This document shows positions 1 to 64,000 of a stretch of DNA of 64,000 bases, piece after piece. Numbering within the stretch: position 1 is the first letter of the stretch; each line of letters opens with the position of its first letter. The DNA is from Bacteroidetes bacterium HGW-Bacteroidetes-5 (GTDB lineage: Bacteria > Bacteroidota > Bacteroidia > Bacteroidales > UBA932). The stretch covers positions 620,001 through 684,000 of the forward strand of contig PHDC01000001.1 in the NCBI GenBank assembly GCA_002842515.1, given 5' to 3'. The notes under the pieces are model-generated. The model saw only the letters and a list, made by a program, of their open reading frames with translations, had not been told where the DNA came from and made no database searches. A program made the position numbers and the translations under genes.

Positions 1-1671
1 TTCGGGCTTAACTGCTGCCGGAATGAATGGCTCTCGCTGCTCGGGAAGCCCCCCCTCTTTCTCCCTGGCCGTGAGAACTCCCTTAACCTGAGAGATATCT
101 ATCTCCTCTGTTGCCACTGCAACATAAAACTCCGCTGCAGTTTTGAATTTATAGTGTTTGAGAAGATATACAATAACCTCATCGTTGAACTCCAGTTTCC
201 AGTTATTAACTCTTCTCTCGAGTAACTCTTTCCCCTCTTGTGCCCTCTTTCCTGCCTCCTCTTTGATTTTCTGTTTGATCTTTGCTCTGGCTTTAGATGA
301 GACAACATAGTTGAGCCAGTCCAGAGATGGTTTCTGGTTTTTACTGCTGGTAATCTCCACCACATCTCCGGTTTTAAGCCGATCCCTTATTGAGGCAGGT
401 TTACCGTTCACTTTTGCTCCGGAACACTTGAGTCCTAAGTTAGAGTGAATATCAAATGCAAAATCCAGAACACACGATCCGGGAGAGAGTCGCCTGAGGT
501 CGCCGTCGGGGGTGAAGACAAATATTTCGTTGATTGCAGAATCAAGATTATTAATTGAACTGCTTATGTTTCCGCTCTCAAGGAGTCTCTTGACACTACC
601 CAGCCACGAAGATAACCCCTGCCCGCTCTTAACCCCTTTGTAGGACCAATGAGCTGCATACCCGCTCTCTGCAATCTCATCCATTCGTTTGGTTCGAATC
701 TGGATCTCAATTATGTGCTTATCTTTTGTGATAACTGTGGTATGAAGCGACTCGTAACCGTTCTCCTTGGGAACTGTTATCCAGTCTCTAAGTCGGTTTG
801 TATCCGGGCTATAGTTTTCTGTAACAATAGAGTAGACACTCCAACAGAGCTCCTTCTCCCGCTCCGGCGCAGAGTCAATAATAATCCTGATTGCAAAGAT
901 ATCTGCAATACTCTCAAAAGAGATCTGTTGGGTCTGCATCTTCTTATGAATCGAATAGGCTGTCTTGGTCCTGCTCTTTAATGTATATTTTATTCGCGCC
1001 CTCTTGAGCCCCGATTCAATAGGCTTAACAAAAAGATCGGTGAGCCTGCGCCGCTCCTGGTCAGATGCCTTGAGTTTATTGGTGATAAGTCTATAATTCT
1101 CAGGATCGGTATAGCGAAAAGAGAGATCCTCCATCTCGCTTTTAATGTTGTACAGACCAAGCTGATGAGCAAGGGGGGCGTAGAGCAGAAGTGTCTCGGT
1201 TGCCTTTTTGAGCTGCATAGATTTTGTGAACATCTCCAGGCTTCTCATAATCTCAAGCCTGTCTGCCAGCTTTATAAGGGTAACCCTTGGGTCTCTGGAG
1301 TAGCTCACAATAAGTTTCCTGTAGTTCTCTGCCTGCAGTCCGGTATCTTTGGGTTTAATCTGAGATATCCTGTTAAGGCTTTCTGCCATAGATATAATCT
1401 CATCTGTAAAGAGCCTCCTGTACTCCTCCAGAGTGTTAGAATTTCGTCTGGTGGCCTCGTGAAGATATACCGCTGCAACAGAATCCGGCATAAGCCTCAT
1501 CTCTGTAGCCACTATCTCCGAAACTGCAACCACGTGACTCATAAAGGGAGTACCGTCACCCCGTTTCTCCTCTGCTAAAGCTGTAGCGGCAATCTGATAC
1601 GACTCCTGCACCCACCTCTTTTCGTTTTCGGATGAAGATTGAAGAATCTTCTCCATTTTTTGTGAGAACAT
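1..1671 (-). CDS. relA: RelA/SpoT-family (p)ppGpp synthetase, C-terminus beyond left edge
   Basis: The reading frame is open from an ATG at 1671 to the window edge (557 codons of a family that is usually about 730). It makes the alarmone (p)ppGpp from GTP/GDP and ATP during stress. The N-terminal HD hydrolase domain (about 1-180) is degenerate: the expected His-Asp pair is His71-Glu72, the following Glu-Asp pair is Arg75-Arg76, and the His after Ala-Asp-Arg-Leu is Glu140. The synthetase domain (about 225-340) keeps its hallmarks: DIFAIRI near 257, VPKENGYESLHTTV at 300-313 and EIQIRT near 322. A TGS domain follows at about 385-445; any ACT domain lies outside the window. I infer a synthetase-only enzyme, with hydrolysis done by another RSH protein elsewhere. 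It starts 18 nt after uvrB and is probably cotranscribed with it. Confidence 0.93.
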   Translation of the reverse strand, partial: MFSQKMEKILQSSSENEKRWVQESYQIAATALAEEKRGDGTPFMSHVVAVSEIVATEMRLMPDSVAAVYLHEATRRNSNTLEEYRRLFTDEIISMAESLNRISQIKPKDTGLQAENYRKLIVSYSRDPRVTLIKLADRLEIMRSLEMFTKSMQLKKATETLLLYAPLAHQLGLYNIKSEMEDLSFRYTDPENYRLITNKLKASDQERRRLTDLFVKPIESGLKRARIKYTLKSRTKTAYSIHKKMQTQQISFESIADIFAIRIIIDSAPEREKELCWSVYSIVTENYSPDTNRLRDWITVPKENGYESLHTTVITKDKHIIEIQIRTKRMDEIAESGYAAHWSYKGVKSGQGLSSWLGSVKRLLESGNISSSINNLDSAINEIFVFTPDGDLRRLSPGSCVLDFAFDIHSNLGLKCSGAKVNGKPASIRDRLKTGDVVEITSSKNQKPSLDWLNYVVSSKARAKIKQKIKEEAGKRAQEGKELLERRVNNWKLEFNDEVIVYLLKHYKFKTAAEFYVAVATEEIDISQVKGVLTAREKEGGLPEQREPFIPAAVKPE

Positions 1672-1689
1672 CTTTCTGTTTTTTGAACT

Positions 1690-3687
1690 CTATTTTTTCT
1701 CCAGTAAATTTTTAAGAGCATTCATCTCGTCCCGGAACTTTGCAGCTCTTAAAAAGTCCAGCTCCTTTGCAGCACTCTCCATCTGCAGTTTTGCCGCCGT
1801 TATGGCCTCTTTGATCTGATCAGGATTGAATTTTGCCATAACCGGGTCTAAAAGCAACGGGTTCGGTACCTCCTCTTCAATACTATAATCCCTCACTCTG
1901 CCCATCGCATTTCTAACCTGTTTAACAATCTGTCTGGGTAATATGTTGTGCTCTCTGTTATAATCTTCCTGTTTTTTTCTTCTTCTGTTTGTCTCCTCAA
2001 TAGTTATCCTCATAGATTTGGTTATTGTGTCTGCATACATAATAACTCTTCCGTCTATATTTCTGGCAGCTCTTCCGGCTGTTTGAGTAAGTGCTCTTGC
2101 AGATCTTAAAAAGCCCTCCTTATCTGCATCCAGAATAGCTACAAGCGATACCTGAGGAAGATCCAGCCCCTCCCTGAGCAGATTTACTCCAATGAGTACA
2201 TCAAACCTTCCGGCCTGAAAATCTTCAAGAATCTCTACCCTCTCCAGAGTATCCACATCTGAGTGGATATAGCGGCATCTGATCTCAATTTTTGAGAGAT
2301 ACTTATCCAACTCCTCCGCCATTCTCTTGGTAAGGGTGGTAACCAGAACCCTCTCATCCTTATCTGCCCGGATCCTTATCTCCTCAAGCAGATCGTCTAT
2401 CTGATTCTTTGTCGGCCTAACCTCAATGGGAGGGTCAAGCAGGCCTGTAGGCCTTACCACCTGCTCCACAATGAGCCCTTCGCATATATTTAGTTCGTAA
2501 TCTGCAGGGGTTGCGCTCACAAATACCCTCTGCCCGATAATGTTCTCAAACTCCTCAAATTTGAGAGGACGGTTATCTGCCGCGCTTGGAAGGCGAAACC
2601 CGTAGTCTATGAGAGTCTCTTTCCTGGAACGGTCTCCGCCGTACATTGCTCTCACCTGAGAGATTGTAACGTGGCTTTCGTCTATGAAGGTGATAAAGTC
2701 ATCAGGGAAGTAATCTATCAGACAAAACGGCCTCATTCCGGGCTTTCTGCCGTCAAAATAGCGTGAATAGTTCTCTATCCCGGAACAGTATCCGATCTCT
2801 TTAATCATCTCCAGATCGAACTCCACCTTCTGTTTAAGGCGTTTTGCCTCAAGATGTTTACCTATCTCTACAAAGTAATCGTGCTGACGGAGCATATCGT
2901 CCTGAATCTGGACAATGGCATTTTTCATCCGCTCTTTTGTGGTAACGAAGATATTGGCAGGGTATACAAAGATCTCTTTAAGCTCCTCAATGTGAGCTCC
3001 CGAGATTGGGTCAAAGAGCTCGATGCTCTCTACCTTATCTCCAAAGAAGATAACTCTCACAGCTGTATCTGAGTATGCAGGATAGATATCCACGGTATCT
3101 CCCTTAACCCGGAAGACCCCCCTTTTAAACTCGTTCTCATTTCTGGAGTAGAGACTATCCACCAGAGAGTAGAGCAGTTTACTCCTCGAGACAGTCTCTC
3201 CGGCACATATCTTTATTGTATTTGCGTGAAAATCTTCCGGATTCCCGATACCGTAGAGACACGATACACTTGAGATAACAATTACATCCCTTCTTCCGGA
3301 GAGCAGAGCACTCGAGGCAGATAACCTCAGCTTCTCAATTTCATCATTAATGCTAAGATCCTTTTCTATGTATGTGTCCGTAACCGGCAGATATGCCTCC
3401 GGCTGGTAGTAGTCGTAATATGAGACAAAGTACTCCACGGCATTGTCGGGGAAAAAGGCTTTGAACTCACCATACAACTGAGCAGCAAGTGTCTTGTTAT
3501 GACTGAGAATAAGAGCAGGCCTCTGTATCTTCTCAATCACATTTGCCATTGTAAATGTCTTGCCGGAACCTGTTACACCAAGAAGCGTAACAGCATTTAC
3601 CCCCTCATTTATATGTGCGGTAAGCTGCTCGATTGCCTCAGGCTGATCTCCTGTGGGCTTAAAATCTGAAGATAGTTTAAATCCCAT
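1690..3687 (-). CDS. uvrB: Excinuclease ABC subunit UvrB
   Basis: UvrB is the damage-verifying helicase-like subunit of nucleotide excision repair; it receives DNA from UvrA2 and recruits UvrC. The 665-residue length is standard. The Walker A motif GVTGSGKT lies at 37-44, the Tyr-rich beta-hairpin that inserts between DNA strands (YYDYYQPEAY) near 90, DESHV is the Walker B box, and a UVR domain for UvrC contact lies in the last 40 residues. It is preceded by the amidase gene (24 nt gap) and followed by the relA-type gene, all on the minus strand. Confidence 0.98.
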   Translation of the reverse strand: MGFKLSSDFKPTGDQPEAIEQLTAHINEGVNAVTLLGVTGSGKTFTMANVIEKIQRPALILSHNKTLAAQLYGEFKAFFPDNAVEYFVSYYDYYQPEAYLPVTDTYIEKDLSINDEIEKLRLSASSALLSGRRDVIVISSVSCLYGIGNPEDFHANTIKICAGETVSRSKLLYSLVDSLYSRNENEFKRGVFRVKGDTVDIYPAYSDTAVRVIFFGDKVESIELFDPISGAHIEELKEIFVYPANIFVTTKERMKNAIVQIQDDMLRQHDYFVEIGKHLEAKRLKQKVEFDLEMIKEIGYCSGIENYSRYFDGRKPGMRPFCLIDYFPDDFITFIDESHVTISQVRAMYGGDRSRKETLIDYGFRLPSAADNRPLKFEEFENIIGQRVFVSATPADYELNICEGLIVEQVVRPTGLLDPPIEVRPTKNQIDDLLEEIRIRADKDERVLVTTLTKRMAEELDKYLSKIEIRCRYIHSDVDTLERVEILEDFQAGRFDVLIGVNLLREGLDLPQVSLVAILDADKEGFLRSARALTQTAGRAARNIDGRVIMYADTITKSMRITIEETNRRRKKQEDYNREHNILPRQIVKQVRNAMGRVRDYSIEEEVPNPLLLDPVMAKFNPDQIKEAITAAKLQMESAAKELDFLRAAKFRDEMNALKNLLEKK

Positions 3688-3710
3688 TTAAGCTCTGCTC
3701 TCTAATTTAT

Positions 3711-5186
3711 CTATTTCTCTTTTTTAACCAATTTTATGTAATCTTCTAAACCTTTGGCAACCCGAACCATCATCTCCCTACGGAAAGCAGGATCTGCAAT
3801 CTTCTCCTCATCCGGAAGGGAGCTCATAAAGAGAGTCTCTACCAGTACAGTAGGAAATTCAATAGGAGAGTTGAGAGAGAAGTTGAAGTTTCCAACAAGT
3901 CCAAAATTAATAACATCCAGCTCCAGCAACCTTCTAAGAATCACCTCCGCCAAAGTTCTGTACTCGATATGTCTGTAATATGTGCTGGTACCCATAGGTT
4001 TAAGCGGGTTACCCCCTGCATTGCAGTGAATTGAGATCATCATATCTATGTTCTCTCTTTTGAAAATATCCAGTCTCTCCTGCATTGCCACATCAATATC
4101 TTCGCTCCTGCTTAGTACAACCCTCGCCCCCCTCTTCTCAAGCTCCTCTTTTAGCATAAATACCATATCCAGATTCAGATCCTTCTCTTTAATCCCGGAT
4201 GGGCTCACAGCACCCGAAGCAGATCCGCCGTGACCTGCATCAACCCCAAAGACCAAACCTTTGAGAGATGGTTTTGAAGAGTTTGCAATAGCTTCCGGGG
4301 TATGCTTGATTGTTATGTCAAGTGAGTTTCCAACATAGTCAACGGTGTAACCCCAGCTGAACTTTTCTTTAAGTTTAATTATTACAGAGAATACATCGGA
4401 GGCTTTCTGCTGCAGATGAACATATTCAATTGCTTTAAGATCCAGATACTGTGTTATCCAGTTTGAGTTACAAGCCGCTCCGTGAATATCTATTATCAAT
4501 TTGTTAGGATCCAGCTCTCTGTGAATTGTGTATGGTTGCCTGTTTTCCAGAGAGACTCTCACTCTGTCTGCCTTTCCTGCATTAGAGACACTCCACGAAC
4601 TTGTCAGTGAGTAGGGTGGCGCAACTCCAAAGGCAACTTTTTCTGTGAATTGCTTGGGTATGAATGCATAACTGTTTTCCGACAACTTTACCTTATAAAG
4701 ATTTTTAGTAGAATCTATGAGCTCCATCTTGATTCCCTCAGCTAAAAAATTTATCTTTGCACCGCCAAGACGATCTTCTCCCGCTCCATAATTGAGGTAG
4801 GCACCTTTTTTGGTTTTTACCACAAGTTTTGGGAAAAAAGTGATAGGATCTTCACGTGGCAAAAGAGGAACTTTTTTAAAGAAGACGGTAAAACTCTCCG
4901 ATACATCTGTTGCACCAAGAGTGGCCCTGACTGTAATGGGATTATCTCCCTCCCTGAGGATCAACTCTGTACCAAACGAGCCGGTAGAGTACTGTTTTAC
5001 AGGCTGGTCATTGATATATATGTTTGAACCGGGTGTCGCTACTCCAACCACAAAGTGGTTAGATGTTGTAACTGTATCTGTCTTACCCCTTACAACTCTA
5101 AGGTTATTGTTGCTCTGGGAGTATGCAAAAGGCAGTAGAACAAGGGTTAACAAGATTGTTAACAGTAATTTCAGGTTAGTTTTCAT
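3711..5186 (-). CDS. N-acetylmuramoyl-L-alanine amidase (Amidase_3), exported
   Basis: This 491-residue protein starts with a signal peptide (residues 1-24, ending AYSQ). The C-terminal third is a zinc amidase that cleaves the N-acetylmuramoyl-L-alanine bond of peptidoglycan, as in cell separation. The metal ligands are visible in order: DAGHGG, the Glu of GIKEKDLNL, SIHCNA, and the catalytic Glu in VLVETLF. An SH3-like segment (about 125-185) and an AMIN-like region (about 190-290) precede the catalytic domain and probably bind the wall. It is the first gene of a run with uvrB and relA; a TAnnTTTG box lies 37 nt upstream. Periplasmic location is inferred from the signal peptide. Confidence 0.93.
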   Translation of the reverse strand: MKTNLKLLLTILLTLVLLPFAYSQSNNNLRVVRGKTDTVTTSNHFVVGVATPGSNIYINDQPVKQYSTGSFGTELILREGDNPITVRATLGATDVSESFTVFFKKVPLLPREDPITFFPKLVVKTKKGAYLNYGAGEDRLGGAKINFLAEGIKMELIDSTKNLYKVKLSENSYAFIPKQFTEKVAFGVAPPYSLTSSWSVSNAGKADRVRVSLENRQPYTIHRELDPNKLIIDIHGAACNSNWITQYLDLKAIEYVHLQQKASDVFSVIIKLKEKFSWGYTVDYVGNSLDITIKHTPEAIANSSKPSLKGLVFGVDAGHGGSASGAVSPSGIKEKDLNLDMVFMLKEELEKRGARVVLSRSEDIDVAMQERLDIFKRENIDMMISIHCNAGGNPLKPMGTSTYYRHIEYRTLAEVILRRLLELDVINFGLVGNFNFSLNSPIEFPTVLVETLFMSSLPDEEKIADPAFRREMMVRVAKGLEDYIKLVKKEK

Positions 5187-5223
5187 GGCTTGATATTTGC
5201 TATTATTGGGTTGCTAATTTTCA

Positions 5224-5231
5224 CAAATTTA
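5224..5231 (-). promoter_or_regulatory. Candidate -7 box for the amidase-uvrB-relA run
   Basis: The minus strand reads TAAATTTG, an exact TAnnTTTG match, about 37 nt upstream of the amidase ATG. No clear TTTG is seen in the -33 position, so only the -7 half is supported. Confidence 0.45.
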
Positions 5232-5241
5232 GTTAAAAATT

Positions 5242-5958
5242 ATGGGAAGTAATATTTACGAAAAATCGCTGTTTCCGGGTCTTTTCATAATGATCGGGCT
5301 CATCGCACTTGGTATTTTTATGAAGAGTGCAGTTACCTCTTTAAAGTCTTACGATAGGGTTGTGAGCGTAAAAGGTCTGGCAGAGGTTGAGGTCCCTGCC
5401 AACAGAGTAATCTGGCCGGTTGTATATAAGGAGATTGGAAACGATCTTCCGGCCCTCTACAAAGCCATCAGTGAGAAGAATAAAATCATTACTGAGTACT
5501 TGATTGGTAAAGGTCTCCTGGAGAGTGAAATAACCGTATCTGCTCCCTCAATTATTGATATGAGTGCAGAGAGGTACCAGAGCCAGCCATCTTCATACAG
5601 ATACAATATAACAAGCATTCTAACAGTCACTTCAGATAAGGTAGATCTTGTTATGAAGATCATCTCAAGCCAGTCGGAGCTGCTTCAAAAGGGAATTGCT
5701 CTTTTGGCCGGAGATTATCAATATCAGACACAATATATGTATACTCTCCTCAATGATATAAAACCATCAATGATTGAGGAGGCAACAAAGAGTGCCAGAG
5801 CATCTGCAGAGAAGTTTGCCACAGACTCAAACAGTAAACTTGGTAAAATAAAGAGGGCAAATCAGGGGCAGTTCACAATTACCGATAGAGATGCCAACAC
5901 ACCTCAGATTAAGGTTGTAAGGGTTGTAAGCACGGTAGACTATATGCTTCGTGACTAA
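5242..5958 (+). CDS. SIMPL domain (DUF541) protein, membrane anchored
   Basis: The protein has 238 residues with an N-terminal hydrophobic segment (about 12-30) that should act as a membrane anchor. The rest matches the SIMPL/YggE (DUF541) pattern: an early VSVKGLAEVEVPANR strand followed by a repeat-rich mixed alpha/beta domain and a late VVRVVSTVDY segment. Family members are periplasmic and have been linked to oxidative stress and signalling, but the molecular role is not settled. It is divergent from the amidase gene (55 nt between starts) and lies 41 nt upstream of enolase on the same strand. Confidence 0.85.
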   Translation: MGSNIYEKSLFPGLFIMIGLIALGIFMKSAVTSLKSYDRVVSVKGLAEVEVPANRVIWPVVYKEIGNDLPALYKAISEKNKIITEYLIGKGLLESEITVSAPSIIDMSAERYQSQPSSYRYNITSILTVTSDKVDLVMKIISSQSELLQKGIALLAGDYQYQTQYMYTLLNDIKPSMIEEATKSARASAEKFATDSNSKLGKIKRANQGQFTITDRDANTPQIKVVRVVSTVDYMLRD

Positions 5959-5972
5959 ATAGATAAAATTAA

Positions 5973-7271
<1,299 letters not shown>

Positions 7272-7301
7272 TTTTCGCCTCTTTTTGTAAATATTAGCAG
7301 T

Positions 7302-7340
7302 AATCTGTGTCAGCAAAGGAGATCTTAGCTGACACAGATT
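7302..7340. terminator. Strong hairpin between convergent eno and barrel gene
   Basis: The arms AATCTGTGTCAGC (7302-7314) and GCTGACACAGATT (7328-7340) are perfectly complementary over 13 bp around a 13-nt loop. It sits between two convergent genes with no long U-tract on either side, so I read it as a bidirectional terminator or 3' end stabiliser. Confidence 0.75.
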
Positions 7341-7374
7341 TCTGTAAATAATAAGTCTGAGGCACTGTTTCTTA

Positions 7375-9807
7375 TTAATTATCTGATTTATTACGATCAC
7401 TATTCCTTACAGCTCTTCTAGCTGCTTTTACTGATTCTTTGAATTGTCCAAAATTATAGGTGAGTTGAATCCCAATTGACCTTCCCAAAATTCTATTTTC
7501 ACTTTTTTGGTAAAAATCAGAAGCAGTTTGCTCAACAATTTGATTTTGATATGTTTGCCAAGGATTCTGTGTAAAAATTCCCAATTTTAGTCTCCTACCA
7601 AAGTTTTGAGAAAAATCAAACATCCCATCAACTCTCATATGCTGTTTGCTGGATTGTACATTAGGGTTAGAACCCCAATTTTGGGTTACATAAAGAAGCT
7701 GAGCCCTGAAATTTGCTCCACGCCATAATTCACTGGTGAAACTTAACATATACATAGGATCCCAATAAGCGTTTTTGTTCCCGGGGTATTCGAAAGATCT
7801 GCGTGCTATACGGCCACTGAGATTTATATCGAGCCAGGATGTAGGATTATAATTTATTCCAATGGAAAAATTAATCATACTCTCTTTGCTTATATTCCCA
7901 TAAGTAGTTACAAGTACACCGTTGCTATTAACAAAACTATACTGTTGAACAGCATTATTTGAATATCTAAAAGAGGCGAGTGTTCTAACATTAAGACTTT
8001 TGCGTAAGAAGTAACGGAACATCAACATAGTGAAATATGATTTCTGATTATCCAGCTCAGGATTTCCTTTAAATATCTGCCCGGCTATTGATTTGTCTTC
8101 ATACGGATTTAAATATGTTATGTCAGGACGGAAATATTCTCTACTTAGTGTTAAAACAAACATGCTTCTATTTGTAGGTTGATAGTTGAAACGAAGATTT
8201 GCAAGCAAAGCATCATCCCTTTTTTTAAGCCCGGAATTGCTGATCCCGAAATTAATGTCGTTGTCAGTATGTTCAAAGGCAATTTGACCGGTTGCCATTA
8301 TCTTATTGGCCTTTATTGAATAGCTACAGAGTAACGACCCCACTTGCTGAATATATTCCAGTGCATCTGTCTGTGTTGTTTGCACCGGAGTATTGTTCAT
8401 ATTTGACAACCAAATATCACTCGTATATCTCCTGTTGACATATTTTGCAGTTATGTAATAAGTTTGATTCTTATCTATAGTATTATATAAGTCAACGGCT
8501 GCCGTCTGCTCGAAATTATTCAGATTATTAAGAGTTTGATCCCGGCTATCGGTATATCCGGTTATAGATTCCGTTATCCTATCATATTTCATCTCATTTT
8601 TGCGATTATCTAAACTGTAAGTAGCAGTAAGCTGTTTATTGGGTTTGTTTTTAAATGACCGCTGGTAATCAACACTTCCTACATACAGAGCTGTATAAAT
8701 TTCATTGCTGCTATTGATGTTAAACTCTCTTGTTATTACATTGTTGGAATTCTGATATTTACTGAAGGAGGTAATATTGCTTTTACCATCATCAAATGTA
8801 GTTTTGAAATTTACAGCCACCAAATCCCGGTCACTTAAATCATAACTGGCACTTATCTCTGCATTATGGTTATTTGATAATCCTGGAGAGTTTCTCATAT
8901 AGCTTTCCGAGAATCTGAACTCATCATTCCTGTAATCTACAGTGTTAGACTTGATTGTCGAACCATAAAGATTAGAGTATACATAGTTATAATTGGCATT
9001 ATAGATAAAGTTTCCTATTTTAGAGGTAAGTCGAAAACCAGAACTCATACTTACAAGATTACTACCATAGATTGATATTTCGCCAACTAGTCCATCGGGT
9101 AATGAAGACTTTGTAATTATATTTATTACAGCCGTCTGATGGGAGTACTTTCCATCCGGACTTGTTATAAGTTCAACCTGTTTCAATTGACCGGCTTGTA
9201 GCATTTTAGCTACATATTGATTAGTTTCCGATAACAAAAGACTTTTTTTTCCGTTAACTATTATTGAAAAACCGCTCTCCTGCCCCATCACCTTAATCTT
9301 GTTGCTCAACTTATCTACCTGAATAAAAGGAATTTTATTAAGTATTGCCAATGTATTTGATTTTGCAGCATCTGGGTCGTTTTCCACATCATAAATAAGC
9401 TTATTTATCTCCACTTTAACCAATGGTTTGGCTGCGGTAACATTCACCGCATTCAATTCGATCCCTTCCAAAATTGTAAATGTGCCTAAATTTGCGCTAT
9501 TAGAGTCGATTTCAAGCAGAAATTTACCGGGAGTAAATCCTAGGCTTGATACTTCAAGCGTATATTTACCAATAGGGGTGTCCCGGAATATAAAACTTCC
9601 ATCTTCTTTACTGGATGTAAAAGATACAATTTTTCTATGGGTATTTATCTCAACTGTGAGAGCAACAGTGGCGAAGGGTACGCCCTGCCCTTTGCTGTCA
9701 ACTATTTTTCCGTTGAGTGTTTCAATATTCTGTATGTCGAAAGAAGTAGCCGACACACGTGTGAGTAATAATATGAATACTAATAAGATAAACAAATATT
9801 TTTTCAT
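7375..9807 (-). CDS. Outer-membrane beta-barrel protein, TonB-receptor-like
   Basis: This 810-residue protein has a signal peptide (1-20), then a carboxypeptidase-regulatory-like beta-sandwich (about 28-110: GKIVDSKGQGVPFATVAL, DGSFIFRDTPIGKYTLEV), a short plug-like region (about 120-225), and a long Tyr/Asn-rich C-terminal barrel of alternating strands. This layout matches the Bacteroidota outer membrane beta-barrel family related to TonB-dependent receptors. No TonB box or partner SusD gene is seen. It lies 22 nt after the exported unknown at 9830-10876, so the two are likely coexpressed. The substrate is unknown. Confidence 0.85.
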   Translation of the reverse strand: MKKYLFILLVFILLLTRVSATSFDIQNIETLNGKIVDSKGQGVPFATVALTVEINTHRKIVSFTSSKEDGSFIFRDTPIGKYTLEVSSLGFTPGKFLLEIDSNSANLGTFTILEGIELNAVNVTAAKPLVKVEINKLIYDVENDPDAAKSNTLAILNKIPFIQVDKLSNKIKVMGQESGFSIIVNGKKSLLLSETNQYVAKMLQAGQLKQVELITSPDGKYSHQTAVINIITKSSLPDGLVGEISIYGSNLVSMSSGFRLTSKIGNFIYNANYNYVYSNLYGSTIKSNTVDYRNDEFRFSESYMRNSPGLSNNHNAEISASYDLSDRDLVAVNFKTTFDDGKSNITSFSKYQNSNNVITREFNINSSNEIYTALYVGSVDYQRSFKNKPNKQLTATYSLDNRKNEMKYDRITESITGYTDSRDQTLNNLNNFEQTAAVDLYNTIDKNQTYYITAKYVNRRYTSDIWLSNMNNTPVQTTQTDALEYIQQVGSLLCSYSIKANKIMATGQIAFEHTDNDINFGISNSGLKKRDDALLANLRFNYQPTNRSMFVLTLSREYFRPDITYLNPYEDKSIAGQIFKGNPELDNQKSYFTMLMFRYFLRKSLNVRTLASFRYSNNAVQQYSFVNSNGVLVTTYGNISKESMINFSIGINYNPTSWLDINLSGRIARRSFEYPGNKNAYWDPMYMLSFTSELWRGANFRAQLLYVTQNWGSNPNVQSSKQHMRVDGMFDFSQNFGRRLKLGIFTQNPWQTYQNQIVEQTASDFYQKSENRILGRSIGIQLTYNFGQFKESVKAARRAVRNSDRNKSDN

Positions 9808-9829
9808 CCCTTTATTGATTAATATTATT

Positions 9830-10876
9830 TTAAAGTACAGAGATTATGTAGTCGGCAAAATGAACAACTCTCTTGAATGTTCCATCGTTGTACTTTATCG
9901 TCAACTCATTTACAAAGTATTCAAATTCTATTAGCAGGTAAAGTTCATTTGGAGTACGTGCATCATCGAAATTTGGGTTTAGACGTTTTTCGAGAGATTC
10001 ATATACAGATTTCATGCTATTCACAGCACCCTCTCCATGAGTACGATAAGAGGCAATAACAGAGTCTCTCTTTTCAATTAAAAAGTACTTTTGAACTCCA
10101 ACTGCCTTCTCTTTAATTTTGTGGAAAGTATCCTTGCTTATTGTAACATCTTTAAATACAGGCAGCTTATATGTCATACTATCTATAAAACAGTTATTCC
10201 ACGGAGTCTCTAGATAATATAGATCCTCAAGCCAAGCCTCTCTCTCGTTATTATAAAAAATCTGGTTAATACTAAAAACACCTCGACTTCTTCCTGTTAC
10301 ACTCTTAATCTCTTTGCCAGAAAACCTGAAACTGTTTCCCTCCGGAGTAGTCCCTCCACAAGGATCGGAATTATTATAAGTATATATAGTGTCGTTAATC
10401 AGATAAACATGAACTTCGGTGCCCTCATACTCATTTGTTTTACTCTTTCTGTTGAACTTATTGTGCCAGTTAACAATAAAATCGGTTTTTGAATCGAGTT
10501 TTAAATTTGCAGTGTTGTAGAATATAAAATTATTTTTTTTTGAGTGATCGCCACTATCATAAAGATTAAAAGATATATCCACTCCGCCTGTTTCATTTAT
10601 CTTATCAATGAACTCTCTTTCATACCAGATTTCAGAAAATGAATAATTTAATGTGTCCTTTAAATCCGGCATGACAGCTTTGTACATACTCTCTTTGTAT
10701 GTAATTGAATTTGGAGTTTTGCCAAAAAAATCTCTGTCAAACACTTTTTTGTATTGCTTAGAATTTTCAAGTATTGTAAGTTTAACTCTTTTACTTTCTG
10801 TCGTTTGCGCAAAAACAGTTGTCGTATTCTTACATAAGAAGAGAGAAAGAAGTATAGCAGAAATTTTAATTTTCAT
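9830..10876 (-). CDS. Exported protein of unknown function
   Basis: I do not recognise this 348-residue protein. It has a clear signal peptide (1-23, ending VFAQ) and a mature part rich in Lys, Asn, Tyr and Phe, with predicted alternating strands in the centre and a helical stretch around 255-300. A pair of Cys residues (Cys172 region and Cys near 225) could form a disulfide. The C-terminus (ELTIKYNDGTFKRVVHFADY) looks like beta-hairpins. Its only context is the downstream barrel gene 22 nt away, so a role at the cell surface together with that barrel is an inference. The coding sequence is noticeably AT-rich compared with the core genes. Confidence 0.75.
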   Translation of the reverse strand: MKIKISAILLSLFLCKNTTTVFAQTTESKRVKLTILENSKQYKKVFDRDFFGKTPNSITYKESMYKAVMPDLKDTLNYSFSEIWYEREFIDKINETGGVDISFNLYDSGDHSKKNNFIFYNTANLKLDSKTDFIVNWHNKFNRKSKTNEYEGTEVHVYLINDTIYTYNNSDPCGGTTPEGNSFRFSGKEIKSVTGRSRGVFSINQIFYNNEREAWLEDLYYLETPWNNCFIDSMTYKLPVFKDVTISKDTFHKIKEKAVGVQKYFLIEKRDSVIASYRTHGEGAVNSMKSVYESLEKRLNPNFDDARTPNELYLLIEFEYFVNELTIKYNDGTFKRVVHFADYIISVL

Positions 10877-10980
10877 ATCTTATAGTCTAATATTTAAGCA
10901 TTTAAATATTTATATACTCACCCAATAAAGTTCAATAAAGATATGATTAATATTTTAATATACAAGGCATTATGAATCAT

Positions 10981-11023
10981 ATCAAATGATATTTTGCACA
11001 AAATCTTCGAAAAATCATTTGAT
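10981..11023. repeat. 10-bp inverted repeat
   Basis: ATCAAATGAT (10981-10990) and ATCATTTGAT (11014-11023) are perfect inverted copies 23 nt apart, each nearly palindromic itself. The pair lies between the 3' end of the decayed ATPase and the promoter region of the 10876 gene. It may be a hairpin or an operator; there is no U-tract. Confidence 0.4.
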
Positions 11024-11040
11024 TATTATTAGTATTACTA

Positions 11041-11670
11041 TTACCTAAATTTTATTAGCATTAAAACCGGATTGTCATCCTCCCTCAAAGAATTGAAATT
11101 TTCATTATTCAATGAATAAGTTACCTGTATTGCCTCCTTGATCATTAAATTATCTTTTACCAGGAAGTCGCACTCGTATTTTCCCGAAAAGTAAAAGAGT
11201 TCACACCCCCGTCTTAATAGCTCGATGAATACAATATTTCCCAGTAGCCTTCCCTTGCTCTCAGAAAATCTGAATCCAAGCCGGTTAGGTATTACATTAT
11301 CAACAGCAAATACTTTGCGAGAGTTGATCATCTGCTTTTTGACAGAATAATCAAATTTTCTTAAATAGTAAAACAGATAGCTTGCCTGGTAATACTGTAA
11401 ATAGTTCTTGACCGAACTCAGGCTTTTAAGTCCCTCTCCTTGACGACAAGTGGGAAACCACCATTTTCCATATAGTTATGCAAATAATTCAGAAGAAATA
11501 AGCGTTGTTTTGTAGAGGTCTGCTCCAATTTATACTCCTTACATCCTGTTGACAAACTTTTCCCATCCCGGCACCTGCTGAATTTCGTCAAAGAAAAAAA
11601 TCGGCTCGGTACGATAAATTTCTAAATGAAGCGTATAGATATCATTGAGCAAATTGGGATAAGGCGTTAA
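11041..11670 (-). pseudogene. Decayed AAA/DUF4143 ATP-binding protein
   Basis: Fragments in different minus frames join into a recognisable member of the predicted ATPase family with C-terminal DUF4143. Reading downstream: a piece with a Walker-B-like IFFFDEIQQVPGWEKFVNRM ending in a TAA at 11539-11541; a piece with LHNYMENGGFPLVVKERDLKA ending in TGA at 11418-11420; then, after a frame change, SVKNYLQYYQASYLFYYLRK running into the last open segment (IPNRLGF, FIELLRRG, ECDFLVKD). The N-terminal P-loop part and much of the middle are missing. Family members are about 370-400 residues. The gene is clearly dead. Homologues are common as variable, multi-copy genes in Bacteroidota genomes. Confidence 0.85.
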
Positions 11671-11725
11671 TTATTCTTTATAAAAGAATAAAATAAGGCA
11701 ATATTGTTCTTTTCGAAAGAATAAT
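11671..11725. repeat. Two tandem palindromes sharing TTCTTT-N3-AAAGAA
   Basis: TTATTCTTT-ATA-AAAGAATAA (11671-11691) is perfect with 9-bp arms. A second copy at 11703-11725 reads ATTGTTCTTT-TCG-AAAGAATAAT, with 10-bp arms and one G-T mismatch. The centres are 33 nt apart. They lie between the GH172 stop codon and the decayed ATPase. They could be operators of the lost gene or weak terminators of the GH172 transcript. Confidence 0.55.
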
Positions 11726-11735
11726 TGACACACTT

Positions 11736-13877
11736 TTAAAAAAAGGTCTTCGCACTAAAATATATATAGTCAATACCCACAAAGCTGTTTTTTTGGTCGG
11801 AGTGCGAAGGTCCAAGGTTTATAAATATAAACTGGTTCTTACCTTTATTAAGTGTTTGCCTGCCAAAATCTACCTCTGTCACAAATTGGGTATCTGAACT
11901 ACCATCAAAAGTATCCCCAAAGGGTTTCCCATTTAGTAAAATTCTGAATCTTCCAAAATTGGCCCCTTTAATAAAGCCAATCTTGATAGCCCCCTCTTTT
12001 AAATTCTCATTGGTATAAAACCTCACAACAAGGGTATCACCTGCAGATGCTCCGCTCCAGTTTACAAACGCTTTATTACTTGTATTAAAGCCCACAGATC
12101 TGTCAAAAGAGACTCTTCCCGCACTCCGGTAGTGAAAATCGAGCTGGTCAAACTCTGACCGCCCCTCTCTTACAATTGCCGGGACCAACTCCAGTCTATC
12201 GGTTACAACCTTTTTTGTAGCACCCTCCTCTCCACTTAACAAAGAACCGGTAGGGTCGGTAAATTCTCGTGATGAGTATTTTTTGTAAAGGATATGATCC
12301 GGGAGCTGATAGTAAAAGGTGACCGGAGAGTAGTTAAGAATTGCATCTGTCCAGCTCCACACCTCCATATTCAATACAAGGCTCTCTTTGAATGGAATTT
12401 TATCCAGAGAGCGATATCGAAGATTAACCGTATAGCCCGCCTCCAGATTACCGCTGCCATCGGGCTGGGAGATAAATGGGTGATCTGTAAATTTTTCCGG
12501 CCTGCACCAGGCGTATCCGTAGTAATCTTCTGTTCCTGTACCAAAGTGTGAAGGGAAACTCTCACCATCTACATATATCTTCTCATCTCCCTCTCCCCAC
12601 CAGGCGTAGGCGCTGTTAAAGAGAGTAAGAGCATCGCCAACATAGATGCCTTTACCCTTTAATGTTACATAGTTAATATCATAAGCACCCTCTCCCAAAT
12701 CTGCATTACTCTTTACCCCTCCTGCATCAAGGCGGTGGTACTCTCTCCACGATGCTCCAAAGTGCATACTTCTATCATTCCACTTCCACTCAATCTTAGA
12801 GATCTCCAGTATCATTTTAACAGGGAAACCGGCAAGGTTGCGTATAGTAACATCTGCCCCCTCACGAAAAGGCATAACCCAAAGAGAGGTCATCGACCCA
12901 TCTTCACTCACCTGAGTAAAAAATGTTCTGTGGGGGGAGATCTTATATCCGGTTCCAAAAAAATCACCGACAGGGCTCCAAACCCTTTTAACTCCGTCAA
13001 ACGATATCTCAAGCACTACAGATCTTAACGCTTGATTTAAATTGAAATCTTCACTCCCGGGATTCTCTACTTTTATAGATATCTGTCCGATTGCCCCCTC
13101 TCCGGTAAGAGATTCAGAATAACACTCTCCTCTTTCAAGTACTTTGCTTTTGCTCAAACCCGCAGTAAAAACCTGCCTCTCTACTGCTCCTGCCAACTTT
13201 TGTGCTACGCTTTTTATCTGCTCTGAGTTCTTTTTGAGCACCTTATCACAAAAACTCTCCACCTCTGTTCCGGCAGGATACTCTCTGTAATTGATATTGT
13301 AGTAGACATTCTCGCCTCCAAAACCGGCATTCTCCTCCTTTACAAACTCACTCTCATAAGTAATCTTACAGCTTAGAGAGTAAGGTATTGGCAGATACAA
13401 ATTGTGTCCTCGTCTGTCGTATCTGTAACTTTTAGGTACAGAAGAAGATAAAGGCTCTGGTGCAAGTTTACCTCCGCTTATCAGTTCAAAAGGGCTGCCT
13501 TGTACAGCAGGAATCTCAGATCCGTCAATATATATCCTCATTACCCCCTCTCCGGGGTGAATTCCGGCAAAAGTCATCCAGAACCTTACAATAGCACCGG
13601 GCCCCTGATGGTCAAAGAGGACAAACTCCCTTCTACCCTCTCTTCTCTCCACTCTTAAGAAATTTGAGAGGTCGAAATTGGCAAACCACCCCGGTTCACC
13701 CGCAGCAACACTCATCCTGTCATAACTGCTAAACTGCAGCAACTTAAACTCAGGCGAAGGAAACTTTGCCAAAGACTCTGCCGAGGCCATCTCCTTTAAA
13801 AGCGACTCCATAGTTACCTGACATCTGCCGTATAAAGTCACAAGAGATAGAATAGATAAAAATAAAACTCTTTTCAT
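11736..13877 (-). CDS. GH172-type (DUF2961) glycoside hydrolase, exported
   Basis: This 713-residue protein has a signal peptide (1-19) and a DUF2961 core, the family now classed as GH172, whose characterised members include difructose anhydride and fructofuranosidase/arabinofuranosidase enzymes. Typical segments are visible: FVLFDHQGPGAIVRFWMTFA near 85-105, MRIYIDGSEIPAVQGSPFELI, an YINGEERIP-like dimer face, GTGTEDYYGYAWC near 440 and the C-terminal jelly-roll. The C-terminal 150 residues form a second beta-sandwich. It stands alone between a decayed gene and a divergent peptidase, so the glycan it acts on cannot be deduced. Periplasmic or surface location follows from the signal peptide. 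Confidence 0.88.
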   Translation of the reverse strand: MKRVLFLSILSLVTLYGRCQVTMESLLKEMASAESLAKFPSPEFKLLQFSSYDRMSVAAGEPGWFANFDLSNFLRVERREGRREFVLFDHQGPGAIVRFWMTFAGIHPGEGVMRIYIDGSEIPAVQGSPFELISGGKLAPEPLSSSVPKSYRYDRRGHNLYLPIPYSLSCKITYESEFVKEENAGFGGENVYYNINYREYPAGTEVESFCDKVLKKNSEQIKSVAQKLAGAVERQVFTAGLSKSKVLERGECYSESLTGEGAIGQISIKVENPGSEDFNLNQALRSVVLEISFDGVKRVWSPVGDFFGTGYKISPHRTFFTQVSEDGSMTSLWVMPFREGADVTIRNLAGFPVKMILEISKIEWKWNDRSMHFGASWREYHRLDAGGVKSNADLGEGAYDINYVTLKGKGIYVGDALTLFNSAYAWWGEGDEKIYVDGESFPSHFGTGTEDYYGYAWCRPEKFTDHPFISQPDGSGNLEAGYTVNLRYRSLDKIPFKESLVLNMEVWSWTDAILNYSPVTFYYQLPDHILYKKYSSREFTDPTGSLLSGEEGATKKVVTDRLELVPAIVREGRSEFDQLDFHYRSAGRVSFDRSVGFNTSNKAFVNWSGASAGDTLVVRFYTNENLKEGAIKIGFIKGANFGRFRILLNGKPFGDTFDGSSDTQFVTEVDFGRQTLNKGKNQFIFINLGPSHSDQKNSFVGIDYIYFSAKTFF

Positions 13878-14203
13878 AATAATCGTTGTTGTGTTAATAC
13901 CAATAATCTATCCTCGTTCCGTAAAGAAGTAGAAACTTCAGAACTAAGCAGATTAGAGTTTAATCTAATTACAAATATCAATAATTATTCTTCCCAAACG
14001 AATAGCTGAAACACTATTTTTCCACAAAGTATGCAAGTTCCACAATCCTTGCCAAGGATTCTCTGTTAATCTCTCCACGGGTTTTATAAGCCCGTAACGT
14101 ACAAGGGATGTGTTCCTGTTGTGAGAATGACAGGCATATTATAATTTAGGAGAGTTTAGAAGAGCCAAAAAATTCCTACTTTTGAGATATTAAACCAACT
14201 ATT
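13878..14203. other. 326-bp divergent intergenic region
   Basis: No coding frame is convincing here. It holds a perfect 17-nt palindrome AATCCTTG-C-CAAGGATT (14044-14060), a small hairpin ACGGGTTTTATAAGCCCGT (14079-14097 approximately, one wobble), and the promoter box for the M14 peptidase at 14177. Part of it presumably drives the GH172 gene in the other direction, but I see no clean TAnnTTTG box on that strand. Confidence 0.5.
14177..14184 (+). promoter_or_regulatory. -7 box for the M14 peptidase gene
   Basis: TACTTTTG fits TAnnTTTG exactly and lies 20 nt upstream of the ATG at 14204, giving a leader of roughly 14 nt. The -33 region shows only a weak match (GTTTAG). Confidence 0.5.
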
Positions 14204-16003
14204 ATGAAGTTAGCACCTATAAGAAACACAATTTTAAAAATCTTTATATCTGCATTAATTATATTAATTGCAAATCAAAGAGTTACAGCACAGCAACAGG
14301 ATAAACACCTCACCTGGTACGAGATAAACGGGTATAATAAGACCCCTCGTTACCTGCAGACTGTGGAGTACTGTAAACTGCTTGCCCAAAACTCCAAAAT
14401 GGTTACCTACTTATCTATAGGCACATCCCCTCAGGGCAGAGAGATTCCGTTACTTATTCTGGACAGGGATGGTTTAACAGATCCTCAGGAGATAAGGGCA
14501 CGGGGGAGAGTTGTAATTCTCACAGAAGCAGCAATTCACGCCGGAGAGCCGGACGGGAAAGATGCCGGTTTGATGCTCATAAGGGATATTGCTATAAATA
14601 AGATGTTTCCGGGAATTTTAGATAATGTTTCACTACTGTTTATTCCAATTATAAATGTAGATGGCCACGAAGATTTCGGCTCTCACTACCGTATAAACCA
14701 AAATGGCCCCGATGAAGTGGGTGCCCGTTTTACCGCTCAAAGGCTTAATATGAACCGCGACTTTATAAAGGCAGATGCACCCGAAACAAGAGCCCTCCTT
14801 AAACTCTACTCAAGGTGGATGCCGGAGCTATTTATAGATATTCACGTAACCAACGGTGCAGATTTTCAGTATGTAACAACTTACGGGCTGGATCACTGCG
14901 GGTTCCTTGCACCGGATCTCTTTAAATGGACAAAAGAGCTCTTCGAAAAGGAGCTCAAAACCAAAATGGAGTCAAAAGGCTACCCTATCTTCCCATACTT
15001 CGAATTCAACAGCTACACAAACCCCGGAGCCGGAGTGCTCCCGGATAACTTTCCCCCGCAATACTCAAACGGCTATGCATCTGCAAACAACAGAATCGGG
15101 ATGCTGATAGAGAATCACATCTACAAACCATACAAAGAGAGGGTTACGTCTGCCTATCTTATGATAAAACACTCTATGGAGATATTAGGTGCAAATGCAG
15201 CTTCACTTAAATCCGCTGTTGCCCTGTCCGACAAATTTGTCTCATCGGCAAAGTTCCGTGCTGACTCACTTCCGCTGATGTTTAAACACGACCGTAAAGA
15301 GAGTATCGAGGTGGACTTTCTCGGCTGGAGAGAGAAAACGGTCATAAGTGACCTCTCGGGTGCAAAGTGGAGCTACTCAGACCGATCTGCACCTGTTACC
15401 CTTAAGATGCCGTTTTTTATCTCATACTCTAAAGAGCTCCAGATTAAACTTCCGGAGGCATACCTTATACCGCAGGAGCATATATCAACAATTGAACTAC
15501 TCGATATTCACGGAATTAAGTACGACAAACTACCGCAAGATGCCAAATTTGAAGTGGAGACATATCGTTTTATCAACCCCAAATGGTCACAGTTCCCTTA
15601 TGAAGGGAGAGTAACTCTTGAATCTGAGTACAAAACTCAAAGAGAGGTCGTAGGATACAGTAAAGGAGATATTATAGTATATACCAACCAACCGAAAGTT
15701 AAGGTAATTGCTCACCTTCTGGAACCAAAATCTCCCACATCACTGGTTTACTGGGGCTTCTATAACCTCTATGCAAGACCTGCTACAGAGTTCTGGATTC
15801 GCCTCAACTATATGGAGGTTAAAGGGAGAGAGATGCTCGAAAAGGATCCGAAACTCAGAAAAGAGTTCGAACAAAAAATTGAGTCAGACTCAACATTTGC
15901 AAAAAACCCTGAGGCAATTCTCCAGTTCTTTATGCAGAAGGTGAGGCAAAATGTAGAGCCAAATGCAAATCGCTATCCGGTATCGAAGCTCTTTTTGCTA
16001 TAG
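14204..16003 (+). CDS. M14-family zinc carboxypeptidase-like protein, exported
   Basis: The 599-residue protein begins with a signal peptide (1-30, ending VTAQ). The M14 metallopeptidase domain spans about 35-335: zinc ligands His and Glu in AIHAGEPDGKD, the third His in FIDIHVTNGAD, substrate-binding Asn-Arg in LNMNRDF and a candidate catalytic Glu in MLIENHIYKPYKERV. The remaining 260 residues are beta-rich with no motif I recognise. Such exported M14-like proteins presumably trim peptides in the periplasm or outside the cell. The DUF5131 gene starts 8 nt after its stop, so the two may be cotranscribed. Confidence 0.9.
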   Translation: MKLAPIRNTILKIFISALIILIANQRVTAQQQDKHLTWYEINGYNKTPRYLQTVEYCKLLAQNSKMVTYLSIGTSPQGREIPLLILDRDGLTDPQEIRARGRVVILTEAAIHAGEPDGKDAGLMLIRDIAINKMFPGILDNVSLLFIPIINVDGHEDFGSHYRINQNGPDEVGARFTAQRLNMNRDFIKADAPETRALLKLYSRWMPELFIDIHVTNGADFQYVTTYGLDHCGFLAPDLFKWTKELFEKELKTKMESKGYPIFPYFEFNSYTNPGAGVLPDNFPPQYSNGYASANNRIGMLIENHIYKPYKERVTSAYLMIKHSMEILGANAASLKSAVALSDKFVSSAKFRADSLPLMFKHDRKESIEVDFLGWREKTVISDLSGAKWSYSDRSAPVTLKMPFFISYSKELQIKLPEAYLIPQEHISTIELLDIHGIKYDKLPQDAKFEVETYRFINPKWSQFPYEGRVTLESEYKTQREVVGYSKGDIIVYTNQPKVKVIAHLLEPKSPTSLVYWGFYNLYARPATEFWIRLNYMEVKGREMLEKDPKLRKEFEQKIESDSTFAKNPEAILQFFMQKVRQNVEPNANRYPVSKLFLL

Positions 16004-16010
16004 CCCTCCT

Positions 16011-16751
16011 ATGAAAACTGCAAACTGGAACCCCTGGCACGGGTGCAAAAAAATTAGCGAAGGGTGCAGGTACTGTTATGTTTACAGGCAGGACAGCAGA
16101 TACAACCCCGAAATTCAGAGCAGTGAAGTCCGCAAAACATCTTCATTTGACCTTCCTTTAAAGAGGAAGAGAGATAAAAGTTTTAAGCTGGAGAGCGGGA
16201 CTTTGGTTTTTACCTGTTTTACTTCCGATTTTTTTGTAGATGAGGCCGATAATTGGCGCACAGAGGCGTGGAAGATAATAAAAGAGAGAAGCGATCTTGT
16301 CTTTTACATCTTTACCAAACGAATTGACCGTTTCAATGTCTCCCTGCCACCCGACTGGGAAGATGGTTATGAAAATGTTATTATAGGATGCACAATTGAG
16401 AATCAACAGAGGGCAAACTACAGGATACCAATATTCCGGGAACTTCCCATCAGACACAAAACTATTATATGCGCACCACTGCTGGAAAGAGTAGAGCTGA
16501 GAGAGTGGCTTGACAAATCAATAGAAGAGGTTGCCGCGAGCGGAGAGTCCGGGAATGAGGCGCGCATTTGCGATTACGAATGGGTGCTGGATATAAGAGA
16601 GCAGTGTATAGAGGCAGATATCCCCTTCTGCTTTCACCAAACAGGTGCACGATTCCTTAAAAACGGCAAACTATACAGAATCAACAGAAAATTCCAGATA
16701 AGCCAAGCCAAAAAAGCCGGAATTGACTATAGGATAAATCATCCCGGATAA
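16011..16751 (+). CDS. DUF5131 (Gp37/Gp68-type) protein
   Basis: I chose the ATG at 16011 because it gives the family-typical beginning (TANWNPWHGCKKISEGC); a TTG- or ATG-based extension upstream would run into the M14 gene. The 246-residue product has a Cys motif C-x6-C-x2-C near residues 10-20 (HGCKKISEGCRYCY), an FTKR segment near 105 and a conserved ASGESG near 175. The family was named after phage proteins Gp37/Gp68 and has been compared to radical SAM enzymes, but no reaction is established. It is often found next to a three-Cys-motif partner gene; none is here. It ends 5 nt from the convergent prenyltransferase gene. Confidence 0.88.
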   Translation: MKTANWNPWHGCKKISEGCRYCYVYRQDSRYNPEIQSSEVRKTSSFDLPLKRKRDKSFKLESGTLVFTCFTSDFFVDEADNWRTEAWKIIKERSDLVFYIFTKRIDRFNVSLPPDWEDGYENVIIGCTIENQQRANYRIPIFRELPIRHKTIICAPLLERVELREWLDKSIEEVAASGESGNEARICDYEWVLDIREQCIEADIPFCFHQTGARFLKNGKLYRINRKFQISQAKKAGIDYRINHPG

Positions 16752-16756
16752 TAAGA

Positions 16757-17644
16757 TCAGATTAGGTCTGCCACAACAAAGGCGGCAAAGAGCACAGATG
16801 CTATACCGTTAAGGGTGAAAAAAGCTGCATTAATCCTTGAGAGGTCTTTGTGGCTCACAATTAAATGCTGCCACAGGAGCAGTATGGAAAATATAACACT
16901 GCCCGCTACATATAGCCATCCAAGTTGGCCAACTGCGCCGGAATTGACCACAAAATAGAATAATCCCAGTAAAGGCAAAATCAAAAAGTGGCCTACCGAA
17001 GATATTACAAGCCCCAATCTCTTTCCAAAAAGCTGGGGTACAGAGTGCAGGTTATTCTCTTTATCGAACTCCTCATCGGCCAAAGCATAAATGATATCAA
17101 ACCCGCTCACCCATAAAAGTACAATAGCCGATAGAATTATTGGAGCAGGATGAAAACTGCCGGTAACACTCAGGTATGCTCCCACCGGTGCAATCGCAAG
17201 AGAGAGTCCAAGTATGTAGTGAGCAGTTGAGCTTATGCGTTTGATAAAGCTATATCCAAGCAAAACGGCCAGCGTTGGAAATGAGAGCACAAAGCACAAC
17301 CGGTTTATAAAAAAAGCCGCCAGTATAAAAATGGTGGAGTTAATAATAACAAAAATTAGGGCAGATGTCGGCGAAACCGCTCCGGAGGGGATCTCTCTTT
17401 GTGCCGTTCTTGGATTCTTGGCGTCAATCTCTCTGTCCAAATATCGGTTAAAACCCATTGCAGCATTGCGTGCGCTCACCATTGCAAAAAGAATAAGTAA
17501 GAAAAGCCTCCAGGTGAAATGGCTATCTGTTGTGGTCAAAGCCAATGCAAACCCGATAAGCGCAAATGGTAGCGCAAAAACTGTGTGCGCAAATTTCACA
17601 AGTTTCAGATACTTGCCAAATCCCTCCAAAATTTTTATTCTCAT
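16757..17644 (-). CDS. UbiA-type prenyltransferase, probably MqnP of menaquinone synthesis
   Basis: This 295-residue integral membrane protein has eight or nine hydrophobic segments. Both Asp-rich motifs of the UbiA superfamily are present: NRYLDREIDAKNPRTAQREIPSG with the preceding N in the second-third loop, and DIIYALADEEFD in the later loop. The N-terminus (KLVKFAHTVFALPFALIG) resembles MqnP of the futalosine menaquinone pathway more than MenA, so I favour transfer of a polyprenyl chain to a futalosine-pathway intermediate. Other UbiA roles cannot be excluded without mqnA-D in view. It lies 41 nt downstream of pheT. Confidence 0.87.
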   Translation of the reverse strand: MRIKILEGFGKYLKLVKFAHTVFALPFALIGFALALTTTDSHFTWRLFLLILFAMVSARNAAMGFNRYLDREIDAKNPRTAQREIPSGAVSPTSALIFVIINSTIFILAAFFINRLCFVLSFPTLAVLLGYSFIKRISSTAHYILGLSLAIAPVGAYLSVTGSFHPAPIILSAIVLLWVSGFDIIYALADEEFDKENNLHSVPQLFGKRLGLVISSVGHFLILPLLGLFYFVVNSGAVGQLGWLYVAGSVIFSILLLWQHLIVSHKDLSRINAAFFTLNGIASVLFAAFVVADLI

Positions 17645-17685
17645 AAGAGTTCTCCTATTCCCAAAATAGGGAGGTTGAAAATCAT

Positions 17686-20145
17686 CTATCTTAATGTGGC
17701 CCCAAAACTCTCCCCAAACTTAGATAGAAGTTTGTTCATTATATCCTCTACATATTTATCTGTAAGGGTTTTTTCCAAATCCTGCAGGGTAAAGCTAACT
17801 GCATACTGCTTTTTGCCATCGGGTATCTTATCTCCTCTGTAAACATCAAACAAAACAACATCTTTAAGGAGCTTTTTCTCTACCGAATAGGCACTTTTTC
17901 TAATATCTGCAAATGAGATCTTCTCGTCCAGCAGCAGAGCAAGATCTCTTTTCACCTCAGGGAATTTAGGTAGCTCCCTGTATTGAACCCTCTGTTTCTT
18001 AACCTGTGATATAAAAACATCCCAGGATATCTCAGCGGCAAAAACAGGCTGTTTCACATCGAACTGCTTGAGTAGTGAGTTGCTTAATGTGCCCATCATA
18101 GCAAGAGTTTTACCCCCTTTGACAGAGTAAACCAACCCCTCGTTAAAGATGTCTGCAGGAGCAGCACTGTAATCCATATCATAGAGCTCCACTCCAAATC
18201 TCTTTAAGAGAGCCTCCAGATAACCCTTTAGCATAAAGTATGAGCCTGCACCCTGCTTCCCTCTCCAATATGGATACCCCTGTCCGGTAACCACAAGCAG
18301 CAGTTTCGGGAACTCTTTATAGCTACCAAGGCTATTGGCATCAGGTTCACACATTGAATATACATTTCCGAACTCAAAAAGTTTGAGCTCTGTATGCTGA
18401 CGGTTGATATTGTAAGAGACAACTTCAAGAGCATTTAAAATAAGAGTCTGGCGCATCGAGTTAAGGTCGGAACTCAGCGGGTTCATAATCTTAACAAGAT
18501 TTTCTGCCGGGAAGCTCTTTAACTTTGTGTAATAGTCCCCTTTTGTGAGAGAGTTGTTCATCATCTCATAAAAGCCGTTATTAACTAAAAGATTTGCAGA
18601 TAGCTCCCTTACTCTCTCAGGATCCGGCTTAATACCCGGCGCAAGCGATGCACTCATCCTTTGAGGAAGTTCTATGTTGTTATATCCGTAGATTCTTAAC
18701 ACATCCTCAACCACATCACACTCTCTTGTAACATCTACCCTGTATCCCGGTACCGAAATCTCTGCACCCTCACTGCTGCTGCTCACAATTTCGTAATCCA
18801 AACACACTAGAATCTTCAAAATCTCATCCCCTCCAATTCGTTTACCGATAAGATCTTCCATCCGCTCAAAATTCAAAGAGATCTTAGCTCTCTCAATAGG
18901 GTTTGGATATGCCTTTACCACCTCTCCCACAATTTTTGCCCCGGTAAGCTCCTGCAACATAGAGGCTGCCCTCATCATTGCATAGGGAATAATCTCGGGA
19001 TTTGCTCCCCTCTCATACCTGAAGGATGCGTCAGTCTTAAGAGAGTGTCTCTTAGAGCTTTTTCTTATAGAAACAGGGTTGAAATATGCACTCTCCAGGA
19101 AAACGGCTGTGGTAGAGCCGGTAACTCCAGATTTTTCACCTCCGAATACCCCTGCCAGACACATAGGTTTTACGGCATCGCATATCATAAGGTCATCTGC
19201 ACTCATCTCTCTCTTCACTCCGTCCAGAGTTGTGAAATGCTCCCCCTGCTTTGCTCTTCTCACAACAACCCTTCTCCCCTCTATCATATTATAGTCAAAA
19301 GCGTGAAGAGGCTGCCCTACCTCCTGCAGAATATAGTTGGTAATATCCACAACATTATTGATAGGCCTTAAACCTACAGATCTTAAAGCCTTTTGAAGCC
19401 ACTCCGGAGATTGACCTACTTTTACATCTTCAAATGTGAGCCCATAGTATCTTGGAGCTCCATCGGGAGCCTCCAGAACAACTTGAGCAGACTTTAGAGA
19501 TGACCCTCTTTCAAGAGAGTCGAAGTCACCTACAGATGGAATGTTAAAGGTCACATCGTGACCGTTATATTTCAAATATGCATAGAGATCCCTTGCAACT
19601 CCAATGTGTGATGCAGCGTCAATCCTGTTTGGTGTTAGCCCTATTTCAAATATGGTATCACTCTCCAGTTTAAGGTAATCCTTTGCAGATGTTCCAATTA
19701 TAGACTCCTGCGGAAGCACCATTATCCCCTCGTGCGAGGTGCCAATCCCCAGCTCATCCTCTGCACATATCATCCCCATACTCTCAACCCCTCTTATCTT
19801 AGACCTCTTAATTTTAACAGATTCACCGCCCGTGAATGTAAGTGTGGTTCCAACAGTTGCAACCAAAACCTTCTGCCCGGCAGCCACATTTGGCGCACCG
19901 CACACAATTGAGAGCAGCTCACCGCTCCCTGTGTTTACCCTGGTAAGGCTAAGTTTATCTGCATCCGGATGTTTGGAGCACTCAACTACCTCTCCAACCA
20001 CTACACCGGCAAGCCCGCCCGGAATATCCTCCACCTCTTCCATTGCCTCAACCTCAAGCCCTATTGAGGTAAGTATCTTTTCCAGTTCAACCGGAGCAAT
20101 CTCGGTATTTAGGTACCTCTTAAGCCAATTATATGAAATTTTCAT
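17686..20145 (-). CDS. pheT: Phenylalanyl-tRNA synthetase beta subunit
   Basis: PheT pairs with the catalytic alpha subunit to charge tRNA-Phe. The 819 residues show the usual order: N-terminal B1 domain, an EMAP/tRNA-binding domain (about 40-150, CSKHPDADKLSLTRVNTG), B3/B4 editing domain (about 215-400, FTTLDGVKREM), B5 domain, the class-II-like core, and the C-terminal anticodon-binding FDX-ACB domain (about 725-819, RELPKFPEVKRDLALLLDE). pheS is not adjacent, which is common in Bacteroidota. It lies 35 nt after ftsY. Confidence 0.97.
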   Translation of the reverse strand: MKISYNWLKRYLNTEIAPVELEKILTSIGLEVEAMEEVEDIPGGLAGVVVGEVVECSKHPDADKLSLTRVNTGSGELLSIVCGAPNVAAGQKVLVATVGTTLTFTGGESVKIKRSKIRGVESMGMICAEDELGIGTSHEGIMVLPQESIIGTSAKDYLKLESDTIFEIGLTPNRIDAASHIGVARDLYAYLKYNGHDVTFNIPSVGDFDSLERGSSLKSAQVVLEAPDGAPRYYGLTFEDVKVGQSPEWLQKALRSVGLRPINNVVDITNYILQEVGQPLHAFDYNMIEGRRVVVRRAKQGEHFTTLDGVKREMSADDLMICDAVKPMCLAGVFGGEKSGVTGSTTAVFLESAYFNPVSIRKSSKRHSLKTDASFRYERGANPEIIPYAMMRAASMLQELTGAKIVGEVVKAYPNPIERAKISLNFERMEDLIGKRIGGDEILKILVCLDYEIVSSSSEGAEISVPGYRVDVTRECDVVEDVLRIYGYNNIELPQRMSASLAPGIKPDPERVRELSANLLVNNGFYEMMNNSLTKGDYYTKLKSFPAENLVKIMNPLSSDLNSMRQTLILNALEVVSYNINRQHTELKLFEFGNVYSMCEPDANSLGSYKEFPKLLLVVTGQGYPYWRGKQGAGSYFMLKGYLEALLKRFGVELYDMDYSAAPADIFNEGLVYSVKGGKTLAMMGTLSNSLLKQFDVKQPVFAAEISWDVFISQVKKQRVQYRELPKFPEVKRDLALLLDEKISFADIRKSAYSVEKKLLKDVVLFDVYRGDKIPDGKKQYAVSFTLQDLEKTLTDKYVEDIMNKLLSKFGESFGATLR

Positions 20146-20180
20146 ACTATGAAATTATTTTACAGAATATCTATTATGAC

Positions 20181-21146
20181 CTATTTTTCTACAGTAAAGA
20201 GTGACTCAACAAACTCCTTTTTGTTGAACACCTGAAGATCTTCAATTTTTTCTCCGACACCTATAAACTTAACCGGTATCTTGAACTGGTCTGAGATACC
20301 GATAACAACGCCCCCTTTTGCAGTACCGTCAAGCTTTGTCACGGCAAGAGCGGTAACATCGGTAGCCTTTGTAAACTCTTTGGCCTGCTGATATGCGTTC
20401 TGCCCGGTAGAGCCGTCAAGCACAAGCAACACCTCGTGAGGAGCATCAGGAATTATCTTTCTCATCACATTCCGGATCTTTGTGAGCTCATTCATCAGAT
20501 TAACCTTATTATGAAGCCTGCCGGCGGTGTCTATTAAAACAACATCAATGTTTTGCGATATTGCAGATGAGATTGTATCGAATGCAACAGAGGCAGGATC
20601 TGCTCCCATCTTCTGTTTTACGATTGGAACCCCTGCTCTCTCGCTCCAGATAGTTAATTGTTCAACAGCTGCTGCACGAAATGTGTCTGCTGCGCCAAGA
20701 ATAACGGTTTTTCCGGAAGCTTTTAACCTTGCTGCCAGTTTGCCTATAGTTGTTGTCTTCCCAACTCCGTTTACGCCCACAACCATAATAACATAGGGTT
20801 TACGGGAAAAGTCAAACGGCTCCTCCTCCCTAAAGTTCTCATCTATATTTAAAAGAGCCTCTATCTCCTCTCTTAATATCATATTGAGCTCTGCAGAGTT
20901 GAGAAACTTATCTCTCGACACCCTCTCCTCAAGTCGCTCAATTATTCTAAGTGTTGTCTCCACTCCGATATCAGATGCAATAAGAGCCTCTTCGATATCG
21001 TCCAGAGTGTTCTCATCTACCCTTGATTTGCCTGCAACAGCTCTTGCAAGCTTGTCAAATATACCGGATTTTGTCTTCTCCAGCCCCTGTTCAAGAGCAC
21101 TCTTCTCCTGTTTTGATTTTGAACCGAAAATTCCGAAAATTGCCAT
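20181..21146 (-). CDS. ftsY: Signal recognition particle receptor FtsY
   Basis: FtsY is the membrane-associated GTPase that docks SRP-ribosome complexes. The NG domain is complete: GVNGVGKTTT (G1), DTFRAAA, DTAGRLHN (G3) and TKLDGTAKGG (G4/G5). At 321 residues it lacks the long acidic A domain of E. coli and has only a short charged N-terminus, as in most Bacteroidota. A TAnnTTTG box lies just after the terminator of the upstream ribosomal-protein genes, so it likely has its own promoter. Confidence 0.97.
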   Translation of the reverse strand: MAIFGIFGSKSKQEKSALEQGLEKTKSGIFDKLARAVAGKSRVDENTLDDIEEALIASDIGVETTLRIIERLEERVSRDKFLNSAELNMILREEIEALLNIDENFREEEPFDFSRKPYVIMVVGVNGVGKTTTIGKLAARLKASGKTVILGAADTFRAAAVEQLTIWSERAGVPIVKQKMGADPASVAFDTISSAISQNIDVVLIDTAGRLHNKVNLMNELTKIRNVMRKIIPDAPHEVLLVLDGSTGQNAYQQAKEFTKATDVTALAVTKLDGTAKGGVVIGISDQFKIPVKFIGVGEKIEDLQVFNKKEFVESLFTVEK

Positions 21147-21164
21147 AGTGAATTATTAAACCTT

Positions 21165-21172
21165 CAAAGATA
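21165..21172 (-). promoter_or_regulatory. -7 box for ftsY
   Basis: TATCTTTG on the minus strand fits TAnnTTTG exactly, 18 nt upstream of the ftsY ATG. It begins right where the U-tract of the preceding terminator ends, so termination and reinitiation are packed into about 40 nt. Confidence 0.6.
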
Positions 21173-21173
21173 C

Positions 21174-21205
21174 AAAAAAAGAGTGGCTACAAGCCACCCC
21201 TCTTT
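21174..21205 (-). terminator. Rho-independent terminator after the rpmB-rpmG-DUF4295 genes
   Basis: On the minus strand a stem GTGGCT-TGT-AGCCAC, extended by GAG/CTC-type pairing, is followed by seven T residues (21180-21174). It ends the small ribosomal-protein transcript 26 nt after the DUF4295 stop. Confidence 0.8.
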
Positions 21206-21230
21206 CAAAAATCTATTATTACAGCTTAAT

Positions 21231-21392
21231 TTATTTCTTGCTGAAAAACTCCTTTACGCCGTCAATCGGAATCATCTCCTCTTTGAATGCGTAAGAACCA
21301 CTACGGTCTGAACGAACCATACGAATGCATTTCACACTTGTCTTACCGGATCCTTTTCCACCGCCGAATGTAGCAACTACTTTCTTTGCCAT
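21231..21392 (-). CDS. DUF4295 small basic protein
   Basis: An ATG at 21392 opens a 53-residue frame (MAKKVVATFGGGKGSGKT at the start, DGVKEFFSKK at the end). This is the short DUF4295 protein found almost only in Bacteroidota directly after rpmG. It is basic and follows ribosomal protein genes, so a ribosome-linked role is plausible but unproven. The Gly/Lys-rich start resembles a P-loop only superficially; the protein is far too short for an NTPase. Confidence 0.88.
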   Translation of the reverse strand: MAKKVVATFGGGKGSGKTSVKCIRMVRSDRSGSYAFKEEMIPIDGVKEFFSKK

Positions 21393-21415
21393 TTTATATC
21401 TTTTTTAAATTGTTC

Positions 21416-21598
21416 TTATTTAATCTCGCGATGAAGAGTAACTTTCTTCAGATAAGGATTGTATTTTTTACGCTCCAGGCGCTGGGTAGTATTCTTCTTG
21501 TTCTTGGTAGTTATATACCTGGAAATTCCCGGTACACCACTCTCTCTTTGCTCGGTGCACTCCAGAATCACCTGAACCCTATTACCTTTCTTTGCCAT
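21416..21598 (-). CDS. rpmG: 50S ribosomal protein L33
   Basis: The 60-residue product begins [16 protein letters not shown] and ends [16 protein letters not shown], the standard L33 pattern, without the zinc-binding Cys pairs of the metal-bound form (a single Cys remains). It lies 13 nt after rpmB and 23 nt before the DUF4295 gene. Confidence 0.96.
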
Positions 21599-21611
21599 AT
21601 TGCTTTAATAT

Positions 21612-21854
21612 TTAAACCACATTAAGAAAACCTTTAGCCTTTGCATCTTTAAGAACAGCGCTAAGGCCTTTTTTATTTATTGTGCGCATCCCTGCGGCCG
21701 AAACCTTAAGGCTCACGAACCTACTCTCCTCCTCTAACCAAAAACGTTTGTTTTGAAGATTAGGAGCAAACTCACGCTTTGTTCTGCGCTTAGAGTGAGA
21801 AACATTGTTCCCAATCATCCTTTTTTTTCCTGTAACTTGACAAACTCGTGCCAT
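21612..21854 (-). CDS. rpmB: 50S ribosomal protein L28
   Basis: The 80-residue product has the L28 start [20 protein letters not shown] and the conserved [10 protein letters not shown] and [12 protein letters not shown] segments. It is the first gene of a three-gene transcript with rpmG and DUF4295. Confidence 0.97.
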
Positions 21855-21890
21855 TGTATATCGTAAAATTTAATATTTTTTCAAGGGTTG

Positions 21891-21922
21891 CAAATATCGT
21901 GAATATTTTTGTTTTATCCAAA
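21891..21922 (-). promoter_or_regulatory. Candidate promoter for rpmB-rpmG-DUF4295
   Basis: The minus strand has TTTG (21922-21919), a 20-nt spacer, then GATATTTG (21898-21891), which differs from TAnnTTTG at one position. It lies about 37 nt upstream of the rpmB ATG. Confidence 0.45.
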
Positions 21923-21926
21923 ATAT

Positions 21927-23282
21927 TTACACAAATTTAAAAATCCTCTTCCATCGAATACTCTTTGGAAAAGTTTTATACTGGTCCTTCGAGAACCAGA
22001 TAACCGAAGGGGAACCTACAACGTGAGACTCCGGTACAAAGCCCCAGTAACGGGAATCCAGGGAGTTATGTCTGTTGTCGCCCATCATAAAATAGTAGTC
22101 CATCTTAAAGGTATAACTAGATGCGGGAACTCCATTTATATAAATGGTGCTATCCTTTACCTCGAGAGTATTCTTCTCGTATGATGTTATTATCCTGGTG
22201 TAAAGCGGCAGATTTCCCTCATTCAGCTCCACAGTTGCTCCTTTGGCAGGAATCCACAGCGGACCATAATTATCGCGGGTCCATTTGAAATTATCACCCT
22301 CCGAAAAAGGGAAAATCATTAACGGAAAATCAGGAAAATCCGGTGGATAGATATCAATATTCTGTCTTATTTCCAATACATTAGACATACTTGCAATGCT
22401 CTTAACTTCATCTTCGTTAAGAGGGAAAGCAGAGTAGCCCGGCATTGAAGAGTCAAAATATATCTCTTCCTGGCTTAACCCCAACCCTTCAATAATTTTC
22501 GCATTGAAAGGAGTCCCGTTTGTGAAAATACGGTAGGTGTTCTGGACTCCCCCCAGCGCCTGCTGAGGTGCTCCGTTTACATATACCTTACCGTTAATAA
22601 TCTCAAGTGTGTCTCCTGCTATGGCTACACATCTCTTTACATAGTTATCCTTTTTATCATCCGGTCTTACAACAACCGGCCCGTACATCATCTGCGTTTG
22701 CTCTCTTCCGTGAATTCTTACGTGAGTATAGTAATCCTCTGTAGGTATCGCCTTAAGGACGGTATCACCGTGAGGAAAATTAAATACTACTATATCGTCT
22801 CTCTTCACCTTTGAAAGACCCGCAAGTCTTCTGTAGGGATTCTGTATCCATTTAAGATATGACTCACCCCCTGTAACAGGAAGAATGTTATGTACAAGCG
22901 GAAAAGAGAGAGGTGTCTGCGAAACCTTCGGCCCGTATGCGAGTTTGCTTACAAACAGGTAATCACCCGTCATAAGACTCCTCTCCATAGAGGATGTGGG
23001 AATCATATACGCCTCAAAAAAGAAAGATTTAATAAAGGTAGAGACCACAAGTGCAAAAATAATTGCATCCAGCCAGTCCAGCCACGCATTTCTCTTCTCT
23101 CCCTCTTTATAATTTTTTTTCCAGAATGCCCACTTAACCTTTCGGGTAATAAAGATATCAAAAATAACCGCCAGCCCAAGAATGAACCACCAATTACCGA
23201 ACCATATCACCCAAAGCAAGTAGATGAATGCCCAAATTGAAAATCTGAACCATCTGTTGCCTGTTATTTGGAGTGTATTCAA
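21927..23282 (-). CDS. lepB: Signal peptidase I, long Bacteroidota form
   Basis: Signal peptidase I removes signal peptides on the outer face of the inner membrane. The Ser nucleophile lies in IPTSSMERSL and the general-base Lys in YVKRCVAIAGD; MGDNRHNSLDSRYWG is box E. At 451 residues it is longer than the E. coli form because of a large insertion between the Lys box and box E. Two hydrophobic segments precede the Ser box. The only reasonable start is a TTG at 23282, 7 nt after the rplT stop, so translation is probably coupled to the ribosomal operon. Confidence 0.95.
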   Translation of the reverse strand: MNTLQITGNRWFRFSIWAFIYLLWVIWFGNWWFILGLAVIFDIFITRKVKWAFWKKNYKEGEKRNAWLDWLDAIIFALVVSTFIKSFFFEAYMIPTSSMERSLMTGDYLFVSKLAYGPKVSQTPLSFPLVHNILPVTGGESYLKWIQNPYRRLAGLSKVKRDDIVVFNFPHGDTVLKAIPTEDYYTHVRIHGREQTQMMYGPVVVRPDDKKDNYVKRCVAIAGDTLEIINGKVYVNGAPQQALGGVQNTYRIFTNGTPFNAKIIEGLGLSQEEIYFDSSMPGYSAFPLNEDEVKSIASMSNVLEIRQNIDIYPPDFPDFPLMIFPFSEGDNFKWTRDNYGPLWIPAKGATVELNEGNLPLYTRIITSYEKNTLEVKDSTIYINGVPASSYTFKMDYYFMMGDNRHNSLDSRYWGFVPESHVVGSPSVIWFSKDQYKTFPKSIRWKRIFKFV

Positions 23283-23289
23283 TTTAATT

Positions 23290-23634
23290 CTATTTTACAG
23301 AGTTGATGATAGCTTCAAAAGCCTGAGGGTTGTTCATTGCAAGGTCTGCAAGAACTTTACGATTCAGACCTACATTGCCTTTGGCTAATTTGCCGATGAA
23401 CTGTGAATAGTTCATACCGTGCTCTCTTGCCGCAGCATTTATCCTTTGAATCCAAAGAGCGCGGAAACTGCGTTTTTTGTTTTTACGGTCGCGGTAGGCA
23501 TAGGTAAGACCCTTCTCATAGGTGTTCTTAGCTACTGTCCATACATTTGCACGAGCAAGGAAATTACCGCGTGTTAATTTTAGAATTTTTTTACGGCGGG
23601 CTCTTGAGGCCACCGAATTTACCGATCTTGGCAT
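23290..23634 (-). CDS. rplT: 50S ribosomal protein L20
   Basis: The 114-residue product shows the L20 hallmarks [25 protein letters not shown] and [10 protein letters not shown]20 is an early assembly protein and in several bacteria represses its own operon by binding the mRNA. The 88-nt spacer to rpmI is longer than the other gaps of this operon and could hold such a site. Confidence 0.97.
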
Positions 23635-23722
23635 ACTACACTAGTTGGTTTTAAGAATGTCAGCGCTCTCCTGTTTATGAGAAACTTTTCCTGCTGTTCA
23701 TTCAGGTTAATAAATAAATAAA

Positions 23723-23917
23723 TTAAGCAACCAAAAGAGCTTTGATTCTCTTTTCGTCTGACACCGATACCAGTGCAGAGTAGGTTAAATTCCTCTTCTG
23801 TTTGGTGGTCTTCTTTGTAAGAATGTGACTCTTATAGGCGTGCTTTCTCTTCACTTTACCTGTTCCGGTAAGCTTAAAACGCTTTTTAGCACCGGAGTTG
23901 GTCTTAATCTTTGGCAT
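23723..23917 (-). CDS. rpmI: 50S ribosomal protein L35
   Basis: The 64-residue basic product begins [20 protein letters not shown] and contains KHILTKK-type repeats ([15 protein letters not shown]), as in L35. It lies 36 nt after infC in the classic infC-rpmI-rplT order. Confidence 0.97.
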
Positions 23918-23953
23918 TGTACTTATCTGTTTTAATTTAAAGTGTTTACAATT

Positions 23954-24571
23954 TTACTTCTTCTTGACGGGGGTCATCATCATAATCATTCTCTTTCCCT
24001 CAAGCTTTGGCATCTGATCTGCTTTGCCGAAATCTTCCAGCTCAAGTGCAAATCTTAACAGCAGTTTTTCTCCCTGTTCTGCAAAAAGTATTGACCTTCC
24101 CTTAAAAAAGACATAGGCCTTTACTTTTGCTCCTTCGCTCAGAAATGTCTGTGCGTGTTTTAGTTTAAATTGATAATCGTGCTCATCGGTATTGGGACCG
24201 AATCTTATCTCCTTGATTATTATTTTTGTGGCATTGGCCTTCATCTCCTTTGCCTTCTTCTTCTGTTGGTAGATGTACTTTTGATAATCAACTATCTTAC
24301 AAACAGGTGGATCAATATTTGGTGTAATCTCAACCAGGTCCAGCCCTAACGCCTCAGCCATCCTGATTGCCTCCGGTAGAGAGAAAACTCCAGGATTGGG
24401 TACATTATCCCCTACTACTCGAACTTTTTGAGCAGTAATATCATTATTCATCCTTGGTCCATCATCAACCCTGCGTGACATACTTCTTCTGTCACCAGGT
24501 CTGTTATTTGGAGATGAACTGTTTGTCCTTTTGACAAACCCTCCGGGACGAGGTTTAAATGGTGTAGCGAT
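23954..24571 (-). CDS. infC: Translation initiation factor IF-3, AUC start
   Basis: IF-3 keeps ribosomal subunits apart and proofreads start codons. The N domain (about 42-105, [24 protein letters not shown]) and C domain (about 120-200, [21 protein letters not shown]) are complete. The first ATG in frame is at 24481, but the frame is open 30 codons further to an ATC at 24569-24571 that is preceded by a full AGGAGG 7 nt upstream, rare in this genome. IF-3 genes classically use AUU or AUC so that the factor represses its own translation, so I place the start there (205 residues). The added N-terminus is Pro/Arg/Ser-rich and probably disordered. The gene is 38 nt after thrS. Confidence 0.9.
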
Positions 24572-24576
24572 AAGTT

Positions 24577-24584
24577 TTCCTCCT
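24577..24584 (-). promoter_or_regulatory. Strong Shine-Dalgarno sequence deciding the infC start
   Basis: The minus strand reads TAGGAGGA here, with 7 nt between AGGAGG and the ATC codon at 24571. Most genes in the window have no such sequence, which argues that this one marks a real start. Confidence 0.75.
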
Positions 24585-24609
24585 AAATTTTAGTTAATAA
24601 TCTATATGC

Positions 24610-26547
24610 TTAATAATCTATTTGCTGTTTTACCTCTGCATTAACCATCTCCGCAAACTCTACAACTGACATTTGGCCCTTATCTCCATCTCCCTGTTTG
24701 CGCACGGAGATCATCTCTGTCTCCATCTCTTTCTCACCAACAATCAAGAGGAATGGAACTCTTTTCAGTTCATTCTCCCTGATTTTCTTGCCGATTGTCT
24801 CGTTGCGGTCGTCAATTGAGGCGCGAATATCGTTATTATTCAAGAATTCTACAACTTTTTTTGCATAATCGTTGTACTTTTCACTTATAGGGAGCACAAC
24901 AGCCTGCTCCGGGGTTAGCCAAAGCGGGAATTTTCCACCGGTATGCTCAATGAGAACAGCAACAAACCTCTCCATAGAACCGAACGGGGCTCTGTGAATC
25001 ATTACAGGCCTGTGTCTTTTGTCATCTGCTCCGATATACTCCAGCTCAAATCTCTCCGGCAAATTATAATCTACCTGAATTGTACCAAGTTGCCACTTTC
25101 TTCCAATAGCGTCTCTCACCATAAAGTCCAGCTTGGGGCCGTAGAATGCAGCCTCACCCAGCTCAACAACAGTTTTTAGCCCTTTCTCTGCAGATGCTTC
25201 AATAATTGCAGCCTCTGCTTTTTCCCAATTCTCGTCGCTTCCTATGTACTTCTCTCTGTTTGAAGGATCACGAAGTGAGATCTGTGCAGTATAATCTTTA
25301 AAGTCAAGAGTTTTAAATATGTATAAAACAATGTCAATAACCTTGATAAACTCCTCTTTCAGCTGATCCGGACGGCAGAATATGTGTGCATCATCCTGAG
25401 TAAAACCTCTCACTCTTGTTAGCCCGTGAAGCTCTCCACTCTGCTCATAGCGGTAAACGGTTCCAAACTCTGCCAGCCTTAATGGCATATCTTTGTATGA
25501 TCTTGGTTTAGTTTTATATATCTCGCAGTGGTGAGGGCAGTTCATAGGTTTTAACAAAAACTCCTCTCCCTCCTGTGGTGTATGGATTGGCTGGAAAGAG
25601 TCCTTGCCGTATTTTGCATAGTGTCCGGAAGTTACATAGAGCTCCTTCTGACCGATGTGAGGCGTAATTACAGGGAGGTAACCATATCTCTTTTGAACGC
25701 CTTTCAGGAAATTCTCCAATCTCTCGCGCAACATTGCCCCTTTTGGTAACCATAAAGGGAGCCCTTGCCCCACTCTGGCAGAGAACGCAAATAGCTCCAG
25801 CTCTTTGCCAAGCTTTCTGTGGTCTCTCTTTTTAGCCTCTTCGAGCATTACCAGATACTCATCTAAAAGTTTCTTCTGCGGGAATGTAACTCCGTAAATA
25901 CGGGTCAGCATCTTGTTCTTCTCATCCCCTCTCCAATATGCACCTGCAATTGAGGTGAGTTTTACAGCCTTGATTACTGATGTGTCTGCAAGATGTGGGC
26001 CGCGACACAAATCTGTAAAGGTTCCATTGGTATAAAACGAGATTGTTCCATCTTCCAGATCCTTTATCAGCTCACATTTATACTCATCTCCTTTCTCTAC
26101 ATAAGTAGACATCGCCTCCTCTTTACTTATCTCCCTGCGCACAAACGTCTGCTTCTCTCTGGCAAGTTCCAGCATTCTCTCCTCTATTCTTTTAAGATCC
26201 GACTCAGTAATCTGCCTATCTCCTGTATCCACATCATAGTAGAAGCCAACCTCTATAGCAGGACCTATCCCAAATTTAATTCCCGGGAATAGCTGCTCGA
26301 GAGCCTCAGCCATAAGGTGTGAAGATGAGTGCCAGAATGTACTCTTTGCCTGCGGATCCTCCCATTTATGCAGTTTTATTGATGAATCTGAGTTAATGGC
26401 TCTGTTAATCTCAAATATCTGGTTGTTTACAGTCGCAGCCAAAACCTCTGCTGCAAGCCTTGGACTTATCGAATTTGCAATATCAAAAGCAGTTACTCCA
26501 TTTTCAAACTGGCGGATACTGCCATCCGGGAAAGTAATATTAATCAT
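24610..26547 (-). CDS. thrS: Threonyl-tRNA synthetase
   Basis: ThrRS charges tRNA-Thr and edits Ser-tRNA-Thr. I use the ATG at 26547 ([17 protein letters not shown]), giving 645 residues; a TTG four codons earlier would lie almost on the transcription start. Domains in order: TGS (1-62), editing domain with HxxxH ([10 protein letters not shown]) and CRGPH, class II core with motif 2 around [17 protein letters not shown] and motif 3 around [11 protein letters not shown], and the C-terminal anticodon-binding domain. The Cys/His/His zinc site is visible (MNCPHHCE and IHRAPF). It leads the thrS-infC-rpmI-rplT-lepB run. Confidence 0.97.
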
Positions 26548-26573
26548 CTCTTCGTTCAATTCTAATCAATTGG

Positions 26574-26581
26574 CAAAGATA
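26574..26581 (-). promoter_or_regulatory. -7 box for the thrS operon
   Basis: TATCTTTG on the minus strand fits TAnnTTTG exactly and lies 27 nt upstream of the thrS ATG. Confidence 0.6.
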
Positions 26582-26607
26582 ATCATATTTTTAAAAAAAC
26601 TCTAAAT

Positions 26608-26638
26608 TTTGCTACCATAAGGATTTTAGCTATTTTTG
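26608..26638 (+). promoter_or_regulatory. Promoter for the DUF4199-glycosyltransferase genes
   Basis: TTTG (26608-26611), a 19-nt spacer and TATTTTTG (26631-26638) form a full TTTG-N19-TAnnTTTG promoter, the best in the window. The ATG is 41 nt downstream of the box. Confidence 0.7.
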
Positions 26639-26679
26639 AGGAAAATAATATCAGCACTTAACCAATTAACTTAAATATT

Positions 26680-27192
26680 ATGCAATCGAACAAATGGAGT
26701 ATCGCTGCCACATACGGATTGTTACTGGCTCTGGTAACAATAGTTTACACACTAATCCAGACAGTGTTTGCTCCCGGTACAGCTATCAGTCTGTTACTTT
26801 GGGCAGCAAAATTTGTCGGGAGCATTTGGCTTCTTCTATATTTTATTAAGGAGTATTCTGCATCGGCAGAGGTTTTCACCTATAAAGAGGGCTTTAGATT
26901 TGGGTTCATAACAAGCGTCTTCTCTTCAATTATTTTTGCCGCGTATATATTTATTCATTACGCGCTTATATTCCCGGATTCAATTGCAGTGCAGATGGAG
27001 GCTGCTATGACAATGATGGGATCTTCCAACCCGGATGCTGCAGAACAGATTGCATCAATAGAGGAGATCTTTCCTCAGCTGATGTTTGTTGTATTTCTTT
27101 TTTACAACTCAATATTCGGGGCCATTGTATCTGCAATAATTGCGAACTATACCAAGAAGGGGGACATTTTCACCGGAAGCGAAACTATTTAA
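26680..27192 (+). CDS. DUF4199 membrane protein
   Basis: This 170-residue protein has four hydrophobic segments (about 6-30, 34-60, 70-102 and 128-152) and the YKEGFRFGFITS motif before the third, which fit the DUF4199 family of Bacteroidota inner-membrane proteins. It lies 12 nt upstream of a glycosyltransferase gene, an arrangement that is common for this family. The function is unknown. Confidence 0.88.
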   Translation: MQSNKWSIAATYGLLLALVTIVYTLIQTVFAPGTAISLLLWAAKFVGSIWLLLYFIKEYSASAEVFTYKEGFRFGFITSVFSSIIFAAYIFIHYALIFPDSIAVQMEAAMTMMGSSNPDAAEQIASIEEIFPQLMFVVFLFYNSIFGAIVSAIIANYTKKGDIFTGSETI

Positions 27193-27204
27193 AACCAGAC
27201 AAAG

Positions 27205-28152
27205 ATGAATCTCTCAATTGTAATTTCTGTATATAACGAAGAGGAGTCTCTGCGCGAACTCATACCCTGGATAAAAGAGGCACTTTCCGGAGAGAGTATG
27301 GAGTATGAGATTATTCTTATTGATGACGGCAGTACAGATTCTTCCTGGAGTATAATTGAAGAGCTTTCAAAAGAGTATCCTATAAAAGGGATCTCTTTCC
27401 GGAGAAATTACGGAAAATCTGCCGCACTCTATTGCGGATTTGAACTCGCACAAGGAGATATTGTTGTGACAATGGATGCAGATCTGCAGGATAGTCCCGA
27501 GGAGATTCCGGGGCTGGTTGCTATGATTAAAGCTGAGAATCTTGACATTGTTTCAGGCTGGAAAAAGAAACGCTACGATGGCTTCTTCTCAAAAAACCTT
27601 CCATCGCGAATCTACAACTCTGCGGCAAGAAAAGTTACCAAAATCAAGCTGCACGATATGAACTGCGGTCTCAAGGCATACAAGAGAGAGGTAGTTAAGA
27701 ATATAGAGGTTTACGGAGAGATGCATCGCTACATACCATATCTTTCTAAAAACGCAGGTTTTACAAAAATTGGGGAGAAAGTTGTAAAGCACCAACCGAG
27801 AAAATTCGGTAAGAGTAAATTTGGCAAGAGCCGGTTTATTAACGGATTTCTGGACCTTCTCACTCTTTGGTTTCTATCCCGTTTCGGAAAGAAGCCAATG
27901 CACTTCTTCGGGCTTGTCGGTTCACTCACTTTTTTAATAGGATCACTCACCTCACTTTATCTAATTATTAACAAAATTGTAACCCAGTCTAAAGGGTTAC
28001 CTTTTAGAGCCGTAACAGACCAACCGCTGTTTTATATCTCCCTAGTTGCGTTAATTATTGGTATGCAGCTGTTTCTATCCGGGTTTTTGGCTGAATTAAT
28101 ATCCCGAAACGGCAGTGAGAGAAATCATTATAAAATAAAAAAATCGATATAA
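27205..28152 (+). CDS. Family 2 glycosyltransferase, DPM1/GtrB-like
   Basis: The 315-residue protein has a GT2 (GT-A fold) domain (about 1-220) with IDDGSTDSSW, the DxD-type MDADLQDSPEEI and a SGWKKKRYDG acceptor loop, followed by two C-terminal membrane helices (about 230-262 and 274-300). This layout matches bacterial polyprenyl-phosphate sugar transferases such as GtrB/DPM1-like enzymes, which load one sugar from a nucleotide donor onto undecaprenyl phosphate at the inner membrane. The sugar is not predictable. It is coupled to the DUF4199 gene and 48 nt upstream of the actin-like gene. Confidence 0.93.
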   Translation: MNLSIVISVYNEEESLRELIPWIKEALSGESMEYEIILIDDGSTDSSWSIIEELSKEYPIKGISFRRNYGKSAALYCGFELAQGDIVVTMDADLQDSPEEIPGLVAMIKAENLDIVSGWKKKRYDGFFSKNLPSRIYNSAARKVTKIKLHDMNCGLKAYKREVVKNIEVYGEMHRYIPYLSKNAGFTKIGEKVVKHQPRKFGKSKFGKSRFINGFLDLLTLWFLSRFGKKPMHFFGLVGSLTFLIGSLTSLYLIINKIVTQSKGLPFRAVTDQPLFYISLVALIIGMQLFLSGFLAELISRNGSERNHYKIKKSI

Positions 28153-28200
28153 CTTTACATATCAATATTTTTTTTGTACTTTCACGGAAAATTTTTTACT

Positions 28201-29289
28201 ATGATAAAAACTTACTCTTTTCCAAGCGTATACGAGTCAACGCTAAGAGACTTTTCTACCAGTAATGATCCTATCCTTGGTTTTTCTAAATTAAAATTTG
28301 ATGGTGCGAATTATTTGGTTGGATTACAAGCTCTTAACGAAGGCGTTTCTCCTCACAAATCAATAAATGCATCACCAGAGGATGTAGATTATAAAATTAT
28401 TACTCAATCTGCACTTCTGCTTGCCAGTAATGCTCTAAAAGGTGAGTCAAAAAACGGCAAGGTTCCTAAAATGGTAGTAACAAGCGGATTCCCTTACGCT
28501 ACCTACCAATTTAATAAAGATAATGCCATCGAGTATTATAAAGAGGAGAAGATTATCACTTACTACAAAGCAGATGACAATGGCTCACTCAGTTCTGAGC
28601 AGAGAGTTGTTTCAGTAGCATCTGCAAATGTAATTCCTGAGCTTGTTGGTTGTGACATAGCTGTAAGAAAAGGTGACCAACCTGTTGATGGAAACTTCAT
28701 AATAATCAGTCTGGGTTACGGTACTTGCGAGGGAGCTGTAAGTACACCGGAAGGTCTAACTACCAGGTCTTTCTTTAGCACTCACGGTATAAGTTATCCC
28801 GTGAATGTATTCAGTCAGGAGATCAGTAAACACACCTATTTGAAACTAAGAACAGAACACCAGATAGATCATCTGTTCTCTAAAGGTTTTATGTTTGTAG
28901 AGAGAAAGAGAAAAGATTTTACTGAGGAGAAGAAACTTGCAATCAGTATGTACTATAACAATGTTATCTCTCCTACCATAAGGCGCTATATTACAGATGA
29001 AGACTTTGAAAACTGTCAAAAAATGATTCTTGTCGGTGGAGGTGCACTACACAAAGATCTTGTTGAGATGTTCAATGAGGAGTTTGGTGAAATTTGTAAT
29101 ATCTCCATTTTCAATGCTCCTGAGAAATGTGCCTCTATCGGATATGCACTCTACTCAAAAGCATCTGTTGAGAATAAAGAGGGAGATGGATTCTCCTACA
29201 CTCCGGACTCAGAGGAAAAAGTTGTGTATGTAGGGATAGATATCGGAAACGCCAATACCTGCGTCTCTGTGATATCAAACTCATACTAA
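28201..29289 (+). CDS. Actin-like ATPase (ParM/StbA-like), apparently circularly permuted
   Basis: The 362-residue protein starts at the ATG 28201 (a TTG nine codons earlier is less likely). The fold markers of actin-like ATPases are present but in unusual order: an N-terminal FPSV and a NYLVGLQAL strand, which normally follow phosphate-1; phosphate-2 at 166-180 (FIIISLGYGTCEGAV); the adenosine motif at 275-284 (MILVGGGALH); ASIGYALYS at 311-319; a polar linker; and, as the very last strand, VVYVGIDIGNANTCVSVI (341-358), a near-perfect phosphate-1 motif that normally opens the protein. Only 48 nt separate the ATG from the upstream stop, with no second phosphate-1 coding there. A filament-forming cytoskeletal or segregation role is inferred. 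It is convergent with a bactofilin gene. Confidence 0.85.
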   Translation: MIKTYSFPSVYESTLRDFSTSNDPILGFSKLKFDGANYLVGLQALNEGVSPHKSINASPEDVDYKIITQSALLLASNALKGESKNGKVPKMVVTSGFPYATYQFNKDNAIEYYKEEKIITYYKADDNGSLSSEQRVVSVASANVIPELVGCDIAVRKGDQPVDGNFIIISLGYGTCEGAVSTPEGLTTRSFFSTHGISYPVNVFSQEISKHTYLKLRTEHQIDHLFSKGFMFVERKRKDFTEEKKLAISMYYNNVISPTIRRYITDEDFENCQKMILVGGGALHKDLVEMFNEEFGEICNISIFNAPEKCASIGYALYSKASVENKEGDGFSYTPDSEEKVVYVGIDIGNANTCVSVISNSY

Positions 29290-29304
29290 GAACCTAATAA
29301 CTAA

Positions 29305-29345
29305 TATAAAAAGAGGGTGGTCAAAATTGCCACCCTCTTTTTATA
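29305..29345. terminator. Bidirectional terminator between actin-like and bactofilin genes
   Basis: Arms 29305-29320 (TATAAAAAGAGGGTGG) and 29330-29345 are perfectly complementary over 16 bp with a 9-nt loop. A/T tails give a U-tract in both directions. It serves both convergent transcripts. Confidence 0.92.
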
Positions 29346-29357
29346 TTTACAAAACCT

Positions 29358-29741
29358 CTATTGATTTTGCGATTTGAGGTTATCTTCAAACTCCTCTTCG
29401 GTTATCATCTTACAGGATCCGTTAAAAATGCCTCCCTCCTCAATAAATAGCTTTTGGCAGGCTATTTTACCCTTAATTGATCCACACTTTCTAAGCCCGA
29501 AAACCTCTTTTACCAATACTTTCCCGTCTACCTCCCCCCAAATATCGCAACTTTTTGCAATCACCTCACCAATTAAACGAGCTGACTCTCCTATTACAAG
29601 CTTCCCTATAGTTGTCAATTTACCCTCGAATAGGCCATCTATTCTGATATCTGATACTGAATTAATAACTCCGTGAAATTCGGTCCCGCCGGATATTCTG
29701 TTAACTTCGTTAACCTGGGTTGTATTTTCGTTCTTAGACAT
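29358..29741 (-). CDS. Bactofilin (polymer-forming cytoskeletal protein)
   Basis: The 127-residue protein has short polar tails around a core of short beta repeats with Gly turns (GVINSVSDIRIDGLFEGKLTT region to about 105), the right-handed beta-helix of bactofilins. Bactofilins assemble nucleotide-free filaments at the inner membrane and place wall enzymes or other partners. It lies 10 nt after lpdA on the same strand and tail to tail with the actin-like gene. Confidence 0.93.
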   Translation of the reverse strand: MSKNENTTQVNEVNRISGGTEFHGVINSVSDIRIDGLFEGKLTTIGKLVIGESARLIGEVIAKSCDIWGEVDGKVLVKEVFGLRKCGSIKGKIACQKLFIEEGGIFNGSCKMITEEEFEDNLKSQNQ

Positions 29742-29751
29742 AGATTAAATT

Positions 29752-31140
29752 TTAAATGTGAATTACCTCATCGTGCGCAGCAGCTGCAGCTTCCATAATA
29801 GCTTCGCTCATTGTTGGATGAGGGTGAATTGAGTGCATAATATCTTTTGCCGTTGCTCCAAGTCCTCTCGCAACAACAATTCCCGAGAGCATCTCAGTAA
29901 CATTGGCTCCTATAAGATGGGCACCAAGTATTTTGTCACTCCCGGAGTCTATAATCAGTTTTACAAAGCCGTCTCTCTCTCCTGCTGCAGATGCTTTCCC
30001 GGATGCCGTAAATGGGAATTTACCAATTTTATAGGCAATCCCGCTCTCCTTAACAGCCCTCTCAGTGAGGCCTGTGGATGCAATTTCGGGAGAAGTATAT
30101 GTACAACCCGGGAAATTTGTATAATCCAGCGGCTTAACATCAATACCCGCTATCTTCTCAACACAGCAAATCGCCTCGGCAGAGGCTATATGGGCAAGCG
30201 CAGGAGTGGCAAGCACATCACCTATTGCATAGATCCCTTTTACATTTGTTGCATAGTAACTATCTACCTTTATTTTTCCTCTCTCAGTTATTACTCCATT
30301 CTCTTCCAGACCAATATTCTCAATATTTGCCACAACACCTACAGCAGAGAGTACCCTCTCCACCTCTATCTTCTCTTCGCCCTTCTTAGTTTCAACTGTT
30401 ATTACGCACATCTCTCCGCTTACATCAACCCCTTTTACCTGAGCTGAGGTGAGTACTTTTATTCCCATTTTACGGAAGGATCTGCTAAGCTGAGCCGAGA
30501 CTTCGTCATCCTCCAGAGGAACAATATTTGAAAGATATTCAATCAGAAAAACCTCTACCCCAAGAGATCTGTAAAAATATGCAAACTCACTTCCTATCGC
30601 TCCGGAACCAATCACTGCAAGACTCTTTGGAAGTGTTTCCGGAACCATAGCCTGCCTGTAAGATATTATTTTGTTGCCATCTATAGGTGCAAAAGGGAGT
30701 GAATTGGCTCTTGCTCCGGTCGCAATAATTATATTTTTTGCCTCAACAACAGTAACAGAACCATCATTAGAGATAACCTCCACCTTGTTTGGGCTCAGAA
30801 TTTTTCCGGTTCCATTTAAAACACTTACCTTGTTTTTCTTAAACAGAAAATCAATTCCCCTGCTCATACCATTGGCAACATTTCTACTTCGCTCAACAAT
30901 TTTGTTTAGGTCCGGTTTAATCTCGCCTACAATATCAAAACCGTAATCATTATGATTTTGAGCATAATGAAGTGCCTGAACACTCTTTAAAAGTGCTTTA
31001 GTAGGAATACACCCCCAGTTGAGACAAACGCCTCCAAGCTCCGATTTTTCAATTACCACTGTGTTCAAACCCAGTTGTGATGCTCTTATTGCTGCAACAT
31101 AACCTCCGGGTCCCGAACCAATTACTATAAGATCATACAT
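29752..31140 (-). CDS. lpdA: Dihydrolipoyl dehydrogenase
   Basis: This flavoprotein reoxidises the dihydrolipoyl arm of 2-oxoacid dehydrogenase or glycine cleavage complexes with NAD+. The 462 residues show the FAD site IGSGPGGYVAAIRA, the redox disulfide GGVCLNWGCIPTKAL, the NAD site IGSGAIGSEFA and the C-terminal catalytic HPHPTMSEAI. No E1, E2 or gcv genes are near, so it probably serves complexes encoded elsewhere. It lies 43 nt after secA. Confidence 0.96.
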   Translation of the reverse strand: MYDLIVIGSGPGGYVAAIRASQLGLNTVVIEKSELGGVCLNWGCIPTKALLKSVQALHYAQNHNDYGFDIVGEIKPDLNKIVERSRNVANGMSRGIDFLFKKNKVSVLNGTGKILSPNKVEVISNDGSVTVVEAKNIIIATGARANSLPFAPIDGNKIISYRQAMVPETLPKSLAVIGSGAIGSEFAYFYRSLGVEVFLIEYLSNIVPLEDDEVSAQLSRSFRKMGIKVLTSAQVKGVDVSGEMCVITVETKKGEEKIEVERVLSAVGVVANIENIGLEENGVITERGKIKVDSYYATNVKGIYAIGDVLATPALAHIASAEAICCVEKIAGIDVKPLDYTNFPGCTYTSPEIASTGLTERAVKESGIAYKIGKFPFTASGKASAAGERDGFVKLIIDSGSDKILGAHLIGANVTEMLSGIVVARGLGATAKDIMHSIHPHPTMSEAIMEAAAAAHDEVIHI

Positions 31141-31183
31141 ATATCTCGAATTATAATCTAATTAAACATTAATGAATTACCCT

Positions 31184-34100
31184 CTACTCATTCGCTCCGT
31201 GGCAATTCTTATATTTTTTTCCGCTACCGCAAGGGCATTGGTCATTTCTTCCTACCCTCTTCTCCACGTGAACAGGAGCTTGTGATTTTGGCTCTCCTGC
31301 AGATGTGATAAAATCATTTCTGGTAGCCTGCAGGTTACTCATATCTGTCTTCTTCCTCTGCTCCTGACGCAGTGTTACAGGCTCTTTTTGTGTCTCTCTC
31401 AGTGGAATATGAGCTTTTAGAAGGAATGAGAGAACATCTTTGTTTATTTTATCCAGCATTGTCTGGAAGAGTTTAAAACTCTCAAACTTATAGATAAGCA
31501 ATGGATCTTTCTGTTCATAAGTGGCGTTTTGAACAGATTGTTTCAGCTCATCCATCTCTCTGAGGTGCTCCTTCCAGAACTCATCAATTAACATAAGAGT
31601 TATGCTTTTGTTTAGAGATCTCCCAATTTCGCGGCCAGAACTCTCGTATGCCTTTTTCAGGTTTACAATAACCTGCATTATTTTTGCTCCGTCACTTACG
31701 GGAATTGCTATATTATCGTAAGTAGCGCTCTGGGTTTCGTAAATCTGTTTTACAATTGGCCAGGCGTGGTTTACAAGAATATCCTGTCTTCTTTTATACA
31801 CACTCTGTACATTCTCCAGCAATTTCTCGGCAACCTCTTCTGCTTTGGCATCTGTATAGAACGCTTCATCCATTCCCGGTTCAATGGAGATCTGCCTGAT
31901 TGTCTCGAGGCTGAACTCTTCAAATGAAAGAGATCCGTGAGAGTTTTGAGTTATTGATTCCGAGAAATCTGTCATCATATTCTGGATGTCTACATCAATC
32001 CTCTCTCCATAAAGTGCATTTCTGCGACGAGTGTAGACAACCTCTCTCTGAGAGTTCATTACATCGTCATACTCAAGGAGCCTTTTCCTCTGCCCAAAGT
32101 TGTTCTCCTCCACTTTTCTTTGAGCTCTTTCAATTGATTTAGAGAGCATTGAATGTTGAAGAACCTCTCCCTCCTTCATACCCATCTTATCTACAAGCCC
32201 TGCAATTCTCTCAGAACCGAAAAGACGCATAAGATCATCTTCCAGAGATACAAAGAAACTTGAAGATCCAGGGTCTCCCTGACGACCGGCACGACCTCTT
32301 AACTGACGGTCTACTCGTCGTGAGTCGTGTCGCTCTGTACCAATGATAGCAAGTCCTCCTGCCTCCTTAACACCACTCCCAAGCTTTATATCTGTACCTC
32401 GACCAGCCATATTGGTTGCAATAGTAACCGAGCCCGCCTGACCCGCCTCTGCCACAATCTCTGCCTCTTTGGCGTGCTGTTTTGCATTTAGGACATTGTG
32501 CTTTATCCCCCTGATTTTTAACATCCTGCTCAATAGCTCAGATACCTCAACAGAGGTTGTACCTACAAGTACCGGCCTGCCAATTTTTGTAAGTGCAACA
32601 ATCTCATCTATAACAGCGTTGTACTTCTCTCTTTTAGTTTTGTATATAAGGTCTTCCAGATCCTTTCTAACCACAGGGCGGTTGGTAGGTATCACAACCA
32701 CATCAAGTTTATAGATTGACCAAAACTCACCAGCCTCTGTCTCAGCTGTACCGGTCATACCGGCCAACTTATGGTACATACGGAAGTAGTTCTGCAGGGT
32801 AATGGTGGCAAATGTCTGTGTTGCAGCCTCTACCTTAACCGACTCTTTGGCTTCAATTGCCTGGTGAAGTCCGTCTGAGTAACGCCTTCCCTCCAGAATA
32901 CGACCGGTCTGCTCATCTACAATCTTAATCTTGTTATCCATCACCACATACTCAACATCCTTCTCAAACATTGTGTAGGATTTAAGCAGTTGATTAACTG
33001 TATGGACCCTCTCGCTCTTAATTGCATATTCTGCAAGAAGCGAATCTTTTGCAGATAATTTTTCTTCCGGAGATTTCTCACTCCTCTCTATATCTGCAAT
33101 CTCGGTTCCAATATCCGGCAAAATAAAGAAATCGCTGTCACTCACATTTTTACCGATTAATTCGTGACCTTTATCGGTAAGCTCTACAGACCTCTGTTTC
33201 TCATCAATAATAAAGAAGAGATCATCTGTAACGATGTGCATCTGCTTATTATTATCCTGCATATAGAAGTTCTCAGTCTTAAGGAGAACCTGCTTCATAC
33301 CCGATTCACTCAGATATTTGATAAGCGGATTGTATCTCGGAAGACCTTTATGGGCTCTTAAAAGCAGCTTTCCCCCCTCCTCTTCGTTGTTCTCCTGAAG
33401 TTTCTTTTTGGCTTCGTTGAGCAATTGGGTTACAAGAGTTCTTTGGGCACTATAAAGTCTCTCTACTATTGGCTTGTATTCATTAAACTGCTGCTCATCT
33501 CCTTTGGGAACAGGTCCGGAAATAATCAACGGAGTTCTGGCATCATCGATAAGCACCGAGTCAACCTCATCGACAATTGCATAGTGATGCTTCTTTTGAA
33601 CCAAATCTTCCGGGTTGATTGCCATATTGTCCCGCAGATAGTCAAACCCGAACTCGTTATTTGTTCCGAATGTGATATCTGCCTTGTATGCTGCTTTTCT
33701 CTGGTCTGAGTTAGGCTGATGTTTGTCAATACAATCTACTTTGAGTCCGTGGAACTGATAGAGCGGTCCCATCCACTCCGAGTCACGCTTTGAGAGGTAG
33801 TCGTTGACAGTTACAATGTGTACCCCCTTTCCGGCTATTGCATTTAGGAATACCGGCAGCGTTGCAACCAGAGTTTTTCCCTCACCTGTACCCATCTCCG
33901 CAATCTTACCCTGATGCAGGGCAACCCCGCCAATTAGCTGTACATCATAGTGAACCATATCCCAAACAATGACATTTCCACCTGCCATCCAGCTGTTTTT
34001 CCAAATTGCATCATCTCCCTCAATAGAGACAAAGTCGTGTTTGGCTGCCAAATCTCTATCTGACTGAGAGGCAGTTACAATAATTTGAGAGTTCTCTTTA

Positions 34101-34471
34101 AATCTCCTTGCGGTAGATTTCATAATGGCAAAAGCTTCCGGCAATATCTCCAGTAATACCTCCTCTATCTTTTCATCAATCTTCTTTGTGAGTTTATCTA
34201 CCTCTGTTGCCAGCTCCTCCTTCTCTTTGACATCAATCATAACATCGTCCAGCCTTGCACGAAGTGATTTTTTCCTCTCTTCATCAGCTGCAATTTTATC
34301 CTGAACAACCTTTCTAAGCCTTTGAGATTCATTGCGAAGCTCATTATGTGTGAGCAGATCTATTCTGGAATATGCAAGGAGAGCCTTATCTACATATGGT
34401 TGAATCTCTTTTATATCTCTTTCAGATTTAGTGCCGAAAAATCTTTTTAGTAAACCTGTAATAAATGCCAT
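31184..34471 (-). CDS. secA: Preprotein translocase ATPase SecA
   Basis: SecA drives export of unfolded proteins through SecYEG. The 1095-residue length is typical of Bacteroidota, with an insertion in the first motor domain. [14 protein letters not shown] is Walker [21 protein letters not shown] the Walker B region, MAGRGTDI and [10 protein letters not shown] are motor 2 motifs, and the C-terminus ends in a zinc-binding SEC-C tail ([18 protein letters not shown]). Confidence 0.98.
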
Positions 34472-34535
34472 TTTATATATCTTATTTTTAGTTACGTTAT
34501 TTGATTAAATCTTAAATCATTCAATCTCTAACATG

Positions 34536-34543
34536 CAAAGATA
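34536..34543 (-). promoter_or_regulatory. -7 box for secA
   Basis: TATCTTTG on the minus strand fits TAnnTTTG, giving a secA leader of about 60 nt. Confidence 0.55.
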
Positions 34544-34563
34544 AAAAAATTGGAAGAAAGATT

Positions 34564-34571
34564 TACATTTG
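34564..34571 (+). promoter_or_regulatory. -7 box for mnmD
   Basis: TACATTTG fits TAnnTTTG. It predicts a start near 34577, just upstream of the two candidate TTG codons of mnmD, and lies back to back with the secA promoter. Confidence 0.55.
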
Positions 34572-34593
34572 CAACATTAACAATGGCTCAGAA

Positions 34594-35325
34594 TTGGTTA
34601 ATATTTTGAAAAGAGAGATAGTAATAACTGCAGATGGCTCCTCTACAATAAGGTTGTGCGAAGAGGATGAGTGCTACCACTCTGTTAACGGAGCACTGGC
34701 AGAGAGCCTGCACATCTTTATCAATAACGGATTAAATAGTTTTCTTAATGAGAAGAGAGCTTCGGTAGAACCGATTCACAAATGCATTAGCATCCTGGAG
34801 ATAGGCCTTGGAACCGGTCTAAACTGTGTACTTACCGCAATTGAGGCTTTAAAGCACAAAGATTTAATTTTCAACTATATAGCTCTTGAGAAATATCCGG
34901 TAACCGTACAGGAGTTAAAGTGTCTTAATTACGAGATTTTTTTAGGGCGAGATTATAACTCCATCCTTGAGAAAATTCACTCCGTCCAGTGGGGAGTAAG
35001 CGAAAAAATTCTAAATAACTTCAATCTTACAAAAATTGAGCGTGATATAAAAGAGCTTGAAGGTGATAGTTTAAAAGGGGTAATATCGAATGTAGATATT
35101 GTCTATTTTGATGCCTTTTCACCTAATATTCAGCCGGAACTTTGGAGCAGAGAAATTTTTAAAGGTTTATTCTCAATGATGTCCGGTGGGTCAATCCTAA
35201 TTACATACTCATCAAGGGGAAGTGTAAAAATTGCATTAAGAGAATCTGGTTTTACCGTGAAAAGATTGAAGGGGCCTTCGGGGAAAAGGCATATTACTTT
35301 GGCAACTCGACCCGATACATTTTAG
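34594..35325 (+). CDS. mnmD: MnmD-type tRNA (mnm5s2U34) methyltransferase
   Basis: The protein matches the stand-alone methyltransferase half of MnmC, which finishes the mnm5 group on the wobble uridine of some tRNAs using SAM. LEIGLGTGLNCVL is the SAM site and YFDAFSPNIQPELWS the signature active-site loop. The start is uncertain: the frame has only TTG codons at 34594 (243 residues) and 34606; the nearby ATG at 34583 is in another frame and stops after eight codons. Its 3' end overlaps the convergent cyclotransferase gene by 32 nt. Confidence 0.9.
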   Translation: MVNILKREIVITADGSSTIRLCEEDECYHSVNGALAESLHIFINNGLNSFLNEKRASVEPIHKCISILEIGLGTGLNCVLTAIEALKHKDLIFNYIALEKYPVTVQELKCLNYEIFLGRDYNSILEKIHSVQWGVSEKILNNFNLTKIERDIKELEGDSLKGVISNVDIVYFDAFSPNIQPELWSREIFKGLFSMMSGGSILITYSSRGSVKIALRESGFTVKRLKGPSGKRHITLATRPDTF

Positions 35326-36070
35326 GCCAGTTTTTACCCGTAAGGTAGAGTGAACTATCTGCAGGGTTAAAGGCAATGCCGTTAAGCACATCTGTAGAGG
35401 TTGTTTTGAGAGCGACAGGGAGAAGCCTCCTGCAGTCGAGAGTGGCACGCACAACTCCGGTTTTGGGATTTATTATTAATATTACATCCTCTTCGTATAT
35501 GTTTGCCCATATCTCGCCGTTGATGAACTCCAGTTCGTTTAGATACTCTACTTTCTCTCCGCTTAGGGTCACCTCAATTTTTGAGAGTTGACGGAAGCTC
35601 TCCGGATCGTGAAAGTATATAAATGATGAGCCGTCTGTAGTGATAAGGTTAGTACCATCAGTTGTGAGACCCCACCCATCTCTTGGATTATAGAGGGTTC
35701 CCAAATGTTTGAAGGTATTTATATCATAAACCAGAACCTCTCTCTCCTGCCAGGTAAGCAGGTAGAGCCTATCTTTATATGCAACAGCTCCTTCTGCAAA
35801 GTATTTTGATGGAAGTTTGAAGCTTCTTATTGAAGTTCCTTTTTTTAAATCTACTTCGTGGAAAAATGATTGCCCGTACTGACCGGAACTCTCGAATAGC
35901 CTCCCCTTATAGAAGAAGAGCCCCTGAGTATATGAGTTAACACTGTGAGGCAGTGTCTCAAGCACTTTAACGGTATAACGCTTTACCTTAGGTGCCTGAG
36001 CATCTGATGTTACAATTGATGAGAACATTATTAGAGATGCTATCGTTATTATGGCTCTTAATTGTATCAT
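35294..36070 (-). CDS. Glutaminyl-peptide cyclotransferase (beta-propeller type), exported
   Basis: This 258-residue protein has a signal peptide (1-25) and then a five-bladed propeller of the glutamine cyclotransferase family (PF05096): YTQGLFFYKGRLFESSGQYGQS, LLTWQEREVLVYD, GWGLTTDGTNLITTDGSS, LNELEFINGEIWANIY and LNGIAFNPADSSLYLTGKNW. It would convert N-terminal Gln of exported proteins to pyroglutamate. In Bacteroidota this fits the many periplasmic and surface proteins that begin with Gln after signal cleavage. It lies 56 nt after pyrG. Confidence 0.93.
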   Translation of the reverse strand: MIQLRAIITIASLIMFSSIVTSDAQAPKVKRYTVKVLETLPHSVNSYTQGLFFYKGRLFESSGQYGQSFFHEVDLKKGTSIRSFKLPSKYFAEGAVAYKDRLYLLTWQEREVLVYDINTFKHLGTLYNPRDGWGLTTDGTNLITTDGSSFIYFHDPESFRQLSKIEVTLSGEKVEYLNELEFINGEIWANIYEEDVILIINPKTGVVRATLDCRRLLPVALKTTSTDVLNGIAFNPADSSLYLTGKNWPKMYRVELPK

Positions 36071-36126
36071 AATACAACTTATATATCAAGAATCAGACCA
36101 AGTTATGATAACCGCACCACAAAATT

Positions 36127-37767
<1,641 letters not shown>

Positions 37768-37780
37768 TTATACAGGGATA

Positions 37781-37788
37781 CAAAGGTA
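37781..37788 (-). promoter_or_regulatory. -7 box for pyrG
   Basis: TACCTTTG on the minus strand fits TAnnTTTG; the leader would be about 28-30 nt. It is 12 nt from the divergent box for the thioesterase. Confidence 0.6.
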
Positions 37789-37800
37789 GTACATAAATCT

Positions 37801-37808
37801 TAACTTTG
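37801..37808 (+). promoter_or_regulatory. -7 box for the acyl-ACP thioesterase
   Basis: TAACTTTG fits TAnnTTTG and ends only 8 nt before the ATG, so the transcript would be leaderless or nearly so. Confidence 0.6.
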
Positions 37809-37815
37809 CACTATT

Positions 37816-38538
37816 ATGATGAGCTATACTGAGGAGTTTTCGGTTAAAAGTTATGAGACCGACCACAAGGGTAATTTTAAGCCCTTCGCATTTATGAATC
37901 ACGCCCAGGAGATGGCTGGCACTCACGCACTGTCACTGGGATTTGGTTATGATCAACTTATAGAGTCCGGTAATGTTTGGGTTCTCTCCAGAGTTCACGT
38001 TAAATTCTTGAAAATGCCGGTTTGGAGAGAGGAGCTCTCTATGACCACCTGGCATAAAGGGGCAGACAGACTTTTTGGATTCAGGGATTTTAAGGTTACA
38101 GATAAAAAGGGTGAAGATGTTATACTAGCCACCTCATCTTGGCTGGTAATCAATCATATAAGCAGAAGGGTTCAGAGAATCGAGAGTGTTTTAGGGGATG
38201 AAATGAAGGGCGCACTCTCCGAAGATGCAATAAAAGAGCCTGCTCAGAGATTATCGACCCCGTCTAATGCTCTCTTTGCCGGTAAGAGGGTTGTCTGTTT
38301 GTCTGATATTGATATAAATATGCATACCAACAATGCCCGTTATGTAGAGTGGGCAATGGATGTAATCTCACCCAAAATAGGTTACAATATGGTGGTTAAA
38401 GAGTTATGGATCAACTTCAATAATGAATCACTTCCCTCAGATGAGATTGATCTTTATGTATCATACGACCCGGAAATTTTTGTTGAAGGGAAAAGGGGAG
38501 ATTCCTCCATATTCCAACTTAAGATTATTTCCGCATAA
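37816..38538 (+). CDS. Acyl-ACP thioesterase
   Basis: This 240-residue double-hotdog protein releases free fatty acids from acyl carrier protein. The first half carries the Asp-Thr/His region (SYETDHKGNFKPFAFMNHAQEMA) and WVLSRVHVKF; the second half has the conserved INMHTNNARYVEWAMD with the catalytic Asn-His pair of bacterial FatA/FatB-like enzymes (PF01643). Two ATG codons are adjacent (37816, 37819); either could be used. It is divergent from pyrG. Confidence 0.94.
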   Translation: MMSYTEEFSVKSYETDHKGNFKPFAFMNHAQEMAGTHALSLGFGYDQLIESGNVWVLSRVHVKFLKMPVWREELSMTTWHKGADRLFGFRDFKVTDKKGEDVILATSSWLVINHISRRVQRIESVLGDEMKGALSEDAIKEPAQRLSTPSNALFAGKRVVCLSDIDINMHTNNARYVEWAMDVISPKIGYNMVVKELWINFNNESLPSDEIDLYVSYDPEIFVEGKRGDSSIFQLKIISA

Positions 38539-38579
38539 CCCTTCCACTGTTTGAATGGCTTTCAATAACCTCGTCTGTT

Positions 38580-39101
38580 TTACAATCCTGCAAGCTTCTT
38601 GAGTGACTCTCCGGTTAGCCTGTAAACTGTCCACTCATCCATAGGTATCGCACCCAAAGATTTGTAGAACTTTATTGAAGGCTCGTTCCAGTCAAGAACA
38701 CTCCACTCGAATCTGTCACATTTTCTGTTCACGGCTATTGCCGCCAACTCTTTGATAAGCTGCCCACCGTAACCTTTACCCCTGTACTCCGGTTTTACAT
38801 AGATATCTTCCAGGTAGAGACAGGCCCGCCCTTTAAAGGTGGAGAAATTGTGAAAAAAAAGAGCAAACCCAACGGCGGTATAATTACCAGAGTTATAGGC
38901 AGAGCCCACAATGGTTGCCGAGTCACCTGCCACTTCGGCAATCAGTACCTCGGCCTGCTTTTTCACAAATAGAGATTCGTTTAACAGTTCGGGTGTTGCA
39001 GTAACATCATCACGCAGCTTTTCATATTCGGCGAGCTCACAAATAAAATTGAAGATTATATCAATATCATTCGGGTTGGCCTCTCTTATTCTAAAGTTCA
39101 T
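38580..39101 (-). CDS. GNAT N-acetyltransferase, diamine acetyltransferase-like
   Basis: The 173-residue protein has a single GNAT fold: N-terminal IREANPNDIDII, an LAEYEKLRDDV helix, YLEDIYVKPEYRGKGYGGQLI (acetyl-CoA binding, RGKGYG) and RFEWSVLDWNEPSIKFYKSLGA. The last two features match the spermidine/spermine acetyltransferase-like subgroup, so small amines are the likely acceptors. It stands alone; a TAnnTTTG box lies 14-21 nt upstream. Confidence 0.93.
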   Translation of the reverse strand: MNFRIREANPNDIDIIFNFICELAEYEKLRDDVTATPELLNESLFVKKQAEVLIAEVAGDSATIVGSAYNSGNYTAVGFALFFHNFSTFKGRACLYLEDIYVKPEYRGKGYGGQLIKELAAIAVNRKCDRFEWSVLDWNEPSIKFYKSLGAIPMDEWTVYRLTGESLKKLAGL

Positions 39102-39114
39102 AGCTCATTTTTTA

Positions 39115-39122
39115 CAAAGATA
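39115..39122 (-). promoter_or_regulatory. -7 box for the GNAT gene
   Basis: TATCTTTG on the minus strand fits TAnnTTTG, with a predicted leader of only about 9 nt. Confidence 0.5.
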
Positions 39123-39252
39123 TCATTCTGACATAAAACTATTGAGAGTACTTTCAACGATTTGGGGAAAATTCTTTCATTTATCATCTCTATATAATAA
39201 CTATCCCCTGTTAAAATTATTGCTGGGACTTTAGCTACAGGCAGGTTTCTTA

Positions 39253-40440
39253 TTATAAAGAATCGGGGGGATAAAGTTTTTCTGCCCGAGCAATCATATT
39301 TGCTGCCTTTTCCCTGAATGTTATTTCACTTTCAAAAACGGTTTCTCCTCCAATGTCTTCGCCAACGCTTTTCCACACTCCGTTACAATTGTAAAAATAC
39401 CATAATCCATATCCAAACGATTTTATGTAGGCATCATTTACTACTCCGGCTAACTTATTATCATATATGAAGATTTTCTCAATCCCAATATTCAATACGG
39501 CATCTCTCTCTGTTTCTGCTATACCCTCTTTTTTTAATCGAACATTTTTTTGTTCAGTCACAAATGAGTTTAACGGGATGGTTACATTGTCTATGTCTAT
39601 TAAATCCTTAAGTTTCTGCTTAACAGATGTGCAGATATAAGTACTATCTGCAAGAGCATTTTTATTGATTAGGATTCGTGACTCCATTTTAATTTCCTGA
39701 ATAACACCGTTCCGTTTTTTGATAAAAAACGAGTTATGTTTGTCGCTTTGACTCACAAAATCTACAGCTTTTCCATTTTTAAAAAGAATCCCGGCACGGT
39801 CATCACACGCATACCCGAAAGGCATCTGTTTCTCTTTTATCATTTGAAGATAAAGAGCGCTTCTTGCTTCTACAGAATAGTGTGGGCAATTGCTATAATT
39901 GAGAAATCCCAACCCATTTACAATGCTCAATTTTACAGGACGAGAGTCACTTATTCCGCTTTTAAACCAGCAGATTGAGCCTGCACTACCGCCTGCTAGG
40001 ACTACCCCTTTTTTTAGTGCTTTATTTAGGATAATATCAATACCCTGCGCTTTCCAAATGCCAATCATATTTAGAGTATTGCCCCCACCAACAACAATTG
40101 CATCCATATCTAACAATGTCTCCTCAAAAGTTTTTGGCGAATCATCGGAACTGACCCAAACTTTTAAAACAAAAGGCTCAATTGACAACTGTTTACAGAA
40201 AAAGCTCCAAAGCTTAATGTTATCTTCATTGTCTGCACTGGCTGTTGGGAGATAGCAAACTTTTGGATTTTGCTTTTTTGTCAAATCAACAACATACTGG
40301 ACAAATTTCAGGCTAATGTCTCCTCCAAAAACAAAAATGGTCTCATCCGTTTTTTGCCTCACATTTTGAGCGCTCATATTGTTAAATACAAAGCTGAACG
40401 AAAAAGCAATTATAAAAATTGATGTTGTGTTAAATTTCAT
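39253..40440 (-). CDS. Exported peptidase E (S51) family protein with C-terminal extension
   Basis: The 395-residue protein has a signal peptide (1-24, ending SAQN) and an S51 peptidase core related to peptidase E and cyanophycinase (about 28-245). GGGNTLNMIG is the conserved loop, the Ser nucleophile lies in LAGGSAGSICWF and the His in NCPHYSVEA. Peptidase E cleaves Asp-X dipeptides in the cytosol; this one is exported and has about 150 extra residues, of which the last 60 resemble a small YFYN/WKSVGEDIGGE beta domain. Substrate is unknown. It is AT-rich and the last gene of a run with the DUF3795 and transglutaminase genes (11 nt gap). Confidence 0.88.
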   Translation of the reverse strand: MKFNTTSIFIIAFSFSFVFNNMSAQNVRQKTDETIFVFGGDISLKFVQYVVDLTKKQNPKVCYLPTASADNEDNIKLWSFFCKQLSIEPFVLKVWVSSDDSPKTFEETLLDMDAIVVGGGNTLNMIGIWKAQGIDIILNKALKKGVVLAGGSAGSICWFKSGISDSRPVKLSIVNGLGFLNYSNCPHYSVEARSALYLQMIKEKQMPFGYACDDRAGILFKNGKAVDFVSQSDKHNSFFIKKRNGVIQEIKMESRILINKNALADSTYICTSVKQKLKDLIDIDNVTIPLNSFVTEQKNVRLKKEGIAETERDAVLNIGIEKIFIYDNKLAGVVNDAYIKSFGYGLWYFYNCNGVWKSVGEDIGGETVFESEITFREKAANMIARAEKLYPPDSL

Positions 40441-40451
40441 TTAAAAAAACA

Positions 40452-40877
40452 TTAAAAGTTCTGTGGAAAATTCTTATTCCTGCTTCCGCATATCAGGCAA
40501 AGCTCCCTGTGAACACACAACATCTGGCCACAAACATCACATTTCCAATTGACCTCCTCTATGGCAATAAAATTTGCCAATCCAATCTCTTTTATACTTT
40601 TCAAGTTTTGGATTGGACTTTCGCCATATTTTTTTGTGTACCGTTTATCTAAATCCTTAATTCTCCTGCAGGGGAATTTATCGCACTCATTACACAGAAG
40701 GTCTTCATTCTCTCCCTTTTCAGCGCATTTTCTTATGCTACAAACAGTGCAGTGAAATGGCTTATTGCCAATATCATAACACCCGACGCATCTGTTTTTC
40801 TGTCGCTGATATCCCAGACATAAATCACATATAACGCCACAAGGAGCAATACTCCTAAAGGTTAATCTACTTACCAT
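40452..40877 (-). CDS. DUF3795 Cys-rich protein
   Basis: The 141-residue protein has about fifteen Cys residues in clusters: APCGVICDLC at the start, CVGCYD, CTVCSIRKCAE, LCNECDKFPC, and near the end WKCDVCGQMLCVHRELCLICG. The first half fits DUF3795, a probable metal-binding domain of unknown function; the C-terminal rubredoxin-like knuckles would bind zinc or iron. There is no signal peptide. It sits between an exported peptidase-like and a transglutaminase-like gene. Confidence 0.88.
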   Translation of the reverse strand: MVSRLTFRSIAPCGVICDLCLGYQRQKNRCVGCYDIGNKPFHCTVCSIRKCAEKGENEDLLCNECDKFPCRRIKDLDKRYTKKYGESPIQNLKSIKEIGLANFIAIEEVNWKCDVCGQMLCVHRELCLICGSRNKNFPQNF

Positions 40878-40901
40878 CTGCAGTTATTCGTTTGTCAATA
40901 A

Positions 40902-41789
40902 TTATTCGGTACTTGGTTTTCTATAAAAGTCATTCAATGAATTAGTATAATAACTATAGTCTATTTTATAGCGTCGTTGAAAAATTCGTGGTTCTTTATA
41001 TCCTACAGGCACCAAAGTAATTTTAGTCATTCCGTTGATTGTCTTTATTTTGCTGGAATTTAGTGTTTTTTGGTCAAACAAAACATCAAAATAGAATAAA
41101 TATTTTCCTACCCATTTAATATAATTGTCTGAATCCTCCTTGGTCAGTTCTCCTTGCTTGTTAATAAGCTTTAATTCCGCATTTTTGTTGAATATCTCTT
41201 TTTGAAATTCTACGCCATTTAATGGGTATCCGTTTAAAGTCGGAATAATATTAAATTGAGGGTCTATAAAAATCCACTTGTCAAGCTCTTTAGAATATAC
41301 CTCACTAACAACGTGTCCTGCTCCACGCATTACTTTTTCTACATCTCTTGTTTTTAGTCCCAATGTTCTGGCTGGTATTCCAACACTGTTAAGGGCGGCC
41401 GTCGCGACAATGCCATACTCTACACAACGAAATCGTTTCCCTTCCTGAGCTTCTTTTAAAATTGTTAAAGCATCTTGTTTTGTTGGATTATTACTTCCAT
41501 TGTGCACCCACTGCTTGCTTGTCCAATCTAAGATACTCTTGATTTTATCAATGTCGCTCTTTTCTCCATTCACTAAAAGTTCTATATTATACTCGTTTTT
41601 TAGCTCACGCAGATATTCGTTACCTAAAGTGTCCGAATAATAAAATTCATAAAGATTATTCGGAGATTCTTTTGAATAAGATATCTCTTTCAATTTGCTT
41701 GAAGGACTTACATTAACAAATTGATAAAATGATGAACAGCTGCTTAATAAAACACAGCTAAATAAAACAACAAAAGAGTTTTTTACCAT
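40902..41789 (-). CDS. Transglutaminase-like lipoprotein
   Basis: This 295-residue protein has a lipoprotein signal with lipobox LLSSC (Cys near 18). The transglutaminase-like core (about 85-190) shows the catalytic Cys in RFRCVEYGIVATAAL, His in GAGHVVSEVYS and Asp in WIFIDPQFNI. Bacterial members are usually proteases or cross-linking enzymes at the envelope; none can be singled out. It is the first gene of the 41789-39253 run and is AT-rich like its neighbours. Confidence 0.88.
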   Translation of the reverse strand: MVKNSFVVLFSCVLLSSCSSFYQFVNVSPSSKLKEISYSKESPNNLYEFYYSDTLGNEYLRELKNEYNIELLVNGEKSDIDKIKSILDWTSKQWVHNGSNNPTKQDALTILKEAQEGKRFRCVEYGIVATAALNSVGIPARTLGLKTRDVEKVMRGAGHVVSEVYSKELDKWIFIDPQFNIIPTLNGYPLNGVEFQKEIFNKNAELKLINKQGELTKEDSDNYIKWVGKYLFYFDVLFDQKTLNSSKIKTINGMTKITLVPVGYKEPRIFQRRYKIDYSYYTNSLNDFYRKPSTE

Positions 41790-41868
41790 ATATCTGTTTT
41801 TAAATTATATTAAATTGCACTTATTCTTTTAAAACAAAGGTTTAAAGATTTGGCATTGTTTAAGATCA

Positions 41869-41985
41869 TTAGGTTGAAAGGGTTCCCATCAAGTCCAGCC
41901 CGTCTTCCGGATTGTTAATGATAATTTCATCCTAAGTAACCTCGGCAATTATTGTGTCGTTAATATTATGAGTTATAACTTTCAT
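41869..41985 (-). pseudogene. Truncated, decayed copy of the DUF4180 gene
   Basis: 101 nt here (41885-41985) match the 5' part of the intact DUF4180 gene (42646-42746) with three differences, and the last 15-16 nt match its 3' end including the stop codon. The middle, about 240 nt, is deleted. One of the differences turns a Ser codon into a TAG at 41932-41934. The copy therefore encodes nothing useful. Confidence 0.9.
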
Positions 41986-42043
41986 CAATAAAAATAAATT
42001 GATCTCCTAACATAAGTGAGATTAGGTGCACTATTTGCTGAAT

Positions 42044-42274
42044 TTAGATCCCTTTTGGATTCTTAAGTTTTTCATTTATCTCATTCAACTTCTTAATTAT
42101 CTCCATATTTGAGTTAGCAGTTCTATGGCTCATTATTATTATTTTAATTGAGACCAACAATATTCCAGATTCAAGTAATAAATCTTTTGTTAAACCGGTA
42201 GTAAAAAGTGCTATTGCAAAAAGAATGAATGTAGTTGCAATTACCAATATATTTCCAAAGTGATTTTTTTTCAT
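42044..42274 (-). CDS. Small two-helix membrane protein, unknown
   Basis: A 76-residue frame opens at ATG 42274. Residues 7-27 and about 30-48 are hydrophobic helices, followed by a charged, probably coiled-coil tail (MEIIKKLNEINEKLKNPKG). I recognise no family. It lies between the intact and decayed DUF4180 copies. It may have been carried between them by the duplication. Confidence 0.6.
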   Translation of the reverse strand: MKKNHFGNILVIATTFILFAIALFTTGLTKDLLLESGILLVSIKIIIMSHRTANSNMEIIKKLNEINEKLKNPKGI

Positions 42275-42386
42275 TATAATGTCATTTTTATAACGTATAA
42301 ATTAAGTGTAATTTTTCTGATCGCGCAATAATATTTGCTATGTTACAATTGTAAAAACACATTAATAATTCTGATGTTAAAGTTCA

Positions 42387-42746
42387 TTAGGTTGAAAGGA
42401 TTTTTATAGCATCTGCAGTAGAAGTAACAAAAATAATTTGTTTGCCTTTGTTGCTTTCATAAATGAAATCAGTTAAACTTTTACTTGTGCGTTTAGAGAA
42501 GTCGCCAACTATTGCCAAACGAATGCGATAAGTTGAAAATTTTTGAAGAATTTCTCCTGCAATTCCATTTTTAAGATCAAAAAAGTCAGATGTGATGTTC
42601 TTTTCATTAATGACAATTCTGTCGAAGCCTTGATAGTACAGGTTTCCCATCAAGTCCAGCCCGTCTTCCGGATTGTTAATGATAATTTCATCCGAAGTAA
42701 CCTCGGCAATTATTGTGTCGTTAATATTATGAGTTACAATTTTCAT
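42387..42746 (-). CDS. DUF4180 protein
   Basis: I take the ATG at 42746 (119 residues) since the extension to 42758 would start at TTG and the duplicated copy is similar only from this ATG. Conserved DUF4180 segments are visible: NPEDGLDLMGNLYYQGFDRIVI, FFDLKNGIAGEILQKF, LAIVGDFSKRTSKSLTDFI and ESNKGKQIIFV. The pattern is close to STAS-like alpha/beta domains. DUF4180 has no known role; related genes are often mobile or near regulators. Confidence 0.9.
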   Translation of the reverse strand: MKIVTHNINDTIIAEVTSDEIIINNPEDGLDLMGNLYYQGFDRIVINEKNITSDFFDLKNGIAGEILQKFSTYRIRLAIVGDFSKRTSKSLTDFIYESNKGKQIIFVTSTADAIKILST

Positions 42747-42876
42747 CTGTAGATTCAAGTGTAGAAGAGGTCTCAGGCTATGGAGCGTAAAATTATGATT
42801 TTAATATATTTTGCCCAAATAATTATGAAATATTTTACTGTAATTGTTTTACTATTAACAGAAACAAGCAAGATAG

Positions 42877-43017
42877 TTTTTTGCAGTCAATAACAAAAAA
42901 GGCTATATCGGTGTTAGCAAAGGAAAACATTGGCTCCCGAATAGGGACGGGACCCGCCGCAGGTGGGGAGGATTTTCCGAGCTAACACCGGAAGCCGTTG
43001 TTATTGACCGCAAAAAA
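42877..43017. ncRNA. 141-nt nested hairpin element; possible structured RNA or small repeat element
   Basis: Nested complementary arms nearly cover the whole element: 42877-42896 with 42998-43017 (20 nt, one mismatch), 42901-42903 with 42994-42996, 42909-42918 with 42981-42990 (10 bp), 42922-42927 with 42973-42978, and 42934-42938 with 42966-42970; a GGG/CCC-rich tip remains. This rod-like shape resembles 6S RNA in outline, but an inverted-repeat mobile element is equally possible. It lies between the DUF4180 gene and the tRNA-fMet terminator. The strand is not determined. Confidence 0.45.
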
Positions 43018-43042
43018 AAGCTGCCTGATATTTCAGACAGCT
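43012..43042 (-). terminator. Terminator of tRNA-fMet
   Basis: On the minus strand AGCTGTCTGA-AATA-TCAGGCAGCT (one mismatch) is followed by a run of eight T residues. It starts 8 nt after the tRNA 3' end. Confidence 0.85.
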
Positions 43043-43049
43043 CTTTAAG

Positions 43050-43122
<73 letters not shown>

Positions 43123-43207
43123 GTATATTTCTTATGTTGGTAATGTCAATTTTTTAACGGGCTACAAAGATAAAGCAATATCCGTCAGAATCCAAATTTA
43201 ATTTCCG

Positions 43208-44566
43208 TTAATTAGAGAAAAAGGCTATTAACTCATTAATAGAGAACGTTTTTTGCTCCCCTGTTTTAAGTTCTTTCAGGTTCATAATCCCCTTAGATAC
43301 CTCCTCTTCTCCCACAATAACAAGATATGGTATGGCTCTTTTGTCTGCGTAGTCAAACTGTTTTTTGAGTTTTGTTGTCTCGGTATAGATCTCTGCAACC
43401 ACCCCTTGTGCCCTGAGGAGTTTTAAGATTGGTATTATAAACTCCTGCTCCTTTTCGCCCAAGTTGGCAAAAAGAACCTTGGTTCCTCCGGCAGCCTCAG
43501 CCGGGAACTTATCTAGGGCCAGCAGTACATCATAGATACGGTCTGCCCCGAACGAGATACCAACTCCCGACACTCCGGGAAGACCAAAGATACCGGTAAG
43601 ATCGTCATACCTGCCCCCTCCGCAAATACTCCCTATCTCAACCCCTTTTGCCTTTACTTCAAAGATGGCCCCTGTATAGTAGTTGAGCCCCCTGGCAAGC
43701 GAAAGATCCAGTTCACACTCCCGGTCTACCCCGGCAATAGAGATGAGTTCAAACATCCGGGTAAGTTCGTCCAGCCCAAGAGTACCCACTGCAGATGAAG
43801 AGAGAATTGGCCTCATAGCCTCAAGTTTTTTGGCTGTTGACCCGCTAAGGAGCAAAATCGGCTCAATTTTGTTTATTGCCTCTGTCTCAATACCTCTTGA
43901 GAAGAGCTCTTTTTTAACCTCTTCCAGCCCTATCTTATCAATCTTGTCAATTGCAATAGTTATATCGGTGAGTTTATCGGGATGCCCTATCACCTCTGCA
44001 ATCCCGGAGAGAACCTTTCTGTTATTGATCTTTATTGTCACCCCAACTCCCAGAGAACGAAAGATGGCATCTGTTATCTGAACAAGTTCAAGCTCGTTAA
44101 GCAGAGAGTTGCTGCCGATAACATCTACATCGCACTGGTAAAACTCCCTGTAGCGCCCCTTTTGAGGACGATCTGCACGCCATACGGGTTGAATCTGATA
44201 CCTCTTGAACGGAAACACTATCTCATTCTGATGCTGCACCACAAAACGGGCAAAAGGTACAGTAAGATCATACCTGAGCCCCTTCTCACAAACCTTGAGT
44301 GAAAGAGAATTGCTATTTGAAAGCATAGATGGCTCCACGCCTGCAAACGCATCTCCGGAGTTGAGCACTTTAAAGAGCAGGCGGTCTCCCTCTTCGCCAT
44401 ATTTACCTAGCAGAGATGTAAGATTTTCCATTGCCGGAGTCTCAATCGGAGAGTATCCGTACAATTTAAAAGTACTTCTGATTGTGTTGAAAATATAGTC
44501 TCTGCGGGCCATCTCCACAGGTCCGAAATCTCTTGTTCCTTTAGGTATTGAGGGTTTTTGTGCCAT
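43208..44566 (-). CDS. hisS: Histidyl-tRNA synthetase
   Basis: HisRS charges tRNA-His. I use the ATG at 44566 (452 residues, start [15 protein letters not shown]); the TTG three codons earlier lies too near the promoter. Visible motifs: motif 2 around [19 protein letters not shown], the His-binding [14 protein letters not shown] and CGGGRYDDL, motif 3 around [10 protein letters not shown], and the C-terminal anticodon domain. Confidence 0.97.
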
Positions 44567-44587
44567 TACATCCAATTATTAAACCCG

Positions 44588-44595
44588 CAAATTTA
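44588..44595 (-). promoter_or_regulatory. -7 box for hisS
   Basis: TAAATTTG on the minus strand fits TAnnTTTG, with a leader of about 17 nt to the ATG at 44566. Confidence 0.5.
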
Positions 44596-44609
44596 GTCAA
44601 AAAAGTTGT

Positions 44610-45995
44610 TTATTTGCTCTGCAGATATATATCAATTGCCTCTGCCGCTTTTCGTCCGGCACCCATAGCAAGAATTACAGTAGCAGCTCCGGTTACAACA
44701 TCACCTCCGGCAAATACTCCGGGACGGGTTGTAGCCCCGCTCTCATCTGCCACAAGGCAATCCCAGCGATTTGTCTGCAGGCCGGGAGTGGTTGTTGCAA
44801 TAAGTGGGTTTGGAGATGTACCAAGTGACATAATCACCACATCTGTTTCTATATCGAAATTTGAATCGGGAATAGGTACAGGAGACCTTCTTCCGCTGGC
44901 ATCCGGCTCTCCAAGCTCCATTTTAATACAGGTTAACCCTCTTACCCAGCCCTTTTCGTCACCAAGAACCTCTACCGGGTTTGTAAGCATTCTAAAAACT
45001 ATCCCCTCCTCCTTTGCGTGGTGGACCTCCTCTACTCTGGCCGGCAACTCCTTCTCAGTTCTGCGGTAAACCACAGTTACCTGAGCACCCAGACGCTGTG
45101 CAGTACGCGCAGCATCCATTGCCACATTTCCACCGCCAACAACAGCAACCCTCTTTCCAACATATATTGGAGTTTCATACTCGGGATCGTATGCTCTCAT
45201 AAGGTTACTTCTGGTTAAAAACTCATTTGCAGATACAACCGCATTGAGATTCTCCCCCGGAATACCCATAAATTTAGGCAGTCCTGCTCCGGAACCGATA
45301 AAGATTGCAGAGAACCCCTCATCATCCATAAGTGAATCGATTGTAACTGTTCTGCCCACAACTACATTGGTCTCAATTTTAACCCCAAGCGAGCGTACAT
45401 TGTCGATCTCTGCCTTCACTACATCCTCCTTGGGAAGACGAAACTCCGGGATACCATATTGTAAAACACCACCCGGTTCGTGAAGAGCTTCAAAAATTGT
45501 TACATCATAACCCATCTTCGCAAGGTCGGTTGCGCAGGCTATTCCTGCCGGTCCGCTGCCTATTACGGCAACACTCTTGCCGTTAAGAGGTTTACGGTCT
45601 GTAAATTTAATCCCCTTCTCACGACTCCAGTCTGCCACGAATCTCTCCAGTTTTCCAATTGCAACAGGCTCTCCTTTAACTCCAAGAATACATTTCCCTT
45701 CGCACTGGGACTCCTGAGGGCACACCCTTCCGCAAACAGCGGGCAGTGAACTGTCTGTAAAAAGAATCCTCGCAGCCTCTTCAAAGTTGCCCAGCTCCAC
45801 CTGGTAGATAAATTGAGGAATCTGAATATTGACAGGACAATCCTTAACGCAGGCCGGATTCTTGCAACCTAAACATCTTGAGGCCTCCAGCATAGCCTCC
45901 TCTTCGTTATATCCAAAACAAACCTCACTAAAATTCTTAACCCTCTCTTTGGGGTCCTGCTCCCTAACCGGAACTCTTGGTATCTTGTTTCTCAT
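44610..45995 (-). CDS. nfnB: GltD-like flavoprotein, NfnB-type large subunit
   Basis: The 461-residue protein has the N-terminal Cys clusters for two [4Fe-4S] centres (CLGCKNPACVKDCPVNI, CGRVCPQESQCEGKC), an FAD site (AVIGSGPAGIACATDLA) and an NADPH site (AVVGGGNVAMDAARTA). It matches the stand-alone glutamate synthase small-subunit-like proteins often named GltA or SudA. Next to a PyrK-like partner (30 nt upstream) it fits NfnB of the electron-bifurcating NADH-dependent ferredoxin:NADP+ oxidoreductase. Sulfide dehydrogenase is an alternative name for the same pair. Confidence 0.9.
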   Translation of the reverse strand: MRNKIPRVPVREQDPKERVKNFSEVCFGYNEEEAMLEASRCLGCKNPACVKDCPVNIQIPQFIYQVELGNFEEAARILFTDSSLPAVCGRVCPQESQCEGKCILGVKGEPVAIGKLERFVADWSREKGIKFTDRKPLNGKSVAVIGSGPAGIACATDLAKMGYDVTIFEALHEPGGVLQYGIPEFRLPKEDVVKAEIDNVRSLGVKIETNVVVGRTVTIDSLMDDEGFSAIFIGSGAGLPKFMGIPGENLNAVVSANEFLTRSNLMRAYDPEYETPIYVGKRVAVVGGGNVAMDAARTAQRLGAQVTVVYRRTEKELPARVEEVHHAKEEGIVFRMLTNPVEVLGDEKGWVRGLTCIKMELGEPDASGRRSPVPIPDSNFDIETDVVIMSLGTSPNPLIATTTPGLQTNRWDCLVADESGATTRPGVFAGGDVVTGAATVILAMGAGRKAAEAIDIYLQSK

Positions 45996-46025
45996 AAAAT
46001 CTCTGAATAATATTTTTTACCCGGG

Positions 46026-46886
46026 TTACTGCTGCCGCTCTATCCCAATTTTACATTTATGGTCGGCCTGCTGCTCGATGTTTTTGTACATCCCTTGACG
46101 TCTCATAGCCTCCTCAAAATCTACAAGATAAGCATCAAATTCCGGACCGTCTACACACGCAAATTTCGTCTTGCTCCCAACTGAAACACGGCAAGCTCCA
46201 CACATTCCGGTACCGTCTACCATAAGGGTATTCAAACTCACAATGAGCGGAAGATTATAGGGTTTTGCAGTAAGAGTTACAAACTTCATCATAATCATAG
46301 GTCCTATTGCAACAGCCTGGTCGTATCTCTCTCCCCTGTCCAGCAGCTCTTTGAGCATCTCGGTCACCAAACCTTTTTTCCCGTATGAGCCGTCATCGGT
46401 GCAGATATAGAGATTGTCGCAGATAGATCTCATCTCCTGTTCGAAGATTACCATATCTTTACTCTTAGCCCCGATTATTACATCTACTTTTGCACCCATT
46501 GAGTGAAGAAACTTCACCTGAGGGTAAACCGGAGCCGTTCCCAGACCACCGGCAATAAATATAAATCGTTTTGCAGATAACTCCTCTCTTGACATATGTA
46601 TAAACTCCGACGGTTGACCCAAAGGGCCTGCGAAATCTACAAAAGAGTCCCCTTCATCCATATTGCAGATTCTTCTGCTGGATGCACCCACAACCTGGGT
46701 TACTATTGTTACCGTTCCCTTCTCACTATCGAAATCACAAACAGTAAGAGGAATCCTCTCCCCCTTGTCGTGAACCCTTACTATAAGAAACTGCCCCGGC
46801 TTTGCAGAGCGCGCCATCCTTGGTGCATCTACATCCATAAGTGCAATCAAGGGTGTTAGGAATTTTTTCCTGACAATTTTATACAT
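46026..46886 (-). CDS. nfnA: PyrK-like FAD/NAD-binding protein, NfnA-type small subunit
   Basis: The 286-residue protein has the ferredoxin-reductase fold: an FAD-binding barrel (GQFLIVRVHDKGERIPLTV), an NAD domain (FIAGGLGTAPVYPQVK) and a C-terminal [2Fe-2S] Cys cluster (GTGMCGACRVSVGSKTKFACVDGPEF). Dihydroorotate dehydrogenase PyrK, SudB and NfnA share this pattern; the adjacent GltD-like gene favours NfnA. The pair would link NADH, NADPH and ferredoxin pools in an anaerobe. Confidence 0.9.
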   Translation of the reverse strand: MYKIVRKKFLTPLIALMDVDAPRMARSAKPGQFLIVRVHDKGERIPLTVCDFDSEKGTVTIVTQVVGASSRRICNMDEGDSFVDFAGPLGQPSEFIHMSREELSAKRFIFIAGGLGTAPVYPQVKFLHSMGAKVDVIIGAKSKDMVIFEQEMRSICDNLYICTDDGSYGKKGLVTEMLKELLDRGERYDQAVAIGPMIMMKFVTLTAKPYNLPLIVSLNTLMVDGTGMCGACRVSVGSKTKFACVDGPEFDAYLVDFEEAMRRQGMYKNIEQQADHKCKIGIERQQ

Positions 46887-46904
46887 AAACCAATATTACT
46901 GGGT

Positions 46905-46947
46905 AAAAAAATATCGCACCCGCAAATAAGATATGCAAGGTGCGATA
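46905..46947 (-). terminator. Rho-independent terminator after the GH9-deacetylase gene
   Basis: TATCGCACC (46947-46939 on minus) pairs with GGTGCGATA (46920-46912) over 9 bp with an 18-nt loop and runs into a T-rich tract ending near 46905. It closes the transcript that ends at 46976. Confidence 0.85.
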
Positions 46948-46975
46948 CAAAGTTATAAATTGTATTTAAAAAATA

Positions 46976-49447
46976 TCAAAAACGCTCAAAATTATATCCC
47001 AATCTCTTTAATCTTTTAATAATATCTTCCAGTTTATCATATAACCTGTCTGTACGGCTATCCTCCACACCCGGGTGAATAAGAATAATCGCCCCGTTTA
47101 GCCCCTCTTTTTTCTCAAAAGCGAAGAGTTTATCTATGAGTTCGGAGCTGGATCTGTAGTTCTTCATATCCGGAGTGGTATAGTCGGCCGGAGTGGCTGT
47201 GCCCGGGGTAAAATTCATTGTCTTTAATCCGAGCCGGGAGGCGACATTTACAGACTCTTTATTGTACCATTCGTAAGGAGGAAGATACCAGGGAGCATCC
47301 TTTAGGCCAATACCGAATTTTGCCAGTTCGTCATAATTTCTCTTTATATCTGTTGCAAGGCTATCTGTTGTAACAAGAGATTTATCCCTTTTATCCCACG
47401 GTGCATACAAAATATGTCTGTCTGAATGTGCTCCGGTATAGTGACCCTCCTTTATAATTCTCTCAATCATACCCTTTTGCTCTTTTAATCTCAAAAAGTT
47501 ACCGGTTAAAAAGAAAGATCCTTTAATCTTGTTTCTCTTTAGAGTCTTCAGTACTTTATCTCCCCCCTGAAACATTGAATCTGCAGAGAAGATAAGATAG
47601 ATAGTCTTAGATGCGGGATTTAATCTCACTACCGCTCCCCAGTTATCTTTTACCGTTGAGAGCTCTTTACCCTCCTGCTCCATTGCTGCAAAGTAGTAAC
47701 ACAAACCTGCAGTACCGTCCATCGTAGGCTCGTTGGAGGAGTAGTCTCCAATATCGTCGTGATATACAGCTTTTCCATTGTTGAATATGGCGTATGAATC
47801 GGGTTTGGTAAGAGCATTTCCTGCTCTGGTTAGAAAGAGGTTCCTCTCGATTGGACCATCTATAAGCCCTCCGTATGTGAGATCTCCATTGTGTCTGGTG
47901 TATGAAGAGTGAGGCTGATCCGGATAATCGCCCCCTTCTGGAAAACCGACAATCATAGAGGTTCCCCACGGGTTGCATCCAAACAGCCAGTCACGCAAAG
48001 CACACTCCATCTCATAATAGCTGTTGTCTCCCGATGCTTTTCTGTAGAGGTGTGCGTGAGTTATAGCTGCAGATACAAGGTTGCTGGAGCACCACAAAAA
48101 TGGAATGCCGAAAACAAAAGGGTCCTCCCCGGCTCTCTTTTTAAGATGTTCAAGCCCATCACGCATAAAGCCCAGATACTTATCTCTGGTTGCTTTGTCG
48201 GAAGAGTTTGCCAAATAGTAGTGTCCCAAATTTAAAAAAGGGTAAAACTGATAGTGTCTCCCGCGACCCAGCTCCATCCAGGGAGTTACCGGCTCCAACT
48301 CTCCCCAGTAATCTGCCTTTTTGCGCCACTCGGGATCTTTATTGTAGTTGTACATTGTGGCAGCTGCCAGTTCAATATCATCAACATAAGTATCCTCTTC
48401 GTAGAAGTATGGCGACTTTAGACAAGCTGTTTGGGTATTTCCCGGAAATTCAACAGCAAAATCAAACGCCTGAATAGATTTCTCTCTCATTTTTGATGCA
48501 AATTCGGGATCAATATCTTTAAAAACCTGTGCACCCATTGCAAAACTCGAAGAGAACTTTCCTGCCGTAGATGCCACTCCGGTAGTTCTGTTTATATGCT
48601 TACCCAACCCCTGGGGTTTACCGGTTACAAAATAGACCGGGCGCCCTGTTCCGGGACCCCAACCGTAATCTACCAAATCATTCTGCGGAAGACGAAATCC
48701 TGCGTGGTCTCTGTCATCTGCAATCTGATTAAACATAACCTTATCTTCGGGATTCATCTTCATAAGCCAATCCAGACCCCAGCGTATCTCGTCTAGAATA
48801 TCCGGAACGCCATTTGAGCCGGCCCTGCCTCTGCTGTCATAAAGATCTTTGAAAACAGATTTATCTTTTTGCTGCTCCCAGGCGAACATCATATGATAGA
48901 CAGTTGTCGCAGATGTGGTTTGGTATTGCAGATAGTCTGTGGCATCGTGCCACCCTCCCCTTACATCTATCTTCTCGCCGCTCCTTGTAGGGTGATCGAC
49001 AATAAAGCCGTCGTGCTGGTGGCATAACACTCCTGTATAGGGATTATCTCCGCATCTCTGCTGCCTCATATAGACTAGCATAAAATCTGCAAGGCCTTCA
49101 TAGGAATCTGAGGCAATTTTAAAATTTGGAGACTTAACTCCGTTGGAGATTATATAGTACCCCCCCTCTCTTTTTAGATTAGAGAAGTCAAACCGGAATG
49201 CGCTCTTCATTCCCCACTCCGATGCTTTGGAAATTTTCCCGATGCCTTTAAAAACTTCTCTGTCTGTTAATGCATCAAACAATACAAAGTCCGGAGAAGA
49301 TTTCTCATTTAGAGAGATATAAACTGCCACTTTAATATCATTCGGGAGATATCCTGCCTGGTTAATCCGTATCCAGGATGTAGCATCATTTGCCGATAAT
49401 GTAAACGAAAGCAGTATCAGCGAAAGTAAAAGTGTGAGTTTTTTCAT
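46976..49447 (-). CDS. Exported fusion: GH9 endoglucanase-like plus polysaccharide deacetylase (NodB) domain
   Basis: The 823-residue protein has a signal peptide (1-19), a CelD-type Ig-like domain (about 25-112), a GH9 catalytic domain (about 115-610) and a C-terminal NodB domain (about 625-820). GH9 residues are kept: GGWHDATDYLQY carries the catalytic Asp pair and SSNEPTMDGTAG the acid Glu. In the NodB domain the metal His pair is kept (AHSDRH) and so is ILIHPG, but the first motif reads FSADS where TFDDG is usual (first Asp replaced by Ala), and the RPPY motif reads LPPY. Endo-beta-glucanase activity is likely; the deacetylase half is doubtful. It overlaps the upstream gene by 4 nt. Confidence 0.92.
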   Translation of the reverse strand: MKKLTLLLSLILLSFTLSANDATSWIRINQAGYLPNDIKVAVYISLNEKSSPDFVLFDALTDREVFKGIGKISKASEWGMKSAFRFDFSNLKREGGYYIISNGVKSPNFKIASDSYEGLADFMLVYMRQQRCGDNPYTGVLCHQHDGFIVDHPTRSGEKIDVRGGWHDATDYLQYQTTSATTVYHMMFAWEQQKDKSVFKDLYDSRGRAGSNGVPDILDEIRWGLDWLMKMNPEDKVMFNQIADDRDHAGFRLPQNDLVDYGWGPGTGRPVYFVTGKPQGLGKHINRTTGVASTAGKFSSSFAMGAQVFKDIDPEFASKMREKSIQAFDFAVEFPGNTQTACLKSPYFYEEDTYVDDIELAAATMYNYNKDPEWRKKADYWGELEPVTPWMELGRGRHYQFYPFLNLGHYYLANSSDKATRDKYLGFMRDGLEHLKKRAGEDPFVFGIPFLWCSSNLVSAAITHAHLYRKASGDNSYYEMECALRDWLFGCNPWGTSMIVGFPEGGDYPDQPHSSYTRHNGDLTYGGLIDGPIERNLFLTRAGNALTKPDSYAIFNNGKAVYHDDIGDYSSNEPTMDGTAGLCYYFAAMEQEGKELSTVKDNWGAVVRLNPASKTIYLIFSADSMFQGGDKVLKTLKRNKIKGSFFLTGNFLRLKEQKGMIERIIKEGHYTGAHSDRHILYAPWDKRDKSLVTTDSLATDIKRNYDELAKFGIGLKDAPWYLPPYEWYNKESVNVASRLGLKTMNFTPGTATPADYTTPDMKNYRSSSELIDKLFAFEKKEGLNGAIILIHPGVEDSRTDRLYDKLEDIIKRLKRLGYNFERF

Positions 49448-50268
49448 AATAAATCGGGTTTTTCCAGATAAGAGACTATGGTAAAAGGTTCTGTTTCATA
49501 ACTTAGTACCGTATGCAGAAGGCTATCTTTTAGAATATCCCTGTATCGGTACTCTTTACCGTCTATAAGGACACGGTTAGAGATTAGTCTCACTCCGTGG
49601 CTGTAATCTACATAGGTATTTATATGAACATTTGTAACCGGCTGAATGGGTTTCCCATCCTTTTTGTGCCATCCGTATATTGTTACGTGTCTTGTTCTGG
49701 CAGGGTCGGTCAGTTTAGAAGAGATAACTATATCCTTCTTTGTCCCGGCCACAAATACTCCGGGCTTTTTACCGGCGGCCTTAATTTGAGCCTGTATTAT
49801 CTTAGAGTGGTCGTAGAGAATATCGGGGGTTTCGTTTCTGTTACCTCTGGGGATAAAGTTAAAAGGTTCCAATTTCAGATTGGAGTTTATATAGATTATA
49901 TCCACCACCTTTGGTGTGGGCAGAGAGGCATCCATAGAATTTGCAACCCTCTGTGCTGTGAGCGGACCCATAGGTATAATAAAGTAGTCCTTCTCGTCTC
50001 CTATAGAGAGGTAATCCGGGGAGACAAAGATCACAACCCGTCTCTTTTTGCCGGCAGCATCTCTTTGATTGGTCGTTACGGGAACAAAATCGGTTAAAAA
50101 CCGTGGCATATTCCTGCCAATGAGCTCCTCTGCGATAAGAGTCTCCCTCTGCTCAAAGGAGAGTGTTCTCATCTTCTCGTAGAAAACAGAACCGCCTTTT
50201 GCCATCTGTGAGAAGAGAGGGCAAAAGGCGATTATTGCTAAAAATGAACAGATGAACCTATAGATCAT
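49444..50268 (-). CDS. Exported protein of unknown function coupled to the GH9 fusion
   Basis: This 274-residue protein has a signal peptide (1-20, ending LFSQ). Visible segments include VPVTTNQRDAAGKKRRVVIFVSPDYLSIG, YFIIPMGPLTAQRVANSMD, VVDIIYINSNLKLEP and HINTYVDYSHGVRLISNRVLIDG. I do not recognise a named family, though the SHGVR segment recalls conserved hypothetical proteins of Bacteroidota. Its stop codon overlaps the GH9 start (ATGA-type overlap), so translation is coupled and a shared glycan-related task is likely. The gene lies 20 nt after the HMA gene. Confidence 0.8.
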   Translation of the reverse strand: MIYRFICSFLAIIAFCPLFSQMAKGGSVFYEKMRTLSFEQRETLIAEELIGRNMPRFLTDFVPVTTNQRDAAGKKRRVVIFVSPDYLSIGDEKDYFIIPMGPLTAQRVANSMDASLPTPKVVDIIYINSNLKLEPFNFIPRGNRNETPDILYDHSKIIQAQIKAAGKKPGVFVAGTKKDIVISSKLTDPARTRHVTIYGWHKKDGKPIQPVTNVHINTYVDYSHGVRLISNRVLIDGKEYRYRDILKDSLLHTVLSYETEPFTIVSYLEKPDLL

Positions 50269-50288
50269 CTTATTACAAAATTAAAAGG

Positions 50289-50612
50289 TTATTTCTTAGG
50301 ACTCTCCGGAACTATCTCCTTTGCAGGATATCCAAGTTTATCAAGTGCTTTTGCAAGTGTCACTTTGTCTGTTTTATCTGAACTGTATAGAAACCAGATA
50401 GTCTGGGCTTCTAGGTCTATCTTCATATCTTTCACACCCTTTTCGTAAGGAAGTTTAGATTCAAGTTTTTTCTGGCAACTTGGGCAGTCCACAGGAACAG
50501 AGAATAGAACCTCTGCATCTGTTTTAGCTTTTTTAGTTTGAGCGTTGGCACTGCCTGCTGCAAATAACATTACAGACAGAATTGCAATTGTAATTAAATG
50601 AATTGTTTTCAT
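50289..50612 (-). CDS. Exported heavy-metal-associated (HMA) domain protein
   Basis: The 107-residue protein has a signal peptide (1-25, ending ANAQ) and one HMA fold (about 33-100) with the metal motif DCPSCQKKLESKL (Cys43, Cys46) and KIDLEAQTIWFLY. It would bind Cu(I) or a similar ion in the periplasm. It lies between the TonB receptor gene (47 nt gap) and the exported unknown. Confidence 0.92.
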   Translation of the reverse strand: MKTIHLITIAILSVMLFAAGSANAQTKKAKTDAEVLFSVPVDCPSCQKKLESKLPYEKGVKDMKIDLEAQTIWFLYSSDKTDKVTLAKALDKLGYPAKEIVPESPKK

Positions 50613-50659
50613 AATTGTATCTTTTGTAAAAATATTAAAAAAATGTTATAATTCGACTA

Positions 50660-52888
50660 TTATTTGAAAATTGTATATCTGAGTCCGGCATATACCTTTA
50701 TCCCCATTAGAGGGCCCCAGATTACTGTTGAGTTAAAGCCCTCACTATATGGGGTTTCTGCATTAATAATTGCGTGTTTTTGCCTGTAGTTAGATAGGTT
50801 CTCACCTCCGACATAGATGTCCATACCTTTGATTTTTTTGGTAACCTGTGCATAGAACATCATATAGACAGGTGAGTATCCACCCTCTTGATAAAATGAA
50901 GGCAATCTTGAGGGTCCGTTCAGCTGGGCAGTTACATCAAACGTCCACTTATTCATTCTTGTTGCATACTGAACATTAAATACCCCTTTGTACCTGCTTG
51001 TTAGCGGTTTCTCTACAAGGCCCTGCCCTTTTAGTGTAACCTTTGCGTCTGTGTAGCGGAATGTTGTAAGAATGGAGAGTCTCTCTATTGGCTCTACATT
51101 GAGGTCGAGTTGATATGTGTTGGTAAATGACCTCCCATCCAGATTATAGACCGAAATTTTTGAGAGATCATACTCCTGGTCTACAATTACCTGATTTCTG
51201 AAATCTGTTCTAAAGTAGTCAAAACTCAACGAGGCATCTTCAAGCCCCAATGGAAAGTATCCTGTTAAGTTTGCACCATAGGTCCAGGCATCTTCGATAT
51301 CCAGGTTTGACCCGGTCTCGACTCTTCTTCCTGTAGAGAGTACTCCAAGATTGTCCGGGATAACATTGGTAGAGCGAAATCCGCGTCCTCCAAGTGCACG
51401 GAAAATCAACTTCTCGTCAAATGCATATTTAATGTTGATTCTTGGTGCCGGAAGCCAGCCGTGATAGTTGTTATAATCCACTCTTACTCCTGTTACCACA
51501 GATATCTTCTCCCCGTTCGTATATGTGTACTCACCGTAAGCACCAACAGATTTCTCAAACCTGCCAGGATAAAGATCGTAAAAATTGCCTAAATAGTAAT
51601 CTCTGAAATGTTCGTTATAGTCATCTGCAGTTGCACTTAAACCGAGAGTGTATTTGTGGAAATCATTAATTTGATTCTGAAACATCAGGTTTGCAAAGAG
51701 CGAGTTCTGGGTTGCATTATAATCTTTCAGACCAAAATATGAGTCCAGCTTATGGTATGAGTAGTCTAATACAGCTGCAATATTCTTGGTATTTCCCGGA
51801 CTAAGTGGCACACCTATCTTAAAATATCCGTTTACACCTTTGTTTTTAATAGTTGAACCCCAACTATTGAGATTCCGTTCGGTATCCCTTTTAAATGCAG
51901 TCTGCCCGGCAAGTCTGTTATCGCTCAATGCTTTTATGCCAAAACGAATCTGCATCCCATTCTCTCCCAAATATAACCAGCGGTTGGAGAAATTAAACTG
52001 AAGTGATTGAGGTTCATCTCTGAATCCGTCGTGGTTACCGTCGTGATCCGAAGGGTCGGTAGAGAAGTGACCCAACATTACAGTGCTCCATTTATTATTC
52101 AACTGAATTGAGGAGGCGACATTTGCCTCAGTCCTTAGTGTATTGCTCAGGAATAGATTCAGGAAAAATGGCTCCTCTGTTGTAGGTTTACGATGCTCCA
52201 GGTTTATCTGCCCGGTTATTGCCTCTGTTCCGTTAATAACAGAGGATGGACCCTTGGCAATCTGAATGCTCTCCAGCCACTGTCCGGGAATATATGATAA
52301 TCCGAAAGGGGAGGCTATTCCGCGCATCACAGGCCTATTCTCATCCAGCATCTGGGTATAGATTCCGGAAAGCCCTAAAAGACGGATTTGACGAGCTCCT
52401 GTAATGGCATCTGAATAGCCTACAGTGACACTGGCACTATTCTCAAAACTCTCAGCCAGATTACAACAGGCCATTTTACAGAGACCTGCCGCAGATATAA
52501 CCTCTGTCTTTACAGAGGAGAGTTTAGATATATAGTTTCCCTGCTGCCTGGTAACCACTCTGGCTGCCTGAAGTTCCTCTCCCTCCTTTATAAGAAAATC
52601 TGCCTTATTTTCGCCTTTCCCTAAAATAATTGTGTCTCTGGTATGGCCTACAAATGTGGCAATAAGGGAGACAGTGTCGGTTTTTTTTCTGTCAAACGAG
52701 AAACGTCCTTTATCGTCAGATTCCAAAGCAATCTTACCCTCAAGCCAGTAAACAGAGGCATAAGCCATTGGTTCAACAGAACCATCCGGCTTCATAACAC
52801 GCACAGATCCGCTGACTGTTTGGGAGTATAGAGATAATCCGCTAAATAGTGTAAATAGAGTAAAAAATATTAATCTTTTATAGTTCAT
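50660..52888 (-). CDS. TonB-dependent receptor, probably metal-linked
   Basis: The 742-residue protein has a signal peptide (1-22), a carboxypeptidase-regulatory-like domain (about 25-105), a plug (about 115-235) and a 22-strand barrel. The plug has the KMACCNLAESFENSASV segment with a Cys pair and then GARQIRLLGLSGIYTQ and GQINLEHRKP, which recur in receptors found with HMA proteins. The neighbours (HYC_CC_PP protein and HMA protein) suggest uptake of copper or a metal complex, which is an inference from context. Confidence 0.92.
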   Translation of the reverse strand: MNYKRLIFFTLFTLFSGLSLYSQTVSGSVRVMKPDGSVEPMAYASVYWLEGKIALESDDKGRFSFDRKKTDTVSLIATFVGHTRDTIILGKGENKADFLIKEGEELQAARVVTRQQGNYISKLSSVKTEVISAAGLCKMACCNLAESFENSASVTVGYSDAITGARQIRLLGLSGIYTQMLDENRPVMRGIASPFGLSYIPGQWLESIQIAKGPSSVINGTEAITGQINLEHRKPTTEEPFFLNLFLSNTLRTEANVASSIQLNNKWSTVMLGHFSTDPSDHDGNHDGFRDEPQSLQFNFSNRWLYLGENGMQIRFGIKALSDNRLAGQTAFKRDTERNLNSWGSTIKNKGVNGYFKIGVPLSPGNTKNIAAVLDYSYHKLDSYFGLKDYNATQNSLFANLMFQNQINDFHKYTLGLSATADDYNEHFRDYYLGNFYDLYPGRFEKSVGAYGEYTYTNGEKISVVTGVRVDYNNYHGWLPAPRINIKYAFDEKLIFRALGGRGFRSTNVIPDNLGVLSTGRRVETGSNLDIEDAWTYGANLTGYFPLGLEDASLSFDYFRTDFRNQVIVDQEYDLSKISVYNLDGRSFTNTYQLDLNVEPIERLSILTTFRYTDAKVTLKGQGLVEKPLTSRYKGVFNVQYATRMNKWTFDVTAQLNGPSRLPSFYQEGGYSPVYMMFYAQVTKKIKGMDIYVGGENLSNYRQKHAIINAETPYSEGFNSTVIWGPLMGIKVYAGLRYTIFK

Positions 52889-52971
52889 AATAAATTCAAT
52901 AAAAATTGTTGATTGTTAATAATAGACTTAAAAACCAAAACATTAAGCCGTGATTTTTACTATTAAAAAAT

Positions 52972-53400
52972 CTACAATCTCCACTGAGATATATACGAAC
53001 AGATATTTTTTGAGTGTGGAATATCGGGGCCGTGGCGAATCTCGGTATATTTATACCCGAGCTGCAAATTAAAAAGAGCAACCTCTTCAAATGTAAAAAT
53101 TGCATTATCCAATACAGAAAAGTGTACCGGAGTATTTGAGGTTATCTCTACAATATTGTACTCCGAATCCAAATGGTGAATCTCAGTTTCACAGCAGTTG
53201 TTATCGTGTTTTGTCCCGGTACAGCTGCCGGAAGAGCATCCGCAATGAGAGTGAATATCGTCACAACTTGTGTTTGATGAGAGCAGTATAAGATCCCTTG
53301 TCCCCTCTTTAGAGCACACGTGAATACCAAATCCCGGACTGGTTACAAAGTAAGCAGATAGAATTAGAATACCTAGTGTATATTTAACAAGATTGGCCAT
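52972..53400 (-). CDS. HYC_CC_PP-type Cys/His-rich exported protein
   Basis: I use the ATG at 53400 (142 residues); the TTG at 53409 lies inside the promoter box. After a hydrophobic signal (about 6-22) come His27-x-Cys29, a cluster with His50, His52, Cys53, Cys55 and Cys60, a Cys69-Cys70 pair and a later Pro-containing tail. This fits the HYC_CC_PP family, found in Bacteroidota next to TonB receptors of this type. Metal binding is likely. Confidence 0.8.
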   Translation of the reverse strand: MANLVKYTLGILILSAYFVTSPGFGIHVCSKEGTRDLILLSSNTSCDDIHSHCGCSSGSCTGTKHDNNCCETEIHHLDSEYNIVEITSNTPVHFSVLDNAIFTFEEVALFNLQLGYKYTEIRHGPDIPHSKNICSYISQWRL

Positions 53401-53406
53401 ACGGGG

Positions 53407-53414
53407 CAAATATA
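53407..53414 (-). promoter_or_regulatory. -7 box for the metal/GH9 gene run
   Basis: TATATTTG on the minus strand fits TAnnTTTG and ends 7 nt before the ATG at 53400, so the message would be leaderless. It could drive all five genes to the terminator at 46947. Confidence 0.6.
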
Positions 53415-53433
53415 CAATAAAAAACAGAATCAG

Positions 53434-54720
53434 TTAAAAATTATTTTTTATCATATGCCTTACAGGATATAGGATTCTTTTAAGAACAGATGCATTGTCG
53501 GTAATGATTTCTCCCACACCGTGCATCTCCTCACTGAAATTTAGATCTAAAGAATAGTTGGTACGCAAACCTTCCGGAAACTCAACTCCTACAATATAGA
53601 CTCTCTCATTTCCGATGTTAGCCGGCAATAGAGAGATATTCTTTACCTCAACCTGAACCATTCCAAACTCCATATAGGGATAGCTGTCCAGTTTTACATT
53701 TACCTTTTGACCCGGCCTCACCTTACCGGCTCCTGCCATTGGTATAAATAGTTTTCCCGAAATCTTCTTCTCTTTTTCCGGAAGTACTGTAAAAACAATA
53801 TCTCCGCTGTGAACATTTTGATTCTCCTGCCAGTAGCTTGTAAATGAGATTACTCCGTCTACCGGGCTTATAAAGAGATTAAGCTGCTCCCACTCTCCAA
53901 GTTGTGACATAAGAATATCAAGATCGGCCTCAACTGCTCTTTTTAATCTATTATACCCCTCCTCTCTCTCCATCTCAAGATCCAGAATAGACTGTTCACC
54001 CTTAATGACTTCTACCCTGTTTCTGTTAAGCTCCTCTCTGGCACTCTCCAGCTGTTGACCTGCTGCAAGATAACTACTTCTGCTTCGATCAAAATCTTGC
54101 TGAGAGATTGCTTTCTGGTCAAAGAGAGACTTTTCGCGGTCAAACAAATTCTGGGCAATCTCATACTGATCTATTGCCATAGCCTCTTTTCTCTGAGCAA
54201 TCTTAAGCTGCCCTCTCTTTGCCTCTGTCTCCTGCCTCACCGAGTTTATCATCTTTCTGTGGTAATCAAGAGAGATGAAGGTTCTGTACTCTTTGAGACT
54301 CTTTACAAACTGACTGTAGGTTCCCTGAAGTTCGCCGAGAAGTAGTTTTTCCGGCAGAGGTGAGGATAGATTGAGATAGTTTGTGCAGATCTCCCTTACC
54401 TTTTGATAATCTTGGAAGGAGCCGGGGTTTTCAAGGATGGCTATCACCTCACCCCTCTTTATATACTCTCCGTTATCGGGGAATATACTCTGTATCCTCC
54501 CCGACCTTTTGGCAACCAGTTGTGCGGGGAGGTTTTCGGAAGTTATTACAATAGGTGCCTTGATAATATCCGGATATCTGAAAAATGCTGCACCTATAAG
54601 AATAAGTGAAAGGACAGAGGCCATAATTATACTGCCAATCCTTACCATCCACGAGGGTGGTCTGGAGAGTATGTCATTAACCTCGTCCGATCTTATTTCA
54701 AATTTGCGCTCATTAGACAT
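53434..54720 (-). CDS. HlyD-family membrane fusion protein of peptide exporter
   Basis: I use the ATG at 54720, giving 428 residues and an 8-nt overlap with the exporter stop. One membrane helix (about 28-50) is followed by a lipoyl half-motif (AKRSGRIQSIFPDNGEYIKRGEVIA), a long coiled-coil hairpin (about 120-275), the second lipoyl half (LFISPVDGVISFTSYWQENQNV) and beta-barrel domains. It would link the inner-membrane C39 exporter to a TolC-like channel, which is not encoded nearby. Confidence 0.92.
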   Translation of the reverse strand: MSNERKFEIRSDEVNDILSRPPSWMVRIGSIIMASVLSLILIGAAFFRYPDIIKAPIVITSENLPAQLVAKRSGRIQSIFPDNGEYIKRGEVIAILENPGSFQDYQKVREICTNYLNLSSPLPEKLLLGELQGTYSQFVKSLKEYRTFISLDYHRKMINSVRQETEAKRGQLKIAQRKEAMAIDQYEIAQNLFDREKSLFDQKAISQQDFDRSRSSYLAAGQQLESAREELNRNRVEVIKGEQSILDLEMEREEGYNRLKRAVEADLDILMSQLGEWEQLNLFISPVDGVISFTSYWQENQNVHSGDIVFTVLPEKEKKISGKLFIPMAGAGKVRPGQKVNVKLDSYPYMEFGMVQVEVKNISLLPANIGNERVYIVGVEFPEGLRTNYSLDLNFSEEMHGVGEIITDNASVLKRILYPVRHMIKNNF

Positions 54721-56905
54721 AAAGCTGGTTTTTAACAAGTTCGTAATATACACTTCCATTTGCAACAAGCTCTTTATGCGTGCCTTGCTCTATCATCATA
54801 CCTCTGTCGAGGACAATGATATTATCGGCATTTTTCACGGTGCTAAGGCGGTGCGCAACAACAACAACTGTACGGCCTTTGAAAAACTCATCGAGATTCT
54901 TCATAATATCTCGCTCATTCTTCGCATCGAGAGCATTAGTAGCTTCATCAAATATAATAAATTCAGGATCTTTGTAAACGGCTCTTGCAATGAGAATTCT
55001 CTGTTTCTGTCCCTGGCTTAATCCCAGCCCGTCCTGTCCTATCTTCGTATTATAGGAGAGTGGTAAAGACTCTACAAATTCTCGTATTTTGGCAGTTTCA
55101 ACTGCCTTTATTAATCTCTCTTTGTCAATGTTTTCATCTCCCGGGGCTATGTTTCGGGCAATAGTGTCGGAGAAGATATAACCATCCTGCATCACTACCC
55201 CGCAACGCTGCCTCCATTTACTCATACTTATAGATGAGAGGCGGTGGTCGCCGTAGCTGATATCTCCGGAGACAGGTTTATAAAAACCGAGTAAAAGCTT
55301 TATAAGTGTAGTCTTTCCACTTCCGCTCATACCTACGATAGCGGTTATTTTACCCGGAGGTATTGTGATATTGATCTTTTTTAAAACAAAAGGAGAGCCC
55401 GCACCCTCATATCGGAATGAGAGGTTATCCAGGTTGATTGGTTTGGATGTGGGGATATCAGAAAGAAGTGACTGGTCGGGGCTCTCCTCGTCGTTTTTTT
55501 CGTGCACCTCTGCCAATCTCTCAAGGCTCATTTTTGCATCCTGTGAGTTGCGTATAAAGCCTATAACATTGGATATAGGTGCATTAAGTTGTCCAATAAT
55601 ATACTGTACAGAGAGCATCATACCTAATGTAAGCTCCCCGCTTATGACAGATGAGGCTGCCAATACAGTTATGAGTATATTTTTAAGCTGATTGATAAGG
55701 GTTCCCCCGGCCTCCTGGTACTGACCAAGTGCCAGACCCTTAATATTGAGCTTGAATAGCCTTGCTTGTATATGTTCCCACTCCCATCTCTTCTGCTCTT
55801 CACAGGAGTTGAGTTTAATCTCCTGCATTCCGGCAATAAGCTGTATAATAGAGCTTTGGTTTGCAGCGTTTTGTGTAAAAGTTCTATTATCAAGTTCTCT
55901 TCGTTTTCGCATAAAGAGTAGAACCCACCCCACATAGATTAGGGATGCAAAGAGGAAAACCAAAAAGATTGTGACGCTGTAATAAAGAAGAACTACCCCG
56001 AAAATCAAGATGTTAACCATAGAGAAGAGCACTGTGAGTGAAGATCCCGTGAGAAAACTCTGAATTCTTTTGTGATCTCCTATTCTTTGAAGCAAGTCTC
56101 CGGTCATTCTGGTATCGAAAAAACCAATTGGTAGTCTCATCAACTTACTCAGAAAATCCGAAATCAGAGATATATTTATTCTGGTCCCTAAATGCAATAG
56201 AATCCACCCCCGGATAAAATCTACAAGGGCAGAACTGATTGTTAACATAAGCTGGGCAAGCAGAATAAGCCATATAAAGCCGATGTCTCTGGTGCCGATA
56301 CCGATGTCTACAATGCTTTGTGTTAAAAAAGGAAATATCAGCTGAATAATACTACCGGCAAGAAGCCCGATTATCAGCTGTATAATAAGTTTTTTATGAG
56401 GTTTAAGGTATGAGAGCAAAAAACGAAACCCTTTTGGGTCTATTTTGTCCCCCGGCTCCTCATAGAATTTTGGTGTAGGTTCAAGAAAAAGTGCAATACC
56501 TCTCCCTTCACCGTTTAAAACAGTGCTGAACCAGGATTTTTTAAACTCCTCCGGGCTTAGTTTTACAAGTCCGGTTGACGGGTCGGCAATAAGCATCTTT
56601 ATCTTATCTCCCTTCCCTTTTACTCCGTAAAGAACTACAAAGTGATTTTGGTTCCAGTGAACAATTGCCGGCAGGGTTGCTTTGCGTAACTCATCGAATG
56701 AGAGTCTTGCCCCAAGGGTTCTTAGCCCTATCCCTTCTGCCGCTTTGCTGATTCCTAACAGATTAACTCCAACTCTTCCTTTTTCGCATCTCTCTCTTAA
56801 GCTCTCCATATTGTAATGACGCCCATAATAGTTGGCAACCATTCTAAGCGCTGCCGGACCACAATCTGTTGCATCTATCTGAGAGAAAAATTTAAAAGTC
56901 TTCAA
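54713..56905 (-). CDS. Peptidase-containing ABC exporter (C39 peptidase, PCAT type)
   Basis: The 730-residue protein fuses a C39 cysteine peptidase (1-140: Gln9 and Cys15 in SQIDATDCGPAAL, His in NHFVVLYGV, Asp in IADPSTG), a six-helix membrane domain (about 165-445) and an ATPase (about 480-730: VGMSGSGKTTL, LSQGQKQRILIARA, FIIFDEATNALD). Such exporters cut leaders after Gly-Gly and export the peptide. The only start in frame is TTG at 56905. The gene lies downstream of the Gly-Gly peptide gene on the same strand. Confidence 0.95.
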   Translation of the reverse strand: MKTFKFFSQIDATDCGPAALRMVANYYGRHYNMESLRERCEKGRVGVNLLGISKAAEGIGLRTLGARLSFDELRKATLPAIVHWNQNHFVVLYGVKGKGDKIKMLIADPSTGLVKLSPEEFKKSWFSTVLNGEGRGIALFLEPTPKFYEEPGDKIDPKGFRFLLSYLKPHKKLIIQLIIGLLAGSIIQLIFPFLTQSIVDIGIGTRDIGFIWLILLAQLMLTISSALVDFIRGWILLHLGTRINISLISDFLSKLMRLPIGFFDTRMTGDLLQRIGDHKRIQSFLTGSSLTVLFSMVNILIFGVVLLYYSVTIFLVFLFASLIYVGWVLLFMRKRRELDNRTFTQNAANQSSIIQLIAGMQEIKLNSCEEQKRWEWEHIQARLFKLNIKGLALGQYQEAGGTLINQLKNILITVLAASSVISGELTLGMMLSVQYIIGQLNAPISNVIGFIRNSQDAKMSLERLAEVHEKNDEESPDQSLLSDIPTSKPINLDNLSFRYEGAGSPFVLKKINITIPPGKITAIVGMSGSGKTTLIKLLLGFYKPVSGDISYGDHRLSSISMSKWRQRCGVVMQDGYIFSDTIARNIAPGDENIDKERLIKAVETAKIREFVESLPLSYNTKIGQDGLGLSQGQKQRILIARAVYKDPEFIIFDEATNALDAKNERDIMKNLDEFFKGRTVVVVAHRLSTVKNADNIIVLDRGMMIEQGTHKELVANGSVYYELVKNQLYV

Positions 56906-56940
56906 AGTTCACTATTCTTTTAGAGTCAATAATCACCACA

Positions 56941-57001
56941 AACATAATAAAAATTATGTTGCCTTCCAAGCTTACATTCTGATTTTCAGCGTTTTGTAAG
57001 C
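56941..57001 (-). promoter_or_regulatory. Two hairpins between peptide gene and exporter
   Basis: AACATAAT-AAAA-ATTATGTT (56941-56960) is a perfect 8-bp hairpin. GCTTACA (56970-56976) pairs with TGTAAGC (56995-57001), with a further inner CTGA/TCAG. Both lie in the 122-nt gap downstream of the peptide stop. They could cause partial termination or protect the short message. Confidence 0.45.
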
Positions 57002-57027
57002 AAACTGGCAAGAAATCTTAAATTTCC

Positions 57028-57177
57028 TTAATTTCCTGGTTCGCTATCATCAAGGTCTTCCTTAATAATAATGTAGAAAACATTACCGTGTTCGTCAGTT
57101 ATTCTAACTACTCTTTCTAGACCGCCTACCACATTAATCATCTCTTGATCATTCAGTTTTTCAAATGTTGTTTCCAT
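57028..57177 (-). CDS. Double-glycine leader peptide, secreted bacteriocin or signal
   Basis: A 49-codon frame opens at ATG 57177. The first 19 residues (METTFEKLNDQEMINVVGG) form a typical Gly-Gly leader: an acidic amphipathic helix with LNDQEM and hydrophobic spacing before GG. The predicted mature part has 30 residues, acidic, no Cys, with LERVVRITDEHGNVFYIIIK in front and DLDDSEPGN behind. The C39 exporter and fusion protein follow on the same strand and a histidine kinase and regulator start in the other direction. A class II bacteriocin or ComC-like signal are both possible. No immunity gene is seen. Confidence 0.82.
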   Translation of the reverse strand: METTFEKLNDQEMINVVGGLERVVRITDEHGNVFYIIIKEDLDDSEPGN

Positions 57178-57235
57178 AACTTTTTTGTTTTTAGTTGTTG
57201 TTGTTTTGCATTACAAATAAATTAATAATATTTGT

Positions 57236-57243
57236 TAGATTTG
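57236..57243 (+). promoter_or_regulatory. -7 box for the histidine kinase-regulator genes
   Basis: TAGATTTG fits TAnnTTTG. Transcription would begin near 57249, which rules out the TTG codons at 57232 and 57241 as starts and favours the ATG at 57283. Confidence 0.55.
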
Positions 57244-57277
57244 CACACAGAATGCATACAGAATGCTGACAATTTGC
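57242..57277 (+). repeat. Repeats with 11-bp period in the kinase promoter region
   Basis: ACAGAATGC occurs twice (57247-57255, 57258-57266), followed by ACAATTTGC (57269-57277), and preceded by TTTGC ending at 57244. The TGC ends are at 57244, 57255, 57266 and 57277, exactly 11 bp apart. This is the phasing of tandem sites for OmpR-type regulators. Confidence 0.55.
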
Positions 57278-57282
57278 TGAAA

Positions 57283-58662
57283 ATGCTGAATCGCGCACTA
57301 ACTTTTTCAATAATTGCAATACTATTCCTGCTCGCTCTCCAGGGGGTGTGGCTCTTCCGTATCATAGAGAGTGAGAAGACCGAGTTCAGGAAAAATGCTG
57401 ATTTACTGTTAAATGAGTCAATTAATAAGGAGTTAAATAGCCGTCTGTTAAGCAGGAATAAGGGTAAGGTACTAAATGTGGTTATATCAAACTCGCTCAC
57501 TGAAAGTGCTAATAAAAATGATAGAAAAATTGTTGATGTTGACATAAAAAAAGATCAAAAATCTTTTACAACAGTCACATTACAGGAGGCACTGCAGGAA
57601 GCATATAAAAAAGACCTTCCTTTAAGACTGGATACTTTAGCAGCATATTTTACAAAATCTCTTTCTCTAGCAAAAAAAAATACTGCTTTTATATTGAAGT
57701 TTTCATCACCTGACACAGTAAAAACATTTGAGTCTTTAATCCAAAAAAATGGTATCGCATTTTTAACACCCTCATTCGAAACAACAATACCTTTGACAGT
57801 TTCCAAAGATCTTTTAATCACAGCTACAATTTTTTACCCCACATCCGTATTTAAAGGCGATCTACTTACAATTTTGGTTCTGTCACTAATTGTGACCATC
57901 TTCATTCTCTTTAGCATTATTATGCAGACCAGGATGCTCTACAAACAGGTATCACTGGCAAAGGTTAAAGAGAATATCACACACTTCCTTACCCACGAGC
58001 TGAGGTCACCGCTGCAATCTTCAATTACCAACCTTGAGGTGGGAGAGATGAGCGAAGGGGCAAATTCAAAATACTTTTTAGGTAAGGCAAAGGAGCAGCT
58101 TGTTTTCTTGAATGGGCTAATAGAGAACATCCTGGATATCAACAAATTTGAGAAGCGTCAGGCACCTCTCAATAAAGCACTTTTTAATATAAATGAGGCA
58201 ATAGAGCCACACATTGTAAGACACAGTGTAGATTCCAAAAAAAGTGTCCATATTAGTGCCATTACACAACCGGGGCAGGAGATGCTTTGGGGCGACAAAC
58301 TTCACATTACAAATGCTATTGGGAATCTTATAGATAATGCCATTAAATATTCGGACGACCCTGTAGTTATTAAAGTCACAACCCAGACTAAAGGGAGCTA
58401 TTTTAGGATTATTGTGGAGGACAACGGTATTGGAATACCTAAAGATGAGCAATCTAAGGTTTTTGAGAAATTTTACAGAGTGAGCAAGAGAGAGCACTCT
58501 CAAAAAGGGAAGGGCTTTGGTCTTGGTTTAACATATGTGATGTGGGTGGTAAAGGCGCACAAAGGGAAGATTGAGCTGGAGAGCGAAGTGGGGGTTGGGA
58601 GTAAGTTTATACTATCTTTAAAAAACGATGACAATGGCAAAGAAGATACTGCTGGCAGATGA
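57283..58662 (+). CDS. Sensor histidine kinase
   Basis: From the ATG at 57283 the protein has 459 residues. Two membrane helices (about 6-26 and 200-222) flank a periplasmic sensor domain of about 175 residues without recognisable motif. The kinase core follows: H box FLTHELRSPLQSS (phospho-His), N box NLIDNAIKYSDD, G1 EDNGIGIP and G2 GKGFGLGLTYV. No HAMP domain is clear between the second helix and the H box. It overlaps the response regulator by 35 nt. It starts 106 nt from the divergent peptide gene, so the exported peptide or its effect may be the signal. Confidence 0.94.
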   Translation: MLNRALTFSIIAILFLLALQGVWLFRIIESEKTEFRKNADLLLNESINKELNSRLLSRNKGKVLNVVISNSLTESANKNDRKIVDVDIKKDQKSFTTVTLQEALQEAYKKDLPLRLDTLAAYFTKSLSLAKKNTAFILKFSSPDTVKTFESLIQKNGIAFLTPSFETTIPLTVSKDLLITATIFYPTSVFKGDLLTILVLSLIVTIFILFSIIMQTRMLYKQVSLAKVKENITHFLTHELRSPLQSSITNLEVGEMSEGANSKYFLGKAKEQLVFLNGLIENILDINKFEKRQAPLNKALFNINEAIEPHIVRHSVDSKKSVHISAITQPGQEMLWGDKLHITNAIGNLIDNAIKYSDDPVVIKVTTQTKGSYFRIIVEDNGIGIPKDEQSKVFEKFYRVSKREHSQKGKGFGLGLTYVMWVVKAHKGKIELESEVGVGSKFILSLKNDDNGKEDTAGR

Positions 58663-59311
58663 TGAGGTGAATTTCGGTTACGCTATGTGTGAGTTCCTTA
58701 AGATGAACGGTTACGATCTCACCTTTGTCAATGACGGTAAAACAGCATTTGAGAAGTACCACGAGTTTCACCCGGACCTGCTGTTGTTTGATGTAAATAT
58801 GCCGGAGATAGACGGCTTTGAGCTGGCCAAACTTATACGTGCCGTTGACAAGAATATCCCAATTATCTTTATCACCTCAATCAGTGACGACAGCAGTGTA
58901 GCTAACGGATTTGAGATTGGATGCAGCGATTATTTAAAAAAACCGTTCGGGTTAAGGGAGCTGCTCATAAGAGTCCAAAAATGCCTTAGTATCTCTACAA
59001 AAGACAACGATATCTACACCCTTGGAACACTAAACTACTCTCCCGAGGAGAGGTGCCTTTTCCAGCAGGATGGAACCACAATCACCCTCTCTTTTTATGA
59101 GAACAAACTTCTGCAGCTGCTTTGCCAGAACTTTAACCAGATCTGCAAAAATGGCGATCTTTTCATAAATATCTGGGGCGATAAGGATATAGATGCAAAG
59201 AAATCACTTGAGGCTCTCGCTTCACATCTTCGTAAAAAGCTCTCGGATACCCTCCTTGTTGTTGAGAATATCCGAGGCGTGGGTTACAGGCTCAGGAAAG
59301 AGGAGCTTTAG
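58628..59311 (+). CDS. OmpR-family response regulator
   Basis: The 227-residue protein has a receiver (1-120) with acidic DDE near the start, the phospho-acceptor Asp in LLLFDVNMPEIDG, Thr in FITSISDD and Lys in LKKPF, then a winged-helix DNA-binding domain (about 130-227, LSFYENKLLQLLCQN, LEALASHLRKKL, VRGVGYRL-type end). A second ATG lies two codons in. It overlaps the kinase gene by 35 nt and ends 20 nt inside the convergent RND gene. Confidence 0.95.
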   Translation: MTMAKKILLADDEVNFGYAMCEFLKMNGYDLTFVNDGKTAFEKYHEFHPDLLLFDVNMPEIDGFELAKLIRAVDKNIPIIFITSISDDSSVANGFEIGCSDYLKKPFGLRELLIRVQKCLSISTKDNDIYTLGTLNYSPEERCLFQQDGTTITLSFYENKLLQLLCQNFNQICKNGDLFINIWGDKDIDAKKSLEALASHLRKKLSDTLLVVENIRGVGYRLRKEEL

Positions 59312-62300
59312 CCTCTCTTCTCCCCCAAACAGGAAGGATAAAGACGATCCCGATTATTGAAAAGAGCAATCCACCCATTGTTCCTACTGCAAAGGAGAAC
59401 CAGAATACCTCGTTTTTTCCGTCGGTAAGGAATGGTGTCAACCCCAGAATTGTGGAGACAATTGTGAGCATTATGGGTATAATCTTGTGATTATAGGCTT
59501 TAACATACAGCACAACAGAAGATAGTGCACCTTTACCATATTTCTTAAGCAGGTTATACTGGTTTATCACATAGATTCCGGCATTTACAGAGATTCCGCT
59601 CAACATTATCAGTGCCGCAAAACCTCCCTGGTCAAATGTAAATTTAGTGAGGGCAAATGTTAGAAAAAGGCCTATAAATGAGATTGGGATAAGAACTATA
59701 ATAATGAGCGGTTGTGTGAGTGATTCAAATAAAATGGCACAAATAAAATAGATAGTTGCTATGATTATCAACAATATCCAAAAGTAACTGGATCCGGACA
59801 TCATACCACCATAACTTTCACTTCCGGCCTTAAATCCAATAGGGAGAACCTCTTCATTCATACGTTTTATCTCCCTATCCCTCACTCTTGAAGATAGCTC
59901 ATAAGCGCCGATAAAGTCGTAGGCAACACTTAGGAGATACTGCTGGTTCTTCTTAAAAATATCATTGCCGGAGCGGCGCATATCTATCTTCCCGATGTCG
60001 GAAAATTTAATCTTTCTGTCTCCTATATCCAGATATTCACTTCTTAGATTCCATATATCAAAAGTGCTGTTCTCGTCTGATATTACAGATGCTTTAATAA
60101 TTTTACCGTCAGAAGTTTTTATCTGAGCACTCCCCGAAGGGGCCAGCTTTCTGTTGAGAGATGAGTAGATACTTGCCGGGCTTATGTTTAAACCCGCCAG
60201 CCTCTCTCTGTCAAACTCAATAAAGTACTCATTTCTTCCCACTCTGCCATAACCCGATGCACCGGCAACCTCCGCTCCGTTCACCCTCTGATTTTGCGAC
60301 AGAGAAGCGGCCAGATCCTGACAATACTTGTACAGAATATCGTAATTATAACCTGTAAGCTCAATTCTGTTGCTTCGGGACTCTCCGGCACTAACATTAT
60401 TACTAAAATACTGCTCTCCAATCCCCCACACCCTCCAGTTTGCCCCTCCAAAGTCTATGGCTTTTGCAATAATCTCATTCTGAAGCATTGCAGGAAATCC
60501 CGAAAACTCATATTCGTCTTTAAATGATATAGTAATGGATGCATTATTGTATGAGTTAACATTTGTGTGAAATATTTTAATCTCTTCAAATTGTGTAAGA
60601 TAGTTCTCCATATGAGTAACTATATCATTTAGCTGCTGCACGGTACACCCATCCGGAAGAGATGCACTGATATTGATCTCCTGTCTCTCAAGACCCCGGT
60701 AGAACCCCCCGAAACGGCGGCTCTTACTAAACAGCCTCAAAGATCCTCCAAGGGTTTGCTCCACAATGCTCTTCATCTTATTTTGATAGAAGGAGCCCCC
60801 TATTGTCTTATTGTAAACCTTATGAAAGGTATTCTCCTCTTTTTGAATTTTCGATGGGAGCAGGTGTACCGGAATTCCGAAACCCAGCACTATGAGCAAA
60901 ATAAAGATCCATTTATGGGCTCTTGCAAAATTTATATAACGGATATAGTAGTTATTGAATTTTATACTCCTTCTTGCCCTCTTTATGGTTTGGGAGGAGC
61001 TTACCCCCTTAATCGGGAATGTATCTATAAGGGCAGGTATGAGCAGCAAAGCGATTGCCATTGAGACCGCAAGGTTTATTATAATCACCGCAGAGAACTC
61101 CAGAAGAATGCTCTTCTCAGATTCCGGAAGAAGGAAGACAACCGCCAGGGCTCCTATTGTTGTGAGCAGAGCTGCCAGAATTGCTATGAAGGCCTTTCGG
61201 TTTTTATAATATCCGTAGTGGGATATCATAATTATTGAGGTGTCTATTATGATCCCGAGAGAGACCGTTATTCCGGCAAGAGAGTAGATATGTATCTCCA
61301 GTTTGAATATGTAGTAAAAGATAAAAGCAATGAAGATGTTTGCAACCAGAGTGACGGTAATGATTGCAAGGTACCTCAGGCTCCTGCTCACTGCATATAC
61401 AAAGAGCAACAGTATAATTACAGAGAGAATTGTTCTTCTTAAAATCTTGTTGATCTCCCCCTTAATCTCGGTAGACTGGTCGTGAATGATAATTGCAGAG
61501 AAGTTCTCAGGGAACCTTTCACTCAGTTCGCTCATCTTCGCCTTTACAGCCTTGATGAGCTCCAGATTGTTTGCCCCTCTCTCTGCCTTGACAGAGAGAT
61601 TTATTGTGTTGAGTGCATTTATCCTGCTATATCTTGCCGGCTGCTCCTCTTTGAGGGTGATTGTGCAGATATCCTCCAGAGTAATAATTCTGCCGTTAAC
61701 ATTCTTGACAGGTATCTTTTTTAAAGACTCATTTGCACCCTCGGTTCTCAACACAATTGCAACACCGTCTCTGTTTCCCATTATGCTCTCCCTTCCGGTG
61801 TTGCTGTTTATTGCAGATGTAATATCCTGAGCCGTAACTCCAAGATTCCCTATGTACTCCGGGTTATACTCAATCTCATACACATAAGATGTAGCCCCCG
61901 AAAGATCTGCACTTCCCAGCCCCGGAATTAAAGAGAGCTCCTTTACAATATTCTCCTGAGCATATTCATTAATCTTTAAAGGGGAGAGAGAGGAGTTGAT
62001 TGTGTAGGTGAGAATTGGCCGTGCATCGGCAGGTGCGGAGCCCGGTTGAGAGAAGGGCGAGGAGTAGGGCGAGTAGGTTGATGGCGATCTTGAAGATATC
62101 TGCGGAAATGAGACCTCCTTTGGCAGCTTTGGATAGACTCTCCTGATTAGAGAAGCCAGCTCAAATTTAACGGCATCAATATCTGCAGATGGCTTTAAAA
62201 CCACACTTATAGAGCCCCTATCCTTAGATGATGTTGAGGTAATATCTCCCACTCCCGATAGCGTGGAGATAACCCCCTCCAGCTTGGATGTAACCTCGGC

Positions 62301-62462
62301 TTCAATTACCCTGGCAGATGCTCCCGGCCAGGAGAATGATACAGAGATGTTTTTGCTCTTAACCGTGGGGCTGTACTGAAGACTAAGCAGTGGTGCAATT
62401 CCCGCGCCTACCACAACAAGAACTACAAAGATGAGTATTACGGAAAATGAAGGTAGTCTCAT
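59292..62462 (-). CDS. RND efflux permease, first of a tandem pair by position
   Basis: The 1056-residue protein has the full RND layout: an N-terminal helix, a large porter loop (about 35-330), helices 2-6, a second porter loop (about 540-860) and helices 8-12. The proton-relay segment in helix 4 reads GIIIDTSIIM, with one Asp where HAE1 pumps have two, closer to the metal-type pumps. The Ser/Pro/Tyr-rich insertion near 125-145 is unusual. It overlaps the upstream RND gene by 4 nt. No fusion protein or TolC gene is in view; they may lie to the right. Confidence 0.93.
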   Translation of the reverse strand: MRLPSFSVILIFVVLVVVGAGIAPLLSLQYSPTVKSKNISVSFSWPGASARVIEAEVTSKLEGVISTLSGVGDITSTSSKDRGSISVVLKPSADIDAVKFELASLIRRVYPKLPKEVSFPQISSRSPSTYSPYSSPFSQPGSAPADARPILTYTINSSLSPLKINEYAQENIVKELSLIPGLGSADLSGATSYVYEIEYNPEYIGNLGVTAQDITSAINSNTGRESIMGNRDGVAIVLRTEGANESLKKIPVKNVNGRIITLEDICTITLKEEQPARYSRINALNTINLSVKAERGANNLELIKAVKAKMSELSERFPENFSAIIIHDQSTEIKGEINKILRRTILSVIILLLFVYAVSRSLRYLAIITVTLVANIFIAFIFYYIFKLEIHIYSLAGITVSLGIIIDTSIIMISHYGYYKNRKAFIAILAALLTTIGALAVVFLLPESEKSILLEFSAVIIINLAVSMAIALLLIPALIDTFPIKGVSSSQTIKRARRSIKFNNYYIRYINFARAHKWIFILLIVLGFGIPVHLLPSKIQKEENTFHKVYNKTIGGSFYQNKMKSIVEQTLGGSLRLFSKSRRFGGFYRGLERQEINISASLPDGCTVQQLNDIVTHMENYLTQFEEIKIFHTNVNSYNNASITISFKDEYEFSGFPAMLQNEIIAKAIDFGGANWRVWGIGEQYFSNNVSAGESRSNRIELTGYNYDILYKYCQDLAASLSQNQRVNGAEVAGASGYGRVGRNEYFIEFDRERLAGLNISPASIYSSLNRKLAPSGSAQIKTSDGKIIKASVISDENSTFDIWNLRSEYLDIGDRKIKFSDIGKIDMRRSGNDIFKKNQQYLLSVAYDFIGAYELSSRVRDREIKRMNEEVLPIGFKAGSESYGGMMSGSSYFWILLIIIATIYFICAILFESLTQPLIIIVLIPISFIGLFLTFALTKFTFDQGGFAALIMLSGISVNAGIYVINQYNLLKKYGKGALSSVVLYVKAYNHKIIPIMLTIVSTILGLTPFLTDGKNEVFWFSFAVGTMGGLLFSIIGIVFILPVWGRREAKAPLS

Positions 62463-64000
62463 TTGCTCCTCTTTTTATAGATATTGTAATAGAATACCGG
62501 AATAAAGTAGATACTCACAATTGTACCCACAATCATACCCCCGATAAGGGCGAGAGATAACGGATACTGAAGATCTGAACCCATATCCCCTCTCACGAGA
62601 AAAGGAGCTATCGCAAGTATGGTGGTGAGACTGGTCATTAAGATAGGCTTAAGTCTTCTGGTGCCCCCTGTTATAATTGCCCTGAGCAGAGAGTACCCCT
62701 CCCGCCTTAACCGGTTAATTGTATCTACCTTTAGTATAGAGTCGTTAATGATAATCCCGCTCATCACCACAATACCGATCATTGACATAAGATTAAGACC
62801 TGACCCGAAAATCCAGAGAAAGAGCATCGCTCCAAATATATCCACAACGACCTCCGAGAGGATTATCAGAGGCTGTATCAAAGATTCAAACTGGGCTGCC
62901 AGAATAAAGAACAGAAGCAGCAACGCCACGGTAAGAATTATCACAAGCTCCTTTATGAGCTCTCTGTTTGAGAAATAGCTCCCTGCAAAAATAATATCAA
63001 AGTTTTTATCTGCCTTTGCGGCTGCCTCAATTTTTTGCATCACATCTTTAACATCCCTGTCTGCAACTTTGAGGTTTAAAGGGTAGTAGTCACCCTCATT
63101 ACCGGAGACTATACTTTTGAAGTCCCGTACACGACTCTCACGCAGCAGCTCAGTTAATGGTATGTCAACCCCGGCTGCGCTCTTAAGTGATAGTTTGGTG
63201 AAGTCGCTGCTAAAGCTCTCTTCATCTCCCATTATAATTGGAACAGAGTAGGTTCCGTGGCTGATTGAGAAGAGTCGGCTCTCTCTTGCAGCGTTCTGGA
63301 TTGCATAGTGTATGGCACTGTGCTCTACTTTGTGAAGTGAGAGCATCTCCGGCCTGGTCACAAGTAAAATCTGCTCCTGCCAAAGTACAGGCTCTATGTA
63401 AAGTGTTGGAATTTGTGCAGATATCTTCTCCAAAAAGAGGTTCAGTTTATCGGGGTCGGGCGGATTGTTATCCTTTCCGACTATTTTGGCCACAAGGTTA
63501 TACTCTTTGTCGGAGAATATCATATTAAAGATATTGTCTGCCATTGAGAAGCGGAATGTTGCCTGCGGATATAGAGAGGTTATCGCATTTGAGATAACCT
63601 TTTCAATCTCAACCAAATCTTCCGGTTTATTAGCCCTTATATAGACTATAGCCTCAGATTGTGTGAGCTCCGGGGTGTGAGATAGGATAAACTGCTGGCC
63701 GGCAATGTAGCTGCTTCTGTGCGCTATAAACTCATTTGCCTTTTTAGATATCAACTCCACCCTTGAATCACTCTCTGCGGGGTTAAGCGGCAGGTTCCAG
63801 TCTATATAGAGAATTGTGTCATCGTGAGTAACGGGGGGTAATTTAGATTTATCAATCTCCTTGTAAAGAAAAAAAGTGGCAGGAATTATAAGAAGAAAAA
63901 TAGTCCAGACCAGCCTCTGATGCCTGAAGACCCATTTAAGGCTCTTTTCGTAAAATGCGTGATAGTCAAATATCTGAATTTTTGAGAGATATCTATTTTT
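62459..64000 (-). CDS. RND efflux permease, second of the pair, N-terminal part beyond right edge
   Basis: The frame is open from the window edge to the stop at 62459 (about 513 codons). Only the C-terminal half is visible: a membrane helix (VWTIFLLIIPATFFLY), the second porter loop with DWNLPLNPAESD, and helices 8-12 with QFESLIQPLIIL and GIVVMSGIIINDSIL. A GTG at 63760 is internal and not a start. With the next gene it forms an MdtBC-like tandem, and they share an ATGA overlap. The substrate is unknown. Confidence 0.92.
   Translation of the reverse strand, partial: KNRYLSKIQIFDYHAFYEKSLKWVFRHQRLVWTIFLLIIPATFFLYKEIDKSKLPPVTHDDTILYIDWNLPLNPAESDSRVELISKKANEFIAHRSSYIAGQQFILSHTPELTQSEAIVYIRANKPEDLVEIEKVISNAITSLYPQATFRFSMADNIFNMIFSDKEYNLVAKIVGKDNNPPDPDKLNLFLEKISAQIPTLYIEPVLWQEQILLVTRPEMLSLHKVEHSAIHYAIQNAARESRLFSISHGTYSVPIIMGDEESFSSDFTKLSLKSAAGVDIPLTELLRESRVRDFKSIVSGNEGDYYPLNLKVADRDVKDVMQKIEAAAKADKNFDIIFAGSYFSNRELIKELVIILTVALLLLFFILAAQFESLIQPLIILSEVVVDIFGAMLFLWIFGSGLNLMSMIGIVVMSGIIINDSILKVDTINRLRREGYSLLRAIITGGTRRLKPILMTSLTTILAIAPFLVRGDMGSDLQYPLSLALIGGMIVGTIVSIYFIPVFYYNIYKKRSK

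Follow-up and report, generated by a model that had tools for sequence, protein, structure and literature searches.

A family of Bacteroidota actin-like proteins with a C-terminal phosphate-1 hairpin, best read as natural circular permutants with recurrent bactofilin neighbours

The window, that is, the whole 64,000-nucleotide stretch of DNA analysed here, contains a gene for a 362-residue actin-like protein in which the phosphate-1 motif lies at the C-terminus. The protein is most plausibly a naturally circularly permuted member of the ParM/Alp/Ta0583 branch. In the arrangement that we propose, the first β hairpin (strands 1 and 2, with phosphate-1) would have been relocated behind the last helix by way of a linker, leaving canonical strand 3 as the new N-terminus, and the moved hairpin would fold back to occupy its usual place in subdomain IA and restore the ATP site, with ATP bound between the domains. 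The permuted actin would probably be a dynamic polymer or a switch, acting as the partner of a bactofilin scaffold. A bactofilin encoded directly downstream on the same strand would dock by a tail that ends in Trp or Phe. In certain lineages the pair may be joined by an M23 wall endopeptidase, and together they would position wall remodelling. Taken as a whole, from the permuted ParM/Alp/Ta0583-type chain with its refilled hairpin slot, through ATP binding, to a bactofilin-scaffold partner that positions wall remodelling, we consider this proposal probable.

To our knowledge, no natural circular permutation has been known for any actin-fold ATPase. If the reading is correct, the first hairpin of the actin fold need not begin the chain, and the fold would have acquired new termini, with a bearing on how it folds, makes filament contacts and evolves. 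Such proteins would be overlooked by searches that depend on an N-terminal phosphate-1. A survey of the literature on circular permutation in actin-like, ParM and ASKHA proteins, whose coverage mostly left out subscription papers, gave no permuted actin among the matches listed. In the accessible portions of PMC12667903, PMC1079889 and PMC10653835 the permutation wording concerns other matters, and neither "permut" nor "bactofilin" occurs in the papers on chromosomal ParM (PMC12270681) and on CorM (PMC12645912).

Gene and order of motifs

The open reading frame runs from an ATG to a TAA over 362 codons (Table 1). The phosphate-1 motif, VVYVGIDIGNANTCVSVI, occupies residues 341-358, and no such motif was found at the N-terminus, as a preliminary description of this DNA had claimed. 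The residue positions also bear out the order given there, with FPSV, NYLVG (residues 37-41), the phosphate-2-like segment FIIISLGYGTCEGAV (residues 166-180) and the adenosine motif all preceding phosphate-1. A further claim was that only 48 nt lie before the start codon and that no 5' part had been lost. This agrees with what was found: the upstream glycosyltransferase gene ends at 28152, leaving a gap of 48 nt to the ATG, and the reading frame upstream of the ATG is open for 16 codons only. A TTG at 28174 is a possible alternative start that would add nine residues; the phosphate-1 motif is absent both from the 16-codon upstream frame and from the TTG extension.

Table 1. Positions in the window of the actin-like gene, its motifs and the neighbouring bactofilin gene
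Feature	Position	Strand	Basis or remark
Actin-like protein read as circularly permuted, 362 aa	28201..29289	+	ORF, stop codon included
Strand at the N-terminus, residues 2-8, equated with canonical strand 3	28204..28224	+	absent once the C-terminal hairpin is left out of the prediction
FPSV segment, residues 7-10	28219..28230	+	ALP_N match begins at residue 3, profile position 17
P146-E147-L148	28636..28644	+	Glu invariant in 48/48
Phosphate-2 region, residues 166-180	28696..28740	+	Ser170 replaces Asp; Glu177 invariant
Adenosine motif ILVGGGALHK, residues 276-285 (VGGGA)	29026..29055	+	sequence, family alignment
Linker from last helix (307-328) to moved hairpin, residues about 328-340	29182..29220	+	low model confidence
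Putative relocated β1-β2 hairpin with phosphate-1, residues 341-359	29221..29277	+	motif, model, deletion model
Bactofilin (PF04519), convergent neighbour	29358..29741	-	PF04519 match, 82.5 bits

Conservation and distribution of the family

The aligned set comprises 48 intact members, the window protein included: 22 from set A2, 24 from a phylum-wide draw and two from a draw within one class. Excluded from it were L035, a near-duplicate of L034 that was also kept out of A2, the disrupted copy of genome G087 (L014/L015) and the G521 match of 49 residues. L007, which has a stop inside its match range, was kept out of set A1; the same contig is represented, with its frame intact, by L021. Loci L001-L013 mostly repeat contigs of L016-L027 or of the window.

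All 48 members have the same order of motifs, and none carries an N-terminal phosphate-1. The phosphate-1 residues G345, D347, G349, N350 and T353 are invariant, with 15-32 residues from G345 to the C-terminus, while at the other end of the chain the S9 column is preceded by 7-9 residues. Because these residues are invariant and the order is fixed in 48 members, a chance resemblance of the C-terminal motif is excluded. No second phosphate-1 was found in the upstream open frames, whether by eye (22 loci) or with a regular expression (25 loci, including the window), and the longest of these frames, in L054, lacks the motif. For the window gene and its 98% identical relative L016, the one pair of four for which dS was obtained, dN is 0.008 and dS 0.69, values that point to strong purifying selection on the gene. 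An artefact, whether frameshift, misassembly or loss of a 5' part, with a C-terminal motif present by chance, is refuted by the order common to 48 members from many genomes and by upstream frames devoid of the motif; with the purifying selection also against it, its probability is negligible.

The gene was found in 14 of the 99 genomes sampled as relatives, the window genome counted, and in 11 of 24 other genomes of the same genus; same-genus genomes of 97-99% completeness lack it. With so patchy a presence, the gene is not essential. In named genomes, a scan confirmed 22 loci, distributed among uncultured Bacteroidales and Sphingobacteriales, Odoribacter, Mucilaginibacter and Sphingobacterium. 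The phylum-wide draw gave 23 positive genomes of 395 (window included), spread over 12 of 171 genera. The draw restricted to the class of a single positive genome yielded eight positives among 391 genomes at E <= 1e-5; five of the eight had also turned up in the phylum-wide draw, and another was a 49-residue fragment. The match in G521 (L109, contig C524) covers 49 residues of the family's N-terminal region within a 55-codon open frame. On contig C131 of G087, a homologue with the same order is split over two frames and has an internal stop, which makes it likely a pseudogene or the product of a poor assembly.

Predicted fold and structural relatives

An AF2 model of the window protein, built with 22 sequences (pTM 0.87, mean pLDDT 82.7), has a predicted actin-type two-domain fold, an assignment in which Foldseek and VIA-align agree. 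The model places strands at residues 2-8, 341-348 and 352-359 and the last helix at 307-328, and the C-terminal hairpin has a mean pLDDT of 85-87. Foldseek returned Ta0583 (top, E 9.4e-15) and ParM as best matches. The superposition on ParM, which had been suggested as a check, was also clear: the best VIA-align row is Dh-cParM1 (PDB 8x1i), with a Z score of 27.0 over 313 residues and an rmsd of 2.9. Among the 50 VIA-align rows listed, residue 1 of the model falls on residue 17-29 of the entry in 44, and in the other six on residue 49 (four BiP entries) or 59 (CorM and BeeR). The first hairpin is therefore missing at the N-terminus of the window protein and corresponds to its C-terminal piece.

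The Pfam profile ALP_N (PF17989) places residues 3-150 on profile positions 17-148 (38.0 bits against a cut-off of 26.3), and the start of the protein lacks both positions 1-16 of the profile and roughly the first 16-28 residues of canonical relatives. MreB-like_C (PF21522) reached 20.9 bits, under its cut-off of 27.8, and NCBIfam gave nothing above a cut-off for the window protein. Since PDB sequence searches returned no significant relative, the fold assignment is based on Pfam and the predicted structure. A profile search of the PDB gave a weak match to a DnaK chain (E 0.18), in which positions 312-358 lie on chain residues 8-52; this alignment of the moved segment with the start of a chain is in line with permutation, and at most suggestive.

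Several known systems resemble the window protein in part. It is close to ParM/StbA, Alp and Dh-cParM1 by the ALP_N and VIA-align scores given above, but differs from ParM and Alp in having strands 1-2 and phosphate-1 at the C-terminus, in a replaced phosphate-2 Asp and in its recurrent bactofilin neighbour. The archaeal actin homologue Ta0583 (PDB 2fsj/2fsk), comparable also through the sub-cut-off PF21522 match, has its residue 19 aligned with residue 1 of the model, and thus carries the first hairpin at its N-terminus, unlike the window protein. Cyanobacterial CorM and BeeR share the actin fold (VIA-align Z 23.3 and 22.1); their first strands precede the residue, 59, on which the model begins. 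MreB has the same fold and a wall-linked role like the one we propose for the permuted actin; however, the MreB family profile PF06723 gives the window protein 12.6 bits, under a cut-off of 27, and the genome has a separate MreB match of 407.6 bits.

The ALP_N score above the curated cut-off and the ParM structures among the best matches would also fit a conventional ParM-type DNA segregation motor, permuted by happenstance. Against such a motor, the window gene lies on a 2.18 Mb contig, a search of 50,697 phage records gave no match with E <= 1, and plasmids yielded a single weak match, annotated ParM/StbA (E 0.01, 51% covered). Furthermore, the recurrent neighbour is a bactofilin, and no ParR-like gene was noticed on looking through the neighbours. 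We consider a segregation motor very unlikely. A phage or plasmid origin of the gene was rejected, given the absence of any phage match, the one weak plasmid match and a search of IMG/VR, where no gene for a relative was present in any of the 23 stretches that fitted a pattern.

De-permutation and deletion of the hairpin

The permutation was tested on the sequence by moving the tail to the front and rescoring ALP_N, with one shuffled tail per protein as control. The window protein then scored 48.3 bits instead of 38.0 (39.2 with the shuffled tail) and L043 scored 59.6 instead of 52.6 (shuffled, 53.6), and both de-permuted proteins match ALP_N from profile position 1. L029, from Mucilaginibacter, was not matched by ALP_N at E <= 0.01 in native, de-permuted or shuffled form; its MreB-like_C score went from 24.6 to 27.2 (shuffled, 24.3). 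ALP_N is above the curated cut-off in two of the three members scored (the window protein and L043, not L029), and tail matching equates the missing N-terminal segment with the extra C-terminal one in two of the three.

For a test at the level of the model, residues 1-326 were predicted with AF2 from the same 22 loci and compared with the full-length model. With the hairpin deleted, the pLDDT of residues 1-10 dropped from 84 to 31 and the strand at 2-8 disappeared; residues 41-60 went from 67 to 43-49, residues 91-100 from 92 to 84 and the pTM from 0.87 to 0.79, while residues 131-300 shifted by a few points at most. In the canonical actin fold strand 3 pairs with strand 2, and loss of the N-terminal strand is thus what a permutant predicts. 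Model confidence, DSSP and the deletion model support a predicted placement of the hairpin in the canonical strand 1-2 position. The circular permutation first suggested in the preliminary description is thereby strengthened, by an actin-like predicted fold and by an N-terminal strand that is lost once the C-terminal hairpin is deleted.

One of the two main rival explanations concerns where this hairpin goes. By strand exchange, it would be given to the next subunit, where its phosphate-1 would complete the neighbour's ATP site and couple polymerisation to active-site formation. The spacing between columns 319 and 345 is 24-30 residues in 14 of the 48 members, the linker of the window protein is modelled with low confidence, and a monomer prediction is compatible with such an exchange. 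However, just 11-12 residues separate these columns in the other 34 members, which favours folding back, and the hairpin is predicted with good confidence in a single chain. We regard strand exchange as unlikely and favour a permutant whose hairpin would return to its own subdomain IA.

The nucleotide site

In such a permutant, nucleotide (ATP) binding is likely. Measured against the ASKHA superfamily, the phosphate-1 residues G345, D347, G349 and T353 are kept in 48/48 members but are N-terminal in none, and the paired glycines of the adenosine motif (G279 and G280) are present throughout. E147 and E177 are likewise kept in every member, and we take E147 to correspond to the catalytic Glu in ParM. 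As for phosphate-2, the position first assigned to it stands, whereas its usual Asp does not: residue 170 is Ser in 43 members, Asn in three and Gly in two. In actin, Hsc70 and ParM this Asp belongs to the site of the catalytic metal and water, and since it is missing in all 48 members, hydrolysis may be weak or absent.

Linkage to bactofilin genes

Gene neighbourhoods were examined at 43 loci (the window, L016-L037 and L067-L086). Of these, 18 were re-examined, namely 14 without a called bactofilin together with L034-L036 and L079, and the bactofilins of L034, L035, L074, L078, L081 and L082, which ATG-only, non-overlapping ORF calling had missed, were recovered in this way. At 30 of the 43 loci a bactofilin is the immediate neighbour, and at three it lies one gene away; the stretch examined contains none in the remaining ten, among them L024, which ends with its contig. 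Twenty of the 30 adjacent bactofilins lie directly downstream on the same strand (in L079 at a distance of about 1 kb). The other ten are convergent and belong to one conserved Bacteroidales block, so that these ten loci amount to little more than one event. The bactofilin of the window is convergent, is not part of an operon and ends in Gln; it is the sole PF04519 match at E <= 0.001 in its genome, which is 92.85% complete.

The C-termini of the bactofilins were compared in 24 family-positive genomes searched for PF04519 (G229, positive in the phylum-wide draw, was excluded), with the three one-gene-away bactofilins and the window's own counted in neither group. Trp or Phe is the terminal residue in 14 of the 16 bactofilins directly downstream on the same strand (8/8 in the first set and 6/8 in the second, where the exceptions end WS and WI), and all 16 have W or F within the last two residues. 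By contrast, the terminal residue is Trp or Phe in one of 23 unlinked bactofilins of the same genomes (Fisher p 1.1e-7, a value that ignores relatedness). The nine downstream bactofilins from named Mucilaginibacter, Sphingobacterium and Sphingobacteriales all end WW. Among the convergent Bacteroidales bactofilins one of ten ends in Phe and the other nine have no aromatic end, and such an end was found in 0/3 of those one gene away and 0/3 of the upstream bactofilins of Sphingobacterium. The tail of the directly downstream bactofilin is possibly a docking peptide. Two 3.6 Mb genomes each have two permuted actins, each followed by its own Trp-ending bactofilin: G245 (L080 and L082, with bactofilins L131 and L125) and G293 (L055 and L062, with bactofilins L105 and L100).

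Beside the bactofilin, an M23 peptidase gene accompanies the permuted actin in several lineages. In the three Sphingobacterium loci an M23 peptidase gene is followed by a bactofilin, the permuted actin and another bactofilin (Pfam was applied to the L034 M23 and to the two L036 bactofilins). In L076, L083 and L084 the M23 gene comes first, followed by the permuted actin, a TPR protein and a bactofilin (Pfam was applied to the L076 and L083 M23 proteins and to the L076 TPR protein). A bactofilin and an M23 endopeptidase are described as cooperating in cell shape in Hyphomonas and in Rhodospirillum, as BacA-LmdC (PMC10945521). The present loci are similar in combining a bactofilin with an M23 peptidase gene; they differ in their actin, as the accessible part of that paper mentions MreB as sole actin and describes no actin-like member of the gene pair.

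These neighbourhoods bear on the other main rival, in which the protein would be a permuted regulatory ATPase, poor in hydrolysis and switch- or chaperone-like in the style of Hsp70 or FtsA, that forms no filaments and controls bactofilin assembly via its tail. Such a protein would suit the replacement of the phosphate-2 Asp in 48/48 members that keep phosphate-1, E147 and E177, as well as the aromatic-capped tails of the linked bactofilins, but filament-forming ParMs are among the closest folds to the permuted actin. We find this alternative conceivable though rather doubtful. Our preferred reading remains a permuted actin that is likely an ATP-dependent partner of the bactofilin scaffold in wall morphogenesis. 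More tentatively, Bacteroidota may possess an undescribed cytoskeletal module, in which a permuted actin with altered phosphate-2 is docked by an aromatic-capped tail to a dedicated bactofilin, as an ATP-driven element on a nucleotide-free scaffold that steers wall enzymes. The linkage points to a specific partner that can be tested, and named strains of Mucilaginibacter and Sphingobacterium are among those that carry the family.

Some further features of these loci were observed. The cluster of L076, L083 and L084 is followed by the apparent start of an ATP synthase operon (an atpB-like gene, identified by eye in L076). Three loci without a nearby bactofilin (L073, L075 and L086) adjoin a gene for an outer-membrane-type protein of one common cluster, OmpA-like by eye; L073 and L086 have it directly downstream, L075 directly upstream. 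The frame of the second bactofilin of L034 (6971-7570) opens before the actin stop, and its first ATG comes about 120 nt after that stop. In L036 the ATG-started second bactofilin matches PF04519 from position 26 only, and a non-ATG start or coupling is therefore possible for this gene.
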